Origin: Bacteroidota bacterium
Lineage (GTDB): Bacteria > Bacteroidota > Bacteroidia > B-17B0 > Aurantibacillaceae
Length of the DNA: 64,000 bases
Direction of reading: 5' to 3'
Assembly (NCBI GenBank): GCA_020403265.1
Contig: JADBXZ010000012.1
Location: forward strand, 124,001-188,000
Shown piece by piece: positions 1-64,000 of this stretch. The stretch's first letter is position 1, and each line of letters starts with the position of its first letter. The position numbers and the translations under genes were made by a program. Under the pieces are notes generated by a model. The model was not told where the DNA came from. It made no database searches and saw only the letters and a program-made list of their open reading frames with translations.

Positions 1-579
1 ATTGAGTTTCAATTTCCATTTGGCTTTAAAGAATTAGAAGGTATCCATTCCCGCTCAGATTTTGATTTAAAGCAACACGAAGAACACAGCGGTAAAAAAT
101 TACAATACTTTGATGTTGAAGAAAATAAATCTTATGTGCCGTATGTAGTAGAAACAAGTGTTGGTTTAGATAGATTGTTCCTGTCAATTTTAAGCGCTGC
201 ATACAAAGAAGAGCTATTAGAAAATGGTGAAACACGCGTCGTGTTGAGTTTACCACCTGCATTAGCGCCAACTAAAGTGGCCATCTTTCCGTTAGTTAAA
301 AAAGACGGATTACCTGAGTTAGCTGAAAAAATTGTTAGCAAACTTAAGTTTGATTTTAATGTTGCTTACGATGAAAAAGACACTGTTGGTAAACGTTACC
401 GTAGACAGGATGCTATTGGCACACCATATTGCATTACTGTTGATCATCAGAGTTTAGAAGATAATTGTGTTACCATTCGAAATAGAGATACCATGCAACA
501 AGAGCGCATAAACATTGATGCATTGCATGCGTATTTAGAAGATAGAGTGACTTTAAAAAGTTTATTGAAACAATTATAA
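1..579 (+). CDS. glyS: Glycyl-tRNA synthetase, C-terminal part (5' end outside window)
   Basis: The reading frame is open from base 1 and ends with TAA at 577-579, giving 192 residues with no start inside the window. It charges tRNA-Gly in the cytoplasm and belongs to the single-chain alpha2 class II type. The class II motif 3 region is visible as VETSVGLDRLFLSIL, with the ATP-binding arginine in GLDR. It is followed by the anticodon-binding domain (ALAPTKVAIFPL to the end), including GKRYRRQDAIGTPYC. The purD start codon lies 3 bases after the stop, so the two are probably co-transcribed. Family assignment is secure; only completeness is lacking. Confidence 0.95.
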   Translation: MEFQFPFGFKELEGIHSRSDFDLKQHEEHSGKKLQYFDVEENKSYVPYVVETSVGLDRLFLSILSAAYKEELLENGETRVVLSLPPALAPTKVAIFPLVKKDGLPELAEKIVSKLKFDFNVAYDEKDTVGKRYRRQDAIGTPYCITVDHQSLEDNCVTIRNRDTMQQERINIDALHAYLEDRVTLKSLLKQL

Positions 580-582
580 ACC

Positions 583-1866
583 ATGAACGTTTTAATTTTA
601 GGCTCAGGTGGCCGCGAACACGCCTTTGCATGGAAAATTGCTCAAAGTAAATTGTTGAATAATTTATACATCGCGCCGGGTAATGCAGGTACTGCCAACT
701 GCGGTACCAATGTAAATATTGCCGTTACAGATTTTGAAGCCATCAAAAATTTAGTTTGGGAAAAAGATATTAATTTAGTTTTAGTTGGCCCCGAAGATCC
801 TTTAGTTAAAGGCGTTCACGATTTCTTTTTAAACGATGATGTATTAAAAGACATTCCCGTTATTGGTCCTAAAAAAGATGGTGCACAATTAGAGGGAAGC
901 AAAGATTTCAGCAAACAGTTTATGCAGCGCTATAAAGTGCCAACAGCACAATATGCAACGTTTACTAAAGAAACACTTGAACAAGGTTGTCAGTTTTTAG
1001 AATCCTTAAAACCACCTTATGTTCTTAAAGCAGATGGCTTAGCTGCGGGAAAAGGTGTCCTAATTTTGAATCAATTGCAGGAGGCTAAAGAAGAATTAAA
1101 GTCAATGCTGCTTGAAGCTAAATTCGGAAATGCAAGTTCGAAAGTTGTGATTGAAGAATTTTTGCACGGCATTGAACTATCGGTATTTGTTTTAACTGAT
1201 GGCATTAGCTATAAATTATTACCTTCTGCTAAAGATTATAAAAGGATCGGTGAAGGCGATACCGGGCTTAATACCGGCGGAATGGGCGCTGTCAGTCCGG
1301 TGCCTTTTGCAGACAATACTTTTCTTTCTAAAGTTGAAGAAAGAATTGTAAAACCAACCATCGAAGGTTTAAACAAAGAAGGAATTGATTACAGAGGATT
1401 TATTTTTATTGGCTTAATGAATTGTGGTGGGGAACCATATGTAATTGAATACAATTGCCGAATGGGCGACCCAGAAACAGAAGTTGTTATTCCAAGAATA
1501 GAAAGTGATTTCTTAGATTTATTGGTTGGTGTTGGGAATCAATGTTTGGAAGAAAAAGTTTATAAAACGTCAGAAAACACTGCTACAACCGTTGTACTAG
1601 TAAGTGGTGGTTATCCTGAGGATTTTAGTAAAGGTTACGAAATATCAGGTTTAAATGAGGTGAAAGAATCGCTTGTTTTTCACTCAGGCACTAAGTTTGA
1701 AGGTGAAAAAGTGGTTACAAACGGAGGAAGAGTTTTTGCGCTTACCAGTTTTGGAAACACAATTGAATCTGCGGCAAAAAAGTCTTTCAGTTCGGCAGAA
1801 AAAATTCATTACACAAATAAATATTACAGGAGAGATATCGGAAGAGACCTGATTAACTTCTTCTAG
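583..1866 (+). CDS. purD: Phosphoribosylamine--glycine ligase (GAR synthetase)
   Basis: This ATP-grasp enzyme joins glycine to 5-phosphoribosylamine in de novo purine synthesis. Its 427 residues match the usual family length. Visible motifs are the N-terminal GSGGREHA (residues 7-14), the ATP-grasp segment KADGLAAGKGV (about 150), NTGGMGAVSP (about 230) and EYNCRMGDPETEVV (about 290) with metal-binding acidic residues. The ATG sits 3 bases after the glyS stop, so it is read with glyS. No other pur gene is in the window. The call is secure. Confidence 0.97.
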   Translation: MNVLILGSGGREHAFAWKIAQSKLLNNLYIAPGNAGTANCGTNVNIAVTDFEAIKNLVWEKDINLVLVGPEDPLVKGVHDFFLNDDVLKDIPVIGPKKDGAQLEGSKDFSKQFMQRYKVPTAQYATFTKETLEQGCQFLESLKPPYVLKADGLAAGKGVLILNQLQEAKEELKSMLLEAKFGNASSKVVIEEFLHGIELSVFVLTDGISYKLLPSAKDYKRIGEGDTGLNTGGMGAVSPVPFADNTFLSKVEERIVKPTIEGLNKEGIDYRGFIFIGLMNCGGEPYVIEYNCRMGDPETEVVIPRIESDFLDLLVGVGNQCLEEKVYKTSENTATTVVLVSGGYPEDFSKGYEISGLNEVKESLVFHSGTKFEGEKVVTNGGRVFALTSFGNTIESAAKKSFSSAEKIHYTNKYYRRDIGRDLINFF

Positions 1867-1923
1867 AAATTTGAGATTTTGTACTTTAAGGTTTTCAATA
1901 AATGCAAATTTTTTTAAGACAAA

Positions 1924-2286
1924 CTATAAATCAACGATTGTATCATTTTTGTAGTAAACACTGTCTTTAACGTTGCCTTTATCATCGTAATTTTTCCAAA
2001 AACCGTTTCTTTTCCCATTTGAGTAGTTGCCTTCCTGCGACCATATCATTTCTGGCCCATTTTTTTTATTTAAAACAACAAACCTAGTGATTATCCAGCG
2101 ACCTTGTTTTAGATTATGACAGTCAGTTACATTAATTGTGTCTTTAGAGCCTCCGAACATTTCCCAAGATTTTCGACAAGGTGCGCTCTTAAGATGAATA
2201 CCCTTTTCTTCGGCTACTTTTGTATTATTAGAGCAAGATTGAATTAAAAACAAAATTACTGTAAAAATATATTTGGTTAGTTTCAT
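1924..2286 (-). CDS. Small YwqK/MORN-like lipoprotein
   Basis: This 120-residue protein starts with a lipoprotein signal (SCSNN, Cys about residue 18). The body holds a KQGRWI segment and the MORN-variant pattern GNYSNGKRNGFWKNY, as found in YwqK-like proteins. It resembles the N-terminal part of the protein encoded just upstream on the same strand: both have an 'IN..D..N.KQG.WI' block followed by a G-Y-G-W repeat. The pair therefore looks like tandem paralogues, with this one a shortened copy. Only 25 bases separate them, so they are probably one transcript. Molecular function is unknown; the outer membrane or periplasm is inferred from the lipobox. Confidence 0.7.
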   Translation of the reverse strand: MKLTKYIFTVILFLIQSCSNNTKVAEEKGIHLKSAPCRKSWEMFGGSKDTINVTDCHNLKQGRWIITRFVVLNKKNGPEMIWSQEGNYSNGKRNGFWKNYDDKGNVKDSVYYKNDTIVDL

Positions 2287-2311
2287 TTTTTACAGATTGA
2301 CAATAAAGAAA

Positions 2312-3202
2312 TTATTTCTCTATCTGTGTATCGCCAATATACTGACCGTCTTTATACATGGCTATCCTGATTAAGATGCCATCCTCGTTATAAATATATG
2401 CCTTGCCTGTCATAAACAAGTTGTCTTTAAACTCTCCGTCTTTAGTTATCTGTTTATTTCGGTTATATAAAATGTGTTGACCATTTAATACAGTTGGCTT
2501 TTTGGTTGCATTATTCGGCATCTCATCTTGCTTAACAACAATTTTTGGAGCATTCTTAATTGGCGCCTCGTTAGTTTTTTGAATAGGTTTTTTAGGCTCG
2601 AATTCTTTGATACTGGCTACATCAACATTTCCATCTGCAAAGTTTTTTTCAGCTTTAATGTCGCCTGTTTCATAATATTCCTTTATTAGACCTGATTCCT
2701 TTCCATTCATAAAATTCCCTTCGATAGCAATCTGCCCATTATCATAGTAATATTTCTGCTGACCTTCCCTTTTGCCGCTTTGATTAAAAACAAACTCATG
2801 TTGTACCTGTCCATTTTCATAATATAATTTATAATTTCCAACCCAGCGATTCATTTTCCAATTCCCTTCTTCACTTATCTTTCCATTCTCATGATACATG
2901 ATTGCATAACCATCAGGTCGGCCATTGTTAAAGGTCAGTTTGTTTTTCATGTTACCATTGCAGTAATATTCTATCCATAAGTCTTTCTTACGATTATCCT
3001 GATATTTCCCCTCCTCTATTTTAGAGTCCGAAGCGTAACATGTTCCGGGTTTGTGTTTTCCAAGTAGAATCCACTTACCCTGTTTTTTATTTTCTCCATC
3101 AACACGATTAATACTATCCCCTTTGTAAACCTCGGGTCCAATTTGTGCGTAAGATGAAGCAGTTATAAAAACTAAAATTATTAATTGTATAAATTTCCTC
3201 AT
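2312..3202 (-). CDS. Secreted MORN-repeat (YwqK-like) protein
   Basis: This 296-residue protein has a signal peptide ending near SSYAQ. It contains at least six MORN-variant repeats of the form 'G.w..g...G..k.Yy.nGqi' (for example YYENGQVQHEF, YYDNGQIAIEGNF, YYETGDIKAEKNF), a Lys/Pro-rich spacer (EPKKPIQKTNEAPIKN) and one more repeat at the C-terminus. In databases such proteins are often labelled 'YwqK family antitoxin', but nothing here supports an antitoxin role. I chose the ATG at 3202 over the in-frame TTG at 3214 because the TTG overlaps a TAnnTTTG promoter box and ATG begins a normal signal peptide (MRKFIQL). Confidence 0.75.
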   Translation of the reverse strand: MRKFIQLIILVFITASSYAQIGPEVYKGDSINRVDGENKKQGKWILLGKHKPGTCYASDSKIEEGKYQDNRKKDLWIEYYCNGNMKNKLTFNNGRPDGYAIMYHENGKISEEGNWKMNRWVGNYKLYYENGQVQHEFVFNQSGKREGQQKYYYDNGQIAIEGNFMNGKESGLIKEYYETGDIKAEKNFADGNVDVASIKEFEPKKPIQKTNEAPIKNAPKIVVKQDEMPNNATKKPTVLNGQHILYNRNKQITKDGEFKDNLFMTGKAYIYNEDGILIRIAMYKDGQYIGDTQIEK

Positions 3203-3211
3203 ACTGATACT

Positions 3212-3219
3212 CAAATGTA
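3212..3219 (-). promoter_or_regulatory. Bacteroidota -7 promoter box TACATTTG
   Basis: On the minus strand TACATTTG fits the TAnnTTTG consensus and ends 9 bases before the ATG of the MORN-repeat gene. No TTG was found at the usual -33 distance. The predicted 5' leader is only a few bases. Confidence 0.4.
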
Positions 3220-3383
3220 ATTAATTAATAACGAACTTCTATCAAAAAATAGCTTAATAAAGAGACATTTAGATAAAACTAAGCCCAAATTCGATGAATT
3301 TATTATCTAGGTTTACGCACAAAGCCTTGTGAAAGTTACAGTTTTTTGCAAGTTTTTAGAAGAAATTCTATTTTTTTGCATAA

Positions 3384-4466
3384 TTACTTGGTAATGAAAG
3401 GAAATTTAACAACTTTAGCTCTAATTCCTTTATCTCTGATAGAAATAAAGATTTCAGTATCAGGTTTAGCAAAAGGAAGCGAAACATAGCCTAATCCAAT
3501 GGCTTTGTTTAATGATGGTGATTGAGTACCAGAAGTTACTTTACCAATAGTTGTTCCATTTGCATCAGTGATAATATAATCATGACGAGGTATACCACGA
3601 TCAACCATTTCAAAACCTACCAATTTTTTTGAAACACCATTGGTTTTATGAGCCTCAATAGCTTGGCTGTTAATGAAATTTTTTGTAAACTTAGTTATCC
3701 AGCCAAGTCCGGCTTCAATTGGTGACGTAGTATCATCAATGTCATTCCCATATAAGCAAAATCCCATCTCTAATCTCAAAGTATCACGTGCTCCAAGTCC
3801 AATAGGCTTAATGCCAAACTCAGCCCCGGCAGCAAAAATGGCATCCCACATGGCTTTAGCGTCCTTGTTCTTTACATAAATCTCAAAGCCTCCGGCTCCG
3901 GTATATCCGGTATTGGATATGATAATGTTTGACAATCCTGCCATTTCGCCAATGCAAAATGTATAATACTCCATCGCGCTTAGATTAACAGCAGTTAACT
4001 TCTGTAAAGCTAAAATAGCTTTTGGCCCCTGAACAGCTAATAAACTCCAATCGTTACTCTCGTTTTGCATATCAACGCCAAAGGTGTTGTGTTTGCTAAT
4101 CCAGTTCCAGTCTTTTTCAATATTGGAGGCATTTACAACTAAAAAATATTCCTTTTCACTTACTCTATAAACCAATAAATCATCTACAATACCACCTTTA
4201 TCATTAGGTAAGCAAGAATATTGCACTTTACCGTCAGTTAATTTTGATGCGTCATTACTAGTCACATATTGAATTAAATCCAAAGCCTTATCACCTTTCA
4301 ACCGAAACTCCCCCATATGACTTACATCAAAAACACCAACACTATTTCTTACGGTTAAATGTTCTTCATTTAATCCGGAATAGGATACCGGCATGTTATA
4401 CCCCGCAAATGGAACCATCTTTGCGCCAAGGGCAATGTGTAAATCGGTTAAGGCTGTAGTTTGCAT
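3384..4466 (-). CDS. gcvT: Aminomethyltransferase (glycine cleavage T-protein)
   Basis: The T-protein of the glycine cleavage system transfers the methylene group from H-protein-bound aminomethyl-lipoate to tetrahydrofolate. It has 360 residues, normal for the family. Visible features are the N-terminal [23 protein letters not shown], the [11 protein letters not shown] stretch containing the conserved catalytic Asp, and the C-terminal [12 protein letters not shown]. The frame is open upstream to 4538, but that extension would run through the hairpin terminator at 4521-4553 and a TATATTTG promoter box, so the ATG at 4466 is the better start. No gcvH or gcvP is nearby. Confidence 0.95.
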
Positions 4467-4484
4467 AATTATTAATTTAGATTT

Positions 4485-4492
4485 CAAATATA
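4485..4492 (-). promoter_or_regulatory. -7 promoter box TATATTTG for gcvT
   Basis: The minus-strand box TATATTTG ends 18 bases before the gcvT ATG and lies just downstream of the mscL terminator. This fits gcvT as its own transcription unit. Confidence 0.45.
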
Positions 4493-4520
4493 GGTATTGT
4501 GCAGAACAATTGTTAGGTGA

Positions 4521-4553
4521 AAAATAAAAAAGCCGCAAATTATCTGCGGCTTA
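4521..4553 (-). terminator. Rho-independent terminator after mscL
   Basis: AGCCGCA (4531-4537) pairs with TGCGGCT (4545-4551) across a 7-base loop. Read on the minus strand the stem is followed by a T-rich run (TTTTTATTTT). It lies 17 bases past the mscL stop and ahead of the gcvT promoter. Confidence 0.8.
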
Positions 4554-4569
4554 GTTTAGGTTAAGTGTT

Positions 4570-4947
4570 TTACTTTTTTAGTGCATCACGAATTTCCATC
4601 AATAATTTCTCTTGTGTACTAGGCTCTGGTGGTGAAGCTGGCGCAGCTTCTTCCTTTTTCTTTGCTGCATTCATTCCTTTAACGATTAAGAAAAGTACAA
4701 AGGCTATTACTATAAACGAAATAACCGAAGCAATAAACTTACCTACCAGTAACCCTCCCGGCTTCCAAGAAGCAATGTCTTCGGCTCCGGCAGCTTTTAA
4801 AGCAGGTTGCAATAAAATTGGCGTAATAATATCTGCAACCAATGAGTTAACAATTGAGCCGAAAGCTCCACCAATAATAACCCCAACAGCTAAATCAACA
4901 ACGTTTCCTTTCATTACGAAGGACCTAAATTCTTTTATCATTCCCAT
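4570..4947 (-). CDS. mscL: Large-conductance mechanosensitive channel
   Basis: MscL is a homopentameric inner-membrane channel that opens under membrane tension to release solutes during osmotic downshock. The 125 residues carry the N-terminal amphipathic helix ([19 protein letters not shown]), the glycine-rich TM1 ([20 protein letters not shown]), a periplasmic loop, TM2 ([19 protein letters not shown]) and a charged C-terminal tail ([12 protein letters not shown]) ending in a short helix. It starts at ATG 4947; an internal ATG two codons on is possible. It has its own promoter box and a strong terminator. Confidence 0.95.
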
Positions 4948-4961
4948 AATTTATTTTTTTG

Positions 4962-4969
4962 CAAATATA
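4962..4969 (-). promoter_or_regulatory. -7 promoter box TATATTTG for mscL
   Basis: TATATTTG on the minus strand ends 14 bases upstream of the mscL ATG. No clear -33 TTG was found. Confidence 0.4.
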
Positions 4970-4998
4970 ATATTCTGTTTATTTAAAAAACTCTAACT

Positions 4999-6000
4999 TT
5001 AATTGTTTCCTAAAACTTTCAATAATTCATCTAGTTTAGGCGTTAAAATTAGCTCTGTTCTTCTGTTTTTCTTTCTGGCCTCTGGTGTTTTTGCTGGATC
5101 CAAAGGGAAAAATTCACCTCTCCCTGCACTGGTTATTCTCTTCGGGTCGATGTTAGCTGCCCCAAGCATAATCTTGGTAACAGATGTTGCTCTGATCACA
5201 CTCAAATCCCAATTATCTTTAATTTCCCCGGCTCCCTTCATTGGCACATCGTCAGTATGACCTTCTACCATAACGTTGATATCCGCATTCTGTTCTAAAA
5301 CCTTAGCCACATTTTTTAAGGCCTCAACTCCTTTAGGCTCAACATTTGTTTTGCCACTTGCAAACAATAAACTTTCGTCCATACTAACGTAAACTTTACC
5401 GTTCTTTTGGGTAATTGTCAATCCCTTACCTTCAAAGGCGGTTAAAGCATCACTTAACTTTTTCTTCAAATCGGCAGTTGCCTGATCTTTTTGCTTAATA
5501 ATGGCCTCTAATTCATTTACGCGTGCTTCTCTTTGTTTGAGTGCTGCAGCCAATGCGTCTAATTCTGCTTGTTGTTTTAATAACTTGGCTTCCAAAGCTT
5601 TTAATTCATCTTGCTTTTTAAGTAATTGTTCCTGCGTCATCTGTAAATCACCGCTTAATCTTGAATTGTCTTTTTCACTACCTGCTAACAATTTGTTTAA
5701 GCGATCCATTAAACTTTGGTTCAACTGATCTAACTTGTCATACTTGCCGGTTAAGTTTCGGTAATTACTGCCAACAATGTTTGTGTCTCGGCGTAAACCT
5801 ACATTCTCCTTTTCATTCTTAACCATTTGCTCTTTTAGCTCGGTAACCTTGGTTTCGCATTCTTGGGCTGATTTTTTAAGGTTAGCCAATTCCGTTTGAG
5901 CTGCATTTTTTTCGGCATTACATTCTTCCAGTTTTCTTGCAGGGACGCAGGAAGATATTAATCCAGCAACTGCTATTATGTATACAAAAGCTTTTTTCAT
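4999..6000 (-). CDS. OmpA-family lipoprotein with long coiled coil
   Basis: This 333-residue protein has a lipobox (LISSC, Cys18). From about residue 20 to 175 it has heptad-rich, charged sequence (KQQAELDALAAALKQREARV) typical of a coiled coil. From about 205 it has an OmpA/MotB C-terminal domain with VMVEGHTDDVP, DLSVIRATSV and GRGEFFPLDP...RKKNRRTEL. The conserved Asp and Arg that bind diaminopimelate in peptidoglycan are present. It probably tethers the outer membrane to peptidoglycan. There is no proton-channel TM segment, so it is not a true MotB stator. It lies 51 bases upstream of mscL on the same strand. Confidence 0.85.
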   Translation of the reverse strand: MKKAFVYIIAVAGLISSCVPARKLEECNAEKNAAQTELANLKKSAQECETKVTELKEQMVKNEKENVGLRRDTNIVGSNYRNLTGKYDKLDQLNQSLMDRLNKLLAGSEKDNSRLSGDLQMTQEQLLKKQDELKALEAKLLKQQAELDALAAALKQREARVNELEAIIKQKDQATADLKKKLSDALTAFEGKGLTITQKNGKVYVSMDESLLFASGKTNVEPKGVEALKNVAKVLEQNADINVMVEGHTDDVPMKGAGEIKDNWDLSVIRATSVTKIMLGAANIDPKRITSAGRGEFFPLDPAKTPEARKKNRRTELILTPKLDELLKVLGNN

Positions 6001-6062
6001 GATAAGGTAAAGATAGTTTTTTTTACCTATTTGGGCTTAGTTGTATACTATCTTTTTAAACA

Positions 6063-6093
6063 TTGTAAATGTTAGTAAATTGCATTATATTTG
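6063..6093 (+). promoter_or_regulatory. Complete Bacteroidota promoter: TTG-N20-TATATTTG
   Basis: The -33 TTG (6063-6065) and the -7 box TATATTTG (6086-6093) are separated by 20 bases, matching the Bacteroidota consensus. The box ends only 5 bases before the ATG at 6099, so the mRNA is predicted to be leaderless or nearly so. Confidence 0.55.
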
Positions 6094-6098
6094 AAATA

Positions 6099-7550
6099 AT
6101 GCGTTTTTATTTGATAATTCTATTCATTCTGGTAAATACCTGTGTTAAAGCAAAATCAAGGCAAGACTCGTTACCGTATCTGAAGTTATTTAAATCCTAC
6201 TCTAATTTAGTTAAATCTAATGTAGATTCTGCTGAAAAAATCAATAATCAACTTGAGGCAATTGCCATCAAGCTAGGCGACAACTATTTTTTATCGTTAT
6301 TTCAATTGAATAATTCCATTTTGGCATATTACCGGAGTGATTTAAAAGGATCTAAACAAAACGCTTATTTGTCCCTTAAAATGGGTAAGCAATATGAAAA
6401 TTACGATGTGCTCATGCGTTCACAAAACATTTTAGGTGCAATCTTTTTTATAGAAGGAGACGTGAATTCCGCTGAAAAATGGTATCTCCAAAAGATCGAA
6501 ACAGCAAAAAGTATAAATGATACCTCAGCAGAAATGGAAACGTATTATAATTTAGGTTTAATTTATGCGCAAACAGGAAAATATTTAGAATCTGCCAACA
6601 CAAGCTTTAAAGCCATTAAATATTTTGAAAGGCGGAAAGACACCGCAAATTTGATTTATCAATATCAATCTATTGGAGTTACATATTTTAATTTGGATGA
6701 CAAACCTAGTTCACTAAGGTACCTTTATAAGGCAGCAAATTTATCAGAAAAGGTAAAGGATTACTATCAGTTAGCCGGAATTTATCTGGATATTTCAACT
6801 TCTTACTTTGATACCAGTTTTGTTATGAATTATGATTCCGTTATAAAATATACAAAACTTGCATCTGATATTTCTACACGTGAAAAAGATGATTTTCATT
6901 ATGCAATTGCATTAAACAGTTATGCTGAGTTTTATTCTAAAACACATCAAGATTTGAAGGCAATAAAAATAGCTAATGAGGCGATGATAATGAATATTAA
7001 AACGGACAGATTATTGGGCCTCACTCAAAATTACGATGTTTTAAGTCGTTCTTATTTGAAATTAAATGATCCTGATTCTGCAATTTATTTCGCTAGAAAA
7101 GGTTACACGGTGGCACTTCAACAAAATCAAAAAGTCAACTTGTTAAGTATTACATTAACTATTTCTCAAGCTTTTGAAAAAAAGAAAAAGTACGACAGCT
7201 CACTCCATTACCATCAATTATATTTTACTTATTATGAAGGCATACAAAAATCGGTACAGTTAAGAGGAATTGCAAAGCAAGAATTGATGTACGAGAAGGA
7301 AAATCAAGACATGTTGAGAGCCAAGGAGCAATTAATTTCTCAAACAAAACTCGAAAAACAAAAACAAATAAATACGATTATAATTATTGCCTCAGTGCTA
7401 CTTAGTGTACTTTTGGTTATTAGCTTTGTTAACTACCGTCAAAAACAAAAAGCAAGTGCGGAAATACAAAACAAAAAAGGATGCTGGAAGAAAAGCAAAA
7501 GGAAATACATGACAGTATTGTTTATGCCAGCAGAATTCAGAGAAGTTTAA
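6099..7550 (+). CDS. TPR membrane protein, C-terminus frameshifted (no SpoIIE domain)
   Basis: This 483-residue protein has a signal peptide (MRFYLIILFILVNTCVKA), several tetratricopeptide repeats (about 40-380), a short coiled coil and one transmembrane helix (about 425-445). The ATG at 6099 is preferred over 6069 because of the signal peptide and the promoter ending at 6093. The annotated end (KKGCWKKSKRKYM...) is out of frame. One extra A in the six-A run at 7473-7478 restores MLEEKQKEIHDSIVYASRIQ and a stop at 7597. That restored tail matches the tails of the TPR proteins ending at 22256 and 23682. The motif usually leads into a SpoIIE/PP2C phosphatase domain, absent here. Probable sensor or scaffold; ligand unknown. 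Confidence 0.75.
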   Translation: MRFYLIILFILVNTCVKAKSRQDSLPYLKLFKSYSNLVKSNVDSAEKINNQLEAIAIKLGDNYFLSLFQLNNSILAYYRSDLKGSKQNAYLSLKMGKQYENYDVLMRSQNILGAIFFIEGDVNSAEKWYLQKIETAKSINDTSAEMETYYNLGLIYAQTGKYLESANTSFKAIKYFERRKDTANLIYQYQSIGVTYFNLDDKPSSLRYLYKAANLSEKVKDYYQLAGIYLDISTSYFDTSFVMNYDSVIKYTKLASDISTREKDDFHYAIALNSYAEFYSKTHQDLKAIKIANEAMIMNIKTDRLLGLTQNYDVLSRSYLKLNDPDSAIYFARKGYTVALQQNQKVNLLSITLTISQAFEKKKKYDSSLHYHQLYFTYYEGIQKSVQLRGIAKQELMYEKENQDMLRAKEQLISQTKLEKQKQINTIIIIASVLLSVLLVISFVNYRQKQKASAEIQNKKGCWKKSKRKYMTVLFMPAEFREV

Positions 7551-7583
7551 TGCCAACAAGTATTTATTTGAAAAAGAAACTAC

Positions 7584-9488
7584 ATGAAAACAGTTAAATC
7601 ATTAGCGGATTATCAGAGCGAGTATCAAACAAGTGTTGAACAGCCTGAGAAATTTTGGGAAAAAATTGCGGATCAATTTTTATGGAAGAACCGCTGGAGT
7701 AAGGTTTTAGATTGGAATTTCACAGAACCGACCATTCAATGGTTTGTTAATGGAACTTTGAACATTACTGAAAATTGTATTGACAGGCATTTAAGTAAAA
7801 ATGCCCATAAAACTGCTTTTATTTTTGAACCCAATGAACCATCCGAATCAACACAAAATATTTCCTATCAAACCTTGTATGATGAAGTTTGCCGCTTAGC
7901 CAACGTTTTAAAAAAACTTGGTGTTGAAAAAGGTGACCGTGTTTGCATATACATGCCCATGATCCCGGAAGCAATCTATGGCATGCTGGCTTGTGCCCGA
8001 ATTGGCGCCGTTCATTCAGTTGTTTTTGGTGGATTTAGCGCGCAAGCATTAAAAGATCGAATAAACGATTCGTTATGTAAAGTTGTACTAACAACGGATG
8101 GGGCTTTTCGCGGTAACAAAAAAATACCAATGAAGGCAACTGTTGATGAAGCATTAATTGAATGCCCATCTGTAAAGTACACGTTAGTATTTAATCGCAC
8201 AAACGATACTATTAAAATGCAAGAAGGTAGAGATTTAAACTGGAAAACAGAAGTTCAATCTCAACCTGACCATTGCGAGCCTGTTTATGTAGATGCAGAA
8301 CATCCATTATTTATTTTATACACCAGTGGCAGCACCGGTAAACCAAAAGGTGTTTTACACACAACAGGCGGTTACATGGTATACACAGCTTATAGCTTTG
8401 CCAACGTTTTTCAATATCAACCAAATGATATTTATTGGTGTACTGCCGATGTTGGCTGGATTACAGGACACAGTTATATTACTTATGCGCCATTACTAAA
8501 TGCTGCCACTTCAGTAATCTTTGAAGGCATACCAACTTATCCCGACGCCGGTAGATTTTGGCAGGTAGTAGATAAACATCACGTAACTCATTTTTATACT
8601 GCACCAACTGCCATACGCGCGCTTGAAGCTGCAGGATTAGAATTTGTTAAACCTTATAAATTAACTTCTCTAAAAGTATTGGGCAGTGTTGGTGAGCCTA
8701 TTAATGAAGAAGCTTGGAATTGGTATTCGGCGAATATTGGTAAAAATAAATGCCCAATTGTAGATACTTGGTGGCAAACCGAAACCGGAGGGATATTGAT
8801 TTCTCCTCTAGCAGGCATAACACCCACTAAACCAGGATTTGCAACCTTACCATTACCAGGTATACAACCGATATTGGTTGATGATAAAGGAAACGAAATT
8901 ACCGGAAATAATGTTGAAGGGAATTTATGCATAAAATTCCCATGGCCATCCATAATTCGTACAACATATGGTGATCATGAACGTTGCAAACAAACTTACT
9001 TTTCTACTTATAAAGGACTTTATTTTACCGGCGATGGTTGTAAACGAGATGAAAACGGAAATTACAGAATAACCGGAAGAGTTGATGATGTTATAAATGT
9101 TAGCGGCCATCGAATTGGAACGGCAGAGGTTGAAAGTGCATTAAACATGCACGAAGATATTGTTGAAAGTGCTGTAATAGGTTACCCCCATGAAATTAAA
9201 GGTCAAGGAATTTATGCCTATTGCATTTCTATTAACGAACACATAAATAGCGATGATCTAAAAAAAGAGCTCATCGACCTAGTGAATAAACAAATCGGCC
9301 CCATTGCTAAGCCCGACAAAATACAAATCGTTAGAGGGTTGCCAAAAACAAGAAGTGGTAAAATCATGCGTCGGATTTTAAGAAAAATTGCAGAAGGTGA
9401 TTTTGCTAACCTTGGTGATACCTCTACCCTTTTAGATCCAACTGTCATTAATGAAATAATTGAACCGCATTTGAAAAATAATAATTAA
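7584..9488 (+). CDS. acs: Acetate--CoA ligase (acetyl-CoA synthetase)
   Basis: Acs makes acetyl-CoA from acetate, ATP and CoA through acetyl-AMP. It has 634 residues, normal for the family. Motifs in order are the P-loop-like TSGSTGKPKG (about 246), the acetate-pocket ADVGWITGHSY, WWQTETGGILISP, the hinge/A8 region YRITGRVDDVINVSGHRIG and the A10 motif PKTRSGKIMRR (about 590), whose lysine is the known acetylation-regulated residue. The ATG overlaps the end of the frame-restored TPR gene (stop 7597) by 14 bases. A hairpin terminator follows. Confidence 0.97.
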   Translation: MKTVKSLADYQSEYQTSVEQPEKFWEKIADQFLWKNRWSKVLDWNFTEPTIQWFVNGTLNITENCIDRHLSKNAHKTAFIFEPNEPSESTQNISYQTLYDEVCRLANVLKKLGVEKGDRVCIYMPMIPEAIYGMLACARIGAVHSVVFGGFSAQALKDRINDSLCKVVLTTDGAFRGNKKIPMKATVDEALIECPSVKYTLVFNRTNDTIKMQEGRDLNWKTEVQSQPDHCEPVYVDAEHPLFILYTSGSTGKPKGVLHTTGGYMVYTAYSFANVFQYQPNDIYWCTADVGWITGHSYITYAPLLNAATSVIFEGIPTYPDAGRFWQVVDKHHVTHFYTAPTAIRALEAAGLEFVKPYKLTSLKVLGSVGEPINEEAWNWYSANIGKNKCPIVDTWWQTETGGILISPLAGITPTKPGFATLPLPGIQPILVDDKGNEITGNNVEGNLCIKFPWPSIIRTTYGDHERCKQTYFSTYKGLYFTGDGCKRDENGNYRITGRVDDVINVSGHRIGTAEVESALNMHEDIVESAVIGYPHEIKGQGIYAYCISINEHINSDDLKKELIDLVNKQIGPIAKPDKIQIVRGLPKTRSGKIMRRILRKIAEGDFANLGDTSTLLDPTVINEIIEPHLKNNN

Positions 9489-9530
9489 CTGTACCTTTCT
9501 AGTATTCCAATCACAACTTCTATCGAATTA

Positions 9531-9554
9531 AAAAGCCACCTGTCGGTGGCCTTT
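9531..9554. terminator. Shared terminator between convergent acs and rplS
   Basis: GCCACC (9535-9540) pairs with GGTGGC (9545-9550) around a 4-base loop, flanked by A-rich sequence on one side and CTTT on the other. It can therefore serve both convergent genes. Confidence 0.65.
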
Positions 9555-9574
9555 AAAATTATATATTTTAATTA

Positions 9575-9943
9575 TTATTTAGATGCAGATGTATTTTGAA
9601 CCTTTTCACGTATACGTGCAGATTTACCTGTACGCTCACGGATGTAGAAAATTTTAGCGCGACGAACCACACCTACTTTATTCACTTCGATTTTATCAAT
9701 GAATGGTGAAGCTACTGGAAAAATACGCTCTACACCTACACCGTTACTCATTTTACGAACAGTAAAAGATGCTGTTGCCGCTTCATTTTTTCTCTGGATA
9801 ACAACACCGGTAAATTGCTGAATACGCTCCTTATCACCCTCTTTAATTTTGTAAGAAACAGTAATGGTGTCACCAGCCTTGAAAGCCGGGTGCTTGCTTT
9901 CAGCAGTTAATTGCTTTTTTACGTAGTCTAATAATAAACTCAT
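9575..9943 (-). CDS. rplS: 50S ribosomal protein L19
   Basis: L19 (bL19) is a structural protein of the large ribosomal subunit at the subunit interface. The 122 residues contain the family core [52 protein letters not shown] and [20 protein letters not shown]. It is a stand-alone gene here, without the rpsP-rimM-trmD neighbours seen in many bacteria. About 70 bases of leader separate it from a promoter box at 10017-10024; that leader can fold (see separate entry). Confidence 0.97.
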
Positions 9944-9965
9944 AATTGTTTGTTTTAATCGTTAA

Positions 9966-10011
9966 CGTTTTTAGCATTCTTTACCTCGTGTAAACAGCGG
10001 CTTTAAAAACG
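9966..10011 (-). promoter_or_regulatory. Candidate structured leader of rplS mRNA
   Basis: In the untranslated leader, CGTTTTTA pairs with TAAAAACG (10004-10011 with 9966-9973) as a perfect 8-bp stem. Inside it, TTTAC and GTAAA (9980-9984 and 9990-9994) form a second hairpin with a 5-base loop, and a GC/GC pair can extend the outer stem past a 2-base bulge. Position and shape suit an autoregulatory ribosomal-protein leader. The function is inference. Confidence 0.45.
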
Positions 10012-10016
10012 GGATG

Positions 10017-10049
10017 CAAATATATTGAATTTTTTGAAATTCAATCAAA
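10017..10049 (-). promoter_or_regulatory. Promoter for rplS: TTTG-N21-TATATTTG
   Basis: On the minus strand the -7 box TATATTTG (10024 to 10017) lies 21 bases downstream of TTTG (10049 to 10046). It would produce an rplS leader of roughly 70 bases. Confidence 0.5.
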
Positions 10050-10125
10050 AAAAGATGCAAAATCATTGCTTTTTCCCATAAATTTAGGCAAATCAAACGA
10101 TTTTTTATACCTTAGTAAGATATTT

Positions 10126-10953
10126 ATGCTGCTTAATCGCTACACACTTGTTGGTTTTTCTGCAATTATTGCTTTAGGAGTTATTATCTTTTCATCTTGT
10201 GCCAAAAAAGACGAAGTTACCAAATTAACAGGCGAACCAATATCAGGTAATGGCTTGGTAGATAATAGTTGGACATTTGACAAAGCTCACAGTAATGTGA
10301 ATTGGGAAACCAACTATTTAAACTATTCATCAGGTAAGCTCACCGGCCGCTTTGATAATTTTAATTTCAACCCTAAATTTATTTTTAATGAAAGCGATTT
10401 AAGCTCATGTAAATTAAATGCTTGGATTCAACTTTCCTCCATTGATTCTGGGGAACCCGGAAGAGATGCCCCCGGCAAATGTATACGAAGTTACTTAGGT
10501 GTAACTTACTTAGACACCTTAAAAACAATTGTTAACCCACAAAGCGATTCTGCATGGTTTAATAGCACTAAATTCTCCAAATCTGGTAGTGGCTACGTTG
10601 TATTTGGGAATTTAAGACTCAATAAATACCGTTCTCCCAGTGGGTTTAGTGATGGAACGCCTATTGTAAAGCCTGCCATACTTTACTTAACTTATAATGG
10701 CACTGCTGATTTTGACACGAATGGAGATAATGTTAATGACCGTTACCGAGCATCATTTACTGGAAAACTTAAATTTCTGAGATCTGACTACATGGACACG
10801 CAATCTAAAGTGCAATGGGTGCCTGTTCCATCTTTGGCAGATCAAACAGGTAACTTAAGTGCAGCAGCCAATAAAACCTATGGCGTTTGGACTACCAATG
10901 TTGCAGATGAAATGAACCTGACAATTAACACTCAATTTTTTAAAAATCATTAA
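10126..10953 (+). CDS. YceI-like domain lipoprotein
   Basis: This 275-residue protein has a lipobox (VIIFSSCAKK). The WTFDKAHSNVNWET opening followed by KLTGRFDNFNF is the hallmark of the YceI-like lipid-binding beta-barrel fold. Family members bind isoprenoid-type lipids or act in stress responses, but no substrate can be read here. The ATG at 10126 is preferred over 10066 because it places a normal signal peptide at the N-terminus. It starts a likely three-gene unit: the next genes follow 3 and 7 bases after each stop. Confidence 0.75.
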   Translation: MLLNRYTLVGFSAIIALGVIIFSSCAKKDEVTKLTGEPISGNGLVDNSWTFDKAHSNVNWETNYLNYSSGKLTGRFDNFNFNPKFIFNESDLSSCKLNAWIQLSSIDSGEPGRDAPGKCIRSYLGVTYLDTLKTIVNPQSDSAWFNSTKFSKSGSGYVVFGNLRLNKYRSPSGFSDGTPIVKPAILYLTYNGTADFDTNGDNVNDRYRASFTGKLKFLRSDYMDTQSKVQWVPVPSLADQTGNLSAAANKTYGVWTTNVADEMNLTINTQFFKNH

Positions 10954-10956
10954 ACC

Positions 10957-11334
10957 ATGAGAGCTAAACTAATAACCTGTCTACTTATGGTCATTGTTTT
11001 CCTTTACGCTTGTAAAAAAGCGGCAGGTGTTGGCGGCAAAAACGAGATTAATGGCAGTGTGATGTATTATAATCCGGTAACTGCATCTAATAATCCTGCA
11101 CCGAAAGCGACTATTTATGTAACTTATGGAAGCAACACTTCTACATCACAATATAACCAAGCAATTTTAACCGACGACAATGGTAAATTTATAATTGAAG
11201 GGCTCGAAAAAGGAGATTACTATTTACGTGCCGAGTTTAAAGATGAAAATGGCTTTAGTTACTCATCTCCCGGATACGGCATTATATTAAAAAATAAAAA
11301 AAACAAAGTAGAACTTAACTTTATTGTTGAATAA
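10957..11334 (+). CDS. Small lipoprotein with carboxypeptidase-regulatory-like fold
   Basis: The 125-residue protein has a lipobox (VFLYACKKA). It then has a beta-sandwich pattern: GSVMYYNPVT..PAPKATIYV, then AILTDDNGKFIIEGLEKGDYYLRAEF. This matches CarboxypepD_reg/SdrD-B-like domains that usually mediate surface binding rather than catalysis. It sits between the YceI-like lipoprotein and an SBBP-repeat T9SS protein, so it may be an anchor or partner at the outer membrane. That role is inferred from context only. Confidence 0.65.
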   Translation: MRAKLITCLLMVIVFLYACKKAAGVGGKNEINGSVMYYNPVTASNNPAPKATIYVTYGSNTSTSQYNQAILTDDNGKFIIEGLEKGDYYLRAEFKDENGFSYSSPGYGIILKNKKNKVELNFIVE

Positions 11335-11341
11335 CCTGATT

Positions 11342-13003
11342 ATGAAAATACTTAATGTTAAAGCCATAGCAATTATTTTGTTATTCGTGATGCAAAGCAT
11401 TTATGCGCAAACACCCAGCTGGCAATGGGCTTTTGGAGCAGGATCAACCGGAGCAGAAATGGCCACTGCAAATGCAACGGATGCAGCCGGTAATTTATAC
11501 ACAGTAGGTTGGTATACAAGTAGCAATCTAACTTTTGGTTCTATTACCTTAACTAATCCCGGCGTGGGCACCAGTGATATCTTTATCACTAAACATTCAG
11601 CAACCGGCACTGCCCTTTGGGCAAAAACATTTGGAGGAAGTGACGGCGAAATTGCCAGCAGTATTTCACTTGACAGTAATGGTGACATCTATGTTACAGG
11701 ATGGTTCTCAAGCTCAAATGTTACTTTTGGAACACAAACCCTTACTAACAGTTCGGCGGGTAACAGCGATGTTTTTGTTGTTAAATTAAATTCTACAGGC
11801 AATGTTGTTTGGGCTAAATCGGCTGGCGGTAATGCAACAGACAGAGGGCAAAGTATTTGCGTAGATGCAAATGGAAATGTTATTGTTGCAGGCTTATTTA
11901 TTAGCTCTACCATTAATTTTGGTGCTGTTAATGTTAACCATTCCGGTTCAGGTAACAACGATCTTTTTATTGTAAAATATGATGCAAGCGGAAATCCATT
12001 GTGGACAAGAGGCGCCGGAGGAAATGGCTCGGATGTAGCTAACAGTATTGCAACAGATTCCGGTAATAACATCTATGTGACAGGTTTTTTCTCCAGCGCA
12101 AGTATTAATTTTTCAGGAAATACCTTAACGAATAGTGGCATAGGATCTCAAGATTTGTTTTTAGTGAAATATAATTCTTCAGGCACCTTACAATGGAGCG
12201 TAAAAAGCAGTGGACATCTTGATGAGTATGGCGCAGCTTTGGTAGTTTCGGGAACAGGAGTTTATTTGACAGGTGCGTTTAGCAGTTCAGTTACAACTTT
12301 AGATAACGTTAACCTTACTAATAATGCGGCGGGAACCTATGATGCCATTGTTGCAAAATACAACCTCAGCGGCGGCTTGTTATGGGCCAAAAAAATTGGT
12401 GGTGCTGATGCTGATGTTGGAATTGACATAGACTTGGATGGACAGGACAGGGTATTTGTGAGCGGAAATTTTGCAAGTGGCAGTATTAATGCAGATGGCA
12501 TCATCCTCATTAATGCGCTTACCGGCTATAGAGACATGTTTTACGCAGCCTATGATGCAACCGGGTTTAATTTGTGGGCAACTAAAATCGGTGATTCTTT
12601 TGATGAATCGGCAAATGGTATAGCAGTTAATGCTCAGGGTAGTACAATTTATGCTGTTGGTATGTATAATAGTAACTCTGTTGCTTTTGGCTCAAATAGT
12701 GTAATTAAATTTTGTGCAGACGATGTTTTTATAGCGAAACTGGGAGGTCTTAGTTTAAACTTAAATGAACAAGACATTTCAGAAATTAGTTTATTTCCAA
12801 ATCCGGCTAAAAACTTTTTTTATGTTAACGGTATAGTGCTAGATAAAATTGAGGTAATGTCTTTAGACGGTAAAACAATTTTTACAAAAGAAATAGAAAA
12901 CCCCACTTCTAGAATTGAACTTGACCAGTTGTCTCATGGTATCTACCTTGTGAAGTGCTATAGCAAAGAAGACATGTATTATCAAAAGATAGTGGTTGAA
13001 TAG
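11342..13003 (+). CDS. SBBP-repeat beta-propeller protein with T9SS sorting domain
   Basis: This 553-residue secreted protein has a signal peptide ending IYAQ. It has about eight repeats of the SBBP type ('D..GN.Y..G.f.s..nFg...lt..g..D.fi.K....G...wa...GG'), which fold as a beta-propeller. The last 75 residues are a type A T9SS sorting domain starting SLFPNPAKNFF and ending YYQKIVVE. It should be exported by T9SS and anchored or released outside. The ATG at 11342 begins a proper signal peptide; the upstream ATG at 11324 overlaps the preceding gene. Ligand unknown. Confidence 0.85.
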   Translation: MKILNVKAIAIILLFVMQSIYAQTPSWQWAFGAGSTGAEMATANATDAAGNLYTVGWYTSSNLTFGSITLTNPGVGTSDIFITKHSATGTALWAKTFGGSDGEIASSISLDSNGDIYVTGWFSSSNVTFGTQTLTNSSAGNSDVFVVKLNSTGNVVWAKSAGGNATDRGQSICVDANGNVIVAGLFISSTINFGAVNVNHSGSGNNDLFIVKYDASGNPLWTRGAGGNGSDVANSIATDSGNNIYVTGFFSSASINFSGNTLTNSGIGSQDLFLVKYNSSGTLQWSVKSSGHLDEYGAALVVSGTGVYLTGAFSSSVTTLDNVNLTNNAAGTYDAIVAKYNLSGGLLWAKKIGGADADVGIDIDLDGQDRVFVSGNFASGSINADGIILINALTGYRDMFYAAYDATGFNLWATKIGDSFDESANGIAVNAQGSTIYAVGMYNSNSVAFGSNSVIKFCADDVFIAKLGGLSLNLNEQDISEISLFPNPAKNFFYVNGIVLDKIEVMSLDGKTIFTKEIENPTSRIELDQLSHGIYLVKCYSKEDMYYQKIVVE

Positions 13004-13091
13004 CATTTAGTAATTATCAACTATTTTTTACCAACAAATTATTTTTTGATTTGGGTTTATTTCACCAAATTTGTGCTTGATTCTCTAGTGT

Positions 13092-13152
13092 TGTGAATTA
13101 ATTCACAGTAATTGGGGTAATATCCAATTATTTGCCTCAGCTGTTGCTGAGG
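13092..13152 (+). other. Three consecutive stem-loops upstream of tRNA-Leu
   Basis: In order: a perfect 16-base palindrome TGTGAATTAATTCACA (13092-13107); TAATTGG/CCAATTA (13109-13115 with 13124-13130) with an 8-base loop; and CCTCAGC/GCTGAGG (13135-13141 with 13146-13152) with a 4-base loop. They fill the gap between the T9SS gene and the tRNA. One may terminate the upstream gene, although none has a long T run. Confidence 0.5.
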
Positions 13153-13162
13153 GTATACTTTT

Positions 13163-13247
13163 GCCCAGGTGTTGGAATTGGTATACAAGTACGCTTGAGG
13201 TGCGTATGCCGCAAGGCTTAGGGGTTCGAGTCCCCTTCTGGGTACCA
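13163..13247 (+). tRNA. tRNA-Leu (anticodon GAG)
   Basis: The 85-base class II tRNA has the acceptor stem GCCCAGG with CTGGGT, a D-arm, and the anticodon stem TACGC/GCGTA with loop TTGAGGT (anticodon GAG, reading CUU/CUC). It has a long variable arm (TGCCGCAAGGCTTA), a T-arm GGGGTTCGAGTCCCC and encoded CCA at 13245-13247. Long variable arm and anticodon both indicate leucine. Confidence 0.95.
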
Positions 13248-13252
13248 AAACG

Positions 13253-13276
13253 AAAGCCGCATTTTTTGCGGCTTTT
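13253..13276 (+). terminator. Terminator after tRNA-Leu
   Basis: AAAGCCGCA (13253-13261) pairs with TGCGGCTTT (13267-13275) over a 5-base T loop, a 9-bp stem starting 6 bases after the tRNA CCA end. Its GC core is the same as that of the mscL terminator. Confidence 0.8.
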
Positions 13277-13357
13277 ATTATTTTGTATTCACTGTTAAGC
13301 TTTACTTTGTTTATTCCTAGTTTTCTTTTTGTGCTCAATACCAAATTCCTTCATTAA

Positions 13358-13661
13358 TTATAAGCTGTAATTTTTGATAAACTCAACCACTTCTATTGAT
13401 CTTATTCCAAGCTTAGTTAAACCGTATTCTACTTTTGGCGGAACAACAAGATAAACCTTTCGGTCCATAAAACCCTCCTCTTCCAGCTCCCTCAACTGCG
13501 ATGTTAACATTTTATGCGTAATGTGCGGTAGGCCCTTTATTAATTCACTATATCGCTTTTTTTGATCTTTTAACGCCATAAATAGGCATTTTCCAAGTAC
13601 CTCCAATTCTATCCATGGCAAATTCTATCGGGTTATAATAAAGTTTATTCTTCTCAGGCAT
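13358..13661 (-). pseudogene. HxlR-family winged-helix regulator, frameshifted
   Basis: Two adjacent frames together encode a typical ~100-residue HxlR repressor. The first part (ATG at 13661) reads MPEKNKLYYNPIEFAMDRIG, then GTWKMPI. The second, in another frame from about 13579, reads MALKDQKKRYSELIKGLPHI and then ITHKMLTSQLRELEEEGF to the stop at 13358. The join near 13580 needs two added bases or one removed. Family consensus 'KMPILWALK' suggests two shortened homopolymers. A TTG at 13621 could start the second frame alone, but would lose the first helix. It is divergent from the oxidoreductase gene at 13775, the classic HxlR arrangement. Confidence 0.8.
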
Positions 13662-13686
13662 AGTCTATAAGTATTAATATTGTTAA

Positions 13687-13702
13687 TTCTTTTCGAAAAG
13701 AA
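13687..13702. promoter_or_regulatory. Perfect 16-base palindrome, candidate HxlR operator
   Basis: TTCTTTTCGAAAAGAA is a perfect dyad in the 113-base gap between the divergent HxlR and oxidoreductase genes. A dimeric winged-helix repressor would bind such a site. Binding is inferred from position. Confidence 0.4.
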
Positions 13703-13774
13703 AGTAACACTAATTTAAGTAAGTAAATGAAATTATCGATTTAATTATAGTAATTTACATATAAATTAATCCAC

Positions 13775-14392
13775 ATGAAAATTGCAGTTATAGGAACAGG
13801 AAACGTTGGTGGTGCCTTAGCCACCAAATGGGCACTAAAAAGCCATCATATTACTTTAGGTGTAAGAGACACCATTAACTTTAAAGGAAAAGAATTGTTG
13901 AATAACCCTCACACTAAAGTGCTAAGCATTACAGATGCAGTAAAAAACAGTGACGTGATTGTAATTGCTACTCCCGCACCAATGGCAATTGAAGTGGCTC
14001 AATCGTTAGGAGACACAACAGGTAAAGTCATTATAGACGCCATGAACATTCTGATGGGTAGGGGTCCGGTTGGATATAGCAATACGAGTGAGGCCATTTT
14101 GGCTAATACACAAACTAAAGATGTTGTAAAATGTTTTAATACAACCGGATTTAATAATATGCAAAATCCTGTTTACAACACAATTGCTATTGATGCCTTT
14201 GTTGCTGGGGATAGCACAAAAGGAAAGGAAATAGCCATTGAACTGGCAAAAGATGCAGGATTTGCTGAGTGCTATGTTGTTGGCGGAAATGATAAATTTG
14301 GTTTAATGGAACAATTTGCCTTTTTCTGGATTAATTTAGCCATGCTTCAAGGACAAGGACGTGAAATCGCTTTTAAATTATTGAAACGATAA
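13775..14392 (+). CDS. NAD(P)-binding oxidoreductase, F420-dependent NADP reductase (NpdG)-like
   Basis: This 205-residue protein has an N-terminal Rossmann fold with GTGNVGGALA (residues 7-16), then VIVIATPAPMAIEVAQSLGD and DAMN. Domain order matches the NADP oxidoreductase coenzyme F420-dependent superfamily. In Bacteroidota such proteins are generally thought not to use F420, so the real substrate and electron donor are unknown. It is transcribed divergently from an HxlR regulator, which suggests induction by a reactive or redox-active compound. No terminator of the simple GC type follows; an inverted-repeat cluster does. Confidence 0.8.
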   Translation: MKIAVIGTGNVGGALATKWALKSHHITLGVRDTINFKGKELLNNPHTKVLSITDAVKNSDVIVIATPAPMAIEVAQSLGDTTGKVIIDAMNILMGRGPVGYSNTSEAILANTQTKDVVKCFNTTGFNNMQNPVYNTIAIDAFVAGDSTKGKEIAIELAKDAGFAECYVVGGNDKFGLMEQFAFFWINLAMLQGQGREIAFKLLKR

Positions 14393-14478
14393 AGTCTAAA
14401 TCAATTTGTACAATCAATAATATTTAAAGCCTTATAACGAAGCTTGATTTCAAATTATTGGGATTTCAATAAACCCAT

Positions 14479-14638
14479 TTTATTCATTTGGAAAACCAAA
14501 TGAATAAACGATGTAAGAAAATCAACCCTTTGTTCAGAAATACATGAAACCCAAAGGGTGATTTTCTAAATCGGGCTTGCCTGCCTTTAGCAGGACTACC
14601 TGCAGCAGGCAGGATAAACCCAACTAATACAATTAGTT
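14479..14638. repeat. Cluster of four inverted repeats between convergent genes
   Basis: The 287-base gap 14393-14679 holds four dyads: TTTATTCATTTGG/CCAAATGAATAAA (14479-14491 with 14496-14508, perfect 13 bp, AAAA loop); an imperfect 14-bp pair with one bulge (14518-14532 with 14552-14565); a GC-rich nested hairpin (CCTGCC 14580-14585 with GGCAGG 14608-14613, inner GCAGG/CCTGC); and AACTAAT/ATTAGTT (14622-14628 with 14632-14638). The first could be a bidirectional terminator. The GC-rich one resembles REP-like intergenic palindromes. Confidence 0.6.
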
Positions 14639-14679
14639 CGGCTCATGCTTCGCCTTCTAATGCATAATTTGGGATAAAC

Positions 14680-17600
14680 TTACTCCTCCTCTACTTTCTT
14701 CTCTTCATTACCGTAAGCGCCTTTACGCTTTAATTCGCTCAAAAATTTGTCCTTTCTACCTCTAGCATAATCAAATTTGAAGCTTGGGCCTTTTTCAACA
14801 TCCATTTTTTTGGCTTTGCTTTTCATTTCCTTTAAATCCTTGTTAAAAGCTTCATTACTGCTTTCAACCAATAAAACACCATTAGTATAGGTGAAAAAAT
14901 ACCATGTTAACCCGTCTGGCTCTAAATATATATTAAACACATCTTTATCTTTAGCCCTGCTCTTTTTTATTTCGATAACACTGTTAGGCACATATCTAAA
15001 GATTTCCGTTTTTCCAATATTCCCAACACCAATATCGCCACGTGAAATATAAGACTTTGTTTTAGAGTTAAACTCCATTGTAACATTGTTTAAAACTAAA
15101 GGCTTCTCTAACTCATCAGGAAACTTTTTGAAATTACCATATAAATTCAATTCAGATAATGCACGGTCACCTCTTTCTTTTCCAAGCAATTCAATTAAAC
15201 CATGATTAAATAAATCTCCTTCAAAAGGTGTTGGCGTTAAATTCCCCAAATACAACTCAAAATCCTTCGCCATTTTTTTAGTTAAGCCATTGTCAAAAAA
15301 GAAATCAAAGATCATCATCAAATTAAATGTAGCACTGTCATTAATAGTGCTGTGAACTGCATTTCCGATACAATTTAATTTAACCTGTCCTAAATCCTTA
15401 CTGATATTATATTTCCCTTCGGTACTAACAACACAGTTTTGTGTATTTAAACTTACATAATTACCGGGTAAACTCATCTCAGATAACTTTTCCTTATTTG
15501 AAATTTCATACATTTGATTTTCCTTATCAAAACTTAAAACCCCATCAGCCTCGATAATATCTTTACTGCTGCGTGCACCTTGCAATGACAAGAAAACAGA
15601 AAACACTTTATTAGTGTCCGGATTAAAAAACAAGCCTGTGCCTACAGGAGCTCCATTAATATCAGCAGCCGTTTTACTAATCGGAATCAAAATGTCCTTT
15701 GGATTAATTTCGCCACTAAACTTCAAATAAGATTTACCGATTTTATTACATCCATGAACAATTTTGGTTCCACCATCGAAAGTTAAAAACTGTTGCGTAG
15801 CTTGTAAATAAACCTTACCGGCAAAACTAAAATAATCGTTGAACTTAAAGTTTGCTTTTTCAGTAATCTCACCTTCGCTAATCGTTTGTCCCGATGTGTC
15901 CGGTTTAATAGTTTTAAAATTAATTAAATAGGCTTTATCGTTTTCATCAATGTATTGGTATTCGCCGCTCGCTAAATAACTGCGGCGACCATAAATATTC
16001 GTAGTTGCATTTCTAATGTTGTGAAATTTAGTAACTGTATTGGCAAGTATTCCCGATCTGCGTAAGGTATCCATAACTGCATTCTTAAATATCTTAACAT
16101 CGCCATTGTCCGGAAACACTCTGGCATCTGCTACATCAATAAAAGGTACATTTTTACAATCAATAATGTACTTTCTTAAATTATATTTTGCCCCGGGTGC
16201 AAAAAAACGAAGTGAATCTTGTTTTGGATGAACGCTAATAAACTGTGGGCCTTCCAAATCCAAACCACTTTCTGTTGAACCATCTACGTCTAACTTTTTC
16301 TGAGTATCGCCTAACTCAATATCTTCAGAATCCATAAACCATTTGAACCGATCCATGTATGCGATATACTGGTTTTTATCAAACTTAACGTAACTTCCCT
16401 TACCGTTAGAGATGAATTCCCCTTCACGCTTATCAAAATCTATTTTTGAATTAACATTTACCGTGCTGAAAGTAAAGCCCTCTTCATCAAATGCCTTTAA
16501 GTGAAAATTGGATGTATCGCTAAAAAATCGCCGTTTGACAAACAAAATTTTCCGACCGGACAAATCTGCTTTCTCAAAATCTACCTTGCCATTACCGGTT
16601 AATTCTTTATTGGTTAAATCATAACGTCCCCTAAAACTTACACGTTCCTTATAGGCTTTAAATGGTGTTCTTGTATTATAGGCCTGCAACACCTCTTTGT
16701 ATGGCATAAAATGCAGTCTAACCGTATCACCATGAACAACAGGAAACTCAGGAGAATCACCCTCCTTTATATCATAGGTATTAGCAACCCCATTAGCACT
16801 GTCGGGAAAAAATATTAAATCCGGAACAACTGAATGACTGCTACTAAAATCCAGATCACCTCCCCCGCGTAAGCCTTTGTTACTTAATCTAATTTCATTA
16901 CTGTATTTGGCTTTTCCACCATAAGCATCAAAACCACCCGGAGGTGTTTGTCTGATAAATCCTAAAGAATAATCTTTTTGCAAAGTAAGCGTTTCTTTAA
17001 AAGTTGGGAAAATGCCGGCAGAAGAAAAATTTCCTTCAAAGCGTAAAGCCTCATTTCTAAAGTCATCCAAACTATCAATACTGAAAGGATCTAACTTAAA
17101 ATAGAACTTGTCGCGATTATAAACGCCTTTAAAAATGGTACGTTTATCATAATAGGCATAACTGTCTTTAAAACTTGTGAAACTTGGAAATGTTGGTGCT
17201 TTGCCGTAACCACTTTTATTTTTTGGGGCATCTATGCGAAGTTCACCGTTCACATTTTCAATTAAGGTTTGTACTTTTTTAAACGGAATGTTTCCGTTAA
17301 TGTCCGGTTCAAAGGCTTCCACATAAATCTTAATGGAATCAATTGTCTTCATGCTTATTTTAAAAGCATCATAATCAAAAATATAATCTTTACCTACAAA
17401 TTCAAATTTACCTGAAGCGACTGTACCACTGAAATCCAGACGCCTGTTCTTTTTCAAAATCATTTCCCCGTTCTTTGGGAAAACAAATACTTTTTGCGTA
17501 TCACTTAACAATACTGATTTAATACCCTTCACTGTAATGTCATAGTTCATTAAGTTCATTGTGGCGTTATCCTGACCCGGTAATACGGAGTGCAACGTAA

Positions 17601-19176
17601 TGATGTCATAATCATGTTTGTGGCGTCCGTTATCGGCGAACTCAAACAATTTATCTTTAACTGTTATCATGTCCGATTGTGGATCAAAATAAATCAAACC
17701 AAAAATAGCCATCTTAAAAACAATAGGTCTTAAATCATTTGCCAACCATTTCATGTACTTGGCCAATTCTATTACCGAAAATTGTTTAGGCTTGTTATTA
17801 GTATTATAATAATCAATCACCTTTAACACCGGGCTAACGTTTTCCATACCTTTTAAGGCATCGGCTTTAGCTCGTGTGTAAAAATCCTGAGATTCAAAAT
17901 AGGCCTCTCCTTGAAAATTAGTCGGTAAAAAATTAAACTTCATTAAGGGCTCATCAATATTCCAAACTAACTGCTCAAAGTGCATATCCATTTTATGGAA
18001 AGTATTTGAAAATGGCGTTTTTTGAAGGCCGTCATCACCACGCAAAATAGTTACCGTACGTTTTTCAACCTGATACAAAAAACTTAATCCGGGGTGATAA
18101 ATCGAATCTTTCTCGAGAAAAAATTTAACTACGCCGGGACTAGCTGCAATTTTATCTTTACTCATGGAGAATGCATTGGCAGAAATTTCTAAAAACCTAA
18201 CACCATTTCGCCTAAAAACAATTCGAGCAGCATTAGCACCGGTGCCGGAACCAACGAACTTATCCCCTCGCATGCCAAAGCCACCTTCGTAATCCACATC
18301 AGGATAAATATTTTTTCGTGTAATACGTTTACTGTATGAATCAAATTGCGGATAGGTAGCTTGACCGTTCTGCGTAATAATTCTATCCGTTAACTTCCCC
18401 AGTTCGGGTTTATCAAAATACTGCTTACCCGTAAAAGTTGCGCTGTCACTTGTGTAATTACCGGTTTTACAATCAATGGTGTAGCGCTTTAAGGTGGCAT
18501 AAACATCATCCGTTAAACCCACACGGGCCCAGTTTACTTTACCGCCTTTACCAACAAATTTACCGGAGGTTGGGTAAAAAACACCGTTGGTTGCCTCAAT
18601 GGCTATACTGTCGCCGCGCTGGTTAAGTCCAATTAAAGTAATATTTTTAAATACCACTTTTGGGATGCTGTCGTACTCAAAAGCGAAAGAATTTTCGGGA
18701 CAATAATACATGTAATTTGGCGATTTATAAAAGGCATTTAGTTTGAATAAATTTTCGCTCATTTCAAAAAATTCTTGCACCCCTCTGATGCTTTTACCGG
18801 ACAACACTTTATCCACACACTTTTGCCAACTCTTAAAATTCTCGATGCTTTGTTTGGATTCAATACAATTAATAAGTGTATTAAAATAACCGTAAAAATA
18901 AGGATAGGGCTTCATGCGTTTATTAAGCATGGCATTAGCCGTGGTAATTGAAACTTCTTTGTAATACCCGGCAATCACATTCTCATCCCAAAGTTTTTGA
19001 AACTTAAACATGTATTGCGTAGCCTCTGACTTATTAACCGTATTGTCAATAAAATAAGCTCCAAGGTCTTTCACAAATTTTGCAGTATCATTTGCGAACT
19101 GGGTAAATTTTTGTGCTTTGGTAAAACCAACTATAAAAATTAAAACAATAACAAGTTTAATGCTGCGCAGCGCCAT
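14680..19176 (-). CDS. Very large secreted protein of unknown function
   Basis: This 1498-residue protein has a signal peptide (LVIVLIFIVGFTKAQ). The N-terminal ~170 residues look helical (KFQKLWDENVIAGYYKEV). The rest is beta-rich and repetitive, with recurring 'G.f.GkG..v.w/f' units such as GKFVGKGGKVNW, KELTGNGKVDFEKA and EFISNGKGSYVKFD. There is no obvious catalytic motif, no T9SS sorting domain and no C-terminal barrel signature. It ends in a Lys/Glu-rich tail (NEEKKVEEE). The periodic pattern recalls OstA/LptA-type beta-jellyroll or beta-taco proteins, but I cannot prove it. It is probably periplasmic, and is monocistronic with its own TATATTTG box. Confidence 0.75.
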   Translation of the reverse strand: MALRSIKLVIVLIFIVGFTKAQKFTQFANDTAKFVKDLGAYFIDNTVNKSEATQYMFKFQKLWDENVIAGYYKEVSITTANAMLNKRMKPYPYFYGYFNTLINCIESKQSIENFKSWQKCVDKVLSGKSIRGVQEFFEMSENLFKLNAFYKSPNYMYYCPENSFAFEYDSIPKVVFKNITLIGLNQRGDSIAIEATNGVFYPTSGKFVGKGGKVNWARVGLTDDVYATLKRYTIDCKTGNYTSDSATFTGKQYFDKPELGKLTDRIITQNGQATYPQFDSYSKRITRKNIYPDVDYEGGFGMRGDKFVGSGTGANAARIVFRRNGVRFLEISANAFSMSKDKIAASPGVVKFFLEKDSIYHPGLSFLYQVEKRTVTILRGDDGLQKTPFSNTFHKMDMHFEQLVWNIDEPLMKFNFLPTNFQGEAYFESQDFYTRAKADALKGMENVSPVLKVIDYYNTNNKPKQFSVIELAKYMKWLANDLRPIVFKMAIFGLIYFDPQSDMITVKDKLFEFADNGRHKHDYDIITLHSVLPGQDNATMNLMNYDITVKGIKSVLLSDTQKVFVFPKNGEMILKKNRRLDFSGTVASGKFEFVGKDYIFDYDAFKISMKTIDSIKIYVEAFEPDINGNIPFKKVQTLIENVNGELRIDAPKNKSGYGKAPTFPSFTSFKDSYAYYDKRTIFKGVYNRDKFYFKLDPFSIDSLDDFRNEALRFEGNFSSAGIFPTFKETLTLQKDYSLGFIRQTPPGGFDAYGGKAKYSNEIRLSNKGLRGGGDLDFSSSHSVVPDLIFFPDSANGVANTYDIKEGDSPEFPVVHGDTVRLHFMPYKEVLQAYNTRTPFKAYKERVSFRGRYDLTNKELTGNGKVDFEKADLSGRKILFVKRRFFSDTSNFHLKAFDEEGFTFSTVNVNSKIDFDKREGEFISNGKGSYVKFDKNQYIAYMDRFKWFMDSEDIELGDTQKKLDVDGSTESGLDLEGPQFISVHPKQDSLRFFAPGAKYNLRKYIIDCKNVPFIDVADARVFPDNGDVKIFKNAVMDTLRRSGILANTVTKFHNIRNATTNIYGRRSYLASGEYQYIDENDKAYLINFKTIKPDTSGQTISEGEITEKANFKFNDYFSFAGKVYLQATQQFLTFDGGTKIVHGCNKIGKSYLKFSGEINPKDILIPISKTAADINGAPVGTGLFFNPDTNKVFSVFLSLQGARSSKDIIEADGVLSFDKENQMYEISNKEKLSEMSLPGNYVSLNTQNCVVSTEGKYNISKDLGQVKLNCIGNAVHSTINDSATFNLMMIFDFFFDNGLTKKMAKDFELYLGNLTPTPFEGDLFNHGLIELLGKERGDRALSELNLYGNFKKFPDELEKPLVLNNVTMEFNSKTKSYISRGDIGVGNIGKTEIFRYVPNSVIEIKKSRAKDKDVFNIYLEPDGLTWYFFTYTNGVLLVESSNEAFNKDLKEMKSKAKKMDVEKGPSFKFDYARGRKDKFLSELKRKGAYGNEEKKVEEE

Positions 19177-19195
19177 AATTAAATTTTAATAAAAC

Positions 19196-19203
19196 CAAAT
19201 ATA
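19196..19203 (-). promoter_or_regulatory. -7 promoter box TATATTTG for the 1498-residue protein gene
   Basis: TATATTTG on the minus strand ends 19 bases upstream of the ATG. No -33 TTG is visible at the expected distance. Confidence 0.4.
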
Positions 19204-19315
19204 AGGTTTTGGTTGGAGATTTGGAAAGATAATATTGAAGGTTTCCTCAAACTTAATGAAAGATTTAAACTATAGTTTACTACAATTCATAGCCATACCC
19301 AGCTACTTTTAAAAG

Positions 19316-19323
19316 TACCTTTG
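19316..19323 (+). promoter_or_regulatory. -7 promoter box TACCTTTG for radA
   Basis: TACCTTTG fits TAnnTTTG and ends 6 bases before the radA ATG, so the transcript would begin at or near the start codon. The -33 element is not clear. Confidence 0.4.
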
Positions 19324-19329
19324 TTTTGT

Positions 19330-20721
19330 ATGGCAGTAAATACCAAAATAAAAAAAACATTTTTTTGTCAAAATTGCGGCGCTCAAAGCGATAAATGGCT
19401 GGGCAAGTGCAACAGCTGTGGTGAGTGGAACACCATTGTGGAAGAGGTGGTTAAAAAAGAAAGTAAAAACGACCGTTTACAGCTTTTTACAGGCAATAAA
19501 AATCCAAATTTAAAAAGTAATCAGCCTGTTTTGCTTCAGGATGTTGGTTTGGTAGAGTACCCGCGTATTCCTGTTCCGGGTAAAGAATTAACACGTGTTT
19601 TAGGTGGTGGTATTGTGCCGGGTAGTTTGGTTTTATTTGGTGGAGAGCCGGGTATAGGCAAATCAACTTTAATGCTTCAATTGGCTTTGCGCTTAAAAAA
19701 TTTAAAAGTACTTTATGTTAGCGGGGAAGAGAGTGAACAACAAATAAAAATGCGTGCAGAGCGCATTGGCGTAACAACAGAGAGTTGCTTTATTTTACAG
19801 GAAACCAATACACAAAATATTTTTCAACAGATTGTCGAAATTCAACCTCAATTAGTAGTGATTGATTCTATCCAAACCTTGCATACTGGTTATGTGGATA
19901 GCAGTCCCGGTAGCGTAAGCCAAGTAAGAGAATGCGCTGCCGAGTTTTTACGTTTTGCAAAAGAAACCAACACGCCTGTTTTTATGATAGGGCACATTAC
20001 CAAAGAAGGCAGTTTGGCGGGGCCGAAAGTATTGGAGCACATGGTGGATACTGTTTTGCAATTTGAAGGCGATAGAAACCATGTTTACCGTTTGTTGCGA
20101 GCCACTAAAAACCGTTTTGGAAGCACCAATGAAATGGGCATTTATGAAATGAATGGGGACGGTTTACGTGAGGTTATAAACCCCAGTGAAATTTTAATTA
20201 CCAATCGGGAGCAAGCCACCAGCGGTGTTGCCATCAGTGCCACCATGGAAGGAAACAGGCCCATGTTAATTGAAACACAAGCTTTGGTAAGTACGGCGGC
20301 ATACGGCACGCCACAGCGAAGCAGTACCGGTTTTGATTTGAGAAGGTTATCGATGTTGTTGGCTGTATTAGAAAAGCGTTGTGGATTTAGATTAGGGGCA
20401 AAAGATGTGTTTATTAACATGGCAGGCGGCATTCGGGTTGAAGACCCGGGTATTGATTTAGCCTTGGTATGTGCTATTTTAAGCAGTAATGAAGATATTC
20501 CCATTCCGCAAAGTATTTGTTTTGCGGGTGAAGTGGGCTTAACGGGCGAAATAAGGCCGGTAAATAGAATTGAACAGCGGATTAGCGAAGCGGAAAAATT
20601 AGGATTCGAAAAAATAATTGTGAGCAGTTACAACTTAAAAGGAATTAATGTAAATTCATACAAAATAAAAATACTATCTGCCTCTAAAATGGAGGATGTG
20701 TTTAGTTTAATTTTTGGATGA
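19330..20721 (+). CDS. radA: DNA repair protein RadA
   Basis: RadA is a RecA-like DnaB-type helicase that promotes branch migration during recombination. The 463 residues show the N-terminal four-cysteine zinc finger (C13, C16, C27, C30), the Walker A motif GGEPGIGKST (about 103-112), the RadA-specific KNRFGST (about 260) and a C-terminal Lon-protease-like domain (GGIRVEDPGIDLALV, FAGEVGLTGEIRPV). ATG 19330 is chosen over the in-frame TTG at 19321, which lies in the promoter box. The stop overlaps the next gene by 4 bases. Confidence 0.97.
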   Translation: MAVNTKIKKTFFCQNCGAQSDKWLGKCNSCGEWNTIVEEVVKKESKNDRLQLFTGNKNPNLKSNQPVLLQDVGLVEYPRIPVPGKELTRVLGGGIVPGSLVLFGGEPGIGKSTLMLQLALRLKNLKVLYVSGEESEQQIKMRAERIGVTTESCFILQETNTQNIFQQIVEIQPQLVVIDSIQTLHTGYVDSSPGSVSQVRECAAEFLRFAKETNTPVFMIGHITKEGSLAGPKVLEHMVDTVLQFEGDRNHVYRLLRATKNRFGSTNEMGIYEMNGDGLREVINPSEILITNREQATSGVAISATMEGNRPMLIETQALVSTAAYGTPQRSSTGFDLRRLSMLLAVLEKRCGFRLGAKDVFINMAGGIRVEDPGIDLALVCAILSSNEDIPIPQSICFAGEVGLTGEIRPVNRIEQRISEAEKLGFEKIIVSSYNLKGINVNSYKIKILSASKMEDVFSLIFG

Positions 20722-22256
20722 TGAAACATTTCATTAGTTTATTTTTTTTATTCTGCACTTCGCTGATTCATGCTGAATCAAAGGTTGATAGTCTTAAAAG
20801 GATAATTAACGAATCTAATAACGATTCGCTGAAAATTGAGGTATTAAATCAGTTATCTATTCATTACGAGTTTTCATCAGACCTTGAAAATGCGGCTAAA
20901 TATCACAACCAACGTGTTTTACTTTTGCAAAAATCACCAAATCCAAAAGGCTTGGGAGACATTTATAATTACATTGGACGACAACATTATTATAAACAAG
21001 TGTACGATTCGGCCATATTTTATTTTGAAAAAAGTGCAGGTTATTTTGAAAAAGCCAACTTTAAAAAAGGTATCATTAGTGCTAGAAACAACATTGCGGC
21101 GATATACAGTGAGCTGGGTGATTATAAAAAAAGCATTCGCCAACATCATAAACTAGCAGCCCTAAATACCGGTAAAAATATGGACAGGTCTTTACTTGCT
21201 TCTTCCTACTCCAACTTAGGTTATTGTTACATGGAAACATCGCACAACGACAGTGCCCTTTTTTATTTCACAATGGCGGCTAAGCTAAACAAATTAACAT
21301 CGGACTTTGCGAGTCTGGCTTCCAATTATTACAACTTAGCAACCATCAATACAAATTTAAAGTTTTATGACAAGGCTTTTTACTTTTTAGAAGAAATCAA
21401 AAAAAATCAACTTCCCTTAAAAACCAATTTAGAAAATTTAATTCTTTGTTTAAAATCTACCATTTACCGAAATTTAAAAAAGAGCGATTCGCTATTTAAA
21501 TATGTTTTGTTGGCTAAACAAAAATGTAGAGCGTCTAATGACAACTTAACATTATTATCGGTAATAAGCAACGAAGCAGCTTATTACCAAGAATTAAAAA
21601 ATTATGGCTTAGCAGAAAATTGCCTGAAAGAAGGATTAAGATTATCAGAAGAAATTGGTTCTCAGCCTTTTGTTGCAAGGTATTCTTCAGAGATGGGAGG
21701 ATTTTACAGTTCACAAAATAAAAACAATGAAGCCATTTCTTATTTTGAAAAGGCACTAAAAATAGAAAAAGAAAACGGGAATTCTACCCCAATTATTAAT
21801 ATTTTGAAGGGATTAGCAACTGCTCATTCTAAACTTGGAAACTTTGAAATGTCCACTAAACTATTGGACAGTTTAATTAGATACACAGAAACCATCAATT
21901 CACTATCAATTTTTAAAGCTACCAAAGAATTAGAAGAGCAATATTTATCTGAGAAGAAAGATGCCCAAATTAAACTCCAGGAAAAAGACATTGAAGAAAA
22001 AAAGAAACAAAACCAACGTCAACAGTATGCTTTGTGGCTTGGCGCTTTGGTAATAGCCATTATGACCTTGTTAGCCTATTTAGCATTTAAAAACTATCAA
22101 AAAAGCAAAAAACAAAATTTAATTATTGAGCAACAAAAATCGGTTGTTGAAGAAAAACAAAAAGAAATCATTGCCTCCATCAAATACGCTAAGCGTATTC
22201 AGCAAAGTTTATTGCCTACTAAAGCCTATCTTGATAAAAAAATTAAGCCAAATTAA
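20718..22256 (+). CDS. TPR membrane protein ending in SpoIIE-linker motif
   Basis: This 512-residue protein has a signal peptide (FISLFFLFCTSLIHA), about seven TPR units and one TM helix (about 437-455, LWLGALVIAIMTLLAYLAF). A coiled coil is followed by the tail EEKQKEIIASIKYAKRIQQ and SLLPTKAYLDKKIKPN. In Bacteroidota this linker normally continues into a SpoIIE/PP2C phosphatase, but here a clean stop follows. The gene overlaps radA (ATG at 20718 in ATGATGA; 20721 also possible) and is followed by a related TPR gene, suggesting tandem duplication. Probably an inner-membrane sensor-like protein with periplasmic TPRs. Confidence 0.8.
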   Translation: MMKHFISLFFLFCTSLIHAESKVDSLKRIINESNNDSLKIEVLNQLSIHYEFSSDLENAAKYHNQRVLLLQKSPNPKGLGDIYNYIGRQHYYKQVYDSAIFYFEKSAGYFEKANFKKGIISARNNIAAIYSELGDYKKSIRQHHKLAALNTGKNMDRSLLASSYSNLGYCYMETSHNDSALFYFTMAAKLNKLTSDFASLASNYYNLATINTNLKFYDKAFYFLEEIKKNQLPLKTNLENLILCLKSTIYRNLKKSDSLFKYVLLAKQKCRASNDNLTLLSVISNEAAYYQELKNYGLAENCLKEGLRLSEEIGSQPFVARYSSEMGGFYSSQNKNNEAISYFEKALKIEKENGNSTPIINILKGLATAHSKLGNFEMSTKLLDSLIRYTETINSLSIFKATKELEEQYLSEKKDAQIKLQEKDIEEKKKQNQRQQYALWLGALVIAIMTLLAYLAFKNYQKSKKQNLIIEQQKSVVEEKQKEIIASIKYAKRIQQSLLPTKAYLDKKIKPN

Positions 22257-22305
22257 TAGCTAAGTAAAAATTAAAAAATACTTTTATAATTTATTAGATC
22301 TGCAA

Positions 22306-22322
22306 ATGTTGAAATTCAACAT
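22306..22322 (+). promoter_or_regulatory. 17-base palindrome upstream of third TPR gene
   Basis: ATGTTGAAATTCAACAT has perfect 8-bp arms about one central base and ends 13 bases before the ATG at 22336. It may be an operator or an RNA hairpin occluding the start. No regulator is assigned. Confidence 0.4.
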
Positions 22323-22335
22323 GTGAGTAAAAAAG

Positions 22336-23682
22336 ATGAAAAATAAACTTCCTATACTAATAACTCTTTTTTTCATCAGTTTTACCTCGCTTGGTCAAAC
22401 CAATGCTACTAACTCTTTGGTTATAGCGTTAAGAAAAAGCAATAGTGATACAGCTAAAGTAAATTTATTGTGTAAAATCTCAGCGGTATACTATTTTCAA
22501 TCGAACGATTCGTTGGCAAGGATAAATGCTAAAAAGTTCGCCGAAGAGGCATTCATAAAAAGTAAAAAAATAAACTATGAATATGGTTTAGCCAACAGTT
22601 ATTACCACATGGCTAATGCAGATTACAACTTATTGAAATATGCCGATGCATTAGAGAATTATCATCAGTCGTTATTAAAAGCAGAAAGCCTTCAACTGGA
22701 TGAATTAAGCGCAAATAATCTAAATAAAATAGGATACATCCATTGTTTTCTAATTAAGAACTATAACAAGTCATTAGAATACTTTCATCGTGCTTTAGCA
22801 ATACGTGTCAAATTGAATCAACAAAAAACAATTGCAAAAACACTCACAAATATTGCTAATGCACATGCGCTGCAAAAAAACATAGACAGTAGTTTGAATT
22901 ATCTTATGAAAGCCTACCAGATTGCCAAAGATTTAAACGACTCAACAACTCTTCAAGTTATTACAGGTAATATTGGTGACCAATACATGGCTTTAAAGCA
23001 ATACCATAAAGCGATCAAATATGTCAATTATTCGAAAAACATAGCCGAATTAAAAAATTCAAAATTAGGCCTGGCATACAGTTTTGATAGGCTTGCAAGA
23101 ATTTATTACAATTTAAATGAACTTAAGTCGGCCAAAGAATATTCTGAAAACGCATTAACATTGTCACTAAAAAACAAAGAGTCCACAATCAGTTTAAATT
23201 CTTACGATAATTTATCCAATGTATACAAGAAGCTTGGAAAGAAAGAAGAAGCTAATCATTATAAATTTGAATTTTTATTATTAAAAAACTCTATTCAGAA
23301 TTCTGAAAGTAAAAATGCTATTACGCAACAAGAAAATGAACGTGAACTAAAAATTTATGAGTTAAAAAAAGAAAATGAACTTAGGATAAATAAACTACAG
23401 AATCAAGAAGATCTAAAAAGAAGTCGAATAATTGTTGTTTCAATTTTATTTATTTTAGTTTTGTTTATTATATTTTTAATTATTGTATTAAATCGTTTGA
23501 AGTTTATCAAACAACAAAACCAAACCATTCAAAAGCAAAAGCTAGAGGTTGAATCCAAAAACATAACGATTGAAGAAAAACAAAAGGAAATATTAGATTC
23601 TATTAGATACGCTAAACGTATTCAATCAGCTCATTTGCCAAATGTACAGCAAATTAAAAAAATGATGAAAATCAATAATTAG
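22336..23682 (+). CDS. TPR membrane protein ending in SpoIIE-linker motif (second tandem copy)
   Basis: This 448-residue protein is built like its upstream neighbour: a signal peptide (LPILITLFFISFTSLGQ), TPR repeats with the Bacteroidota 'A..ly..l.....ALe.y..aL.i' pattern, a Lys/Glu-rich coiled coil, a TM helix (about 365-385) and the tail IEEKQKEILDSIRYAKRIQ before a stop. No phosphatase domain or frameshifted continuation is evident in the 64 bases that follow. The repeats probably face the periplasm and bind an unknown partner. Confidence 0.8.
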   Translation: MKNKLPILITLFFISFTSLGQTNATNSLVIALRKSNSDTAKVNLLCKISAVYYFQSNDSLARINAKKFAEEAFIKSKKINYEYGLANSYYHMANADYNLLKYADALENYHQSLLKAESLQLDELSANNLNKIGYIHCFLIKNYNKSLEYFHRALAIRVKLNQQKTIAKTLTNIANAHALQKNIDSSLNYLMKAYQIAKDLNDSTTLQVITGNIGDQYMALKQYHKAIKYVNYSKNIAELKNSKLGLAYSFDRLARIYYNLNELKSAKEYSENALTLSLKNKESTISLNSYDNLSNVYKKLGKKEEANHYKFEFLLLKNSIQNSESKNAITQQENERELKIYELKKENELRINKLQNQEDLKRSRIIVVSILFILVLFIIFLIIVLNRLKFIKQQNQTIQKQKLEVESKNITIEEKQKEILDSIRYAKRIQSAHLPNVQQIKKMMKINN

Positions 23683-23734
23683 CCCTTCTAACAATTTTTA
23701 GGCATTTTGCTGCGTTATTATATTTATTAAACAC

Positions 23735-23742
23735 TAACTTTG
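23735..23742 (+). promoter_or_regulatory. -7 promoter box TAACTTTG for the Plug gene
   Basis: TAACTTTG ends 4 bases before the ATG at 23747. The only upstream TTTG is 25 bases away, longer than usual. A leaderless transcript is implied if the box is used. Confidence 0.4.
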
Positions 23743-23746
23743 AACT

Positions 23747-25045
23747 ATGCGTATTTTGTTGCTTTTTTCAATACTTGGTATTTGCTTAACACTTAAGGCA
23801 CAAGACGATGATTATGTGAACGATAAAGTGTTAAAATACGACGATTATGTTTATAGGCCTAACATCAAAACAGTACAAATTTACGAATCGAATTGGGAGG
23901 GCTCGCCTGCCATCATTAACTTAAATTCCAGTGAACAGCTGTATTTAGAATTTGATGATTTAGATGGGGACCAGAAACAATATAGTATTACATTTGTTCA
24001 TTGCAATTACGATTGGACTCCCAGCGACTTAATGATAAGTGAATACCTCAGTGGTTTCTTTGATTTAAACATTATCAATTTTAATTTCTCCGTAAATACC
24101 ATTCAAAAATTTACACATTATAATATAAAATTCCCTCAACAAAATCTACAATTCACCAAAAGTGGTAACTACCTTGTATATGTATACAAAGACGGCGATA
24201 AAAAAGATTTGGTGCTAAGTAGAAGATTTATGGTTTACGATGCCCAAACTACAATTGCGCCAACAGTGAGACAAAGTGCCAATAGAGACGAACAATTTAA
24301 TAAACAACAAATTGATTTTACCATTTATCCCGGTAATTATAATGTAACCAACCCTTTTGTAGATCTAAAAGTTGTAATTGCACAAAACAATCGTTTTGAT
24401 AATGCGGTGACTTCGATAAAACCAACTTTTTTAGGCAACAATAATTTTAGTTACTCCTTAGATGCCGCTTCCAACTTTAATGGCGGCAATGAATTCCGAC
24501 ACTTTGATTTAAGAAGTTTACGATTTGTAACAGAAAATGTAAAAGAAATATATAGAGATCAGGAATTTAAAAATCACGCCACTTTAAATCCAGAGCGTAA
24601 CAGAAAAGTTAGTCCATATGTTTTTTATAACGACTTGAACGGTGGTTTTCTTATTCGGAATTCTAATGCAATGGGTAGTGTAAACACGGATACTGATGCA
24701 GATTATGTTTACGTTGATTTTTTTCTGCCATACCAAACCCCTGAAGCAAAAGGTAACTTTTATTTAATAGGTAAATTAACCGACTGGCGCATGAATAAAA
24801 ACAGTAAGATGACCTATAATACTGAACGTTATGGCTATGAATTAAAATTATATTTAAAGCAAGGTTATTACAATTATATGTATGTTTTAAGTAATGATGC
24901 TAATTCAAACGGCGATGAAACAGTAGTTGAAGGTAACCACTGGGATACAGAAAACGACTACTACTTTTATGTATATCACCGTAAAATAGGCACTTATTAT
25001 GATGCTTTAATTGGTTACAAAAAATTTAATTCTCTGAAAAAATAA
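23747..25045 (+). CDS. Type IX secretion system Plug protein (DUF5103)
   Basis: In Flavobacterium the DUF5103 Plug protein closes the periplasmic side of the SprA translocon when no substrate is bound. This 432-residue protein has a signal peptide (LFSILGICLTLKAQ) and the family hallmarks: YDDYVYRPNIKTVQ near the N-terminus, FVHCNYDWTPSDLM, FHY-type aromatic blocks, and a C-terminal carbohydrate-binding-like sandwich (FYLIGKLTDWRMNKNSKM, YYNYMYVL). It fits the several T9SS cargo proteins in this window. It is convergent with pfkA, with 6 bases between stops. Confidence 0.85.
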   Translation: MRILLLFSILGICLTLKAQDDDYVNDKVLKYDDYVYRPNIKTVQIYESNWEGSPAIINLNSSEQLYLEFDDLDGDQKQYSITFVHCNYDWTPSDLMISEYLSGFFDLNIINFNFSVNTIQKFTHYNIKFPQQNLQFTKSGNYLVYVYKDGDKKDLVLSRRFMVYDAQTTIAPTVRQSANRDEQFNKQQIDFTIYPGNYNVTNPFVDLKVVIAQNNRFDNAVTSIKPTFLGNNNFSYSLDAASNFNGGNEFRHFDLRSLRFVTENVKEIYRDQEFKNHATLNPERNRKVSPYVFYNDLNGGFLIRNSNAMGSVNTDTDADYVYVDFFLPYQTPEAKGNFYLIGKLTDWRMNKNSKMTYNTERYGYELKLYLKQGYYNYMYVLSNDANSNGDETVVEGNHWDTENDYYFYVYHRKIGTYYDALIGYKKFNSLKK

Positions 25046-25051
25046 AATCGT

Positions 25052-26035
25052 TTAATTTCCCAAAACATCTAGTATTTCCAGCATTTCAGGGTACAACTCG
25101 TTGATGTGTTTCACAGCATCCTTAAATGGTGTAAAAGCAGGTTGCTTGTTTATTATTCCAATCATAACTTTACTTTTGCCCGAAATCAAGGCTTTAACGG
25201 CATGATAGCCCATTAAGCTGGCATTAACCCTTTCCATACAGGTTGGGTTTCCTCCACGCTGAATATGTCCTAAAATACTCACCCTAACATCCAAAGAAGG
25301 ACACTCTTTTTTTATTGCATCTGCAACTTTAATAGCGCCGCCGGACTCATCGCCTTCGGCCACAATAACAATTCTACTTGATTTACTATTACGCCAACTT
25401 TTGATTTTAGAAATCAAAGACTCAAAATCATCCTTTCTTTCAGGAAGCAGCATCGCCTCTGCACCACTACCAATTGCACTTCTAAGTGCTATCAATCCTG
25501 CGTCTCTGCCCATGACTTCCACAACGAATAAACGATCATGACTCTCGGCAGTATCTCTAATTTTATCAACTGCGTCAACAACCGTATTAATGGCCGTATC
25601 ATATCCAATTGTAAAATCTGTTCCTACTAAATCATTATCAATGGTGCCGGGACAGCCAACTAACTGAATAGGACACAATTCACTTAAAGCTAAGGCCCCT
25701 TTAAAACTACCGTCACCACCAATAACAACAAAACCATCTAACTGATGTTTTTTAATGGTGTTAATGGCCATGTATATGCCTTCCTTGGTCATAAACCTCG
25801 GGCTCCTTGCTGTTTTTAAAATCGTTCCGCCTCTATGAATGATATTTGATACTTTATCCGTTGTTAGTTCAACATGTTGATCGTCAATTAAACCATCGTA
25901 GCCCCTATAAAATCCTACAACTTGTATATCAGTTGCCAAACATGTTCTAACCACAGCTCTAATGCATGCATTCATTCCAGGAGAATCTCCTCCGGAAGTA
26001 ATGATACCTATTTTTTTTATTGTTGCCTTTTCCAT
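25052..26035 (-). CDS. pfkA: ATP-dependent 6-phosphofructokinase
   Basis: PfkA phosphorylates fructose 6-phosphate to the 1,6-bisphosphate, the committing step of glycolysis. The 327 residues show the ATP-binding GGDSPGMNACIRAV and GGDGSFKGA, the catalytic PGTIDNDLVGTDFTIGYDTA with its conserved Asp, the substrate-binding MGRDAGLIAL, and LGHIQRGGNPT. A Gly after GGD.S in the ATP-site motif favours ATP rather than pyrophosphate as donor. Start ATG 26035 fits the family N-terminus (KKIGIITSGGD). It is monocistronic. Confidence 0.96.
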   Translation of the reverse strand: MEKATIKKIGIITSGGDSPGMNACIRAVVRTCLATDIQVVGFYRGYDGLIDDQHVELTTDKVSNIIHRGGTILKTARSPRFMTKEGIYMAINTIKKHQLDGFVVIGGDGSFKGALALSELCPIQLVGCPGTIDNDLVGTDFTIGYDTAINTVVDAVDKIRDTAESHDRLFVVEVMGRDAGLIALRSAIGSGAEAMLLPERKDDFESLISKIKSWRNSKSSRIVIVAEGDESGGAIKVADAIKKECPSLDVRVSILGHIQRGGNPTCMERVNASLMGYHAVKALISGKSKVMIGIINKQPAFTPFKDAVKHINELYPEMLEILDVLGN

Positions 26036-26246
26036 TCTTAATTCTTAAGGTGAAACTATTATTTTATTTGAGGTAATTACTTAATTGAAAGTTTTTGAAT
26101 TAACATAAAGCTTAACTTCAATTAAACTTTAAAAATGCTTTTACCTATTCAATAGTAAGAATTTTTTTACATCATGTATAGATTATTTGTTAAGCAATTT
26201 TAAAAATGTTTTACTAAATTTAGTCTTTAAATTGTTTTCCCTTAAA

Positions 26247-27497
26247 ATGGACTTCTCAAAATACAACTATACTGTAACAGAGCGTTTTATACGTTACGCT
26301 AAAATTGACACACAAAGTGATCCAACTTCTAATACCTGCCCAAGTACTGAAAAGCAAAAAAACCTTGGCAATCTTTTAGTTAAAGAGTTAAAAGAAATGG
26401 GTATTGTTGATGCAGAGCTCGATGCGCACGGTTATGTATACGCAACTTTAAATTCCAATAGTACAAAAACAATTCCAACAATTTGTTTTTGTAGTCACAT
26501 GGATACTTCACCTGACTGTAGTGGCGCAAATGTTATTCCCATTATCCATAAAAACTATAATGGACAAGACATTGTTTTGCCAAACGACACAACACAAATT
26601 ATCAAGGCCGCAGATCATCCGGCTTTATTGGAACAATTGGGGAATGACATCATCACGGCTGATGGCACCACCCTTTTAGGTGCAGATAATAAAGCAGGTG
26701 TTGCAGAAATAATGGATGCAATACACTATCTTTTAAATAATCCACAAATTAAACATGGTGATATTAAAGTTTTGTTTACGCCTGATGAAGAAATTGGAAG
26801 AGGAACTGACAAAATTAATCTACAAAAACTAAATGCAAAATATGCCTACACCATGGATGGAGAAACATTGGGACATATTGAAAACGAAACATTTAGCGCT
26901 GATGCTGTAACTATTACGATTAAAGGTTTTCCAACGCATCCCGGGTTCGCAAAAAACAAAATGCAACACGCAATAAAAATTGCAGCAGAAATTATACAGC
27001 AGCTTCCTAAAAATAAAACACCTGAGACAACAGAAAAAAAAGAGCCATTCATCCATCCAACTTCTATTAACGGTGGTTTAGAGCGAATAGAAATTAAATT
27101 TATCATTCGTGCATTTGATACAACTACCTTGCTCGAATTGGAAGAAGAATTAAGATTAATTGTAATAGATGTATTAAAAAATTATGATAAATGTTCTTAC
27201 GAATTTAATGTAACTGAGCAATATAGAAACATGAAAGATGTGTTGGATAACTGTCCGCATGTTGTTGAATATGCCATTGAAGCCGTTAAACGAAGTGGGA
27301 TAAAACCTGTTCTCTCAAGTATCAGGGGCGGTACAGATGGATCTCGTTTGTCATTTATGGGTCTTCCGTGTCCGAATATTTTTGCAGGCGAACATGCTTT
27401 TCACAGCAAACAAGAATGGGTAAGCGTGCAAGATATGCAGAAAGCAGTTGAAACTATTGTACATCTAGTTAGTATTTGGGAAGAAAACGCAGCATGA
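26247..27497 (+). CDS. pepT: Peptidase T (tripeptidase)
   Basis: PepT removes the N-terminal residue from tripeptides. It is a two-zinc M20 metallopeptidase. The 416 residues hold the zinc-ligand segments CSHMDTSPDCSG (His and catalytic Asp), LGADNKAGVAE (bridging Asp), PDEEIGRG (catalytic Glu pair) and the C-terminal AFHSKQEW (His ligand). The open frame reaches back to 26187, but the ATG at 26247 starts at the family N-terminus (FSKYNYTVTERFIRYAKIDT). The stop overlaps the helicase start by 4 bases. Confidence 0.95.
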   Translation: MDFSKYNYTVTERFIRYAKIDTQSDPTSNTCPSTEKQKNLGNLLVKELKEMGIVDAELDAHGYVYATLNSNSTKTIPTICFCSHMDTSPDCSGANVIPIIHKNYNGQDIVLPNDTTQIIKAADHPALLEQLGNDIITADGTTLLGADNKAGVAEIMDAIHYLLNNPQIKHGDIKVLFTPDEEIGRGTDKINLQKLNAKYAYTMDGETLGHIENETFSADAVTITIKGFPTHPGFAKNKMQHAIKIAAEIIQQLPKNKTPETTEKKEPFIHPTSINGGLERIEIKFIIRAFDTTTLLELEEELRLIVIDVLKNYDKCSYEFNVTEQYRNMKDVLDNCPHVVEYAIEAVKRSGIKPVLSSIRGGTDGSRLSFMGLPCPNIFAGEHAFHSKQEWVSVQDMQKAVETIVHLVSIWEENAA

Positions 27498-28819
27498 GCT
27501 TTACAGAATTAAATATATCTAAACAACTTCTAAATGCCTTAAATGATTTGGGTATAACAAGCCCAACTCCAATTCAATCGGCTGCTTTCTCTGTAATTAT
27601 GAGTGGGACTGATTCAGTTGGAATAGCGCAAACAGGAACAGGTAAAACATTTGCATATCTGCTGCCAAGTTTAAGACAGTTAACCTACTCTGAACAAAAA
27701 GCACCTCGCATAATTATCATCGTTCCTACCAGAGAACTAGTTGTACAAGTTAGTCAAGAATGCGAAAAACTTTGCAAATATCAAAGCGTTAGAATTGGCG
27801 GAATATATGGTGGCGCTAATATAAATACGCAGAGACAACTTCTATTTAATGGGCTAGATATATTAGTTGCAACACCCGGAAGGCTATTAGACATGATACT
27901 AGACAAAGCCTTAATAGTATCATCACTGCAAAAATTAATTATTGACGAAGTGGATGAAATGCTGAGTCTCGGGTTTCGTCCACAATTAACAAGGGTTTTA
28001 GAATTGCTTCCGGTCAAAAGACAAACCATATTGTTCTCAGCTACCTTAACTGAAGAAATAGAAAGCATCATTAATTCGTTTTTTAAATCCCCCAAGTTTA
28101 TAGAAGTTAACAGGCGCGGTAGTCCAATTGATAGAATTACTCAGGAAGTTTATTTTACTCCGAACTTTTATACAAAAGTAAATTTATTGGAACACCTTTT
28201 ATTAAACAATACTCAAATACAAAAATGCATTGTGTTTTGTAAAGATAAACTAATGGCTGATGAAGTTTATAAAGAATTGTCTCCGGTTTTTAATGAGAAA
28301 ATTGGTATCATACATTCAAATAAATCACAGCCTCAGCGTTTTGAAGCCATTATAAATTTTGAAAAAGGAGTTCATCGAATTTTAATAGCAACAGATGTTA
28401 TTTCACGTGGTTTAGATTTGGCAGAAGTAACTCATGTGTTTAATTTCGACACACCACAGGTCCCTGAAGATTATATTCATCGAATTGGTAGAACCGGCCG
28501 AGCCGATAAAAGCGGAAATAGTATAACATTCGTCAATCCACAGGAAAAAGCGGCATTAAAGGCTATTGAAACATTAATGAAAAAGAAAGTTTCAATATTG
28601 GAATTTCCTAATGAGGTTGAAATTAGCGATGCATTAGCGAAATGGGAAAAAAAGGCCAAGCCGGATAAGAATTTAAAAAAGATTCCTAAGGTTGAAATTA
28701 AAACAGGAGCCTTTCACGAGAAAAAAGCTAAAAACAAAAAAATTCAGTTGGGCGGCAAACGTAAACAAGAATCTTTAAGGCGTAAAAGAGAAATTCAACG
28801 AAAAAAAAGAGGCATTTAA
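27494..28819 (+). CDS. DEAD-box ATP-dependent RNA helicase
   Basis: This 441-residue helicase has the Q motif (FTELNISKQLLNALNDLGI..PTPIQ), motif I AQTGTGKT, PTRELVVQ, motif II DEVD (in IIDEVDEML, a variant of DEAD), SAT, and the C-terminal RGLDLAEVTHVFNFDTP and HRIGRTGR. It ends in a strongly basic tail (GKRKQESLRRKREIQRKKRG) likely to bind RNA. It resembles the RhlE/CsdA-like group and probably acts in ribosome assembly or mRNA turnover. The ATG at 27494 overlaps pepT by 4 bases (ATGA), and the next gene begins 1 base after the stop. Confidence 0.93.
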   Translation: MSFTELNISKQLLNALNDLGITSPTPIQSAAFSVIMSGTDSVGIAQTGTGKTFAYLLPSLRQLTYSEQKAPRIIIIVPTRELVVQVSQECEKLCKYQSVRIGGIYGGANINTQRQLLFNGLDILVATPGRLLDMILDKALIVSSLQKLIIDEVDEMLSLGFRPQLTRVLELLPVKRQTILFSATLTEEIESIINSFFKSPKFIEVNRRGSPIDRITQEVYFTPNFYTKVNLLEHLLLNNTQIQKCIVFCKDKLMADEVYKELSPVFNEKIGIIHSNKSQPQRFEAIINFEKGVHRILIATDVISRGLDLAEVTHVFNFDTPQVPEDYIHRIGRTGRADKSGNSITFVNPQEKAALKAIETLMKKKVSILEFPNEVEISDALAKWEKKAKPDKNLKKIPKVEIKTGAFHEKKAKNKKIQLGGKRKQESLRRKREIQRKKRGI

Positions 28820-28820
28820 C

Positions 28821-29528
28821 ATGGTAAAAACAATTAATAAACTGGAAAACATTCTATTTCTTGACATCGAAACCATCCCGTCAACTTATCAATATAAAGA
28901 TTTAGATGACGCAACCAAAGAACTTTGGGATAAAAAATGGGCTTATTCTAAGGATCAAACAGCAGAACAACATTACGCTAAAGCAGGAATTTATGCAGAG
29001 TTTGCCCGAGTTTTGGTTATTGGTTTAGGTTTTTATCATAACGGAACATTCAGAGTTAAAGCAATTTCAAACCCTAACGAAAAAAAGCTTTTAGAAGAAT
29101 TCTCTGAATTGCTTGAAAAACATTTCAACACACCTAATCATTTGTTATGCGCCCATAATGGCAAAGAGTTCGATTTTCCATTTTTATGCCGTAGATTTTT
29201 AATTAATAATTTACCATTGCCTAAAATTCTTCAACTACAGGGATTAAAACCATGGGAAGTTAAGCACATTGATACAATGGACTTATGGAAATTTGGTGAC
29301 ATTAAAAATTTTAGTTCTTTAAATTTATTGGCACATGTATTCGGTATTCCCTCTCCAAAAGATGATATAGATGGTAGCATGGTTGCAAAAACTTATTATG
29401 AGAATAAACAACTTGAAAAAATAGTAACTTACTGTAAAAAAGATGTTATTACTTTAGCGCGTGTTTACCAGCGTTTCATTGGAAGCGGTAATTTAAACGA
29501 AGAAGATATTACGTTTGTAGATGAATAA
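28821..29528 (+). CDS. Predicted 3'-5' exonuclease (PolB-like DEDD family)
   Basis: This 235-residue RNase H-fold nuclease shows the DEDD exonuclease motifs: FLDIETIPS (Exo I, D15 and E17), CAHNGKEFDFPFLCRRFL (Exo II) and YCKKDVITLARVY (Exo III with Tyr-x3-Asp). This matches the family named 'predicted 3'-5' exonuclease related to the DNA polymerase B exonuclease domain'. There is no polymerase domain. It lies between a DEAD-box helicase (1 base away) and gpsA (8-base overlap). The helicase pairing could suggest RNA processing, but the substrate is not known. Confidence 0.88.
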   Translation: MVKTINKLENILFLDIETIPSTYQYKDLDDATKELWDKKWAYSKDQTAEQHYAKAGIYAEFARVLVIGLGFYHNGTFRVKAISNPNEKKLLEEFSELLEKHFNTPNHLLCAHNGKEFDFPFLCRRFLINNLPLPKILQLQGLKPWEVKHIDTMDLWKFGDIKNFSSLNLLAHVFGIPSPKDDIDGSMVAKTYYENKQLEKIVTYCKKDVITLARVYQRFIGSGNLNEEDITFVDE

Positions 29529-30534
29529 TATGAAAGAGAAGCATCAAAATAACGTGGCCATTATTGGCAGCGGCAGCTGGGCAACTGCGCTAGCCAAGCT
29601 CTTGCTTAACAATTGCTCAAACATAAATTGGTACATACGAAATCAAAACGATATTGATTATTTTAAATCGCACCATACAAACCCTAAATACTTAAGCTCC
29701 GTAAAATTTGATTTGTCCAAAATTACATTTTATAATACTATAAGCGATTGCATTCTAAATGCTGACTTTGTAATTCTCGCTATCCCATCGGCGTTTGTGC
29801 ATGATGAGTTACTTCAGTGTCCTTCTGACTTATTAAACACTAAAATCATTTTTTCTGCCATTAAAGGAATTGTGCCTCAACACAATTTAATTGTAGGAGA
29901 TTATCTTAATAAAATACATCAAGTACCAATCCAACAGATTGGTGTTATTACAGGTCCTTGTCATGCAGAAGAAGTGGCCTTAGAAAAACTTAGTTATTTA
30001 ACAATAGCCTCACAAAGCAATCAATCAGCTGAAACTATAAGTAAATTAATTCATTGCGATTACTTGTATACAACAACCAGCGATGATATTTATGGCACAG
30101 AATATAGTGCAGTGCTTAAAAATGTGATTGCTGTAGCTGGTGGTATTTGTCACGGACTTGGTTATGGAGATAATTTTTTGGCAGTATTGGTAAGTAACGC
30201 AATCCAAGAAATTGAGCGGTTTGTATACAAAGTACATCCTATTACAAGAGATATTAATGACTCTGCCTATTTAGGTGATTTATTGGTTACTGCCTATTCT
30301 CAGTTTAGTAGAAACCGGATGTTTGGAACAATGCTTGGCAAAGGTTATGGTGTAAAGCAAGCTCAGTTAGAGATGAACATGATAGCTGAGGGTTATTACG
30401 CCGTAAAATGTGTTCATGAATTAAATGTTACTTATAAAGTAAATATGCCAATAACAGACGCAGTGTATAACATTATATACAAAAAGCAACCTGCCAAAAT
30501 ACAAATGCTTGAACTATCCAAAAAATTAGCCTAA
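29521..30534 (+). CDS. gpsA: Glycerol-3-phosphate dehydrogenase [NAD(P)+]
   Basis: GpsA reduces dihydroxyacetone phosphate to sn-glycerol 3-phosphate for phospholipid synthesis. The 337 residues carry the Rossmann motif IIGSGSWATALAKLL (from about 14), FSAIKGI, GPCHAEEV and the catalytic-lysine block TEYSAVLKNVIAVAGGICHGLGYGDN. The start is ATG 29521, overlapping the exonuclease gene by 8 bases; a second ATG at 29530 would give an equally plausible N-terminus. Confidence 0.95.
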   Translation: MNNMKEKHQNNVAIIGSGSWATALAKLLLNNCSNINWYIRNQNDIDYFKSHHTNPKYLSSVKFDLSKITFYNTISDCILNADFVILAIPSAFVHDELLQCPSDLLNTKIIFSAIKGIVPQHNLIVGDYLNKIHQVPIQQIGVITGPCHAEEVALEKLSYLTIASQSNQSAETISKLIHCDYLYTTTSDDIYGTEYSAVLKNVIAVAGGICHGLGYGDNFLAVLVSNAIQEIERFVYKVHPITRDINDSAYLGDLLVTAYSQFSRNRMFGTMLGKGYGVKQAQLEMNMIAEGYYAVKCVHELNVTYKVNMPITDAVYNIIYKKQPAKIQMLELSKKLA

Positions 30535-30539
30535 TTATC

Positions 30540-31172
30540 TTGAAGACACTAGCGCATTTTATTTCCTTTCTTTTTCATCCTTGTTTTATTCCAACATATG
30601 CAACAGCAATCATGTTTTACGGTTTAAATAATTCTGTTTATGAATTACTCACTCCAAGCGAAACAAAATGGAGAATGACACTTTTAGTGTTTTTATTTAC
30701 AGGTGCATTCCCTAGCATGAGCATACTTGGTCTTTTACTTTACAGAAAAGTGAGCAATATCTATTTATCTGAACAAAGTGAAAGGTTCCTCCCCTATTTG
30801 GCAGGAGCACTTTTTTACCTGTTCTTTTTCTATTTTTTATCAGACGTTCAAATTTGGGATAGCTTAAAACTATTTATTTTATCAAGCGGACTTACAATTG
30901 TTGTTGCATTATTAATTAATTACCGCATTAAAGTGAGCGCACATGCATTGGCAATAGGCGGATTACTTGGTTTTATTTTAGGAATTTCTCATTTAATTAA
31001 ACTTGATGTAACCTTTGTTTATGTAGCAATAATAATTACTGCCGGATTAATTGGCTGGGCAAGATTATTTTTAAATGCTCATCAACCAAAAGAAGTTTAT
31101 TTGGGTTTTTTTGTAGGTGTTCTTATACAAATTAGTTTGTTTTTCATTTTTCAAAAATCCACCTTTGCATAA
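30540..31172 (+). CDS. Multi-pass membrane protein, PAP2-like
   Basis: This 210-residue protein has about six hydrophobic helices. Near the C-terminus the blocks SAHALAIGGLLGF and WARLFLNAHQPKEVYLGFFVG resemble the phosphatase motifs 2 and 3 of the PAP2 superfamily (S-G-H and S-R-x5-H-x3-D). Several usual residues are replaced: Ala for Gly in SGH, Ala for Ser before Arg, and Glu for Asp. Motif 1 (K-x6-R-P) is not obvious. It may be a divergent lipid phosphatase or a relict. The start is TTG at 30540, as no ATG or GTG fits before the first helix. It follows gpsA by 5 bases. Confidence 0.65.
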   Translation: MKTLAHFISFLFHPCFIPTYATAIMFYGLNNSVYELLTPSETKWRMTLLVFLFTGAFPSMSILGLLLYRKVSNIYLSEQSERFLPYLAGALFYLFFFYFLSDVQIWDSLKLFILSSGLTIVVALLINYRIKVSAHALAIGGLLGFILGISHLIKLDVTFVYVAIIITAGLIGWARLFLNAHQPKEVYLGFFVGVLIQISLFFIFQKSTFA

Positions 31173-31183
31173 ATAAATAATTT

Positions 31184-32209
31184 GTGAATTTAGTTACCGG
31201 CAGTACAGGCATATTAGGCGCCAATTTAATTTGGGAACTTGTTTTGCAGAACAAACCGGTAATTGCTGCAAAACAATCTACCAGCAGTTTAAACAACATC
31301 AAAGAACTCTTTCGAATAAATAATAATACTGAACACGAAAATTATTTCAATAAAATTACTTGGATAGATTTAGATTTATTTGATATTCACGAAATAGAAG
31401 AAACATTAATAAAATATAAAATAACCACTGTTTATCATTGTGCCGGATTGGTATCTTTCTCTGACAAGGATAAAGAAAAGTTATTTAAAGTCAACGAATA
31501 TGCAACTGCAAATCTTGTAGATGCATGTTTAGTCTTTCCATCAATCCATTTATGTCATGTGAGTTCTATTGCAACAATTAATAACTCAGACTATCAATCA
31601 ACATTAGATGAGTCTGTTTTCTGGAAAACCTCAGGACACGAAAGCTTTTATGCTATTAGTAAATATAATGGAGAAAGGCAAGTTTGGAGAGGAATTGAGG
31701 AAGGTTTAAGCGCTGTAATTGTTAACCCGGGAGTAATTTTAAGCTTGGGATTTAATTTACATGGCAGTAACAAAATATTTGAATTCAGTGAAAAAGGTAG
31801 TGCATATTACCCAACTGGTTTTAGCGCATATGTTGCAGCTTCGGATGTTGCGCAATGCATGATAAAATTAATAGAATTAAAGGTAAGCGGGCAACGCTAT
31901 ATTATATGTGAAAACAATTACTCGCATAAAGACATCATTCATACCGTGCAACATCAAATAAATAAACCCCTTTCAACCAAAGAAGCTAACTTTACTCACC
32001 TTTATTTATTGTATTTGACAAGCAAATTTCTAAACTTTTTTAGATTTCGTGCAATTAGCTACTCCAAAGCTTCTATTTTTTCATTGCTAAACCGCCAAAA
32101 CTACAGCAACGCCAAGGTTATTAAAGAAACCGGACATATTTTTAAACCTGTTAAAAATCTAATATTGGAGTTTTACGGCAATGTTTCGACTAAAAGGCTA
32201 AAAAATTAG
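31184..32209 (+). CDS. NAD(P)-dependent epimerase/dehydratase family protein
   Basis: This 341-residue extended short-chain dehydrogenase has the N-terminal TGSTGILGANL (GxxGxxG), DLDLFD, the VYHCAGLVSFS segment, a catalytic Ser-Tyr-Lys set (HVSSIATIN and YAISKYNGE) and VNPGVIL. It resembles nucleoside-diphosphate-sugar epimerases and dihydroflavonol reductase-like proteins of Bacteroidota; the substrate cannot be told. The start is GTG at 31184, needed to keep the full Rossmann motif. It probably belongs to the gpsA transcript. Confidence 0.85.
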   Translation: MNLVTGSTGILGANLIWELVLQNKPVIAAKQSTSSLNNIKELFRINNNTEHENYFNKITWIDLDLFDIHEIEETLIKYKITTVYHCAGLVSFSDKDKEKLFKVNEYATANLVDACLVFPSIHLCHVSSIATINNSDYQSTLDESVFWKTSGHESFYAISKYNGERQVWRGIEEGLSAVIVNPGVILSLGFNLHGSNKIFEFSEKGSAYYPTGFSAYVAASDVAQCMIKLIELKVSGQRYIICENNYSHKDIIHTVQHQINKPLSTKEANFTHLYLLYLTSKFLNFFRFRAISYSKASIFSLLNRQNYSNAKVIKETGHIFKPVKNLILEFYGNVSTKRLKN

Positions 32210-32226
32210 CTATTACTTGATTTTTC

Positions 32227-32300
32227 GTCTATTATTTTCTACTTTTATCGATTATTATTTTTTTTTAATAAGTAAAATACATAATTTAGTCTATTATTTT
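32227..32300 (+). repeat. 12-base direct repeat in the gap before the kinase gene
   Basis: GTCTATTATTTT occurs at 32227-32238 and again at 32289-32300, 62 bases apart, in the AT-rich 102-base gap. It could be a regulatory repeat or chance in low-complexity DNA. Confidence 0.25.
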
Positions 32301-32311
32301 AACAAGTTAAT

Positions 32312-32926
32312 ATGCACATTGCCATAGCAGGAAATATAGGATCAGGAAAAACAACGCTCACTTCACTACTAGCTAAACATTACAAATGGCATGCACATTA
32401 TGAGGATGCAGACGATAATCCTTACTTGAATGATTTTTATGAAGATATGCAACGCTGGTCCTTTAACCTACAAGTGTATTTTTTAAATAATCGTTTTGGA
32501 CAAATTTTAAACATACGCAAGGGTAAACACACCGTTGTGCAAGACAGAACCATATACGAAGATGCTTTTATTTTTGCTCCAAACCTTCATGCGATGGGAC
32601 TTATGACCACCCGCGATTACGATAATTATTTTAATTTATTTAAATTAATGGATGGCTTGGTAAAAGCCCCTGACTTAATTATTTATCTGCGCGCAAGCGT
32701 TCCTACGTTGGTAAAACAAATTCAAAAGCGTGGTAGAGATTATGAAAACTCCATCCGTTTAGATTATTTAAAACGACTTAACGAACGCTACGAAGCCTGG
32801 AGTTCTTCATACGAAGGTAAGATGTTAGTAATAGATGTTGATGATGTGAATTTTAGTGAAAGTAAGGAGGATTTAGGGAAAGTAATTAGATTAATTGACG
32901 GAGAATTAAACGGATTATTCAAATAA
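32312..32926 (+). CDS. Deoxynucleoside kinase
   Basis: This 204-residue kinase phosphorylates deoxynucleosides in the salvage pathway. It shows the P-loop IAGNIGSGKTTL (residues 5-16), the substrate-binding Glu in YEDADDNPYL, the DRT/DRS motif QDRTIYEDA and the lid with KQIQKRGRDYE. Family resemblance is to the dAdo/dGuo kinase-type enzymes (dNK family); exact base preference is not readable. The SiaB-like gene starts 2 bases after its stop. Confidence 0.92.
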   Translation: MHIAIAGNIGSGKTTLTSLLAKHYKWHAHYEDADDNPYLNDFYEDMQRWSFNLQVYFLNNRFGQILNIRKGKHTVVQDRTIYEDAFIFAPNLHAMGLMTTRDYDNYFNLFKLMDGLVKAPDLIIYLRASVPTLVKQIQKRGRDYENSIRLDYLKRLNERYEAWSSSYEGKMLVIDVDDVNFSESKEDLGKVIRLIDGELNGLFK

Positions 32927-32928
32927 AC

Positions 32929-33498
32929 TTGAGCAACCAATCAAATACAATTGACCAGTTTTTTGACAAACAATTTGAGCAAGAATTGTCTAATGCGGGC
33001 TCTAACGTGCTTGTAGCCTACGATGGAGTTTTAAATTCAGAAACTATCTCTAAGCTTGAAACTGAAATTGAAGGTAAAATACTTGATAAGAATTTACCTA
33101 AATCCGTTGTAAGAAAAGTATTTTTCATCTGTGTGGAAACACTTCAAAATATGTTGTTACATGGCTTTAAAGATGAAAACGGAGCCCAACACAATTACAT
33201 TGTTCTTTCTATTAGCCCTACCCACTTAGTGCTCAATACGGCTAATCTGGTTGGTAACTCTTTTGTGCCTAAATTAACTAACGATATTAACACTATTAAT
33301 TCTTTTGATGATCCGGCTAAACTAAAAGAATATTATTTGGAACACCTTGAAAATAATGAATTAAGTGATAAAGGCGGAGCCGGACTTGGTTTTATTACGA
33401 TTGCCATGAAAAGCGGCAATAAGTTAGGTGCAAATTTCAATTCACTTAATGATAAGTTTAGCCACTTTGCGCTTGAAGCAAAAATTAACATTGAATAA
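32929..33498 (+). CDS. SiaB-family protein kinase (DUF6272)
   Basis: This 189-residue protein has a GHKL-type ATPase pattern: an N-box VETLQNMLLHG (Glu70, Asn74, His78) and a G-box-like GGAGLGFITIA (about 149-159). It matches the SiaB/DUF6272 family. SiaB of Pseudomonas phosphorylates the small protein SiaC and is countered by the SpoIIE-type phosphatase SiaA. Neither partner is adjacent here; neighbours are a nucleoside kinase and a glycosyltransferase. The start is TTG at 32929, directly after the upstream stop. Function in this organism is inferred from family only. Confidence 0.75.
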   Translation: MSNQSNTIDQFFDKQFEQELSNAGSNVLVAYDGVLNSETISKLETEIEGKILDKNLPKSVVRKVFFICVETLQNMLLHGFKDENGAQHNYIVLSISPTHLVLNTANLVGNSFVPKLTNDINTINSFDDPAKLKEYYLEHLENNELSDKGGAGLGFITIAMKSGNKLGANFNSLNDKFSHFALEAKINIE

Positions 33499-33512
33499 CA
33501 CCAGCATTTTTA

Positions 33513-34673
33513 ATGCATATATTAGTTATTTCTTCTTGGTATCCCAATAAATCAAGGCCAACTCATGGTATTTTTAATAAAGACTTCGTAAAAGCAGCAT
33601 CTTTGTATCACAAAGTTTCGGTTATACATGTATGCTCCAATCATAAGCATAATGCACACGCCATTGAAATTGATGAATTTACCGAAGACAACGTTTATCA
33701 CTATGTAACATATTATAAAAAAATTAGTACGCCAAGCATTTTTGGAAAATTTCTAAAACTAAGAACAACAAACAATTTATATCATAATGCTTTTCAAAAA
33801 GTAGTTCAAAAATTTGGTATGCCGGATATCATACATTTAAATGTTGTTCTGCCGGCAGGTATTGGCGCTTACAAACTATCAAAAAATTATCAAATACCAC
33901 TTGTAGTTAATGAGTGTTGGACAGGATACATGCCAGAAGATGGAAATTATAAGGGTTTTATAAATAAGTACTTTACAAAAAAAATACTTAAACACGCCAA
34001 AGTAGTGATGCCTGTTTCGGAAGATTTAAAACAGCACATGATTCAACATCAATTAAATTGTAACTACCAGATTGTGCCAAACATTATTCACTTTGAGTAT
34101 CAACCTGCATTAGTTAAAGAAGCAACATCAAAATCTTTACTCCACATTTCAACGCTGGATAATCAACAAAAAAATATTGAAGGCATATTAAGGGCATTCG
34201 CCATTGCACGCAACACAGAAAAAGAACTTTTTTTAACCATCGTAGGAGCTAATCCAAACGCGTTTCTCCTAAAGCTTGTTGAAAGTCTTCAGCTTTCGTC
34301 TGCGGTTCAATTCCTTGGCATTATTGATAAAAATGAACTATCGCTACAATATCAAACTTGTATTGGATTAGTTATGTTTAGTAATTATGAATCATTTGGA
34401 CTAGTTCTTGCCGAATGCATTGCACATGGCAAGCCTGTTATAACTAGTATATGTGGCGGCATCACAAATAATATAAGTGATAAGTTTGGATACACTGTTA
34501 AACCAAAAGATGAAGTTGCTTTGACAAGTGCCATACTGAAGCTCTCTAAAAATCCTTGGCTAATTTCCGAAAAAGAAATAAAAGACTTTTTAGGCGATTA
34601 TTCGCTTGAAAAAGTTGCACAAAAATTAGACGAGATTTACAAAGCAACCTCATTCGGTAGTTTCAATAAATAA
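33513..34673 (+). CDS. Glycosyltransferase, family 4 (GT-B)
   Basis: The 386-residue enzyme begins with the GT4 opening ILVISSWYPNKSRPTHGIF. It has the C-terminal GT1/GT4 donor domain with LLHISTLDNQQKNIEGIL, FLGIID and the E-x7-E motif in SNYESFGLVLAECIAHGKPVI. It transfers a nucleotide-activated sugar, probably to a cell-surface glycan. No other polysaccharide genes surround it, so the acceptor is unknown. It starts 14 bases after the SiaB-like gene and ends the operon before the metal island. Confidence 0.9.
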   Translation: MHILVISSWYPNKSRPTHGIFNKDFVKAASLYHKVSVIHVCSNHKHNAHAIEIDEFTEDNVYHYVTYYKKISTPSIFGKFLKLRTTNNLYHNAFQKVVQKFGMPDIIHLNVVLPAGIGAYKLSKNYQIPLVVNECWTGYMPEDGNYKGFINKYFTKKILKHAKVVMPVSEDLKQHMIQHQLNCNYQIVPNIIHFEYQPALVKEATSKSLLHISTLDNQQKNIEGILRAFAIARNTEKELFLTIVGANPNAFLLKLVESLQLSSAVQFLGIIDKNELSLQYQTCIGLVMFSNYESFGLVLAECIAHGKPVITSICGGITNNISDKFGYTVKPKDEVALTSAILKLSKNPWLISEKEIKDFLGDYSLEKVAQKLDEIYKATSFGSFNK

Positions 34674-34697
34674 CTATTAAACACATTTTGTTAAAAT

Positions 34698-34728
34698 TTG
34701 GGTGATTAAATATTAATTGATAACTTTG
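34698..34728 (+). promoter_or_regulatory. Promoter at the head of the metal island: TTG-N20-TAACTTTG
   Basis: TTG (34698-34700) and TAACTTTG (34721-34728) are spaced by 20 bases, a full match to the Bacteroidota promoter. The box ends 6 bases before the GTG at 34735, predicting a leaderless or near-leaderless mRNA. Confidence 0.55.
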
Positions 34729-34734
34729 CATTTG

Positions 34735-35073
34735 GTGATAAATAATAAATACATAAAATTAGCCTCCAATATTTTATTACTTGCAGTTGCATTATGGACC
34801 GCAACACCTAAATCTTATATCCATGAATTATTAGATCATCATCATGCTTGTGCAGTTCAGCAAGATCAAACAGAGCTGAATGAATCTCATGCTAACGACG
34901 ATTGTGAGTTTAATAAATATAATTCACCCGTTAACTTTAATTCTTTTTCATTTCCTTATACTGCTGAATTTTCTTTTGCGCAAAAATTCGAATTTAATGA
35001 TTACATAAATGATTATCACTTTTTAAGAAGTAATGTCATTTATCAATTGAGGGCGCCCCCTGCAACTGCCTAA
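34735..35073 (+). CDS. Small His/Cys-bearing membrane or secreted protein
   Basis: The 112-residue protein has an N-terminal hydrophobic segment (ASNILLLAVALWTATP). A short polar stretch with potential metal ligands follows (HELLDHHHACAV...ESHANDDCEF), then an aromatic tail ending QLRAPPATA. Small proteins of this build, with a His/Cys cluster and a terminal 'PP' motif, commonly sit beside metal TonB receptors in Bacteroidota; their function is unknown. GTG 34735 is the preferred start. The in-frame TTG at 34717 overlaps the promoter. It directly precedes the TonB receptor gene. Confidence 0.6.
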   Translation: MINNKYIKLASNILLLAVALWTATPKSYIHELLDHHHACAVQQDQTELNESHANDDCEFNKYNSPVNFNSFSFPYTAEFSFAQKFEFNDYINDYHFLRSNVIYQLRAPPATA

Positions 35074-35126
35074 AGGCAGAACCATTTCTTACTTTTTTTC
35101 CAGGTACATCTGCCAAATTCTTTTGG
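35066..35126 (+). promoter_or_regulatory. Leader with mutually exclusive hairpins upstream of the TonB gene
   Basis: CTGCC (35066-35070) pairs with GGCAG (35075-35079), placing the upstream stop codon in the loop. GGCAGA (35075-35080) can instead pair with TCTGCC (35109-35114), which overlaps CCAAA/TTTGG (35113-35117 with 35122-35126). Such alternatives are typical of attenuators; the signal is unknown. Confidence 0.35.
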
Positions 35127-35177
35127 TATTAATCTAATCTAAGTTTTATTAAAAAAATTTACAAAATAATCATTCTA

Positions 35178-37505
35178 ATGGTTGTCGTTCAAATTGCTAA
35201 AAGTCAAAACTGCAATTTTGTATTCAAAGGCTGTATAAACGATGCTTTAAACAGTGAGCATCTGGACTTTGCCAGTGTAACTATCCTTGAATTAAACAAA
35301 AGCACTGAAACCGATGAACACGGCGAGTTTGAATTTGATGGAATATGTGCCGGAAGCTACCGGTTAAAAGTAAAACATATTGGATGCAAAGACACTGTGT
35401 TTAGTTTTAAAGTACCTTCCACTAAAAGAGTAGTTTTTAAAATCCCCCATAGCGAAATTAATCTTGGAGAAATAGATGTAATGGACAAACGCATAGAAAT
35501 GAAATCTACTCAAACTGAAAACAAATTAACCAATGAGGAATTAGAAAAAGGGAAAGGACAAAACCTAGGAGATATTTTAAAAAATGTAAGCGGAATGACA
35601 ACACTTAATTCAGGCGGTACAATTAATAAACCAATGCTCCACGGCATGCAAGGTTATCGTCTGTTGATTGTAAACAATGGTGTCCGTCAAGAAGGCCAAA
35701 ATTGGGGTAACGAACATGCTCCGGAAATTGACCCATTTATGGCTAAGCGCATATCGGTTATAAAAGGTGCAAATGCCATACGCTACGGTAGCGACGCAAT
35801 AGCAGGCGTTGTGTTAGTTGAAGCAAATGAACTGCCTGATACTATTGGAACAATTGGAGAAGTTAATTTGGTTGGATTAAGTAATGGTCGTACAGGCGCA
35901 GCCAATGCCATGTTTGAAGGAAATTTTGAAAAAATAAAAGGTTTTTCCTGGCGTATTCAAGGTTCATTAAAACAAGGCGGCAACATCAAAACGCCAAACT
36001 ATTATTTAACAAACACAGGTATTAATGAATATAACTATAGTTATGGTTTAGGATATCATCGCAAAAAATGGGGTATTGAAGTGTATTATTCTCAATTTAA
36101 TACAGAAATAGGTATTTTCAGAGGGGCACATATTGGAAATTTAACCGATCTCCAAAATGCCATAGAACGAGGAAAACCTGCTGATAGCAATGCGGTCTTT
36201 AGTTATAAAATTGATCGTCCCAATCAAAAAGTTGCACACGAATTAATAAAAGGTTTAGCACATTATCACTTAGCATCAAAATGGCGCGCAAAATTACAAT
36301 ACGCTTGGCAATATAATGCAAGAAAAGAATTTGACTTACGGCGATTAACCAATGAGGAGCGAACCACCGGCATTATTTACCCGGACTTGGATTTGTACAT
36401 TACCTCACAAACAGGAGACTTTGTGCTTGAACACGACAACATTAATAGTTTGCGAGGCCAATTTGGCTTAAGTGGCATGTATCAGGAAAATGTGTATCAG
36501 GGGCGTTTTTTTGTGCCTAATTTCATTAATAAAACTATAGGTGCTTTTGCAACAGAGCGTTTGGTTAAACCCCATCATGAATTTGAAGCAGGTTTAAGGT
36601 ACGATTATAAAAACTTGCAATCGTTTTTCTATAATCTCAATAACGTTTGGTCCAATGAATTACTTCAATTTAGTAATTTAACATACAATACAGGCTACAT
36701 ATACAAGCCAAATCAAAAATTTAATCTTTTTGTAAATGCAGGCAGTGCTTGGAGAGCGCCTGCCCCTAACGGACTTTATAGTAATGGCATTCATCAAGGC
36801 TTAGCTTCAATTGAAGTTGGCAATAACCAATTAAAAACAGAAAAATGTCTGAACATCACTTCTACAGCAATTCTAAGACTTAAACGACTTAACATGGAGG
36901 TAAGTGTGTATACAAATGAATTCAAAAACTTTACATTCTTAAACCCCGGAAAAGAATACCAATTAACAGTACGAGGTGCGTTTCCGGTTTTTTACCACAC
37001 ACAAGCTAACGCTAACATAAGTGGGCTTGATTTAAAATCTGAAATTAATATTTCAAAATACTTCTCAACTAGTTTAAAAGCCATGTTTGTAAGAGGTTGG
37101 AACCGAAGTATCAATGACTATTTGATGTGGATGCCTTCTGATAGAGGAGAATTAACCCTTAATATTTCCCTACCTGAAAGCAAATTCTTAAAGAAGCCTA
37201 AATTTATTATACAAAATCAGTACGTCACCAAACAATGGCGTGTGCCTACAAACACAGATTTTGCATCTCCGCCAAACGCTTATTATTTACTCGGCCTTGA
37301 AATTGCATCAAATGTGACTTTTCAAAAACAAGAAATAAAGCTTTCTTTTTCAGCAACAAATTTACTAAACCAACAATACCGTGAGTTTCTTGATCGCTTC
37401 AGATATTTTGCAGATGCAGCAGGAACCTCTTACAATTTAAGAATATCTATCCCTTTCATAATACATCAAAAAAAAACAATCAAAAATGAAATCAATAATC
37501 AATAA
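35178..37505 (+). CDS. TonB-dependent outer-membrane receptor, metal type
   Basis: This 775-residue receptor has an N-terminal CarboxypepD_reg-like domain (about 15-90), a plug domain (LGDILKNVSGMTTLNSGGTI, LHGMQGYRLLIVNNGVR, VIKGANAIRYGSDAIAGVV) and a 22-strand barrel ending in Phe-rich sequence. The plug resembles ZnuD/copper-type receptors rather than SusC. The ATG at 35178 leaves a signal peptide without basic residues. The frame is open upstream, and an ATT at 35148 would add KKIYKIIIL, giving an ideal signal. The true start is therefore uncertain. Context (two COG0523 GTPases, HupE- and NicO-like proteins) supports metal or metal-complex uptake energised by TonB. Confidence 0.88.
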   Translation: MVVVQIAKSQNCNFVFKGCINDALNSEHLDFASVTILELNKSTETDEHGEFEFDGICAGSYRLKVKHIGCKDTVFSFKVPSTKRVVFKIPHSEINLGEIDVMDKRIEMKSTQTENKLTNEELEKGKGQNLGDILKNVSGMTTLNSGGTINKPMLHGMQGYRLLIVNNGVRQEGQNWGNEHAPEIDPFMAKRISVIKGANAIRYGSDAIAGVVLVEANELPDTIGTIGEVNLVGLSNGRTGAANAMFEGNFEKIKGFSWRIQGSLKQGGNIKTPNYYLTNTGINEYNYSYGLGYHRKKWGIEVYYSQFNTEIGIFRGAHIGNLTDLQNAIERGKPADSNAVFSYKIDRPNQKVAHELIKGLAHYHLASKWRAKLQYAWQYNARKEFDLRRLTNEERTTGIIYPDLDLYITSQTGDFVLEHDNINSLRGQFGLSGMYQENVYQGRFFVPNFINKTIGAFATERLVKPHHEFEAGLRYDYKNLQSFFYNLNNVWSNELLQFSNLTYNTGYIYKPNQKFNLFVNAGSAWRAPAPNGLYSNGIHQGLASIEVGNNQLKTEKCLNITSTAILRLKRLNMEVSVYTNEFKNFTFLNPGKEYQLTVRGAFPVFYHTQANANISGLDLKSEINISKYFSTSLKAMFVRGWNRSINDYLMWMPSDRGELTLNISLPESKFLKKPKFIIQNQYVTKQWRVPTNTDFASPPNAYYLLGLEIASNVTFQKQEIKLSFSATNLLNQQYREFLDRFRYFADAAGTSYNLRISIPFIIHQKKTIKNEINNQ

Positions 37506-38052
37506 ACTAAAAACAATTGTGACACTGAGCACAATAGTTCTTGTTAGTTGTAAAAAAGACAAGGACTTAAGTCCTTTACCTGCTCCAGTTAACAACCCTC
37601 CTGAGTTAATAACGAGCGTGCACTTAACATTCACTGATTCCAGCAACACAACTTTAGTGAAGGTATTTAAATTCAGAGATCCGGACGGCGATGCAGGCAA
37701 CCCACCGGTTCAAAAAGACACTATTAAATTGTCAGCAAACAAAACATACAGTTTAGCGATAACATTTTGGGATGAAACTAAAACACCTAATGTTGATGTG
37801 ACTCCTGAAATTAATGAAGAGGCTAAGGACCACCAAGTATTTTTTAACTTCAGCGGGTTAACCATCAACCAATTTTATCTAGATAAAGATGCCAACAATA
37901 ATCCACTTGGTTTATTAAATAAATGGCGCACAAAAAATAACGGTACCGGTGCGGTTAACGTTGTTTTAATGCACCAGGTTGATGTAAAAAATGGCTCCCA
38001 ATCCTCCGGCGAAACAGATGCCAGTGTAAACTTTCCAATCTTAATACAATAA
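37486..38052 (+). CDS. Lipoprotein accompanying the TonB receptor
   Basis: The 188-residue protein has a lipobox (IVLVSCKKD). Its domain has the blocks FKFRDPDGDAGNPPVQKDTI, YSLAITFWDE and EEAKDHQVFFNF. A family with this 'DPDGD' pattern is repeatedly found next to metal-type TonB receptors in Bacteroidota; the biochemical role is unknown. A surface lipoprotein that helps capture the ligand is a reasonable inference. Its start overlaps the receptor gene by 20 bases, so the two are translationally linked. Confidence 0.7.
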   Translation: MKSIINKLKTIVTLSTIVLVSCKKDKDLSPLPAPVNNPPELITSVHLTFTDSSNTTLVKVFKFRDPDGDAGNPPVQKDTIKLSANKTYSLAITFWDETKTPNVDVTPEINEEAKDHQVFFNFSGLTINQFYLDKDANNNPLGLLNKWRTKNNGTGAVNVVLMHQVDVKNGSQSSGETDASVNFPILIQ

Positions 38053-38054
38053 AT

Positions 38055-38507
38055 ATGAAGAATACAATTAAACTTTTAAGCATCGCTATTTTAATAATAA
38101 CATTTGCGTGCAGTAAAACAAAACGTTACAGTAAAAAATTAGATGACAATAAATGGGAAGTAAAGACATTAACCGTTGATGGAGTTAGTGATGCAAACTT
38201 ACCTGAACTTAAATTTAATGAAAGCGATATATACGATAAAGCATCAAAAGGTTGGTGGTATTGGGGCGAAGAAGGGCACGCTGAAATAGCCTGGCAAATC
38301 AGAGACAAAGGAAAAACCTTTGAGTTCAGTAATCAGGCAGATCACGTTCACGGCTTCGAAGATGTAAAAGCATCCGAACAAGCCATCAATTATTCAGGCG
38401 TCTATAAGATTATAAAGCTAACCCGAAATTCTTTTGAGATAGAAAGCAATGAAACCTACGGAAATAAAGGCAAAAAAGTGATTATAAAAATGGAACGAAA
38501 AAAATAA
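38055..38507 (+). CDS. Small lipoprotein, lipocalin-like pattern
   Basis: The 150-residue protein has a lipobox (IITFACSKT) and the sequence KLDDNKWEVKTLTVDG...GWWYWGEEGHAEIAWQI. Its last third repeats beta-strand-like segments (NSFEIESNETYG..KVIIKMERK), a pattern seen in lipocalin-like Bacteroidota lipoproteins. The histidines (GHAE, DHVHGFED) could bind metal. It starts 2 bases after the preceding lipoprotein. I do not recognise a named family. Confidence 0.6.
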   Translation: MKNTIKLLSIAILIITFACSKTKRYSKKLDDNKWEVKTLTVDGVSDANLPELKFNESDIYDKASKGWWYWGEEGHAEIAWQIRDKGKTFEFSNQADHVHGFEDVKASEQAINYSGVYKIIKLTRNSFEIESNETYGNKGKKVIIKMERKK

Positions 38508-38542
38508 AACAACCAAAATATAAACCCAAAAAACAAAACAAA

Positions 38543-38752
38543 ATGAAAAAACAAATCAAAATTGCAGCCGTTGCTGCAGCAGTAGTTTTAAGTTTAAGCT
38601 CATGTAAAAAAACTTATGAATGTCATTGTGATAAAGTTGGTGGTGGCGATGAGCATTTTGATATCAAGGCAAAAGAAGCCGACGCAGAGACAGAATGTAA
38701 AGCAAAACAAACTGCATCTCCTACTGTATATTCTAAATGTATGCTTGAGTAA
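38543..38752 (+). CDS. Very small Cys/His lipoprotein
   Basis: This 69-residue product has a lipoprotein signal (VVLSLSSCKK). The mature peptide is short, with KTYECHCDKVGGGDEHFD and two more cysteines (ETECKAK, YSKCMLE). The CHC motif and Glu/His/Asp cluster could chelate a metal. Similar short 'YECxC' lipoproteins occur widely in Bacteroidota without known function. It lies 35 bases after the previous gene and just before a pair of stem-loops. Confidence 0.6.
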   Translation: MKKQIKIAAVAAAVVLSLSSCKKTYECHCDKVGGGDEHFDIKAKEADAETECKAKQTASPTVYSKCMLE

Positions 38753-38773
38753 TTCTTAAGAATTTAAAAACTT

Positions 38774-38868
38774 AAGCCCTCCAATTCATCGGGCCATAGA
38801 CTGCTTAAGCAGCGCCTAGATGAAACTAAAAAGTAATTTTTTCGTGTGTGTAAAATATCGGAGGGCTT
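38774..38868 (+). other. Long-loop stem structure 1 in the gap before the first COG0523 gene
   Basis: AAGCCCTCC (38774-38782) pairs perfectly with GGAGGGCTT (38860-38868). The 77-base loop holds a perfect palindrome CTGCTTAAGCAG (38801-38812 region) and the string TTTTTTCGTGTGTGTAA. A second stem with a near-identical GTGTGTGTAA string follows at once. Function unknown; a small RNA or leader element is possible. Confidence 0.4.
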
Positions 38869-38873
38869 TACTT

Positions 38874-38937
38874 AAAAAATCCTACATAATTTTTAAATTA
38901 TTTTTCATGTGTGTGTAAGCATGGTAGGATTTTTTTA
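38874..38937 (+). terminator. Stem structure 2, terminator-like, before the first COG0523 gene
   Basis: AAAAAATCCTAC (38874-38885) pairs with GTAGGATTTTTT (38924-38935), a 12-bp stem ending in a seven-T run. The loop contains ATAATTT/AAATTAT (38886-38892 with 38895-38901) and CATGTGTGTGTAAGCATG. It could end the TonB-lipoprotein transcript or attenuate the next operon. Confidence 0.5.
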
Positions 38938-38976
38938 TTGCCCAAAAACTGACAACACTTTAAAATTAAACAAAAA

Positions 38977-40218
38977 ATGAACATTAACAAAAAACTACCT
39001 GTTACGGTACTCTCCGGGTTCTTAGGAGCAGGTAAAACCACCTTATTAAATCATATTTTACATAATAAACAAGGATTAAAAGTTGCTCTTATTGTAAATG
39101 ATATGAGTGAAATAAACGTTGATGCGAGATTAGTTGAAAACGAAAACGTTCTTTCAAGAACAGAAGAAAAATTAGTTGAAATGAGCAATGGTTGCATTTG
39201 TTGTACTTTGCGAGAGGACTTAATGATTGAGGTAGAACGATTAGCTAAAGAAAATCGATTTGATTATCTAATTATTGAAAGTACTGGTATTAGCGAACCC
39301 ATACCGGTTGCACAAACCTTTACTTTTATAGACGAAGAAAAAAGTATTGACTTAAGTCAGTTTAGTTATATTGATACCATGGTAACCGTTGTTGATGCTT
39401 ACAATTTCTATAAAGATTTTGGAAGCGCAGACACCCTAACGGATAGAAACCTAACTAACATGGATGGAGATCACAGAAATATTGTAAACCTTTTAACCGA
39501 CCAAATAGAATTTGCCAATGTGATCATTCTGAATAAAACGGATTTAGTTGCGAAGCAAGACCTCGCCATACTTAAAGCAGCTTTAACCCGTTTAAACCCC
39601 GGTGCTAAAATCCTCGAAAGCACTTTCGGTAAAATTAATCCAAAAGAAATTCTTAACACCAAGTTGTTTAATTACGAAGAAGCTGAAAGTAGTGCCGGTT
39701 GGATTAAGGAATTAGAGGGTGGCGTGCATAAACCTGAAACGGAAGAATATGGCATAACCTCCTTTATTTTTAGAAGTCAAAAACCATTTCACCCGGAAAG
39801 ATTTTGGAACTACATTAATGAAAAATTTGCGCATGGTATTATTAGAAGTAAAGGCTTGTTTTGGATCGCATCACGACCCGAACAAGCTATTAACTGGAGT
39901 CAGGCCGGAGGAAGTTTAAGAGCCGAAGGAGCCGGCGTTTGGTGGAGCAGTATGCCAATGAGTGAGCGATTGAAATACGCCTCCTTTGTAAACAATAGAG
40001 AAAGTATAGAAAAAAAATGGACAAAAGACTTTGGTGATAGGATGAACGAATTGGTATTTATAGGCCAAGATTTGAATAAGGATGAAATACTTTCAGACCT
40101 AGAAAGTTGTTTGTGCAATGATGAAGAAATTATTCAACTAAAGCATCAGAAATTCAGTGGAACTGACAATTGGCCGGTAGAAAGAGCCGTTAAGGAAAAA
40201 GATTTAGTAGGCATTTAA
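38977..40218 (+). CDS. COG0523/CobW-family metallochaperone GTPase (first copy)
   Basis: The 413-residue G3E-family GTPase has the P-loop GFLGAGKTT (14-22), the metal-binding [11 protein letters not shown] (Cys73, Cys75, Cys76), [11 protein letters not shown], the NKTD guanine motif and a C-terminal CobW_C domain ([15 protein letters not shown]...GLFWIASRP). COG0523 proteins deliver or sense metal ions (Zn in ZigA/YciC/ZNG1, Co in CobW). The intact CxCC motif and neighbours fit cytoplasmic metal delivery. It heads a likely operon that continues to 43014. Confidence 0.9.
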
Positions 40219-40233
40219 TTTATTCTAACAAAC

Positions 40234-40752
40234 GTGTTTAAGTATATCTGCATCATTTTGTCTGTAATTATTCTTTCACACAAAGAAAACGCACATCCAC
40301 TTAAACTAAGTGCCACACTCATCTCCTACAACCAACATAATGGAAGTGTTTATATCGAAACTAAATTCTTTTGTGATGACTTTGCTTTTAGCATAAACAA
40401 AATACGACAAACACCTATAAACCTTGATAATCTCTCTAAAGAAGATTTAAACTCAATCAACACATACTATAATAATGACTTTGTTTTAAAGATTAATGAA
40501 AAACCAATTCGCTTTGAGGTAGAAAAAACGGAACTAATTACAGATTTCAATGTCATCGTATTAAAGTTTAAATTACTTAAACTCAACTTAAAATTAAAAG
40601 ACAAGTTATTCATTAAAAACACGTTAATGTTAAAAGAATTCAACCTTACGCAAATAAATCGCGTTACGCTGAGAGTGCCGCCCTATATTAATGAAGAAAA
40701 TTTAGAATTTAGTTACGATATCCCATCTAACACGTATTCATACAATGAGTAA
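40234..40752 (+). CDS. Secreted DUF6702-like protein
   Basis: The 172-residue protein has a signal peptide (MFKYICIILSVIILSHKENA). Its beta-rich body opens HPLKLSATLISYNQHNGSVYIETKFFCDDF, like DUF6702 proteins ('HPFY.S.t.i.y......le...kiF.DDfe'). These often sit next to HupE-like genes in Bacteroidota, and a role with that transporter is likely but unproven. The start is GTG at 40234, and the end overlaps the HupE-like gene by 8 bases. Confidence 0.65.
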   Translation: MFKYICIILSVIILSHKENAHPLKLSATLISYNQHNGSVYIETKFFCDDFAFSINKIRQTPINLDNLSKEDLNSINTYYNNDFVLKINEKPIRFEVEKTELITDFNVIVLKFKLLKLNLKLKDKLFIKNTLMLKEFNLTQINRVTLRVPPYINEENLEFSYDIPSNTYSYNE

Positions 40753-41323
40753 TACATTTATTTCATTCTTTAATAATGGTTGGAAACATATTGTTGACTT
40801 GGAGGCTTATGATCATTTGTTATTTGTAATGACACTTTGTGCCGCCTTCACCATCAAAGAAATAAAAAGCATACTTATCATTGTAACTGCGTTTACAATT
40901 GGTCATTGTTTAACACTCATATTATGCGCTTTTAACCTTATACCAACAGATCCTAAGATAATTGACAAAATAATTCCGCTAACAATTATGTTAACTTCTA
41001 TTAGTAATGTTTATACTTACAATTCGAGAAACAAAAAGTTAAAGTTAAAATATTTCATTGCATTGATTTTTGGATTAATCCATGGACTGGCGTTTGCGGG
41101 GAATTTTACAGCCATGATGTTTGATACCAATATTATATTACCTTTATTTTCCTTTAACCTTGGTATTGAAATTGGTCAGATATTTATCGTCTCAATTTTT
41201 ATTCTAATACTATTTATTTACACTAAATACATCAAAGGCAACCACCTAACTTGGAACACATTTATTTCAGGAGCCGGCTTTGGCATTGCCGGCACGATAT
41301 TTCTAAATTCATTTACACAATAA
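40745..41323 (+). CDS. HupE/UreJ-family membrane protein
   Basis: The 192-residue protein has six to seven hydrophobic helices. HupE/UreJ features are visible: an N-terminal G..HI.....DHLLFV segment (GWKHIVDLEAYDHLLFVMTL), IGHCLTL, the central FGLIHGLAFAGNF and a final FNLGIEIGQ. HupE and UreJ are linked to nickel or cobalt movement across the inner membrane, and other members handle different metals. It is translationally coupled to the DUF6702-like protein, and the second COG0523 gene begins 1 base after its stop. Confidence 0.85.
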   Translation: MSNTFISFFNNGWKHIVDLEAYDHLLFVMTLCAAFTIKEIKSILIIVTAFTIGHCLTLILCAFNLIPTDPKIIDKIIPLTIMLTSISNVYTYNSRNKKLKLKYFIALIFGLIHGLAFAGNFTAMMFDTNIILPLFSFNLGIEIGQIFIVSIFILILFIYTKYIKGNHLTWNTFISGAGFGIAGTIFLNSFTQ

Positions 41324-41324
41324 A

Positions 41325-42269
41325 ATGATTAATACCTTTATTATAACAGGATTTTTAGGCGCCGGAAAAACAACGTTCCTAAATTTTTTATTAAAACAAC
41401 ATGCTTCACAATCTAACATTGTAATTGAAAATGAATTCGGTAAAGCTAACATCGATTCGTTATTAATTGACGAAAAAATTGACCAAATTGTTGAATTAAC
41501 AAGCGGTTGCATTTGTTGCTCGTTAAACAATGAACTTGTTGATTCATTAGCCAAACTAAACAAATTGGCTAAAAAACCAGATAATTTATTTATTGAAACA
41601 ACGGGCATTGCAGATGCCGGCAACATTATTTCAATTCTAAAAAGTCCATTATTTGAGGAAAAATTTAAATTAATTAATGTGATCTGCATTGTGGATGCAG
41701 AGACTATAGAAGATCGGTTAGTTGACACATTAGAAGCCGGCAAACAAATTGCAGTATCTAACCTCATTTTAATTAATAAAACCAATTTGGTTAACAAAGA
41801 CTATCTGAAAAAATTAGTGCCACTGATCAAAAATGTTAACCCATTTGCAAAGGTGTTTGAAAGCGCAGATGGCTCAGTGGACTTTAAACAAATTGAAACA
41901 ATGAACCTTTATTCAGACCATCATTTGCCTGAATTAACCACAACTCCTGTTACTGAACACAAAATAAACACGGTCATGTTTAAAACAACAGAAAAATTCG
42001 ACTTAAAAAAACTTGACTATGCCCTAACAGTTAATTTTATGTTGTATCCACATCAATTATTCAGACTTAAAGGATTTATTGCATCAAATCAAGACCAGAA
42101 AATTTATTGTGTTCAATCTGCAGGCAGCAATATAACATATAATGTAGCCTCAAACAATCCAAATATTAATAAAAATGAATCGATTTTAATTTTTATTGGC
42201 AGAGGTTTAAAAACGGAAACCATTAACCGAATATTAAATCCTACCTTAATTATAAAAGAAATGGCTTAA
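41325..42269 (+). CDS. COG0523/CobW-family metallochaperone GTPase (second copy)
   Basis: The 314-residue GTPase is shorter than and clearly different from the copy at 38977. It has the P-loop GFLGAGKTT (9-17), the Walker B/CxCC region SGCICCSLNNE (Cys62, Cys64, Cys65), IETTGIAD, a INKTNLV guanine motif (NKTN in place of NKTD) and a reduced C-terminal CobW_C domain. It lies between HupE- and NicO-like transporters with 1- and 4-base gaps. It may load or collect metal at those transporters, while the first copy serves another target. That division is speculative. Confidence 0.88.
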   Translation: MINTFIITGFLGAGKTTFLNFLLKQHASQSNIVIENEFGKANIDSLLIDEKIDQIVELTSGCICCSLNNELVDSLAKLNKLAKKPDNLFIETTGIADAGNIISILKSPLFEEKFKLINVICIVDAETIEDRLVDTLEAGKQIAVSNLILINKTNLVNKDYLKKLVPLIKNVNPFAKVFESADGSVDFKQIETMNLYSDHHLPELTTTPVTEHKINTVMFKTTEKFDLKKLDYALTVNFMLYPHQLFRLKGFIASNQDQKIYCVQSAGSNITYNVASNNPNINKNESILIFIGRGLKTETINRILNPTLIIKEMA

Positions 42270-42273
42270 TTGT

Positions 42274-43014
42274 ATGAATAGTAGCATAGCCATATTTAGC
42301 TCGTTTTTTCTTGGTGCGCTGCATGCTTTTGAACCGGGGCATGGCAAAACTGCTTTAGCGACTTATACACTAGGAAATAACATAACTACTAAGCAATTGC
42401 TTCAACTTGGCCTAACAGTCTTTTGCTCGCATGTTTTGGTCTTACTCGGAATAGGTTTAGCCTTGCATTTCTTTTATCCTGAAGCCGATTTGCTTCTTTT
42501 AGTGCATAAATTTAAAATCATGGTTCCTGTATTAACCATATTAATCGGAATATATTTATTCATCAAACACAAAAAAGGACATCAAAATTGCAATTGTGTG
42601 TATCATAAGAAACCTACTAACATTGCGCCACACTCCTTAAAGAAAGTTGATTTTAAGCATTTAAAATTAACAGCAAGTGAAGAAGAAATAGCCCCTATAG
42701 ATCATACTCGCGAACATGCTATAACAAGTATCGGATTTGTAAGCGGCATCCTCCCTTGCCCAACAGCGCTAGCCGTTTTCATTAGTTCGTTAAGCAATTT
42801 AAAAATAATTGATGGTTGCATAAATTTAATAATTTACGCGTTGGGCTTTGCTGTTATGATGTGTAGTTTGGCCATCCTGATGTCTCTTTTTCGGAAGAAA
42901 TTCCAAGGTTACATTAGCCACAGCTTTTCAAATCACATCGCTGTATACAGTGCCATAGTCATTGTATTAATCGGACTTATACAATTGATTGATATTTTAT
43001 TTGTTAAAAATTAG
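42274..43014 (+). CDS. NicO/RcnA-like nickel/cobalt transporter family protein
   Basis: The 246-residue protein has six hydrophobic helices and two family motifs: LGALHAFEPGHGKTALAT at the N-terminus (His17, His23 as metal ligands) and GFVSGILPCPTALAVFISSL after the cytoplasmic loop. The loop is rich in His and Cys (HKKGHQNCNCVYHKK) as in RcnA. NicO proteins move Ni/Co, and related ones export or import other metals. It is the last gene of the COG0523-HupE-NicO set, read from ATG 42274. Confidence 0.85.
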   Translation: MNSSIAIFSSFFLGALHAFEPGHGKTALATYTLGNNITTKQLLQLGLTVFCSHVLVLLGIGLALHFFYPEADLLLLVHKFKIMVPVLTILIGIYLFIKHKKGHQNCNCVYHKKPTNIAPHSLKKVDFKHLKLTASEEEIAPIDHTREHAITSIGFVSGILPCPTALAVFISSLSNLKIIDGCINLIIYALGFAVMMCSLAILMSLFRKKFQGYISHSFSNHIAVYSAIVIVLIGLIQLIDILFVKN

Positions 43015-43055
43015 CAAATTAAATTTCGGCTTATTAACTTTACCGCAAACAGCGT

Positions 43056-43439
43056 GTGAAAAAAATACTATTCATAGTTTGCCTAATTGGTATAATTTCT
43101 CAGAATTTTGTGAATCTTTATTCTATTATTCGTTTTACCATTAATCAAGAAGAAATAGCCAAAACAAGTTGTGTTAAAAGAAGCGAACCTAAGTCGTGTT
43201 GCAAGGGTAAGTGTCAATTAGAAAAAGAACTGGTTCAAAATCAAACTCAAGATAATAACCAAAAACCTGGTACTCAAAAAATTGAAAAAGTAGAGCTCTC
43301 CCCATTTACATCGGTTGAAAAATTTAAATACATGATTGGAGTTGATGCGACTAAAAATTCATATAACAGCCTGAGATATTTTGAAATCAACGGCCACTTA
43401 ACTTCGATTTTTCACCCTCCCCCAATTCTGTTTATTTAA
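43056..43439 (+). CDS. Small Cys-bearing membrane-anchored protein
   Basis: This 127-residue protein has an N-terminal hydrophobic helix (ILFIVCLIGIISQNFVNLYSII) and a periplasmic tail with CVKRSEPKSCCKGKCQLEKEL. Four cysteines in a short span (C, CC, C) form a candidate metal site. The C-terminus is FHPPPILFI, echoing the PP-ending small protein at 34735. Proteins with this CxGxC..K-x-L pattern recur near metal TonB receptors in Bacteroidota; their job is unknown. The start is GTG at 43056, with a near-consensus TAACTTTA box at 43035-43042. Confidence 0.6.
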   Translation: MKKILFIVCLIGIISQNFVNLYSIIRFTINQEEIAKTSCVKRSEPKSCCKGKCQLEKELVQNQTQDNNQKPGTQKIEKVELSPFTSVEKFKYMIGVDATKNSYNSLRYFEINGHLTSIFHPPPILFI

Positions 43440-43505
43440 TTATTCTTAGCCAATTGTTTTAATCATTTGATTTAAACAAATTATTAATCTTAATTACATT
43501 AAAGT

Positions 43506-43706
43506 ATGACCATCACGCTATTTTGCATAGGGTGTTTTTTGGTTTATCTTTTATTCAGACTTGTAAAAGAAATTGCTTACATTAAAATGTATGTGTTCAT
43601 TCTCAAATTACAAGCTGAAGGCAAGTTAACACCAGAAAAAGATCCGAATAACGAGGCAATAATTGCCAAAAATCAACTAGAAAAAAATGCCACCAAGTGG
43701 CTTTAA
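43506..43706 (+). CDS. Short single-helix membrane protein
   Basis: The 66-residue product has one hydrophobic helix (FCIGCFLVYLLFRLVKEIAYI) and a charged C-terminal tail (EGKLTPEKDPNNEAIIAKNQLEKNA). No family is recognised. The reading frame is clean, has an ATG after an A/T-rich leader, and lies 18 bases before the MbnP-like gene on the same strand. This supports a real small gene in the island, with modest confidence. Confidence 0.5.
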   Translation: MTITLFCIGCFLVYLLFRLVKEIAYIKMYVFILKLQAEGKLTPEKDPNNEAIIAKNQLEKNATKWL

Positions 43707-43724
43707 CTTAAAAACAAATAAAAA

Positions 43725-44606
43725 ATGAAAAAATACACAACCATTCTTAGTGCTTTATGCATCTTATTAGCTTTTACAAGTTGTAAAAAGAAAGAAACAA
43801 TTAAAGAAGTTGAAAAAATCGTATACGTAGATAACACCCCACAACCTATTCAACAAGAAACAGGAACCGTTGAATTGATTTTTGAACCAGTAGTTAATGG
43901 TGCCGCATATACCATGAGTACTAACTTTTCTACACCGGCAGGCGAGAATTTTAAAGTTACAGACTTTAAATTCTATTTAAGCTCCATTGGGTTAGCCACC
44001 GAAAACTCTAAAGAGTCTAAATCTATGCCGTATCCAGGTGATCAAGAACAATCAAATATTTATCTGGCCAACTTTACAAATCCTAATTTTAACAATGGAA
44101 ATGGTTTAAATAGCCATAAGATGCGATTTAAAGTTGCAGTGGGTAATTATTCAGATATCCGTTTTAAAATGGAAGTTCCTTCCGATTATAACTTAGCGCT
44201 GATGAGTACTAATCCATACCCGTTAAATGCAAGTAATGGAATGTATTGGAGCTGGAACAGCGGATACAAGTTTTTAGTTGTAAACGGCACAAGTACTAAC
44301 GTTGCGAGCCCAGGTGCTATTCACCTATCAATTGGAGCAGATAAAAATTGTGTTTTCAATTTTAGAAGCCTGATTTTAGCTCCTAGTTTACCTAAAATAA
44401 TTGTGCAAAAAGATAAAACGACACAAATCCGCTTTCAGTTCGACTTGGCAGCAATGTTAAAAAATACGGATGGAACAAACTACTCATTTAACAGTGGAAA
44501 TCCTAACATAAGCAATTCTCAGGTTCATGGAGGATCAAACGCCAATGTTTTACGTGGAAATATTCAGCAAGCACTAGAATTAATTAGTTTTTCTAATCCA
44601 CAATAA
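43725..44606 (+). CDS. MbnP-like metal-binding lipoprotein
   Basis: This 293-residue lipoprotein (lipobox AFTSCKK, Cys20) matches the MbnP / 'metallo-mystery pair' family. It has GTVELIFEPVVNG near the start, FKVTDFKFYLSSI, and the diagnostic NGMYWSWNSGYKFL block with a WxW motif (Trp175, Trp177). In methanotrophs MbnP binds copper after its MbnH partner oxidises a tryptophan to kynurenine. An MbnH-like di-heme gene lies one gene downstream, at 45581. Copper binding here is an inference from the family. Confidence 0.82.
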   Translation: MKKYTTILSALCILLAFTSCKKKETIKEVEKIVYVDNTPQPIQQETGTVELIFEPVVNGAAYTMSTNFSTPAGENFKVTDFKFYLSSIGLATENSKESKSMPYPGDQEQSNIYLANFTNPNFNNGNGLNSHKMRFKVAVGNYSDIRFKMEVPSDYNLALMSTNPYPLNASNGMYWSWNSGYKFLVVNGTSTNVASPGAIHLSIGADKNCVFNFRSLILAPSLPKIIVQKDKTTQIRFQFDLAAMLKNTDGTNYSFNSGNPNISNSQVHGGSNANVLRGNIQQALELISFSNPQ

Positions 44607-44613
44607 ATAAATT

Positions 44614-45513
44614 ATGAAAAAAAATTATTTTTTTATGTTGATTACATTAATCAGCATAATTGCAAGCGCTTTTGCATTAAAATTTAGTACCCGTGGTTTT
44701 GGAGATAGTACAGGAGCTCCCACAAAAACTAACATTGTTACTCAATACAAAGGATGCGATAATGTTGGGTGTCACACTGGCAAACCATTAAATGTGCTAA
44801 GTGAAGGTTTTGTAGATGTAGTAAGTGATATTCCTCTAAGCGGCTGGGTGCCAAATACTGTATATAATGTAACAGTTACGGCCATTGCTAAAAACAGATT
44901 TGCATACGGCTTTTTGTTTACAGCGTGGGGTAAAAATGACAGTGCAAGCAGGGGAACACTTCTCACACCTAACTCGGATGTGCAAGTTCTTAAATCTTTA
45001 TTAAGAAACAGTGCGGCTGTTAAAATTGATAGTAACTATTATGCCACACATAAGCAAACTTCAGTTGCTCATTCAAGTGGTAATAGCAAATGGACTTTTC
45101 AGTGGCAATCTCCGGCAGTAAAAAATCAAGAAATTAGATTCTTTCTAACTGCTGTTTGTGCAAATGCTAATGGTGCTCCGACTGGTGACTTTGTATACAG
45201 AATTAATAAAAATGCTGACAGCTCTGCTATATCAGGTGTAAACCAATTTGCTGTTGGAGTTGACGAAATGTCCCTTGAAAATGAAGTTAAAGTTTATCCA
45301 ACATTTGTTAATCAGGCTCTCCACATCGCTATTAACAAATTAAATAAATTTACATCTTGTCAAATAACTGATATTACCGGTAAAGTTGTTTTAAACGAAG
45401 AGTTAAAAAGTAATACCCAAAGTATCGACGTAAGTCATTTGAAAGAAGGAACCTACTTATTAAAAGTATTCGGGACAGATTTGTTTTATACTACCAAAAT
45501 TTTAAAGCTATAA
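44614..45513 (+). CDS. T9SS cargo with heme-like CX4CH motif (choice-of-anchor V type)
   Basis: The 299-residue protein has a signal peptide, then GAPTKTNIVTQYKGCDNVGCHTG with CDNVGCH (Cys48, Cys53, His54), a CX4CH variant of the heme c motif. A beta-sandwich of the 'choice-of-anchor V' type follows (NTVYNVTVTAI..FAYGFLFTAW), and then a T9SS sorting domain (VKVYPTFVNQALHI to YTTKILKL). It is probably exported to the surface. It sits between the MbnP- and MbnH-like genes (7 and 67 bases away), so a role in their electron transfer or assembly is possible. Confidence 0.75.
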   Translation: MKKNYFFMLITLISIIASAFALKFSTRGFGDSTGAPTKTNIVTQYKGCDNVGCHTGKPLNVLSEGFVDVVSDIPLSGWVPNTVYNVTVTAIAKNRFAYGFLFTAWGKNDSASRGTLLTPNSDVQVLKSLLRNSAAVKIDSNYYATHKQTSVAHSSGNSKWTFQWQSPAVKNQEIRFFLTAVCANANGAPTGDFVYRINKNADSSAISGVNQFAVGVDEMSLENEVKVYPTFVNQALHIAINKLNKFTSCQITDITGKVVLNEELKSNTQSIDVSHLKEGTYLLKVFGTDLFYTTKILKL

Positions 45514-45519
45514 TTTAAT

Positions 45520-45565
45520 CCCTCATAGTTATACAAGTAATTATAACTATGAGGGTTCTTATTTT
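45520..45565 (+). terminator. Strong hairpin terminator after the T9SS heme-motif gene
   Basis: CCCTCATAGTTATA (45520-45533) pairs perfectly with TATAACTATGAGGG (45542-45555), a 14-bp stem with an 8-base loop followed by TTCTTATTTT. It separates the MbnP unit from the MbnH-like gene, so the latter may have its own promoter or depend on read-through. Confidence 0.8.
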
Positions 45566-45580
45566 GAATACTTATTAAGG

Positions 45581-46630
45581 ATGTTTTTTAAATCAAATAT
45601 AAAATGTCATTTACTATTGATTATAATTTTAATCAACTATTCGTGTATTAAGAAAGAAATTCCAAAATCTAATTCAGAAAATAATGAAACTGATGAACCT
45701 TACATTTATAATGCACCAACCTACTATCCTAAGTTAGTATACCCAACTGCAAGCTATCCCACTAAATTCAGATTCTTACTGGGTAAAAAATTATTTTACG
45801 ATAAATTATTAGCTAAGGACTTTAGTGTATCATGTGCGAGTTGCCATCTGCAGGAATTAGCCTTTGCTGAAAATAAAGAATTTAGCACAGGCTTTAATGG
45901 AGAAATCGGAACAAGAAATTCGCCATCATTAAGCAATGTTGGATATAACGCTAGTTTTTTTTGGGATGGCGGTGTACCCAGTTTGGAAGCCCAAGCATTT
46001 GCGCCACTGGATAATCATAAAGAATTTAATATGCCCTATGATAGTTTGATTTTGCGCTTAAATGCAAGAAAAGAGTATAGCGACTTTTTTAAGAAGGCAT
46101 TTAACGATGAGCCGAACTTAAACAATTACAGTATAGCACTTGCTATATTTCAAAGAGCGTTGATTTCTGGCAATTCTAAATTTGATAAATATTATTATCA
46201 AGGTGACACCACAGTTTTAACTTCCTCTGAAAAAAATGGTTACGCTTTATTCTCGAGTACTGTTACAGGTTGCAATAACTGTCATAGCGGTTTTAATTTC
46301 ACAAATAATAGTTTCCAAAATAATGGATTATACCTCAATTATGCTGACCAAGGCAGATATCTTGTAACAGGTTTTATTACTGATTTTGCGAAATTCAAAG
46401 TCCCTTCTTTACGTAATGTAGAGTTAACAAAACCTTACATGCATGATGGCTCACTTAAAAATTTAGAAGAGGTCATTAATCACTACAATAGTGGTGGCGC
46501 TGCGCACCAAAGTAAATCCATCCATGTAAAACCTTTAAATTTAAACCCACAACAAAAAACTGATTTAATTAACTTTCTGAAAACATTGACAGATGAAGAA
46601 TTTATTAATAATAAAGAATTTAAACCTTAA
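45581..46630 (+). CDS. MbnH-like di-heme cytochrome c peroxidase-family lipoprotein
   Basis: The 349-residue lipoprotein (Cys22) belongs to the MauG/MbnH/bacterial cytochrome c peroxidase superfamily. Heme motifs are CASCH (85-89) and CNNCH (231-235). The family sequences RNSPSLSNVGYNASFFWDGG, EAQAFAPLDN and KPYMHDGSLKNLEEVI are present. MbnH enzymes use a bis-Fe(IV) state to oxidise Trp in MbnP; ordinary peroxidases reduce peroxide. The nearby WxW-containing MbnP-like protein favours the MbnH role. The start is ATG 45581. Confidence 0.85.
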   Translation: MFFKSNIKCHLLLIIILINYSCIKKEIPKSNSENNETDEPYIYNAPTYYPKLVYPTASYPTKFRFLLGKKLFYDKLLAKDFSVSCASCHLQELAFAENKEFSTGFNGEIGTRNSPSLSNVGYNASFFWDGGVPSLEAQAFAPLDNHKEFNMPYDSLILRLNARKEYSDFFKKAFNDEPNLNNYSIALAIFQRALISGNSKFDKYYYQGDTTVLTSSEKNGYALFSSTVTGCNNCHSGFNFTNNSFQNNGLYLNYADQGRYLVTGFITDFAKFKVPSLRNVELTKPYMHDGSLKNLEEVINHYNSGGAAHQSKSIHVKPLNLNPQQKTDLINFLKTLTDEEFINNKEFKP

Positions 46631-46997
46631 CTATTTTTGTCTATTAGCCATACTACTGTGTTGCACAAATTGTACAAAAGACAAAGGTAAAAAGCCAGAA
46701 CAATTAACTAATACAAACACTAATGGTGCGCCTGTTAATTGTGATACAATCACTTTTACATATGGATTAAAGGTAAAAGAAATTATCAATGCCAATTGCA
46801 GCAATTGTCACTCGCAGGGAAGCTCAAATGGTTACCTGTTAGATTATGCCAGCTTAAAAACATATGTAACTAGCGGAGAATTAAAAGGGCGGTTAAATGG
46901 CACTACTGGCAGTGTTATGCCTCCCAGCGGGAAATTAAACAATTGCGACATTAAAGGTATCGAAAATTGGATTGCGAAAGGAGCATTAAATAATTAA
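46593..46997 (+). CDS. Mono-heme cytochrome c-like lipoprotein
   Basis: The 134-residue protein has a lipobox (LLCCTNCTKD). One heme c motif follows (NANCSNCHSQGSS), with a probable axial Met in GSVMPPSGKLNNCDI. It could pass electrons to or from the di-heme peroxidase encoded just upstream. ATG 46593 overlaps that gene by 38 bases and gives a basic, hydrophobic signal peptide (MKNLLIIKNLNLNYF). No later ATG fits, so the long overlap is accepted. Confidence 0.75.
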   Translation: MKNLLIIKNLNLNYFCLLAILLCCTNCTKDKGKKPEQLTNTNTNGAPVNCDTITFTYGLKVKEIINANCSNCHSQGSSNGYLLDYASLKTYVTSGELKGRLNGTTGSVMPPSGKLNNCDIKGIENWIAKGALNN

Positions 46998-47033
46998 TGT
47001 ATTTTGTTGCACTTTAACTTAAAATAAATATAG

Positions 47034-48266
47034 ATGAGAAATATTATCATAACACTTTCCTTAGGAATTTTAAGATTTTTGAGCGCACAAACAACTGTTT
47101 GGACACAAACAGCGCACGTTGACGGGAACCAAGTTAACGGTGTTGCTTTTTTAGCCAATGGCACCAAAATAATGTCCGGCACTGAGTGCCATCCGTCGGT
47201 TATACGCCATTACAATACAACTAATGGTAATATTACATTTGATTATGCATTAAGTAACAACTTAATGTGCTTAATGGGTGTTGGCTTTAGCGGTAACTCT
47301 AATCATTTTGCTGTTGTAGAAGAAATGGGCAATATTCTTGTATTTGATAACACGTTAACCACCCCGGTTATAACAAGCACAATCTCTATGGGCACCAGCT
47401 ATGCGTTCTCAATGGATTTTAGTCCTAATAGTCAAAAACTAATTGCAGGAGGCTCTAATGGAAAAATGCAAGCCTACCGACTCTCCAACAGTAGTTTGGT
47501 GTTTAATGTGAATGCGCATAGCTCTTGGGTAACTGCCGTAAATTGTTCGCCAAACAATATGCGTATTGCTAGTGGCGGAAGTGATGACTTAGTAAAAATA
47601 TGGGATACAACAGGTACACTATTACATAATTGCATAGGACACACGGGTGATGTAACATCTGTTAAATTTACAAAAGATAACTCTAAACTAATATCTGCCT
47701 CCATAGATGATAGAGTGAGGATTTGGGATGTTAATAACGGTGCTTTATTACAAACTATTACACCCACTGCAGGTGATATTTTTGGAGTTGACGTCTCACC
47801 AGATAATAACTACTTTGCCACAGTGTCGAATGACAAGTTAATCAGGATTTATAGCACTTCAACCTACAGCTTAATTGCAAGTTTTGGCGTTACATCACAA
47901 GGAATTCCAAAGTGCATTGCTTGGTCCCCGTCTGATGTTACCAAAATAGCAGTTGGTTATAGTAACGGAATTGTTATTCTATACAACTATGGAACAACCA
48001 CGCGTGTTAATGAAATCGGCAACGCCACGCCGTTTTCGGCTTTCCCTAACCCTTGTACCGATTATTTAACAATAAGCGGATTACCTTTGAAAACTCAAAA
48101 AATAACCCTTACAGACTTGTATGGTCAACTAATAGATCAAATACCAGTTAAGGAAGGTGAGACTGAAATCAACATCAGTAATTTAAAAATTAACAGTGGG
48201 GTTTATTTTATTAACGTTTTTGCAGATGGTAATATCATGACTAAAAAGTTATTGAAAGTAGAATAA
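47034..48266 (+). CDS. WD40-repeat protein with T9SS sorting domain
   Basis: The 410-residue protein has a signal peptide (ITLSLGILRFLSAQ) and about six WD40 blades, for example VTAVNCSPNNMRIASGGSDD followed by LVKIWD, and VRIWDVNNGALL. Its type A T9SS sorting domain runs FSAFPNPCTDYLTISG to KKLLKVE. It is probably a surface-exposed beta-propeller scaffold. It follows the heme lipoprotein gene by 36 bases, but whether it belongs to the metal island is unclear. Confidence 0.85.
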   Translation: MRNIIITLSLGILRFLSAQTTVWTQTAHVDGNQVNGVAFLANGTKIMSGTECHPSVIRHYNTTNGNITFDYALSNNLMCLMGVGFSGNSNHFAVVEEMGNILVFDNTLTTPVITSTISMGTSYAFSMDFSPNSQKLIAGGSNGKMQAYRLSNSSLVFNVNAHSSWVTAVNCSPNNMRIASGGSDDLVKIWDTTGTLLHNCIGHTGDVTSVKFTKDNSKLISASIDDRVRIWDVNNGALLQTITPTAGDIFGVDVSPDNNYFATVSNDKLIRIYSTSTYSLIASFGVTSQGIPKCIAWSPSDVTKIAVGYSNGIVILYNYGTTTRVNEIGNATPFSAFPNPCTDYLTISGLPLKTQKITLTDLYGQLIDQIPVKEGETEINISNLKINSGVYFINVFADGNIMTKKLLKVE

Positions 48267-48318
48267 ATTTTATTCTTTGACGATCACTTATTGATTTGAT
48301 GATGCTCATTAAAGCCTT

Positions 48319-50100
48319 CTAATTCTTTGGTTCCAACCTTCCAACGAATCCGTTCGATTCTAAGTGGTAACCGTTAGCAAAGGTGAAATAATAAGGTATA
48401 CAAAATACACTGGAAAGACAGGAGATGATCGTTCGACCCGGATGCATCCGGAGACGATACTCTCCTGTATAAAATTGGTTGTTTACTACCTGAACGCCGG
48501 CACCTGAAACATATTTTCGTTCAGACTTTGGTGTGCTATAAGGATTTATTCTCTCTTCTGCTTTTTTATACTGTCCGTCATTACCGTCAAAAACCGCATA
48601 TTCAAATGACTCTCTTGACTGTTTACCGGACTTCATGGTTCGGTATCTTTTTTTAGTTGCGTTAACTTGAAAGGCTGAGCCATAAATAACATAATACTTA
48701 TTGTTTCTTTCTATAGCTTTTAAATCATATATAAAATGCCCTGCGTAGGTCATAGATCTATCTAGGTTAGACATCCAAACAATATCTCCGTTAGCTTTCA
48801 ATTTAAAAGCGGTAACATTGCTTCTATTGCAACGCGGTTCCTGCCTACAAGTCTGACCATAACGGCCATTACTGGTGCATACGGTAACATAATAATTAAC
48901 CATTCTGGATGCAAATAAAACAACATCACCATTATTGGAATTAATTGCTTGTTCGATTATATAATCACTTGGCATTGAGTTCTCCTCTGAATCCTTTTTC
49001 TTTTTCGTCTTAAACAACTTACTGTCGTGTCTGTCCTCTTTATCTTTTGCAAACAATAAATCTAATTGAGACGGAGTAAAGTAATTTGCCTTTTGTGAAA
49101 TTGGCTCCAGTGTTTCAGCATTCAAATTAAAAAAATACAATCCATGCTTATCATTACCTCTGGGATCCTTTTTTAAATCCGTAAAATAACCAACTAATTC
49201 AACAGTTTTATCAGTAGGCAAAATATAAAGCGACTGGATGTATATATCTTTTAGCTTGGCAGAAAATGTGTTGATAGTGCCTGATTCAGGATCTATAGCA
49301 GACAAGAGACAATAATAATTTTCCAATTTACTGTCGTTTCCTTTTAACTCTTTATATTCGTCACGTGTTAAACTAATATTGTTTTTAATATAAAGGATGC
49401 CATTGTCTTTATATTCATAGTCGGCAACACTAGCGCCGTTTCTTTTAGAATTTCCGGTTGAAACTACCGGCAAGGTAATGGTGTTACTTGTAACAATTGT
49501 TAAATCAGGATTAATTAATTTATATTCCAATTTGAAATTGGATTGTTTGGCTACACTTGGCTCGGCACATACTAATATTTTACCGTTAGAGTTATTGTTT
49601 GCAACAACAAAATAATCCGCAACAGATGAACCACGTTCGTTTCCTGTTTTAACGCCATAAAGCTTAGTTAACTTCTTAATTGGTTTCATTTTAGAATCAT
49701 AAGAAGCTGCAAAAATCTGAAGTGAACCATCCTCCTCTTTTAACCAGAAATCATACAAAATATCGCCTGAAATATAACTTTTAAAATGGCGCAATCCTTT
49801 GTATTTCTCAAATTTACTGTCCTTTTTATAGTAAATCGTTTTGGTGGTTACCTCTTTAAGCGTTGATTTTTCAAATACTTTAATTTTTTGCAAAAACAAT
49901 TTGCGCCTGAAGAATCCTTTATAGCGATTTAATTCAACAAACACATTTGAATTATTCTCACCAATCACACGATTATAAAATCCTTCTTTATAATTGTATT
50001 TTACTTTTCCGCTCCAGATTGCATTGAAATTTTGTCCGGTAGAGTTATGGACCAATAATATTAATATCGATAAAACACATTGTTTAATGCCAGCTTTCAT
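48319..50100 (-). CDS. Secreted protein of unknown function
   Basis: The 593-residue protein has a signal peptide (CVLSILILLVHNSTGQ) and a beta-rich body with repeated 'Y.v.YGsa.q' and 'lv.ye..v' segments reminiscent of propeller-like secreted Bacteroidota proteins. One stretch is cysteine-bearing (VCTSNGRYGQTCRQEPRCNR). No T9SS sorting domain or catalytic motif is visible. It is encoded 4 bases after the acyl-CoA ligase stop on the same strand, so the two are co-transcribed. The family is not recognised. Confidence 0.65.
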   Translation of the reverse strand: MKAGIKQCVLSILILLVHNSTGQNFNAIWSGKVKYNYKEGFYNRVIGENNSNVFVELNRYKGFFRRKLFLQKIKVFEKSTLKEVTTKTIYYKKDSKFEKYKGLRHFKSYISGDILYDFWLKEEDGSLQIFAASYDSKMKPIKKLTKLYGVKTGNERGSSVADYFVVANNNSNGKILVCAEPSVAKQSNFKLEYKLINPDLTIVTSNTITLPVVSTGNSKRNGASVADYEYKDNGILYIKNNISLTRDEYKELKGNDSKLENYYCLLSAIDPESGTINTFSAKLKDIYIQSLYILPTDKTVELVGYFTDLKKDPRGNDKHGLYFFNLNAETLEPISQKANYFTPSQLDLLFAKDKEDRHDSKLFKTKKKKDSEENSMPSDYIIEQAINSNNGDVVLFASRMVNYYVTVCTSNGRYGQTCRQEPRCNRSNVTAFKLKANGDIVWMSNLDRSMTYAGHFIYDLKAIERNNKYYVIYGSAFQVNATKKRYRTMKSGKQSRESFEYAVFDGNDGQYKKAEERINPYSTPKSERKYVSGAGVQVVNNQFYTGEYRLRMHPGRTIISCLSSVFCIPYYFTFANGYHLESNGFVGRLEPKN

Positions 50101-50104
50101 ACTA

Positions 50105-51877
50105 CTAACTTACAGAAAAAATTTTATCTACAACCTCCTTGTGTTTAGCCAAAATGATTTTTCGCTTCAAACTTAACTTTGGGGTAATTTCACCTCCATC
50201 TACAGTCCAATTAGCTTTGATAATTTCGCAACGTTTTAATTGTTCAAATGGCGCCAATACTTTGTTAATTGTTTTAACATGTTCATTAATTAGCTTTTTC
50301 AGTTCATCTGATGTCAACATGTGCTCGTTGCTAACCCAATTAATACCCGTAGTGGCACAATAATCTTTAAAATTAACCATATTAGGAACAATTAGTGCTG
50401 AAACAAATTTTTCACCTTCACCAACAACCATGCATTGCTCAATAAATCTGCTTTCCTTTAATTTGTTCTCTAGTTGGATAGGCGAAATGTACTTTCCTGC
50501 GCTGTTCTTAAAAATTTCTTTTTTTCGATCTGTTATTTTTAAAAATTTATTCTCAACCATTGTACCAACATCGCCGGTATGAAACCATCCGTCGGCATCA
50601 ATACTTTCTCTGGTTGCCTCTTCGTTCCTATAATAACCAAGCATTAAACTTGGTCCGCGCATTAAAATTTCTCCATCTTCTTCCGCAATTTTTACCTCAA
50701 TATTTTCTACAGGTAACCCAACTGTTCCAAACATCATATCCCCTTTGGTTAATCGGTTAACTGCAACCACTACGCATGTCTCTGTTAGTCCATAGCCCTG
50801 CAACATGCGGATTCCTGCGCAGGTAAAAATTCTCTCCAGTCTTGGGTTTAATGCTGCTCCGCCACTAACTATACAAACTATCTCTCCACCAATTGCAGTG
50901 CGCCACTTTGCGTAAACCAACTTATCCAAAATTTTTCGTTTAAGTTCATACAATGTTCCGTTCTTCCCTTCTAATTCATACTGCTCTGCAAGCCTAACAC
51001 TCCAATCAAACATCTTTCTTTTAAATCCTGTTAATTTCTCGCCTGCTGCTGTAATTTTTTCATATACTTTTTCAAAAATCCTTGGCACAGCAACAAATAT
51101 CTGAGGATGAATCTCTTTACAATTATCTCCAATTGTTTCTATGCTCTCAGCATAATAAATACTTACACCATGATAAAAATAAAGTGTATTTAAAAACCGT
51201 TCATAAACATGGTTTAAAGGCAAGAAACTCAAGGCTTTCCATGATGTGTTAAATGGTGCAAAATTTTGACAAGCCAAAACATTACTTAATAAGTTTTTAT
51301 GGGATATCATAACCCCTTTTGGAAATCCGGTTGTGCCGCTGGTATAGAGCAAGGTAAGCAAGTCGTTTTCTGCGATTTTATCTTGTATACTTTGTAATAA
51401 TTGTAAATCTAACTTGTTGTTTCCTCTCTCTATAAACTCATCAAAATGAGGGACTGAATCTTGTTTATTAAAGCTAATAACTGACTTTAAATATGGTAAT
51501 CGTTCCTCAATAGCCAGCAACTTTTGATAAACATTTTTATCTGAAATAAAGATTGCCTTCGCTTCACAATGATTAAGGATAAATTCTAAATCCTCATTGT
51601 TTATAGTTGGATAAATGGGCGCTGTTACAACACCGCATTTTTGTGCACCATAATCCACAAAATTCCATTCAGGTCTATTATTTGACATGATTGCAATAAC
51701 ATCCCCTGCCTTTAAACCCATATCAATCAGGGCACTGGCAACATAATCTGATTTTTTTATAAAATCATCCGTGCTGTATTTTATCCATACTTTATTTTCT
51801 TTACCTGCAATTAAATCCGGTTTATTGGCAATTGCCTTTAATTTTGGTAATATATCAAATACGCGTTTTATTTCCAT
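50105..51877 (-). CDS. Long-chain fatty acid--CoA ligase (AMP-binding)
   Basis: The 590-residue enzyme activates long-chain fatty acids to acyl-CoA via acyl-AMP. It has LLYTSGTTGFPKGVMISHKN (P-loop-like A3), LPLNHVYER, GGAALNPRLERIF, GYGLTETCVVV (A5), GWFHTGDVG (A7) and ITDRKKEIFKNSAGKYISP (A8). This pattern is FadD15/long-chain Acs type, and the chain length range is not readable. It is the first gene of a two-gene unit, divergent from hldD. Confidence 0.93.
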   Translation of the reverse strand: MEIKRVFDILPKLKAIANKPDLIAGKENKVWIKYSTDDFIKKSDYVASALIDMGLKAGDVIAIMSNNRPEWNFVDYGAQKCGVVTAPIYPTINNEDLEFILNHCEAKAIFISDKNVYQKLLAIEERLPYLKSVISFNKQDSVPHFDEFIERGNNKLDLQLLQSIQDKIAENDLLTLLYTSGTTGFPKGVMISHKNLLSNVLACQNFAPFNTSWKALSFLPLNHVYERFLNTLYFYHGVSIYYAESIETIGDNCKEIHPQIFVAVPRIFEKVYEKITAAGEKLTGFKRKMFDWSVRLAEQYELEGKNGTLYELKRKILDKLVYAKWRTAIGGEIVCIVSGGAALNPRLERIFTCAGIRMLQGYGLTETCVVVAVNRLTKGDMMFGTVGLPVENIEVKIAEEDGEILMRGPSLMLGYYRNEEATRESIDADGWFHTGDVGTMVENKFLKITDRKKEIFKNSAGKYISPIQLENKLKESRFIEQCMVVGEGEKFVSALIVPNMVNFKDYCATTGINWVSNEHMLTSDELKKLINEHVKTINKVLAPFEQLKRCEIIKANWTVDGGEITPKLSLKRKIILAKHKEVVDKIFSVS

Positions 51878-51939
51878 AACTAATTATCTAATTTCTTAAT
51901 TATTTTGCTAGAAAGCAATAAATTTAAACACATAATCAT

Positions 51940-51947
51940 TAAATTTG
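51940..51947 (+). promoter_or_regulatory. -7 promoter box TAAATTTG for hldD
   Basis: TAAATTTG fits TAnnTTTG and ends 5 bases before the ATG at 51953, so the transcript would start at or near the initiation codon. The -33 element is not clear. Confidence 0.4.
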
Positions 51948-51952
51948 TTTTT

Positions 51953-52918
51953 ATGATAGTGGTTACAGGTGCTGCGGGTTTTATTGCAAGTTGCCTCATT
52001 TCTAAATTAAATTCTAATAACATCACAAATTTAGTGTTGGTAGACGACTTTAGTTTTGACATAAAGCAAAAAAATTACGCAAATAAAAAATATATTCAGG
52101 CAATAGAAAGAACTGAATTCTTGAATTGGTTTGAAGAAAATGCTAAAAACGTGTCAGCTGTTTTTCACATTGGCGCGCGAACAGATACTACTGAAAAAAA
52201 TCTGGATGTATTAAACGCTTTGAATCTTAATTATACTAAAACCATTTGGGAGATTTGCTCAAAACATCAAATTAAATTGATATACGCATCAAGTGCTGCC
52301 ACGTATGGATTAGGTGAGAATGGTTACAAGGATGATGAATCTATACTTGATTTACTTAAACCCTTAAATTTGTATGGTGAAAGTAAAAATAATTTTGATA
52401 AATGGGCGGTTAAACAAAACGATAAGCCTATTCATTGGTATGGCTTAAAATTTTTTAATGTATATGGGCCAAACGAATATCATAAAGGTCGCATGGCATC
52501 TGTTATATTCCATGCATACAATCAAATTAAAACTAATGGCATTGTGAAACTTTTTCGTTCACACAATCCAAATTATAAAGATGGCGGACAATTAAGGGAT
52601 TTCGTTTATGTAAAGGATGTAGTAGATGTTCTGTTTTTTCTTTACTCTAAAAACCCAAACAATGGAATCTACAATTTAGGCAGTGGCAAAGCGCGTTCCT
52701 TTTATGATTTAGCTTTAGCAACATACATTGCCATGAATCAACCACCTTCAATTGAATTTATTGATACCCCAATTGACATAAGAGAAAAGTATCAATACTT
52801 TACTGAAGCTGATATGAGTAAATTAATTCATGTGGGATACAAACAACCATTTACTTCACTTGAAGAAGGTGTAAAAGACTACGTATGCAACTACTTGATC
52901 CCTAACAAAATTTTGTAA
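51953..52918 (+). CDS. hldD: ADP-L-glycero-D-manno-heptose-6-epimerase
   Basis: HldD (RfaD) inverts C6 of ADP-heptose to make the LPS core precursor. The 321 residues show IVVTGAAGFIASCL (third glycine of GxxGxxG replaced by Ala), LVLVDDFSF, HIGARTDTTEKN, the SSAATYG segment, the catalytic YGESK, and GQLRDFVYVKDVV. ATG 51953 is chosen over 51905 because it starts exactly at the Rossmann strand and follows a promoter box. Its stop shares one base with the ATG of the M1 peptidase gene. Other hld genes are not in the window. Confidence 0.93.
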   Translation: MIVVTGAAGFIASCLISKLNSNNITNLVLVDDFSFDIKQKNYANKKYIQAIERTEFLNWFEENAKNVSAVFHIGARTDTTEKNLDVLNALNLNYTKTIWEICSKHQIKLIYASSAATYGLGENGYKDDESILDLLKPLNLYGESKNNFDKWAVKQNDKPIHWYGLKFFNVYGPNEYHKGRMASVIFHAYNQIKTNGIVKLFRSHNPNYKDGGQLRDFVYVKDVVDVLFFLYSKNPNNGIYNLGSGKARSFYDLALATYIAMNQPPSIEFIDTPIDIREKYQYFTEADMSKLIHVGYKQPFTSLEEGVKDYVCNYLIPNKIL

Positions 52919-55334
52919 TGAAATACCTTAGTTTTATTTTCATTTGTATTTTCAATTGTGTTGATGCGCAGGTAAACCTTTGTCAAAACAATAAGATAGC
53001 AGCACCATCTCCGAGCTTATATTACAGTATAGAAAATACACGTAGCGACACTTTTGACATTTTTAATACACTATTGATGTTGAGCTAGGAACAACTACCA
53101 ACAAATATATTACAGGAAATACCAATATTAAATTTGCTCCAAAAGTTAACAACACAACATTCATTCGTTTAGATTTATTAAAACTAATTGTAGACTCTAT
53201 TAAAGAGGGTAGCACAACATTAGCTTATACATATAACGACACAATTATTAAAGTAAATTTTACGGCACCAAAAAACAATAATGATACTTCAAACATTAAA
53301 ATTTACTATCATGGTTTGCCTCAAACTGATAATAGCGGTTTTGGTGGTTTCTATTTTAATAACACGCAAAGTGCACAATATGCTTATAACATAGGCGTTG
53401 GCTTTAATGCCAAACCACACAATTATGGTAGGGTATGGTTTCCATGCTTTGATAATTTTGTAGAAAGAAGCAAATACGATTTTAAAATTACGAGCGATAG
53501 TGCCAGACGTGCCTATTGCAACGGAGAGTTGGTTTCAGATATTACATACTCTAATCTGCGAACCAGACGATGGTATTTAAACAAAGAAATCCCTACTTAT
53601 TTGGCCTGCGTTGCTTTAGCGAAATACAACCAGGTTAACTGGACCGTTAATACCTTAACTGGAATCAAACCTATTACACTTGTTGCTGTAGGTAGCGATA
53701 CCAGTGCAATGAAAGCCGGTTTTGTTAACTTGCCAAATTGTGTTGCCGGTTTTGAAAATTATTTTGGACCTTACGTGTGGAATAAAATTGGTTATTACTC
53801 CGTTCCATTTAATGCCGGCGCAATGGAGCATGCAACAGCAATTGCTTATCCAAAAGCTGCTTTAGGGAACATGGGCTACGAAAGTGAATTGATGGCGCAT
53901 GAATTAGCTCATCATTGGTGGGGCGACCTGATTACTTGTGAAACGCAGGAAGATATGTGGATTAACGAAGGTATGGCGACATTCTCGAGCTACCTCTTCT
54001 TAGAATGGAAATACGGTAAACAAAGCTATTTAGATAAATTCAAAGCAGAACATGATAAATTAATTCATACACTACATAAAAAAGAAAATGGATTTAGAGC
54101 AGTTTCGGGCATTCCACATAATTTAACTTATGGAGACCATGTTTATAAAAAAGGGGCGGATGTTGCGCACACATTACGATCTTACATGGGTGATACAGCT
54201 TTTTTTAATGCTTGTAAATATGTTATGCTAAACCATGCTAACAAAAGTATTAATAGTTTAGAATTACGAGATCTAATGCAAACCTCCAGTGGTCAAAATT
54301 TAATCCCATTTTTTAATAACTGGATTTTAAATGGGGGATGGAGTCATTTTAGCATTGACAGCATTAATTATGTTTCTGCTGGTGGTGGAAATTATAATGT
54401 AACAGGTTACATTAAGCAAAAGTTGCATGGCGCTACATCAATGCATACAAATGTGCCTGTAGAAATTAGTTTTTTTAAATCGGACTGGAGCAGAGTAGTT
54501 AAAAAAGTTATAGTAAATTCTGCTACAACTGTGATGGCTACAAGCTTGAATTTTTTGCCACAATTTGCCATTATCAACTTCGATTCAAAAATTGGAGATG
54601 CAAGTACTACACAATTTAAAACCATTAAAACAACAGGCAACAATAGTTATAGTCTAGCTAAAGTTACATTAAATGTTACAAATGCAGGTGTAGATAGCAG
54701 CTTCCTTCATATAGCTCATAATTATGTTAAACCTGATGGGTTTTTAAATAACCCGCAAGGACACAAACTTGGCAACCAGCATTCTTGGAGTGTTAACGGG
54801 AAATTAAGCAATGGCCTTCATAGCTTTGCTACCTTTTCTTTTGATGGTAATAAAACAATTGGTGGAACCAACTCATACATGGATACATTAATTACGATTG
54901 TTAATTCAGATAGCGTAGCTTTGTTTTACAGACCTAACACTAAATCAAATTGGGTTTGGCAGAAACACGCGACTAAGCTGGTTGGCTCGCTCCGAACAGG
55001 CTACATTAAAGTTGATACTTTAAAATTAGGGCAGTATTGTTTCGGTAATTTAGGTGATACAAATCTTGTTTCTATTAGCAAGCAGATTAAAAATACCTCT
55101 ATAGAAATTTTTCCAAATCCAACTTCTAAAAAAATAACTATTAGAACAAAGGATGAATCTCATTTGCCAATTCAAGTTACAATAGTTGATTGTTTTGGTA
55201 AAGAAGTTGAAAGGCTGCAAATTACGCAACCAGAGCATAAATTAACGCTTAAGGAAAGAACACCCGGTGTTTATTTAGTTGAGTTAACCACAAAAGAAAG
55301 ACACAAACTGATTAAAAAGTTAGTCATAGAATAA
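52918..55334 (+). pseudogene. M1-family aminopeptidase with T9SS tail, frameshifted near 53067
   Basis: ATG 52918 starts a signal peptide (MKYLSFIFICIFNCVDAQ) whose frame stops at TAG 53086-53088. The next frame is open from about 53067 to 55334 and continues the M1 fold. One missing T in AATAC (53065-53069) would join ...SDTFDIFN to YTIDVELGTTTNKY. The body has the exopeptidase motif GAMEH, the zinc motif HELAHHWWG with Glu in NEGMATF, and a T9SS domain (EIFPNPTSKKITI to KLIKKLVIE). If intact, it is a secreted zinc aminopeptidase. Total length is one base short of a multiple of three. It may be an assembly error rather than a dead gene. Confidence 0.85.
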
Positions 55335-55342
55335 TTCTCAAA

Positions 55343-57502
55343 CTACCTTATGAGTTTCATCTCATTTAATAGATAACCGGCGCCTGCATATTTATCTACT
55401 ATCCAAAGGGTGAATCTTACATCCAGAACTATATTTCTGCAAAAGTCGCCATTGTACATAATGTCACTCATGGTACCTTCCCAATTACGGTCAAAATTAG
55501 TACCAATTAACTCTCCTTTAGCATTTAATACGGGGCTTCCACTATTTCCGCCTGTTGTATGATTACTTGCTATGAATGCAACGTGCAGCTTACCATCTTT
55601 ATCAGCGTAAGTCCCAAAATCTTTTTTCTCATACAACTCAATTAGCCTTGGCTTAACATAAAAATCTTCCAAACCTGTTTTGTTTTTTTCTACAATGCCA
55701 TCTATTGTTGTATAATGCATGTTGTGAATTCCGTCTTTTGGTGAATAATCACTTACCTTACCAAAAGCAACTCTTAAGGTACTGTTGGCATCAGGATAGA
55801 ATTTTTTATTTTTTAATGTCTCCCTTAATCCTTTTACATACTCCTTTTGAAGCTCATTAATTTGAATTTCGTAATAAGTCATTTGAGGAATTGTTGTTTT
55901 TTGGTAATGTTTTAAAACATCAGATGCAACGAGAAACAAAGGATCTCTTTGATACAATTGAAAATCCTTCTCGTAATTCTCAAACATACTTGCTGCTTTA
56001 AAATTATCCACAAAAGAAGAATTGTTGTATAAGAAATCTGCTATTGCTACACAATTATTATTATGCACTGTGTATAACGAATCAAGCATACGAGGCCTTA
56101 AAACAGATTCAATTTCTTTGCCATAAATTTCAAGTAGGGCAATGCACAACTCACGATCAATTTCTTTTCTGAAGTTTTTAAAAGGTATGCTCTTCTTGTA
56201 TTCAGCTAATTTACCATCAAAATTGTTTGTGGCTCCGGCTTGTTTCTTCTTTAATTCTGTTTGAAGCGTTAAACCTGCATTAGCTGCAAATTTAAAAGCT
56301 TCGATACCCCATAAACACTCTGTAAAATAATCATACTGTTTGCTAAGTGGCGCAAAATCCTCGTATACCTTTTCAAATTGGCCCATTAATTTTGTGTATT
56401 TCTCTTTCTTGGCAGGATTAGCGGATAATGCTGTTAGAAACTCACTTTCCAATTGCTGTTTCTTTTGTACGGCATTTGATTTTTGTAAACCCATCATCTC
56501 CCCTTTCCATTTTTTATAATAGTTGGCAACCCCTGCATATCTTGCAGTATACATTAATCTAATAGTGTCGTTTTTCTTCATATAACGATCCATTATATTT
56601 AAACGTTTTTCTCTTAAATTAACTTTGATTGGATCTTGTTGTTTTACCAACAAATCAACAGCATAAGAAGTTAAATATTCTTGTGTCCTTCCGGGAAAAC
56701 CATACACCATTGTGAAATCGCCCTTTTGAGTGCCTTTTAAATTGATAGGGAATGAATATTTTGGTGTATAGGGCACATTGTCTTCGCTATAATCAGCAGG
56801 TTTGTTATTCTTATCAGCATAAATTCTAAACATACTAAAATCAGCATTGTGTCTTGGCCATACCCAATTATCTGTTTCGTCACCAAATTTACCAATGCTC
56901 TCAGGCGGTGTGCCAACTAAACGGATATCCTTATACGTTTCCGTTACAAATAAATAATACTCGTTTCCATAAAAAAACGGGCGGATAAAAACATCGAACC
57001 CAAGTTCCTTTTTGGTCTCAGTTTCAAGTTGCTTTACTTTTACTTGGATAGCAGAATCACGTTGATTTTCGTTATAAGCCGGATTTAAATCAGCTAAAAC
57101 TTTAGCTGTTACATCGTTAATTTGTTTTATGAAAGTTACAGTTAAGCCAGGGCATTTTAATTCCTCCTTTGTATTCATTGCCCAATAGCCATTCTTTAAA
57201 TAATCATTTTGCACGGTACTTAAGGCCGCAATATTGCTAAATCCACAATGGTGATTGGTTAATATTAATCCTTTGTTAGAAATAATTTCAGCCGTACATC
57301 CACCACCAAAAATTACAACAGCATCTTTCATGCTGGCCTTATTGATATCATATATCTGGGCAGCTGTTAATTTAAAGCCGTTCCTCTTCATATCTGAAAT
57401 GTTTAAAGCCTGAATAAGTTGTGGCATCCACATTCCCTCATCGGCAATACTTAGTGTTGATTTGCTAACTAATATTATAATTAAGAAAATTATTTTTTTC
57501 AT
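55343..57502 (-). CDS. S46-family dipeptidyl-peptidase (DPP7/DPP11 type)
   Basis: The 719-residue serine exopeptidase removes dipeptides from peptide N-termini in the periplasm. It has a signal peptide, the chymotrypsin-like His in ILTNHHCGFSN (His84/85), an Asp in the GDETDNWVWPRHNADFSMF block and the Ser in TTGGNSGSPVLNAKGE, then FDRNWEGTMSDI. DPP7 and DPP11 differ by one substrate-pocket residue that I cannot assign without alignment. It is downstream of the AlgJ-like gene (5-base gap), so it shares that transcript. Confidence 0.92.
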   Translation of the reverse strand: MKKIIFLIIILVSKSTLSIADEGMWMPQLIQALNISDMKRNGFKLTAAQIYDINKASMKDAVVIFGGGCTAEIISNKGLILTNHHCGFSNIAALSTVQNDYLKNGYWAMNTKEELKCPGLTVTFIKQINDVTAKVLADLNPAYNENQRDSAIQVKVKQLETETKKELGFDVFIRPFFYGNEYYLFVTETYKDIRLVGTPPESIGKFGDETDNWVWPRHNADFSMFRIYADKNNKPADYSEDNVPYTPKYSFPINLKGTQKGDFTMVYGFPGRTQEYLTSYAVDLLVKQQDPIKVNLREKRLNIMDRYMKKNDTIRLMYTARYAGVANYYKKWKGEMMGLQKSNAVQKKQQLESEFLTALSANPAKKEKYTKLMGQFEKVYEDFAPLSKQYDYFTECLWGIEAFKFAANAGLTLQTELKKKQAGATNNFDGKLAEYKKSIPFKNFRKEIDRELCIALLEIYGKEIESVLRPRMLDSLYTVHNNNCVAIADFLYNNSSFVDNFKAASMFENYEKDFQLYQRDPLFLVASDVLKHYQKTTIPQMTYYEIQINELQKEYVKGLRETLKNKKFYPDANSTLRVAFGKVSDYSPKDGIHNMHYTTIDGIVEKNKTGLEDFYVKPRLIELYEKKDFGTYADKDGKLHVAFIASNHTTGGNSGSPVLNAKGELIGTNFDRNWEGTMSDIMYNGDFCRNIVLDVRFTLWIVDKYAGAGYLLNEMKLIR

Positions 57503-57507
57503 GGTCT

Positions 57508-58824
57508 TTAATTTTTAATGAAACCTGCCATAATCATCGCATCGCGCTTAATGGCACTGTCTAAAGTTAATTGATTTATTTTACTATAATTGGTTGACTT
57601 CTTTAAAAGCAAAGGCGTATTTCTGATTTGTTTAGCATATTCCTGAATCTGTTTATTTACAACCACTCTAGCAGAATAGGTTTTTGGCGATGTATATAGT
57701 TCATATGCATCCTGTATAAAATTATTACCAAACTTTGGTAAATTACCATCACTGTAGAGGAGCATAATAACCTGATTGCTTTCAATTTCTGTTTTCAAAT
57801 CAAGTTCCCACGCTTCCACTTTTTCTCCGGGTTTAGGAGATGGTATAACCTTGTTGTAATAATACCAAAATTGTCCGTTCCCAAAACTGTTTTGTAAAAT
57901 TTGCATATAAACCTGATCATAAAAATAGCTATCTGATATGGTTAAAACCCGCACCTTATTTTTAGTGCTATCCTGCTCCCACTCTATTTGAGGATAGGCC
58001 AATTTTAACCCTTGAGGCGGATTGAATTTTAAATTCATGCTTTTAAGGACATCTGCATCTCGACTGCGCGCAGTATCAACAACTTCAATTTTACTCCATA
58101 GAAGACGTGGCATTGGTTTCCCATGCAACTTTTCAATGTGTTTTATTAAAGTGTCCGCTGCGATACATGCGCCATAGTAACTCCAGTGGTGTCCAAACTT
58201 TGGAAACAGTGGATATGGGGTTGTTAGTTTAAGTTTTTCAAAGTAGGTCAATAAATCCAAATGATTTACGTTAAACTTTTTACTGTTAGATACAAAAACC
58301 GCATGATTAGTTGTTTTAATTGGGTGTTGGTATTTATCCTGAATATATTCCTTGCAGTAAGATCCTTTACCTGGCGCATACACAAGCAATAAATCAATGT
58401 TTTTTTTCTTTAAAGTGTCTTGCACAACTTTTGCTTTACGCAACAGTTCACTAATTTCCGATTCGGGAATTAAATCATCGCCAAAAGCTGAAAAAATATA
58501 ATTTTCACTAAATACGTAATCGTCTTTTCCAGCAACAAAACCATTAACTCTGAGTTGATTGAAAAGCTTGTAGTACAGTTGATTATTCCATCTCACCATA
58601 CTCTCCCTAAAAGCCCAATGGTCAGAATTATAATCTTCTCTTTCATCCTGATAAGTTCCATCGAACCAACTTTGCCTCGACAATTCAGGTTTTTCCTCAC
58701 TTATAACAATACCAGTTAAATCAGGCTTATTGTCCTTTTTTAAAATGGTAGCCAACAGAGGAATAAGGATCGCAACAAATGCTAACCAAACAGGCAATGT
58801 GAATATTTTTGACTTGCAACTCAC
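57508..58824 (-). CDS. AlgJ/AlgX-like SGNH acetyltransferase-type protein
   Basis: The 438-residue protein has one N-terminal TM helix (LPVWLAFVAILIPLLATI) and a periplasmic SGNH-hydrolase-like domain. LLVYAPGKGSYCKEYI, the TISDSYFYDQVY serine block and FGHHWSYYGACIAADTL (H-x4-G) match AlgJ/AlgX. Such proteins work with an MBOAT membrane protein to O-acetylate an extracellular polymer. Its start overlaps the MBOAT stop by 1 base, which supports a functional pair. The acetylated polymer is not evident from the neighbourhood. Confidence 0.85.
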   Translation of the reverse strand: MSCKSKIFTLPVWLAFVAILIPLLATILKKDNKPDLTGIVISEEKPELSRQSWFDGTYQDEREDYNSDHWAFRESMVRWNNQLYYKLFNQLRVNGFVAGKDDYVFSENYIFSAFGDDLIPESEISELLRKAKVVQDTLKKKNIDLLLVYAPGKGSYCKEYIQDKYQHPIKTTNHAVFVSNSKKFNVNHLDLLTYFEKLKLTTPYPLFPKFGHHWSYYGACIAADTLIKHIEKLHGKPMPRLLWSKIEVVDTARSRDADVLKSMNLKFNPPQGLKLAYPQIEWEQDSTKNKVRVLTISDSYFYDQVYMQILQNSFGNGQFWYYYNKVIPSPKPGEKVEAWELDLKTEIESNQVIMLLYSDGNLPKFGNNFIQDAYELYTSPKTYSARVVVNKQIQEYAKQIRNTPLLLKKSTNYSKINQLTLDSAIKRDAMIMAGFIKN

Positions 58825-60236
58825 TAAAATCTAAAATAAATAAACGGATTAAAATTAAGTGCGCTAATAAAACTGAGTGAGAGGTAATATAAAACAACAC
58901 CCGCAATTACCAGTGGCCAGGTCATCCTTGCAGAAAAATTTATTTCGTAAATAGGCTGTTGGAATTTTGTTGTTTTTGAAGTAAGCGTAAAAAATGAAAT
59001 CAAACAAGCCGCAACTAACATAAAAATAAAATCATTGTTTAGTGCAAATTTGCCATCCACAAAATTAAAAGTAAACATTTGTTTTAAGCAATGAATGGCC
59101 ATTTCAAGATTTTCATTTCTAAATAGCACCCAACCACATACAACTATCATAAAGGTCAATGGAACAGCAACAAATTTACCAATGCCTTGCAATAATTTTA
59201 ACAAAAATAGTTTATCGAGGATTAAAAATAAACCGTGAAATACACCCCATAGAATAAAATTCCAACTAGCGCCATGCCAAAATCCACTCAAAACAAAAAC
59301 AACTGCTAAATTTCTGTATAATTTAGTTTGGGTTACCTGATTACCCCCAAGTGGAATATAAAGGTAATTCTTCATCCAGGCACCAAGCGTGATGTGCCAG
59401 CGTCGCCAAAATTCTGTAATGCTTGAGGAGGTGTACGGATTATTAAAGTTCTCCGGTAAATTAAATCCAAATATTCTGCCCAATCCAATTGCCATGTCGC
59501 TGTAACCACTAAAATCGAAGTAAATTTGAAAGGTGTAAGCTAATCCTCCAACCCAAGCAGCGGCGGTGTCTATTTCGTTCAAGCTTAATACGTAAACAGC
59601 ATCTGCCTGCATGCCAAGTGTGTTGGCTAATATGCATTTTTTTGCCAGACCTATGCAAAACACCACAAATCCACTGATTTTATAATTTGATGTGTAGTTT
59701 TTTTCACGATTTGTTATTTGGTCTGCAATGTCGTGGTATCTGACTATTGGTCCAGCAATAAGCTTTGGAAAAAATAAAATGTAAGTTTGATAGTGCCAAA
59801 AGTTTTTTAAAGGTGCGTGTATTCCTCTGTATACATCAACCATGTAGGTAATACTCTCAAAGGTATAAAATGAAATACCAACAGGTAATATAACCGCTAA
59901 CCATTTGATATTGGCCCCCGTTGCAGCATTAAAATTTTCAATGAAAAAGCCGCAGTACTTAAAATAAAATAAAAGCCCTAAATTTAAGATTAAAGAGCAT
60001 AGTAAGAATTTCAGTTTTTTCTTCTTCTCCTTTTGCTGATGCATAGATTTTACCAAAATAAAATCCACCAGGGTTGTTCCAAGAATTACAAATATAAACT
60101 TTGGCCCTCCCCAGCTGTAAAAATAAATACTGGCTGCCAATAAAATTCCGTTCTTAAACTTATGCGGAACCAAATGATATAACAGAATTATAATCGGTAA
60201 AAAATATACGAGAAACGTAATGCTACTGAATACCAT
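58824..60236 (-). CDS. MBOAT O-acyltransferase (AlgI-like)
   Basis: The 470-residue polytopic membrane protein moves acyl groups across the inner membrane for polysaccharide O-acetylation. MBOAT signatures are present: YFDFSGYSDMAIGLGRIFG, FWRRWHITLGAWMKNYLYIPLGG and the catalytic-His block VLSGFWHGASWNFILWG. It pairs with the AlgJ-like gene immediately downstream. A TATTTTTG box lies 18 bases upstream of the ATG. Confidence 0.93.
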   Translation of the reverse strand: MVFSSITFLVYFLPIIILLYHLVPHKFKNGILLAASIYFYSWGGPKFIFVILGTTLVDFILVKSMHQQKEKKKKLKFLLCSLILNLGLLFYFKYCGFFIENFNAATGANIKWLAVILPVGISFYTFESITYMVDVYRGIHAPLKNFWHYQTYILFFPKLIAGPIVRYHDIADQITNREKNYTSNYKISGFVVFCIGLAKKCILANTLGMQADAVYVLSLNEIDTAAAWVGGLAYTFQIYFDFSGYSDMAIGLGRIFGFNLPENFNNPYTSSSITEFWRRWHITLGAWMKNYLYIPLGGNQVTQTKLYRNLAVVFVLSGFWHGASWNFILWGVFHGLFLILDKLFLLKLLQGIGKFVAVPLTFMIVVCGWVLFRNENLEMAIHCLKQMFTFNFVDGKFALNNDFIFMLVAACLISFFTLTSKTTKFQQPIYEINFSARMTWPLVIAGVVLYYLSLSFISALNFNPFIYFRF

Positions 60237-60254
60237 TTAATTTTTGCAGAGATA

Positions 60255-60262
60255 CAAAAATA
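60255..60262 (-). promoter_or_regulatory. -7 promoter box TATTTTTG for the MBOAT operon
   Basis: TATTTTTG on the minus strand ends 18 bases before the MBOAT ATG, in the 32-base gap after the permease stop. No -33 TTG stands out. Confidence 0.35.
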
Positions 60263-60268
60263 AAGTTT

Positions 60269-61537
60269 TTAGTCAAACTTTAGTGTTTTAATTGGCGTTA
60301 ATTTGCTAATAATTATGGTAGGTAGTAATAACATAAAAAAACAGGTTAAAAATGTCCCAATATTAAGCAGAACAATTAATTGCCAGTTGATCTCAATGGC
60401 AACAAAATCAACATAATAAACATCGCTGTTCAACTTAATTGGTTTCCAAAACTTTTGGATGTAACACAAGGTCAATCCAATTAAATTACCCCAAATCAGG
60501 CCCTTTAAAATTAAGTTTAAGCTTACCCTTACAAATACTTTTCTAACATTGGCATTAGACATGCCTAAAGATTTAAGCATCCCTATCATGTTAGTACGCT
60601 CTAATATTAAAATTAACAAGGCTGTAATCATGTTGATAGTCGCAACCAAAATCATAAGTACTATGATTATAATCCCGTTAACGTCTAGCTTGTCTAGCCA
60701 GACGAAAATATTGGCGTAAATCTGTTTTACATTAGCAACACTGTAACTATATCCAAAAAATTCTTGCAAAGTTTCAGTATTGCTTTCTAGTTGATTATAA
60801 TCCGCAACTTTTATCTCATAAGCTCCAACCGCCTCTTGAGACCAATAATTGACTTTTTGTAGTTGCTTCAAATCTGCAAAAATTAAGTTTTCGTCAAACT
60901 CTGCGAATGTGTTTTTAAAAATTCCTTTTACTTTAAATACGCGCGTTCGTTGTTCTGACTTTAGGACATTGGCGCTTAAACTGCTATCGTAACTTAAGCG
61001 TTGAATGATGAAGTAAACCGTAAATTTTTCATTTAATTTGATTTGTAATTTAGAAGCTAAGGATGCACTTATAACAACTTCTTTACTGATGGAATCCTTT
61101 GAAAACACTGGGATTTCACCCTCAAGCATATTAGCGTTAATTAAACCAAAATCATATGCTGCATCTACTCCCTTTATTACAACACCTTCATTCACCGAAT
61201 TCGTTTTTAGGATGGCGTTTTTAATGCTTGTCGGTTGTAAATGCTTTATTAATGAATATTTTTTAAGGATGTTTAAAGAATCTTGAGACATAACTATTGG
61301 TTCCGGCTCATTACTCGTGTTAAGGTTAATATTACTAATTATAATGTGCGAAGTTAAATCTGTTATTTTATTAATTATTTCTTTTTTAAATCCCAACACT
61401 ACTCCTAAGGTTAAAATCATAACCGAAACACCAATTATGACACCAATAGTTCCGATTTTAACAATTGGTTTACTAATAGCATTGCTTTGTGTTTTAGAAT
61501 TGGTAATTTTATCGGCTATAAGTTTTTCTATACTCAA
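60269..61537 (-). CDS. LolC/E-type ABC transporter permease (FtsX/MacB fold)
   Basis: The 422-residue protein has one N-terminal TM helix (IGTIGVIIGVSVMILTLGVVLGFK), a periplasmic MacB-PCD-like domain (about 45-265) and three C-terminal TM helices in an FtsX domain (MLKSLGMSNANVRKVF). In Bacteroidota such proteins are annotated as lipoprotein-releasing (Lol-like) permeases. The only usable start is TTG at 61537; no ATG or GTG exists before an upstream stop. That start lies 3 bases from the ATG of the divergent DUF1343 gene. No ATPase partner is adjacent. Confidence 0.85.
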   Translation of the reverse strand: MSIEKLIADKITNSKTQSNAISKPIVKIGTIGVIIGVSVMILTLGVVLGFKKEIINKITDLTSHIIISNINLNTSNEPEPIVMSQDSLNILKKYSLIKHLQPTSIKNAILKTNSVNEGVVIKGVDAAYDFGLINANMLEGEIPVFSKDSISKEVVISASLASKLQIKLNEKFTVYFIIQRLSYDSSLSANVLKSEQRTRVFKVKGIFKNTFAEFDENLIFADLKQLQKVNYWSQEAVGAYEIKVADYNQLESNTETLQEFFGYSYSVANVKQIYANIFVWLDKLDVNGIIIIVLMILVATINMITALLILILERTNMIGMLKSLGMSNANVRKVFVRVSLNLILKGLIWGNLIGLTLCYIQKFWKPIKLNSDVYYVDFVAIEINWQLIVLLNIGTFLTCFFMLLLPTIIISKLTPIKTLKFD

Positions 61538-61540
61538 ATA

Positions 61541-62743
61541 ATGCAGATTTTGTTTCGTAAAAATACTAATTTGATTGCCTTTTGCCTACTTATAAATGCA
61601 TTATTTTATTTGGCAAAGAGTCAAACCTGCATCTTAAATTATTCAGCTGTCACAACCGGTGCGCAGCAAACAGAAAAATACCTTCCATTACTTAAAGGCA
61701 AGCGTGTGGCTGTTTTAACCAATATAAGCGGCACAATTGGTAAAACCTCTATTGTAGACACACTTCTTTCTTTAAAAATTAAAGTTGTAAAGGTGTTTGG
61801 GCCAGAACATGGATTCAGGGGGAACACCGAGGCCGGAGACAAAGTTGCAAATGATAAAGACATAAAAACCGGGCTTCCAATTATTTCATTGTATGGCAAT
61901 AATAAAAGACCAAGTCAAGAACAATTAAAGGATGTGGACGTAGTGCTATTTGATATTCAGGATGTGGGCGTTCGATTTTATACATATATCTCTACCATGT
62001 GTTATGCGATGGAAGCATGCGCTGAAATGAAAAAGGAATTTGTAGTGCTTGATAGACCTAATCCAAATGGGTTTTATATAGACGGTCCGGTAATGGAAAA
62101 TAAATACATGGGTTTTTTGGGATTGCACAAGGTACCTGTTGTTTATGGGCTTACCATTGGGGAATACGCCATTATGGCAAATAAGGAAGGGTGGTTAAAA
62201 AAGAAAATAAAATGCAAACTAAAAGTTATTCCACTTCTAAATTATAAAAGAACATGCAGCTATCAATTACCTGTGCCGCCATCTCCCAATTTGCCAACAA
62301 TTCAATCTATTCTATTATATCCGTCTTTAGGTCTTTTTGAAGGCACCAAAGCAAGTGTAGGAAGAGGAACAGACTTACCTTTTCAGGTAGTTGGGATAAC
62401 AAAACCAATTCAAGGGACTTATACATTTATGCCTACTGCCAGCTTGGTTAGTAATAATCCAAAACATAAAGGTTTAATTTGTTATGGCTTAAACTTGAGT
62501 GAGAATGTTTATTTAAGTCAACATCCCAGTAAGATAGAAATTAAATGGTTAATACAATTGGCAGAGTTAGATGGTGGAAATGATTTTTTTGATAAAAATT
62601 TTAATTACCATTGTGGAAACGACACCCTCGTAAAACAAATCTATTTAAAACAATCGGAAGTAGCGATAAGAAAAAGCTGGCAAAAATCAATTGATCAATA
62701 TAAGAAAATTAGAAGTAAATATTTATTATATCCTGATTTTTAA
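61541..62743 (+). CDS. DUF1343 protein (NamZ-like exo-beta-N-acetylmuramidase family)
   Basis: The 400-residue protein has a signal peptide (LIAFCLLINALFYLAKSQ). The DUF1343 core follows: LKGKRVAVLTNISGT, VFGPEHGFRGNTEAGDKV, VVLFDIQDVGVRFYTYISTM, LDRPNPNGFYIDGPVM and SLGLFEGTKASVGRGTDLPFQ. Bacillus NamZ, from the same family, cleaves terminal MurNAc from peptidoglycan fragments. ATG 61541 fits the signal peptide better than the open frame to 61487, which would overlap the divergent permease gene. It is probably periplasmic and used in cell-wall recycling. Confidence 0.88.
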   Translation: MQILFRKNTNLIAFCLLINALFYLAKSQTCILNYSAVTTGAQQTEKYLPLLKGKRVAVLTNISGTIGKTSIVDTLLSLKIKVVKVFGPEHGFRGNTEAGDKVANDKDIKTGLPIISLYGNNKRPSQEQLKDVDVVLFDIQDVGVRFYTYISTMCYAMEACAEMKKEFVVLDRPNPNGFYIDGPVMENKYMGFLGLHKVPVVYGLTIGEYAIMANKEGWLKKKIKCKLKVIPLLNYKRTCSYQLPVPPSPNLPTIQSILLYPSLGLFEGTKASVGRGTDLPFQVVGITKPIQGTYTFMPTASLVSNNPKHKGLICYGLNLSENVYLSQHPSKIEIKWLIQLAELDGGNDFFDKNFNYHCGNDTLVKQIYLKQSEVAIRKSWQKSIDQYKKIRSKYLLYPDF

Positions 62744-62745
62744 GT

Positions 62746-63630
62746 TTATTCAAAATCCAAATAAGGCAGCAACTTATTATATAATTCCTCATCTTTAAGA
62801 ATATCCCTAACTAAATCTGTAGTAATTAAAGTTTTTCTTCTTTGATTAAAAATTTCCTTAGTGTGCTCGTAACTTAAATAAGGGTGGTTATTGATTGTTT
62901 TAAAATCATCCTTGTTCACATTAATTTTTTCAATGCTGATTGGCTTAACTTCAATTTGATTCTCAATTTGGTTATACATCTCAGGTGTAAATCCATACAC
63001 CTCCATTAACTGCTTTTTGAAAATGAAGCCGCCTAACATAGCCCTGTATTTAAGTATGCGCTTCGCAAAGGATGGGCCAATCCCTTTCACGTCTAGTAAG
63101 GTTAAACTATCAGCACTGTTAATATCTATAACTATACCACCTTTTGATTTTGAAGAGATAGGAGTTTTATTCAGATTAGTTAAGTTTTGTGAAGTAGAAT
63201 TGAGAACAATGTATGCTTCTAACCTTTGATATAAATAATCATTAACGCCATATATTTTTTTGAGATCTTCTTTTTGTTTGAATACAAATCCTTTAGCCCG
63301 GAACTTTAAAAAAGTTTTCGCAGTTTTTTCTTTAAAACCAAGCTTTAATAATTGTTCATAATTAACAGTATTCGGGTTAAAGGCAAACAACTTGCCAAAC
63401 CCTACATTTTTATTAGAATAAGCGCCAAACTTCTGTTGTTGTTGAAAGTTACTATCTAAGTCTTCTTCAATTTCAGTAAGATTAGTTATTTCAATTTTAG
63501 CGGGATTTATGAAACGGTGTAAGTTAAGTCGTACTATAAACAATACAAAAATGATAGAAATTAAAGCGAGCAAGCCATTACGCTGCTGCCTATTAAATCC
63601 AAAATAACTATTAAAAAATTTACGCCACAC
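62746..63630 (-). CDS. ComEA-like helix-hairpin-helix membrane protein
   Basis: The 294-residue protein has one TM helix (GLLALISIIFVLFIVRLNL, about 17-35) and three or more HhH-type segments (LLKLGFKEKTAKTFLKFR, LLDVKGIGPSFAKRILKYR, YGFTPEMYNQIENQI). HhH motifs bind DNA backbone, and ComEA-type proteins take up DNA in transformation, but a general DNA-binding role at the membrane is equally possible. GTG at 63630 is the preferred start, overlapping the permease stop by 11 bases; an in-frame TTG at 63669 is the alternative. It is convergent with the DUF1343 gene. Confidence 0.75.
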   Translation of the reverse strand: MWRKFFNSYFGFNRQQRNGLLALISIIFVLFIVRLNLHRFINPAKIEITNLTEIEEDLDSNFQQQQKFGAYSNKNVGFGKLFAFNPNTVNYEQLLKLGFKEKTAKTFLKFRAKGFVFKQKEDLKKIYGVNDYLYQRLEAYIVLNSTSQNLTNLNKTPISSKSKGGIVIDINSADSLTLLDVKGIGPSFAKRILKYRAMLGGFIFKKQLMEVYGFTPEMYNQIENQIEVKPISIEKINVNKDDFKTINNHPYLSYEHTKEIFNQRRKTLITTDLVRDILKDEELYNKLLPYLDFE

Positions 63631-64000
63631 TATTTTTACGTTTAAACCAATAGTAAACAGGTATGCCAAAAAATATAATCACCAAACCTATTCCGCAATT
63701 TAATGTTTTAAACCAAAGTAAATCAATGCAAATCAGCGAAGTTAATATGATGTAAGCTGATGGTAATATCGGGTATCCAAAAGCTTTATACGGGCGTTTT
63801 AAGTTCGGTTGCTTTCTTCTTAAAACGAATAAAGCCATGATGGTAATAATATAAAAAATTAAGGAAGAAAAAGTGCAATAATCTAATAAACTGCCATATG
63901 AGCCACTCAAACAAAGTATAGATGCCCAAACACATTGCAGCTTTAGTGCATTAATTGGAACTTGATTAGTATTTTGTTTTTGGCATGTTTTAAAAAATAA
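63620..64000 (-). CDS. Amino-acid permease (APC family), C-terminal part, start outside window
   Basis: The minus-strand frame is open from base 64000 and stops with TAA at 63620-63622, giving 126 residues. The sequence LFFKTCQKQNTNQVPINALK and QCVWASILCLSGSYGSLLDY matches the region ahead of the last helices of APC-superfamily amino-acid transporters. Three hydrophobic helices follow, with RRKQPNLKRPYKAFGYPILP between them. The substrate cannot be read from this part. Confidence 0.9.
   Translation of the reverse strand, partial: LFFKTCQKQNTNQVPINALKLQCVWASILCLSGSYGSLLDYCTFSSLIFYIITIMALFVLRRKQPNLKRPYKAFGYPILPSAYIILTSLICIDLLWFKTLNCGIGLVIIFFGIPVYYWFKRKNSVA

Follow-up and report, generated by a model that had tools for sequence, protein, structure and literature searches.

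Background

The L19 leader catalogued in Rfam 15 (RF00556, from Firmicutes) lies, by its name, upstream of rplS, the gene encoding ribosomal protein L19. Its outer stem ends in a C-G pair and is followed by the internal-loop strand CGCUG, a hairpin (P2), the strand G-N-A-N and the returning arm of the outer stem. Eckert and Weinberg (2020; PMC7247131) state that numerous instances of the Firmicutes L19 leader occur in Flavobacteria as well. The same study places L13, S4, S15 and S16 leaders in Bacteroidota; these share the phylum and the proposed mode of control with the RNA described here, but precede different genes. In the open-licence literature we found no other paper evidently on Bacteroidota L19 leaders, and the terms "L19" and "rplS" are absent from the main text of a survey of structured RNAs in the human microbiome (PMC8040213). 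As far as this literature shows, the leader type described here is new to its own family.

The locus lies in a stretch of 64,000 nucleotides, referred to here as the window. A first-pass annotation of the window had proposed a leader of about 70 bases, with an 8-bp outer stem enclosing a 5-bp hairpin, between a well-formed promoter and a stand-alone rplS gene. It had also pointed to L19 leaders proposed in other bacteria, including flavobacteria, which PMC7247131 confirms. Our verdict is that this RNA represents the L19 autoregulatory leader in a form particular to its lineage, in which L19 would bind the RNA and repress its own gene.

Results and discussion

A stand-alone rplS gene with its own promoter and leader

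The genome has a single rplS match. Genes on the plus strand flank rplS on both sides, and the gene therefore stands alone, as the first-pass annotation had assumed (Table 1). The strong terminator-type hairpin downstream is perhaps common to rplS and the converging gene. Reading the A-rich linker between leader and start codon revealed no stretch resembling a Shine-Dalgarno sequence.

Table 1. Features of the rplS locus, in window coordinates
Feature	Positions	Strand	Description
Upstream promoter element TTTG	10046..10049	minus	read from sequence
Promoter box TATATTTG (TAnnTTTG)	10017..10024	minus	21-nt spacer after TTTG
P1 5' arm	10000..10011	minus	CGUUUUU, bulge AA, AGC
Internal loop, 5' side	9995..9999	minus	CGCUG, consensus CKCUG
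P2 hairpin	9980..9994	minus	UUUAC (ACGAG) GUAAA, 5 bp, 5-nt loop
Internal loop, 3' side	9976..9979	minus	GAAU, consensus GWAY
P1 3' arm	9966..9975	minus	GCU AAAAACG
Linker from leader to start codon	9944..9965	minus	A-rich, 22 nt
rplS	9575..9943	minus	122 aa, stand-alone, ATG at 9943
Terminator-type hairpin 3' of rplS	9531..9554	minus	GC-rich stem then U; folding z -5.1

The promoter noted in the first pass is of Bacteroidota type. We take its TTTG to be a -33 element; of the 70 own-family leaders that have a box, 64 carry TTG or TTTG about as far upstream of it. The TAnnTTTG box of Flavobacterium psychrophilum spans positions -12 to -5 (PMC9723704). If the same rule applies at this locus, transcription is predicted to begin near position 10012 and to yield a leader of 69 nt, close to the length first estimated. 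The predicted start is thus just 5' of P1 and not inside it, and the promoter pattern would place the leader within the transcript. The promoter spacer (10024-10045) also contains an inverted repeat, ATTGAA...TTCAAT; at this place, a shorter repeat, TGAT...ATCA, is present in the close relative L002.

Both helices proposed in the first pass are present, namely CGTTTTTA (10011-10004) opposite TAAAAACG (9973-9966), and TTTAC opposite GTAAA (9994-9990 with 9984-9980). The former is contained in a longer P1, in which 10011-10005 and 10002-10000 pair with 9975-9966. P1 is therefore predicted to comprise seven pairs, a 2-nt bulge and three pairs, rather than one unbroken 8-bp helix. The seven outer pairs of P1 are predicted to form with probabilities of 0.86-0.99, the two G-C pairs adjacent to the internal loop with 0.83-0.93, and those of P2 with 0.95-0.99. 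The 3' edge of the structure is 22 nt before the rplS AUG. The folding energy of the window leader alone does not exceed chance (z of -0.78; 43 of 200 shuffled sequences are as stable).

Conservation and covariation in the family

In the window's own family, designated f1, an rplS match was found in 79 of 87 genomes. Leaders were read for these 79, of which 77 are distinct; a second, weak L19 match in G026 was left out. The alignment rows derive from 159 loci with 110 distinct leaders, 73 of which matched the core pattern. Removal of a false core match (L093), merging of identical 56-nt stretches and addition of L068 and L077 gave 70 rows. The ungapped alignment A1 holds 68 of them, the deviant L068 and L077 being omitted.

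In A1, P2 is paired in 98.5% of cells, and both sides have changed at three of its five pairs. Cells with changes on both sides number 58, compared with 20.2 in shuffled alignments (reached in 0 of 500), though the tally of doubly changed pairs does not stand out from the shuffles (3 versus 2.4; 215 of 500). Nineteen distinct P2 stems occur. Because neither the sequence nor the register of P1 is constant, arms were exchanged between leaders to test it. Helices formed by a leader's own arms score 11.74 on average, and those formed by swapped arms 9.94 (sd 0.22), with 0 of 2,000 swaps reaching the native value. Dereplication to 22 f1 leaders gives 11.64 versus 9.46 (0 of 2,000). By subset, the result is 0 of 2,000 for the window's own genus and weaker, 18 of 2,000, for other genera, a subset that includes one own-genus leader (L061).

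The letters between the stems show very little variation. GCC, CU, A and GC are invariant in A1. Within the 5' side of the internal loop, C, C and U are invariant, G is present in 67 of 68 leaders, and the second letter is G or U. Correctly placed GCCKCT occurs in 72 of the 77 distinct leaders.

A final descriptor of core and stems, fixed after the leaders had been seen, is matched by 68 of the 77 distinct f1 leaders, by 15 of 3,850 Markov shuffles and by none of 138 stretches further upstream. A stricter early descriptor, which called for four unbroken P1 pairs, matched 15 of 77 leaders in f1, 27 of 30 and 14 of 30 in the families f54 and f33 discussed below, and 6 of 82 in others; its low yield in f1 reflects the bulges or interruptions that most members of that family have in P1. 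Another earlier version matched 8 of 119 other leaders.

Nine f1 leaders fail the final descriptor. Four of these (L017, L142, L152 and L153) retain the greater part of the core, their P2 or loop being imperfect, two (L119 and L155) are reduced, and in three from a single genus (L157-L159) the leader is absent. The reduced leaders belong to smaller genomes (L119/L068, 2.3 Mb; L155/L077, 2.5 Mb); P2 is reduced or lost in them and P1 and the core are partly kept, as if the control were decaying. Two further leaders from one genus, L060 (about 1950-2000) and L134, carry approximately 28 extra bases between leader and ATG that appear hairpin-like by eye.

A covariance model built from f1 (R1) finds one good place in the window's own genome, which is before rplS and scores 69.2 bits, versus 20.4 bits for the next match. 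Judged by sequence comparison, the rplS leader is a real conserved RNA structure that goes beyond a chance fold and is tied to rplS. This conclusion derives from the comparison with relatives and not from folding energy. The covariation of both stems among relatives and the predicted start outside the structure agree with the first-pass proposal of a structured leader.

Related leaders in other Bacteroidia families

The core CKCUG-(P2)-GNAY also precedes rplS in two other families. We take f54 to be Flavobacteriaceae-like, judging from its L19 sequences and the large number of genera in it, and f33 is taken for Bacteroidaceae, or Bacteroides-like. The final descriptor matches 27 of 30 leaders in f54 and 19 of 30 in f33, with 7 of 1,500 and 4 of 1,500 controls, respectively.

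In f54, CKCTG-(P2)-GNAY is found before rplS in 27 of 30 leaders, and the segment displayed between the two stem arms is CTCTG-(P2)-GWAY. The alignment A2 comprises 27 of the 28 anchored leaders among these 30; L302 was omitted, as its 3' anchor looked wrong. The f54 leaders are too alike to provide more than a trace of covariation of their own.

For f33, 23 of 30 leaders could be anchored independently of pairing (alignment A3). Each of the first four P1 pairs is formed in 23 of 23 leaders, compared with 23.0, 19.7, 21.2 and 20.3 when 3' sides are swapped. Double changes occur at 9 of 10 pairs (0 of 500 shuffles), and the count of further pair types is not above shuffles, either here (105 of 500) or with f1 and f33 combined (494 of 500). 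The f33 loops vary in length. Inspection of the f33 leaders (L303-L332) and of one from family f57 (L251) gives a picture of Bacteroides-like, covarying leaders of L19 type in which P1 is richer in GC and the loop of P2 is longer.

A joint alignment, A4, combines 20 f1 leaders (the 22 dereplicated ones minus L017 and L024) with 20 of the 23 f33 leaders (minus L307, L311 and L325). The core is kept throughout. At the second position of P1, 24 leaders have a G-C pair and 16 an A-U pair; at the third, 12 of the 40 do not pair. The count of pairs with double changes in A4 is not above shuffles (251 of 500).

Covariance models trained on one family do not cross to the others. At E 0.05, R1 detects none of the leaders of f54 or f33, and its one match outside f1 across the class, a weak one in G245 (E 0.013), is not at rplS. 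A model built from f54 (R2) yields 10 matches in 49 f1 loci, none at the leader, and finds no leader among 30 f33 loci. This behavior counts against a simple claim of homology. Because one-family models fail in this way, f1 and f33 were combined in a joint model (R3). With f54 excluded from training, R3 gives 18 matches in 30 f54 loci, 16 of them exactly on the leader and each weak on its own (E 0.18-4.5).

Applied to 69 loci of other class genomes, R3 ranks as its best five the leader of an f33 genome that had also served for training, one f57 leader (E 0.0014) and three f54 leaders; a further match, in L189, is off the leader. Over 395 class genomes, R3 has matches in 22, namely 14 of f1, 3 of f33 and 5 that are weak (E 0.0066-0.043). 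The f1 and f33 matches are at rplS where the rplS position is given, and two weak matches (G191 and G264) are in genomes where rplS is elsewhere.

Among 82 leaders outside the three family sets, a collection with at least one wrong start (L228), six carry the motif, and all six are from f33, f54 or f57 genomes. The median distance from promoter box to ATG is 34.5 nt in these others (56 of 82 with a box), compared with 72 nt in f1 and 70.5 nt in f54. The measure is rough; it gives 36 nt in f33, whose leaders themselves contain matches to the box pattern. The short distances suggest that many leaders in other families lack room for the structure. In families that are near by L19 sequence, for example f21, the leader is absent, which likewise speaks against a simple history.

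Relationship to known L19 leaders

The RF00556 model gives no match in the window at its gathering score, and is absent among the matches listed at loose E-values, whether for the window, for eight relatives or for two stretches of leader alone; the sub-threshold Rfam matches in these sequences look like chance. Its cut-off is reached in none of 87 family genomes and none of 395 class genomes, and the weak family matches listed up to E 10 include none at rplS.

By eye, a reading to which no statistic attaches, the RF00556 core C-CGCUG-(P2)-G-N-A-N-G is nevertheless present in the window (10000-9975) and in A1. The two RNAs differ in P2 sequence, in the outer stem and in the 3' side of the loop, which is GCAA in RF00556 and GWAY here, a difference of two letters. 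At column 37, 2 of 68 A1 leaders share the C of the Rfam consensus. The flavobacterial leader of PMC7247131 likewise precedes rplS in Bacteroidia, and would have the same core if f54 corresponds to the set described there. The leader reported here differs in belonging to another family, in its AU-rich, bulged P1, and in a P2 of 5 bp with a 5-nt loop.

The first-pass annotation had left undecided whether the leader belongs to the known class or to a new one, and had suggested an Rfam scan. The scan does not recognize the rplS leader of the window, of the family or of the class genomes. The core, common to f54 and f33 and close to that of RF00556, speaks for the same class, whereas the outer stem, hairpin and loop are specific to each lineage.

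Proposed function and alternatives

We consider it quite probable that the leader is an autoregulatory L19 leader, in which free L19 binds the internal loop and lowers rplS translation. P1 and P2 would present CGCUG opposite GAAU to free L19. When L19 exceeds the available rRNA, the protein would hold the structure at the 5' end of the mRNA, and the bound structure might then hinder loading of the 30S subunit at the A-rich start region, so that less L19 is made. L19 is the presumed ligand because rplS is the only gene of the apparent transcript and because the RNA resembles other L19 leaders. Repression is the presumed outcome. Translation initiation is the presumed step, because of the leader's position and because P1 is not followed by a run of U residues, which would be a sign of attenuation.

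Mimicry of the L19 site on rRNA was also considered, and no resemblance was found in E. coli rRNA. Scanning E. coli 16S and 23S rRNA for the core between stems returned nothing with the strict core, and looser core letters returned five places in 23S rRNA over two scans, none tied to a known L19 site.

A structured leader could also act without L19, either as a 5' stem-loop that protects a highly expressed mRNA or as a target read by another protein or the ribosome. P1 is AU-rich and lies at or beside the predicted 5' end at a nearly fixed distance, as such a role would favor, and binding by L19 is something that we infer. However, a plain stabilizer needs none of the CKCUG and GWAY letters, which are kept between stems in three families. 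Moreover, the single good genomic place for the model is before rplS, and the Firmicutes L19 leader in Rfam has the same loop. Thus, we regard a role without L19 as unlikely, if still the most credible competitor of L19 autoregulation.

The inverted repeat might instead be read as double-stranded DNA, for example if the first bases transcribed contained a discriminator or operator. Its distance from the TAnnTTTG box is indeed very constant, at 13-16 nt from box to core in 69 of 70 own-family leaders; from core end to ATG, the distance is 27-37 nt in 70 of 72. A DNA palindrome is hard to reconcile with the 20 G-U type pairs that the mRNA strand keeps among 340 P2 cells (17 U-G and 3 G-U), which would be mismatches in DNA, or with the asymmetric internal loop, the variable loop lengths in f33 and the covariation. 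These features make a DNA element very improbable.

A leader peptide starting at the AUG within GWAUGC has still less in its favor. This AUG is present in 70 of 72 f1 leaders, but the frames that it opens run from 2 to 25 codons, five of them without a stop in the stretch read, and are in all three registers relative to rplS (21 of 70 in frame). Furthermore, L012 and L153 have a broken AUG, and 4 of 28 f54 and 4 of 23 f33 leaders carry ACG instead. The leader peptide was rejected on account of these short frames in all registers and broken AUGs. Finally, a chance fold in an AT-rich leader, which the unremarkable folding energy would allow, is contradicted by covariation and conservation in both f1 and f33, and can be given almost no weight.

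Conclusions

On the reading we prefer, L19 autoregulation, one more family of Bacteroidia joins those with L19 leaders, and the same comparison adds a Bacteroides-like family. Since no class genome reaches the RF00556 cut-off, such leaders will escape annotation pipelines that depend on this Rfam model.

The patchy spread of these RNAs poses the question of whether they were kept and lost or were invented several times for the same protein. Many rplS leaders of in-between families look too short for the module. We suggest, tentatively, that one ancient L19-binding module, with a CKCUG/GNA loop and freely changing stems, persists in Firmicutes, in flavobacteria-like and Bacteroides-like groups and in the window's own family and was repeatedly lost between them, or else that the loop arose several times because L19 itself forces it. 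The core common to three families points to the letters that L19 should touch.
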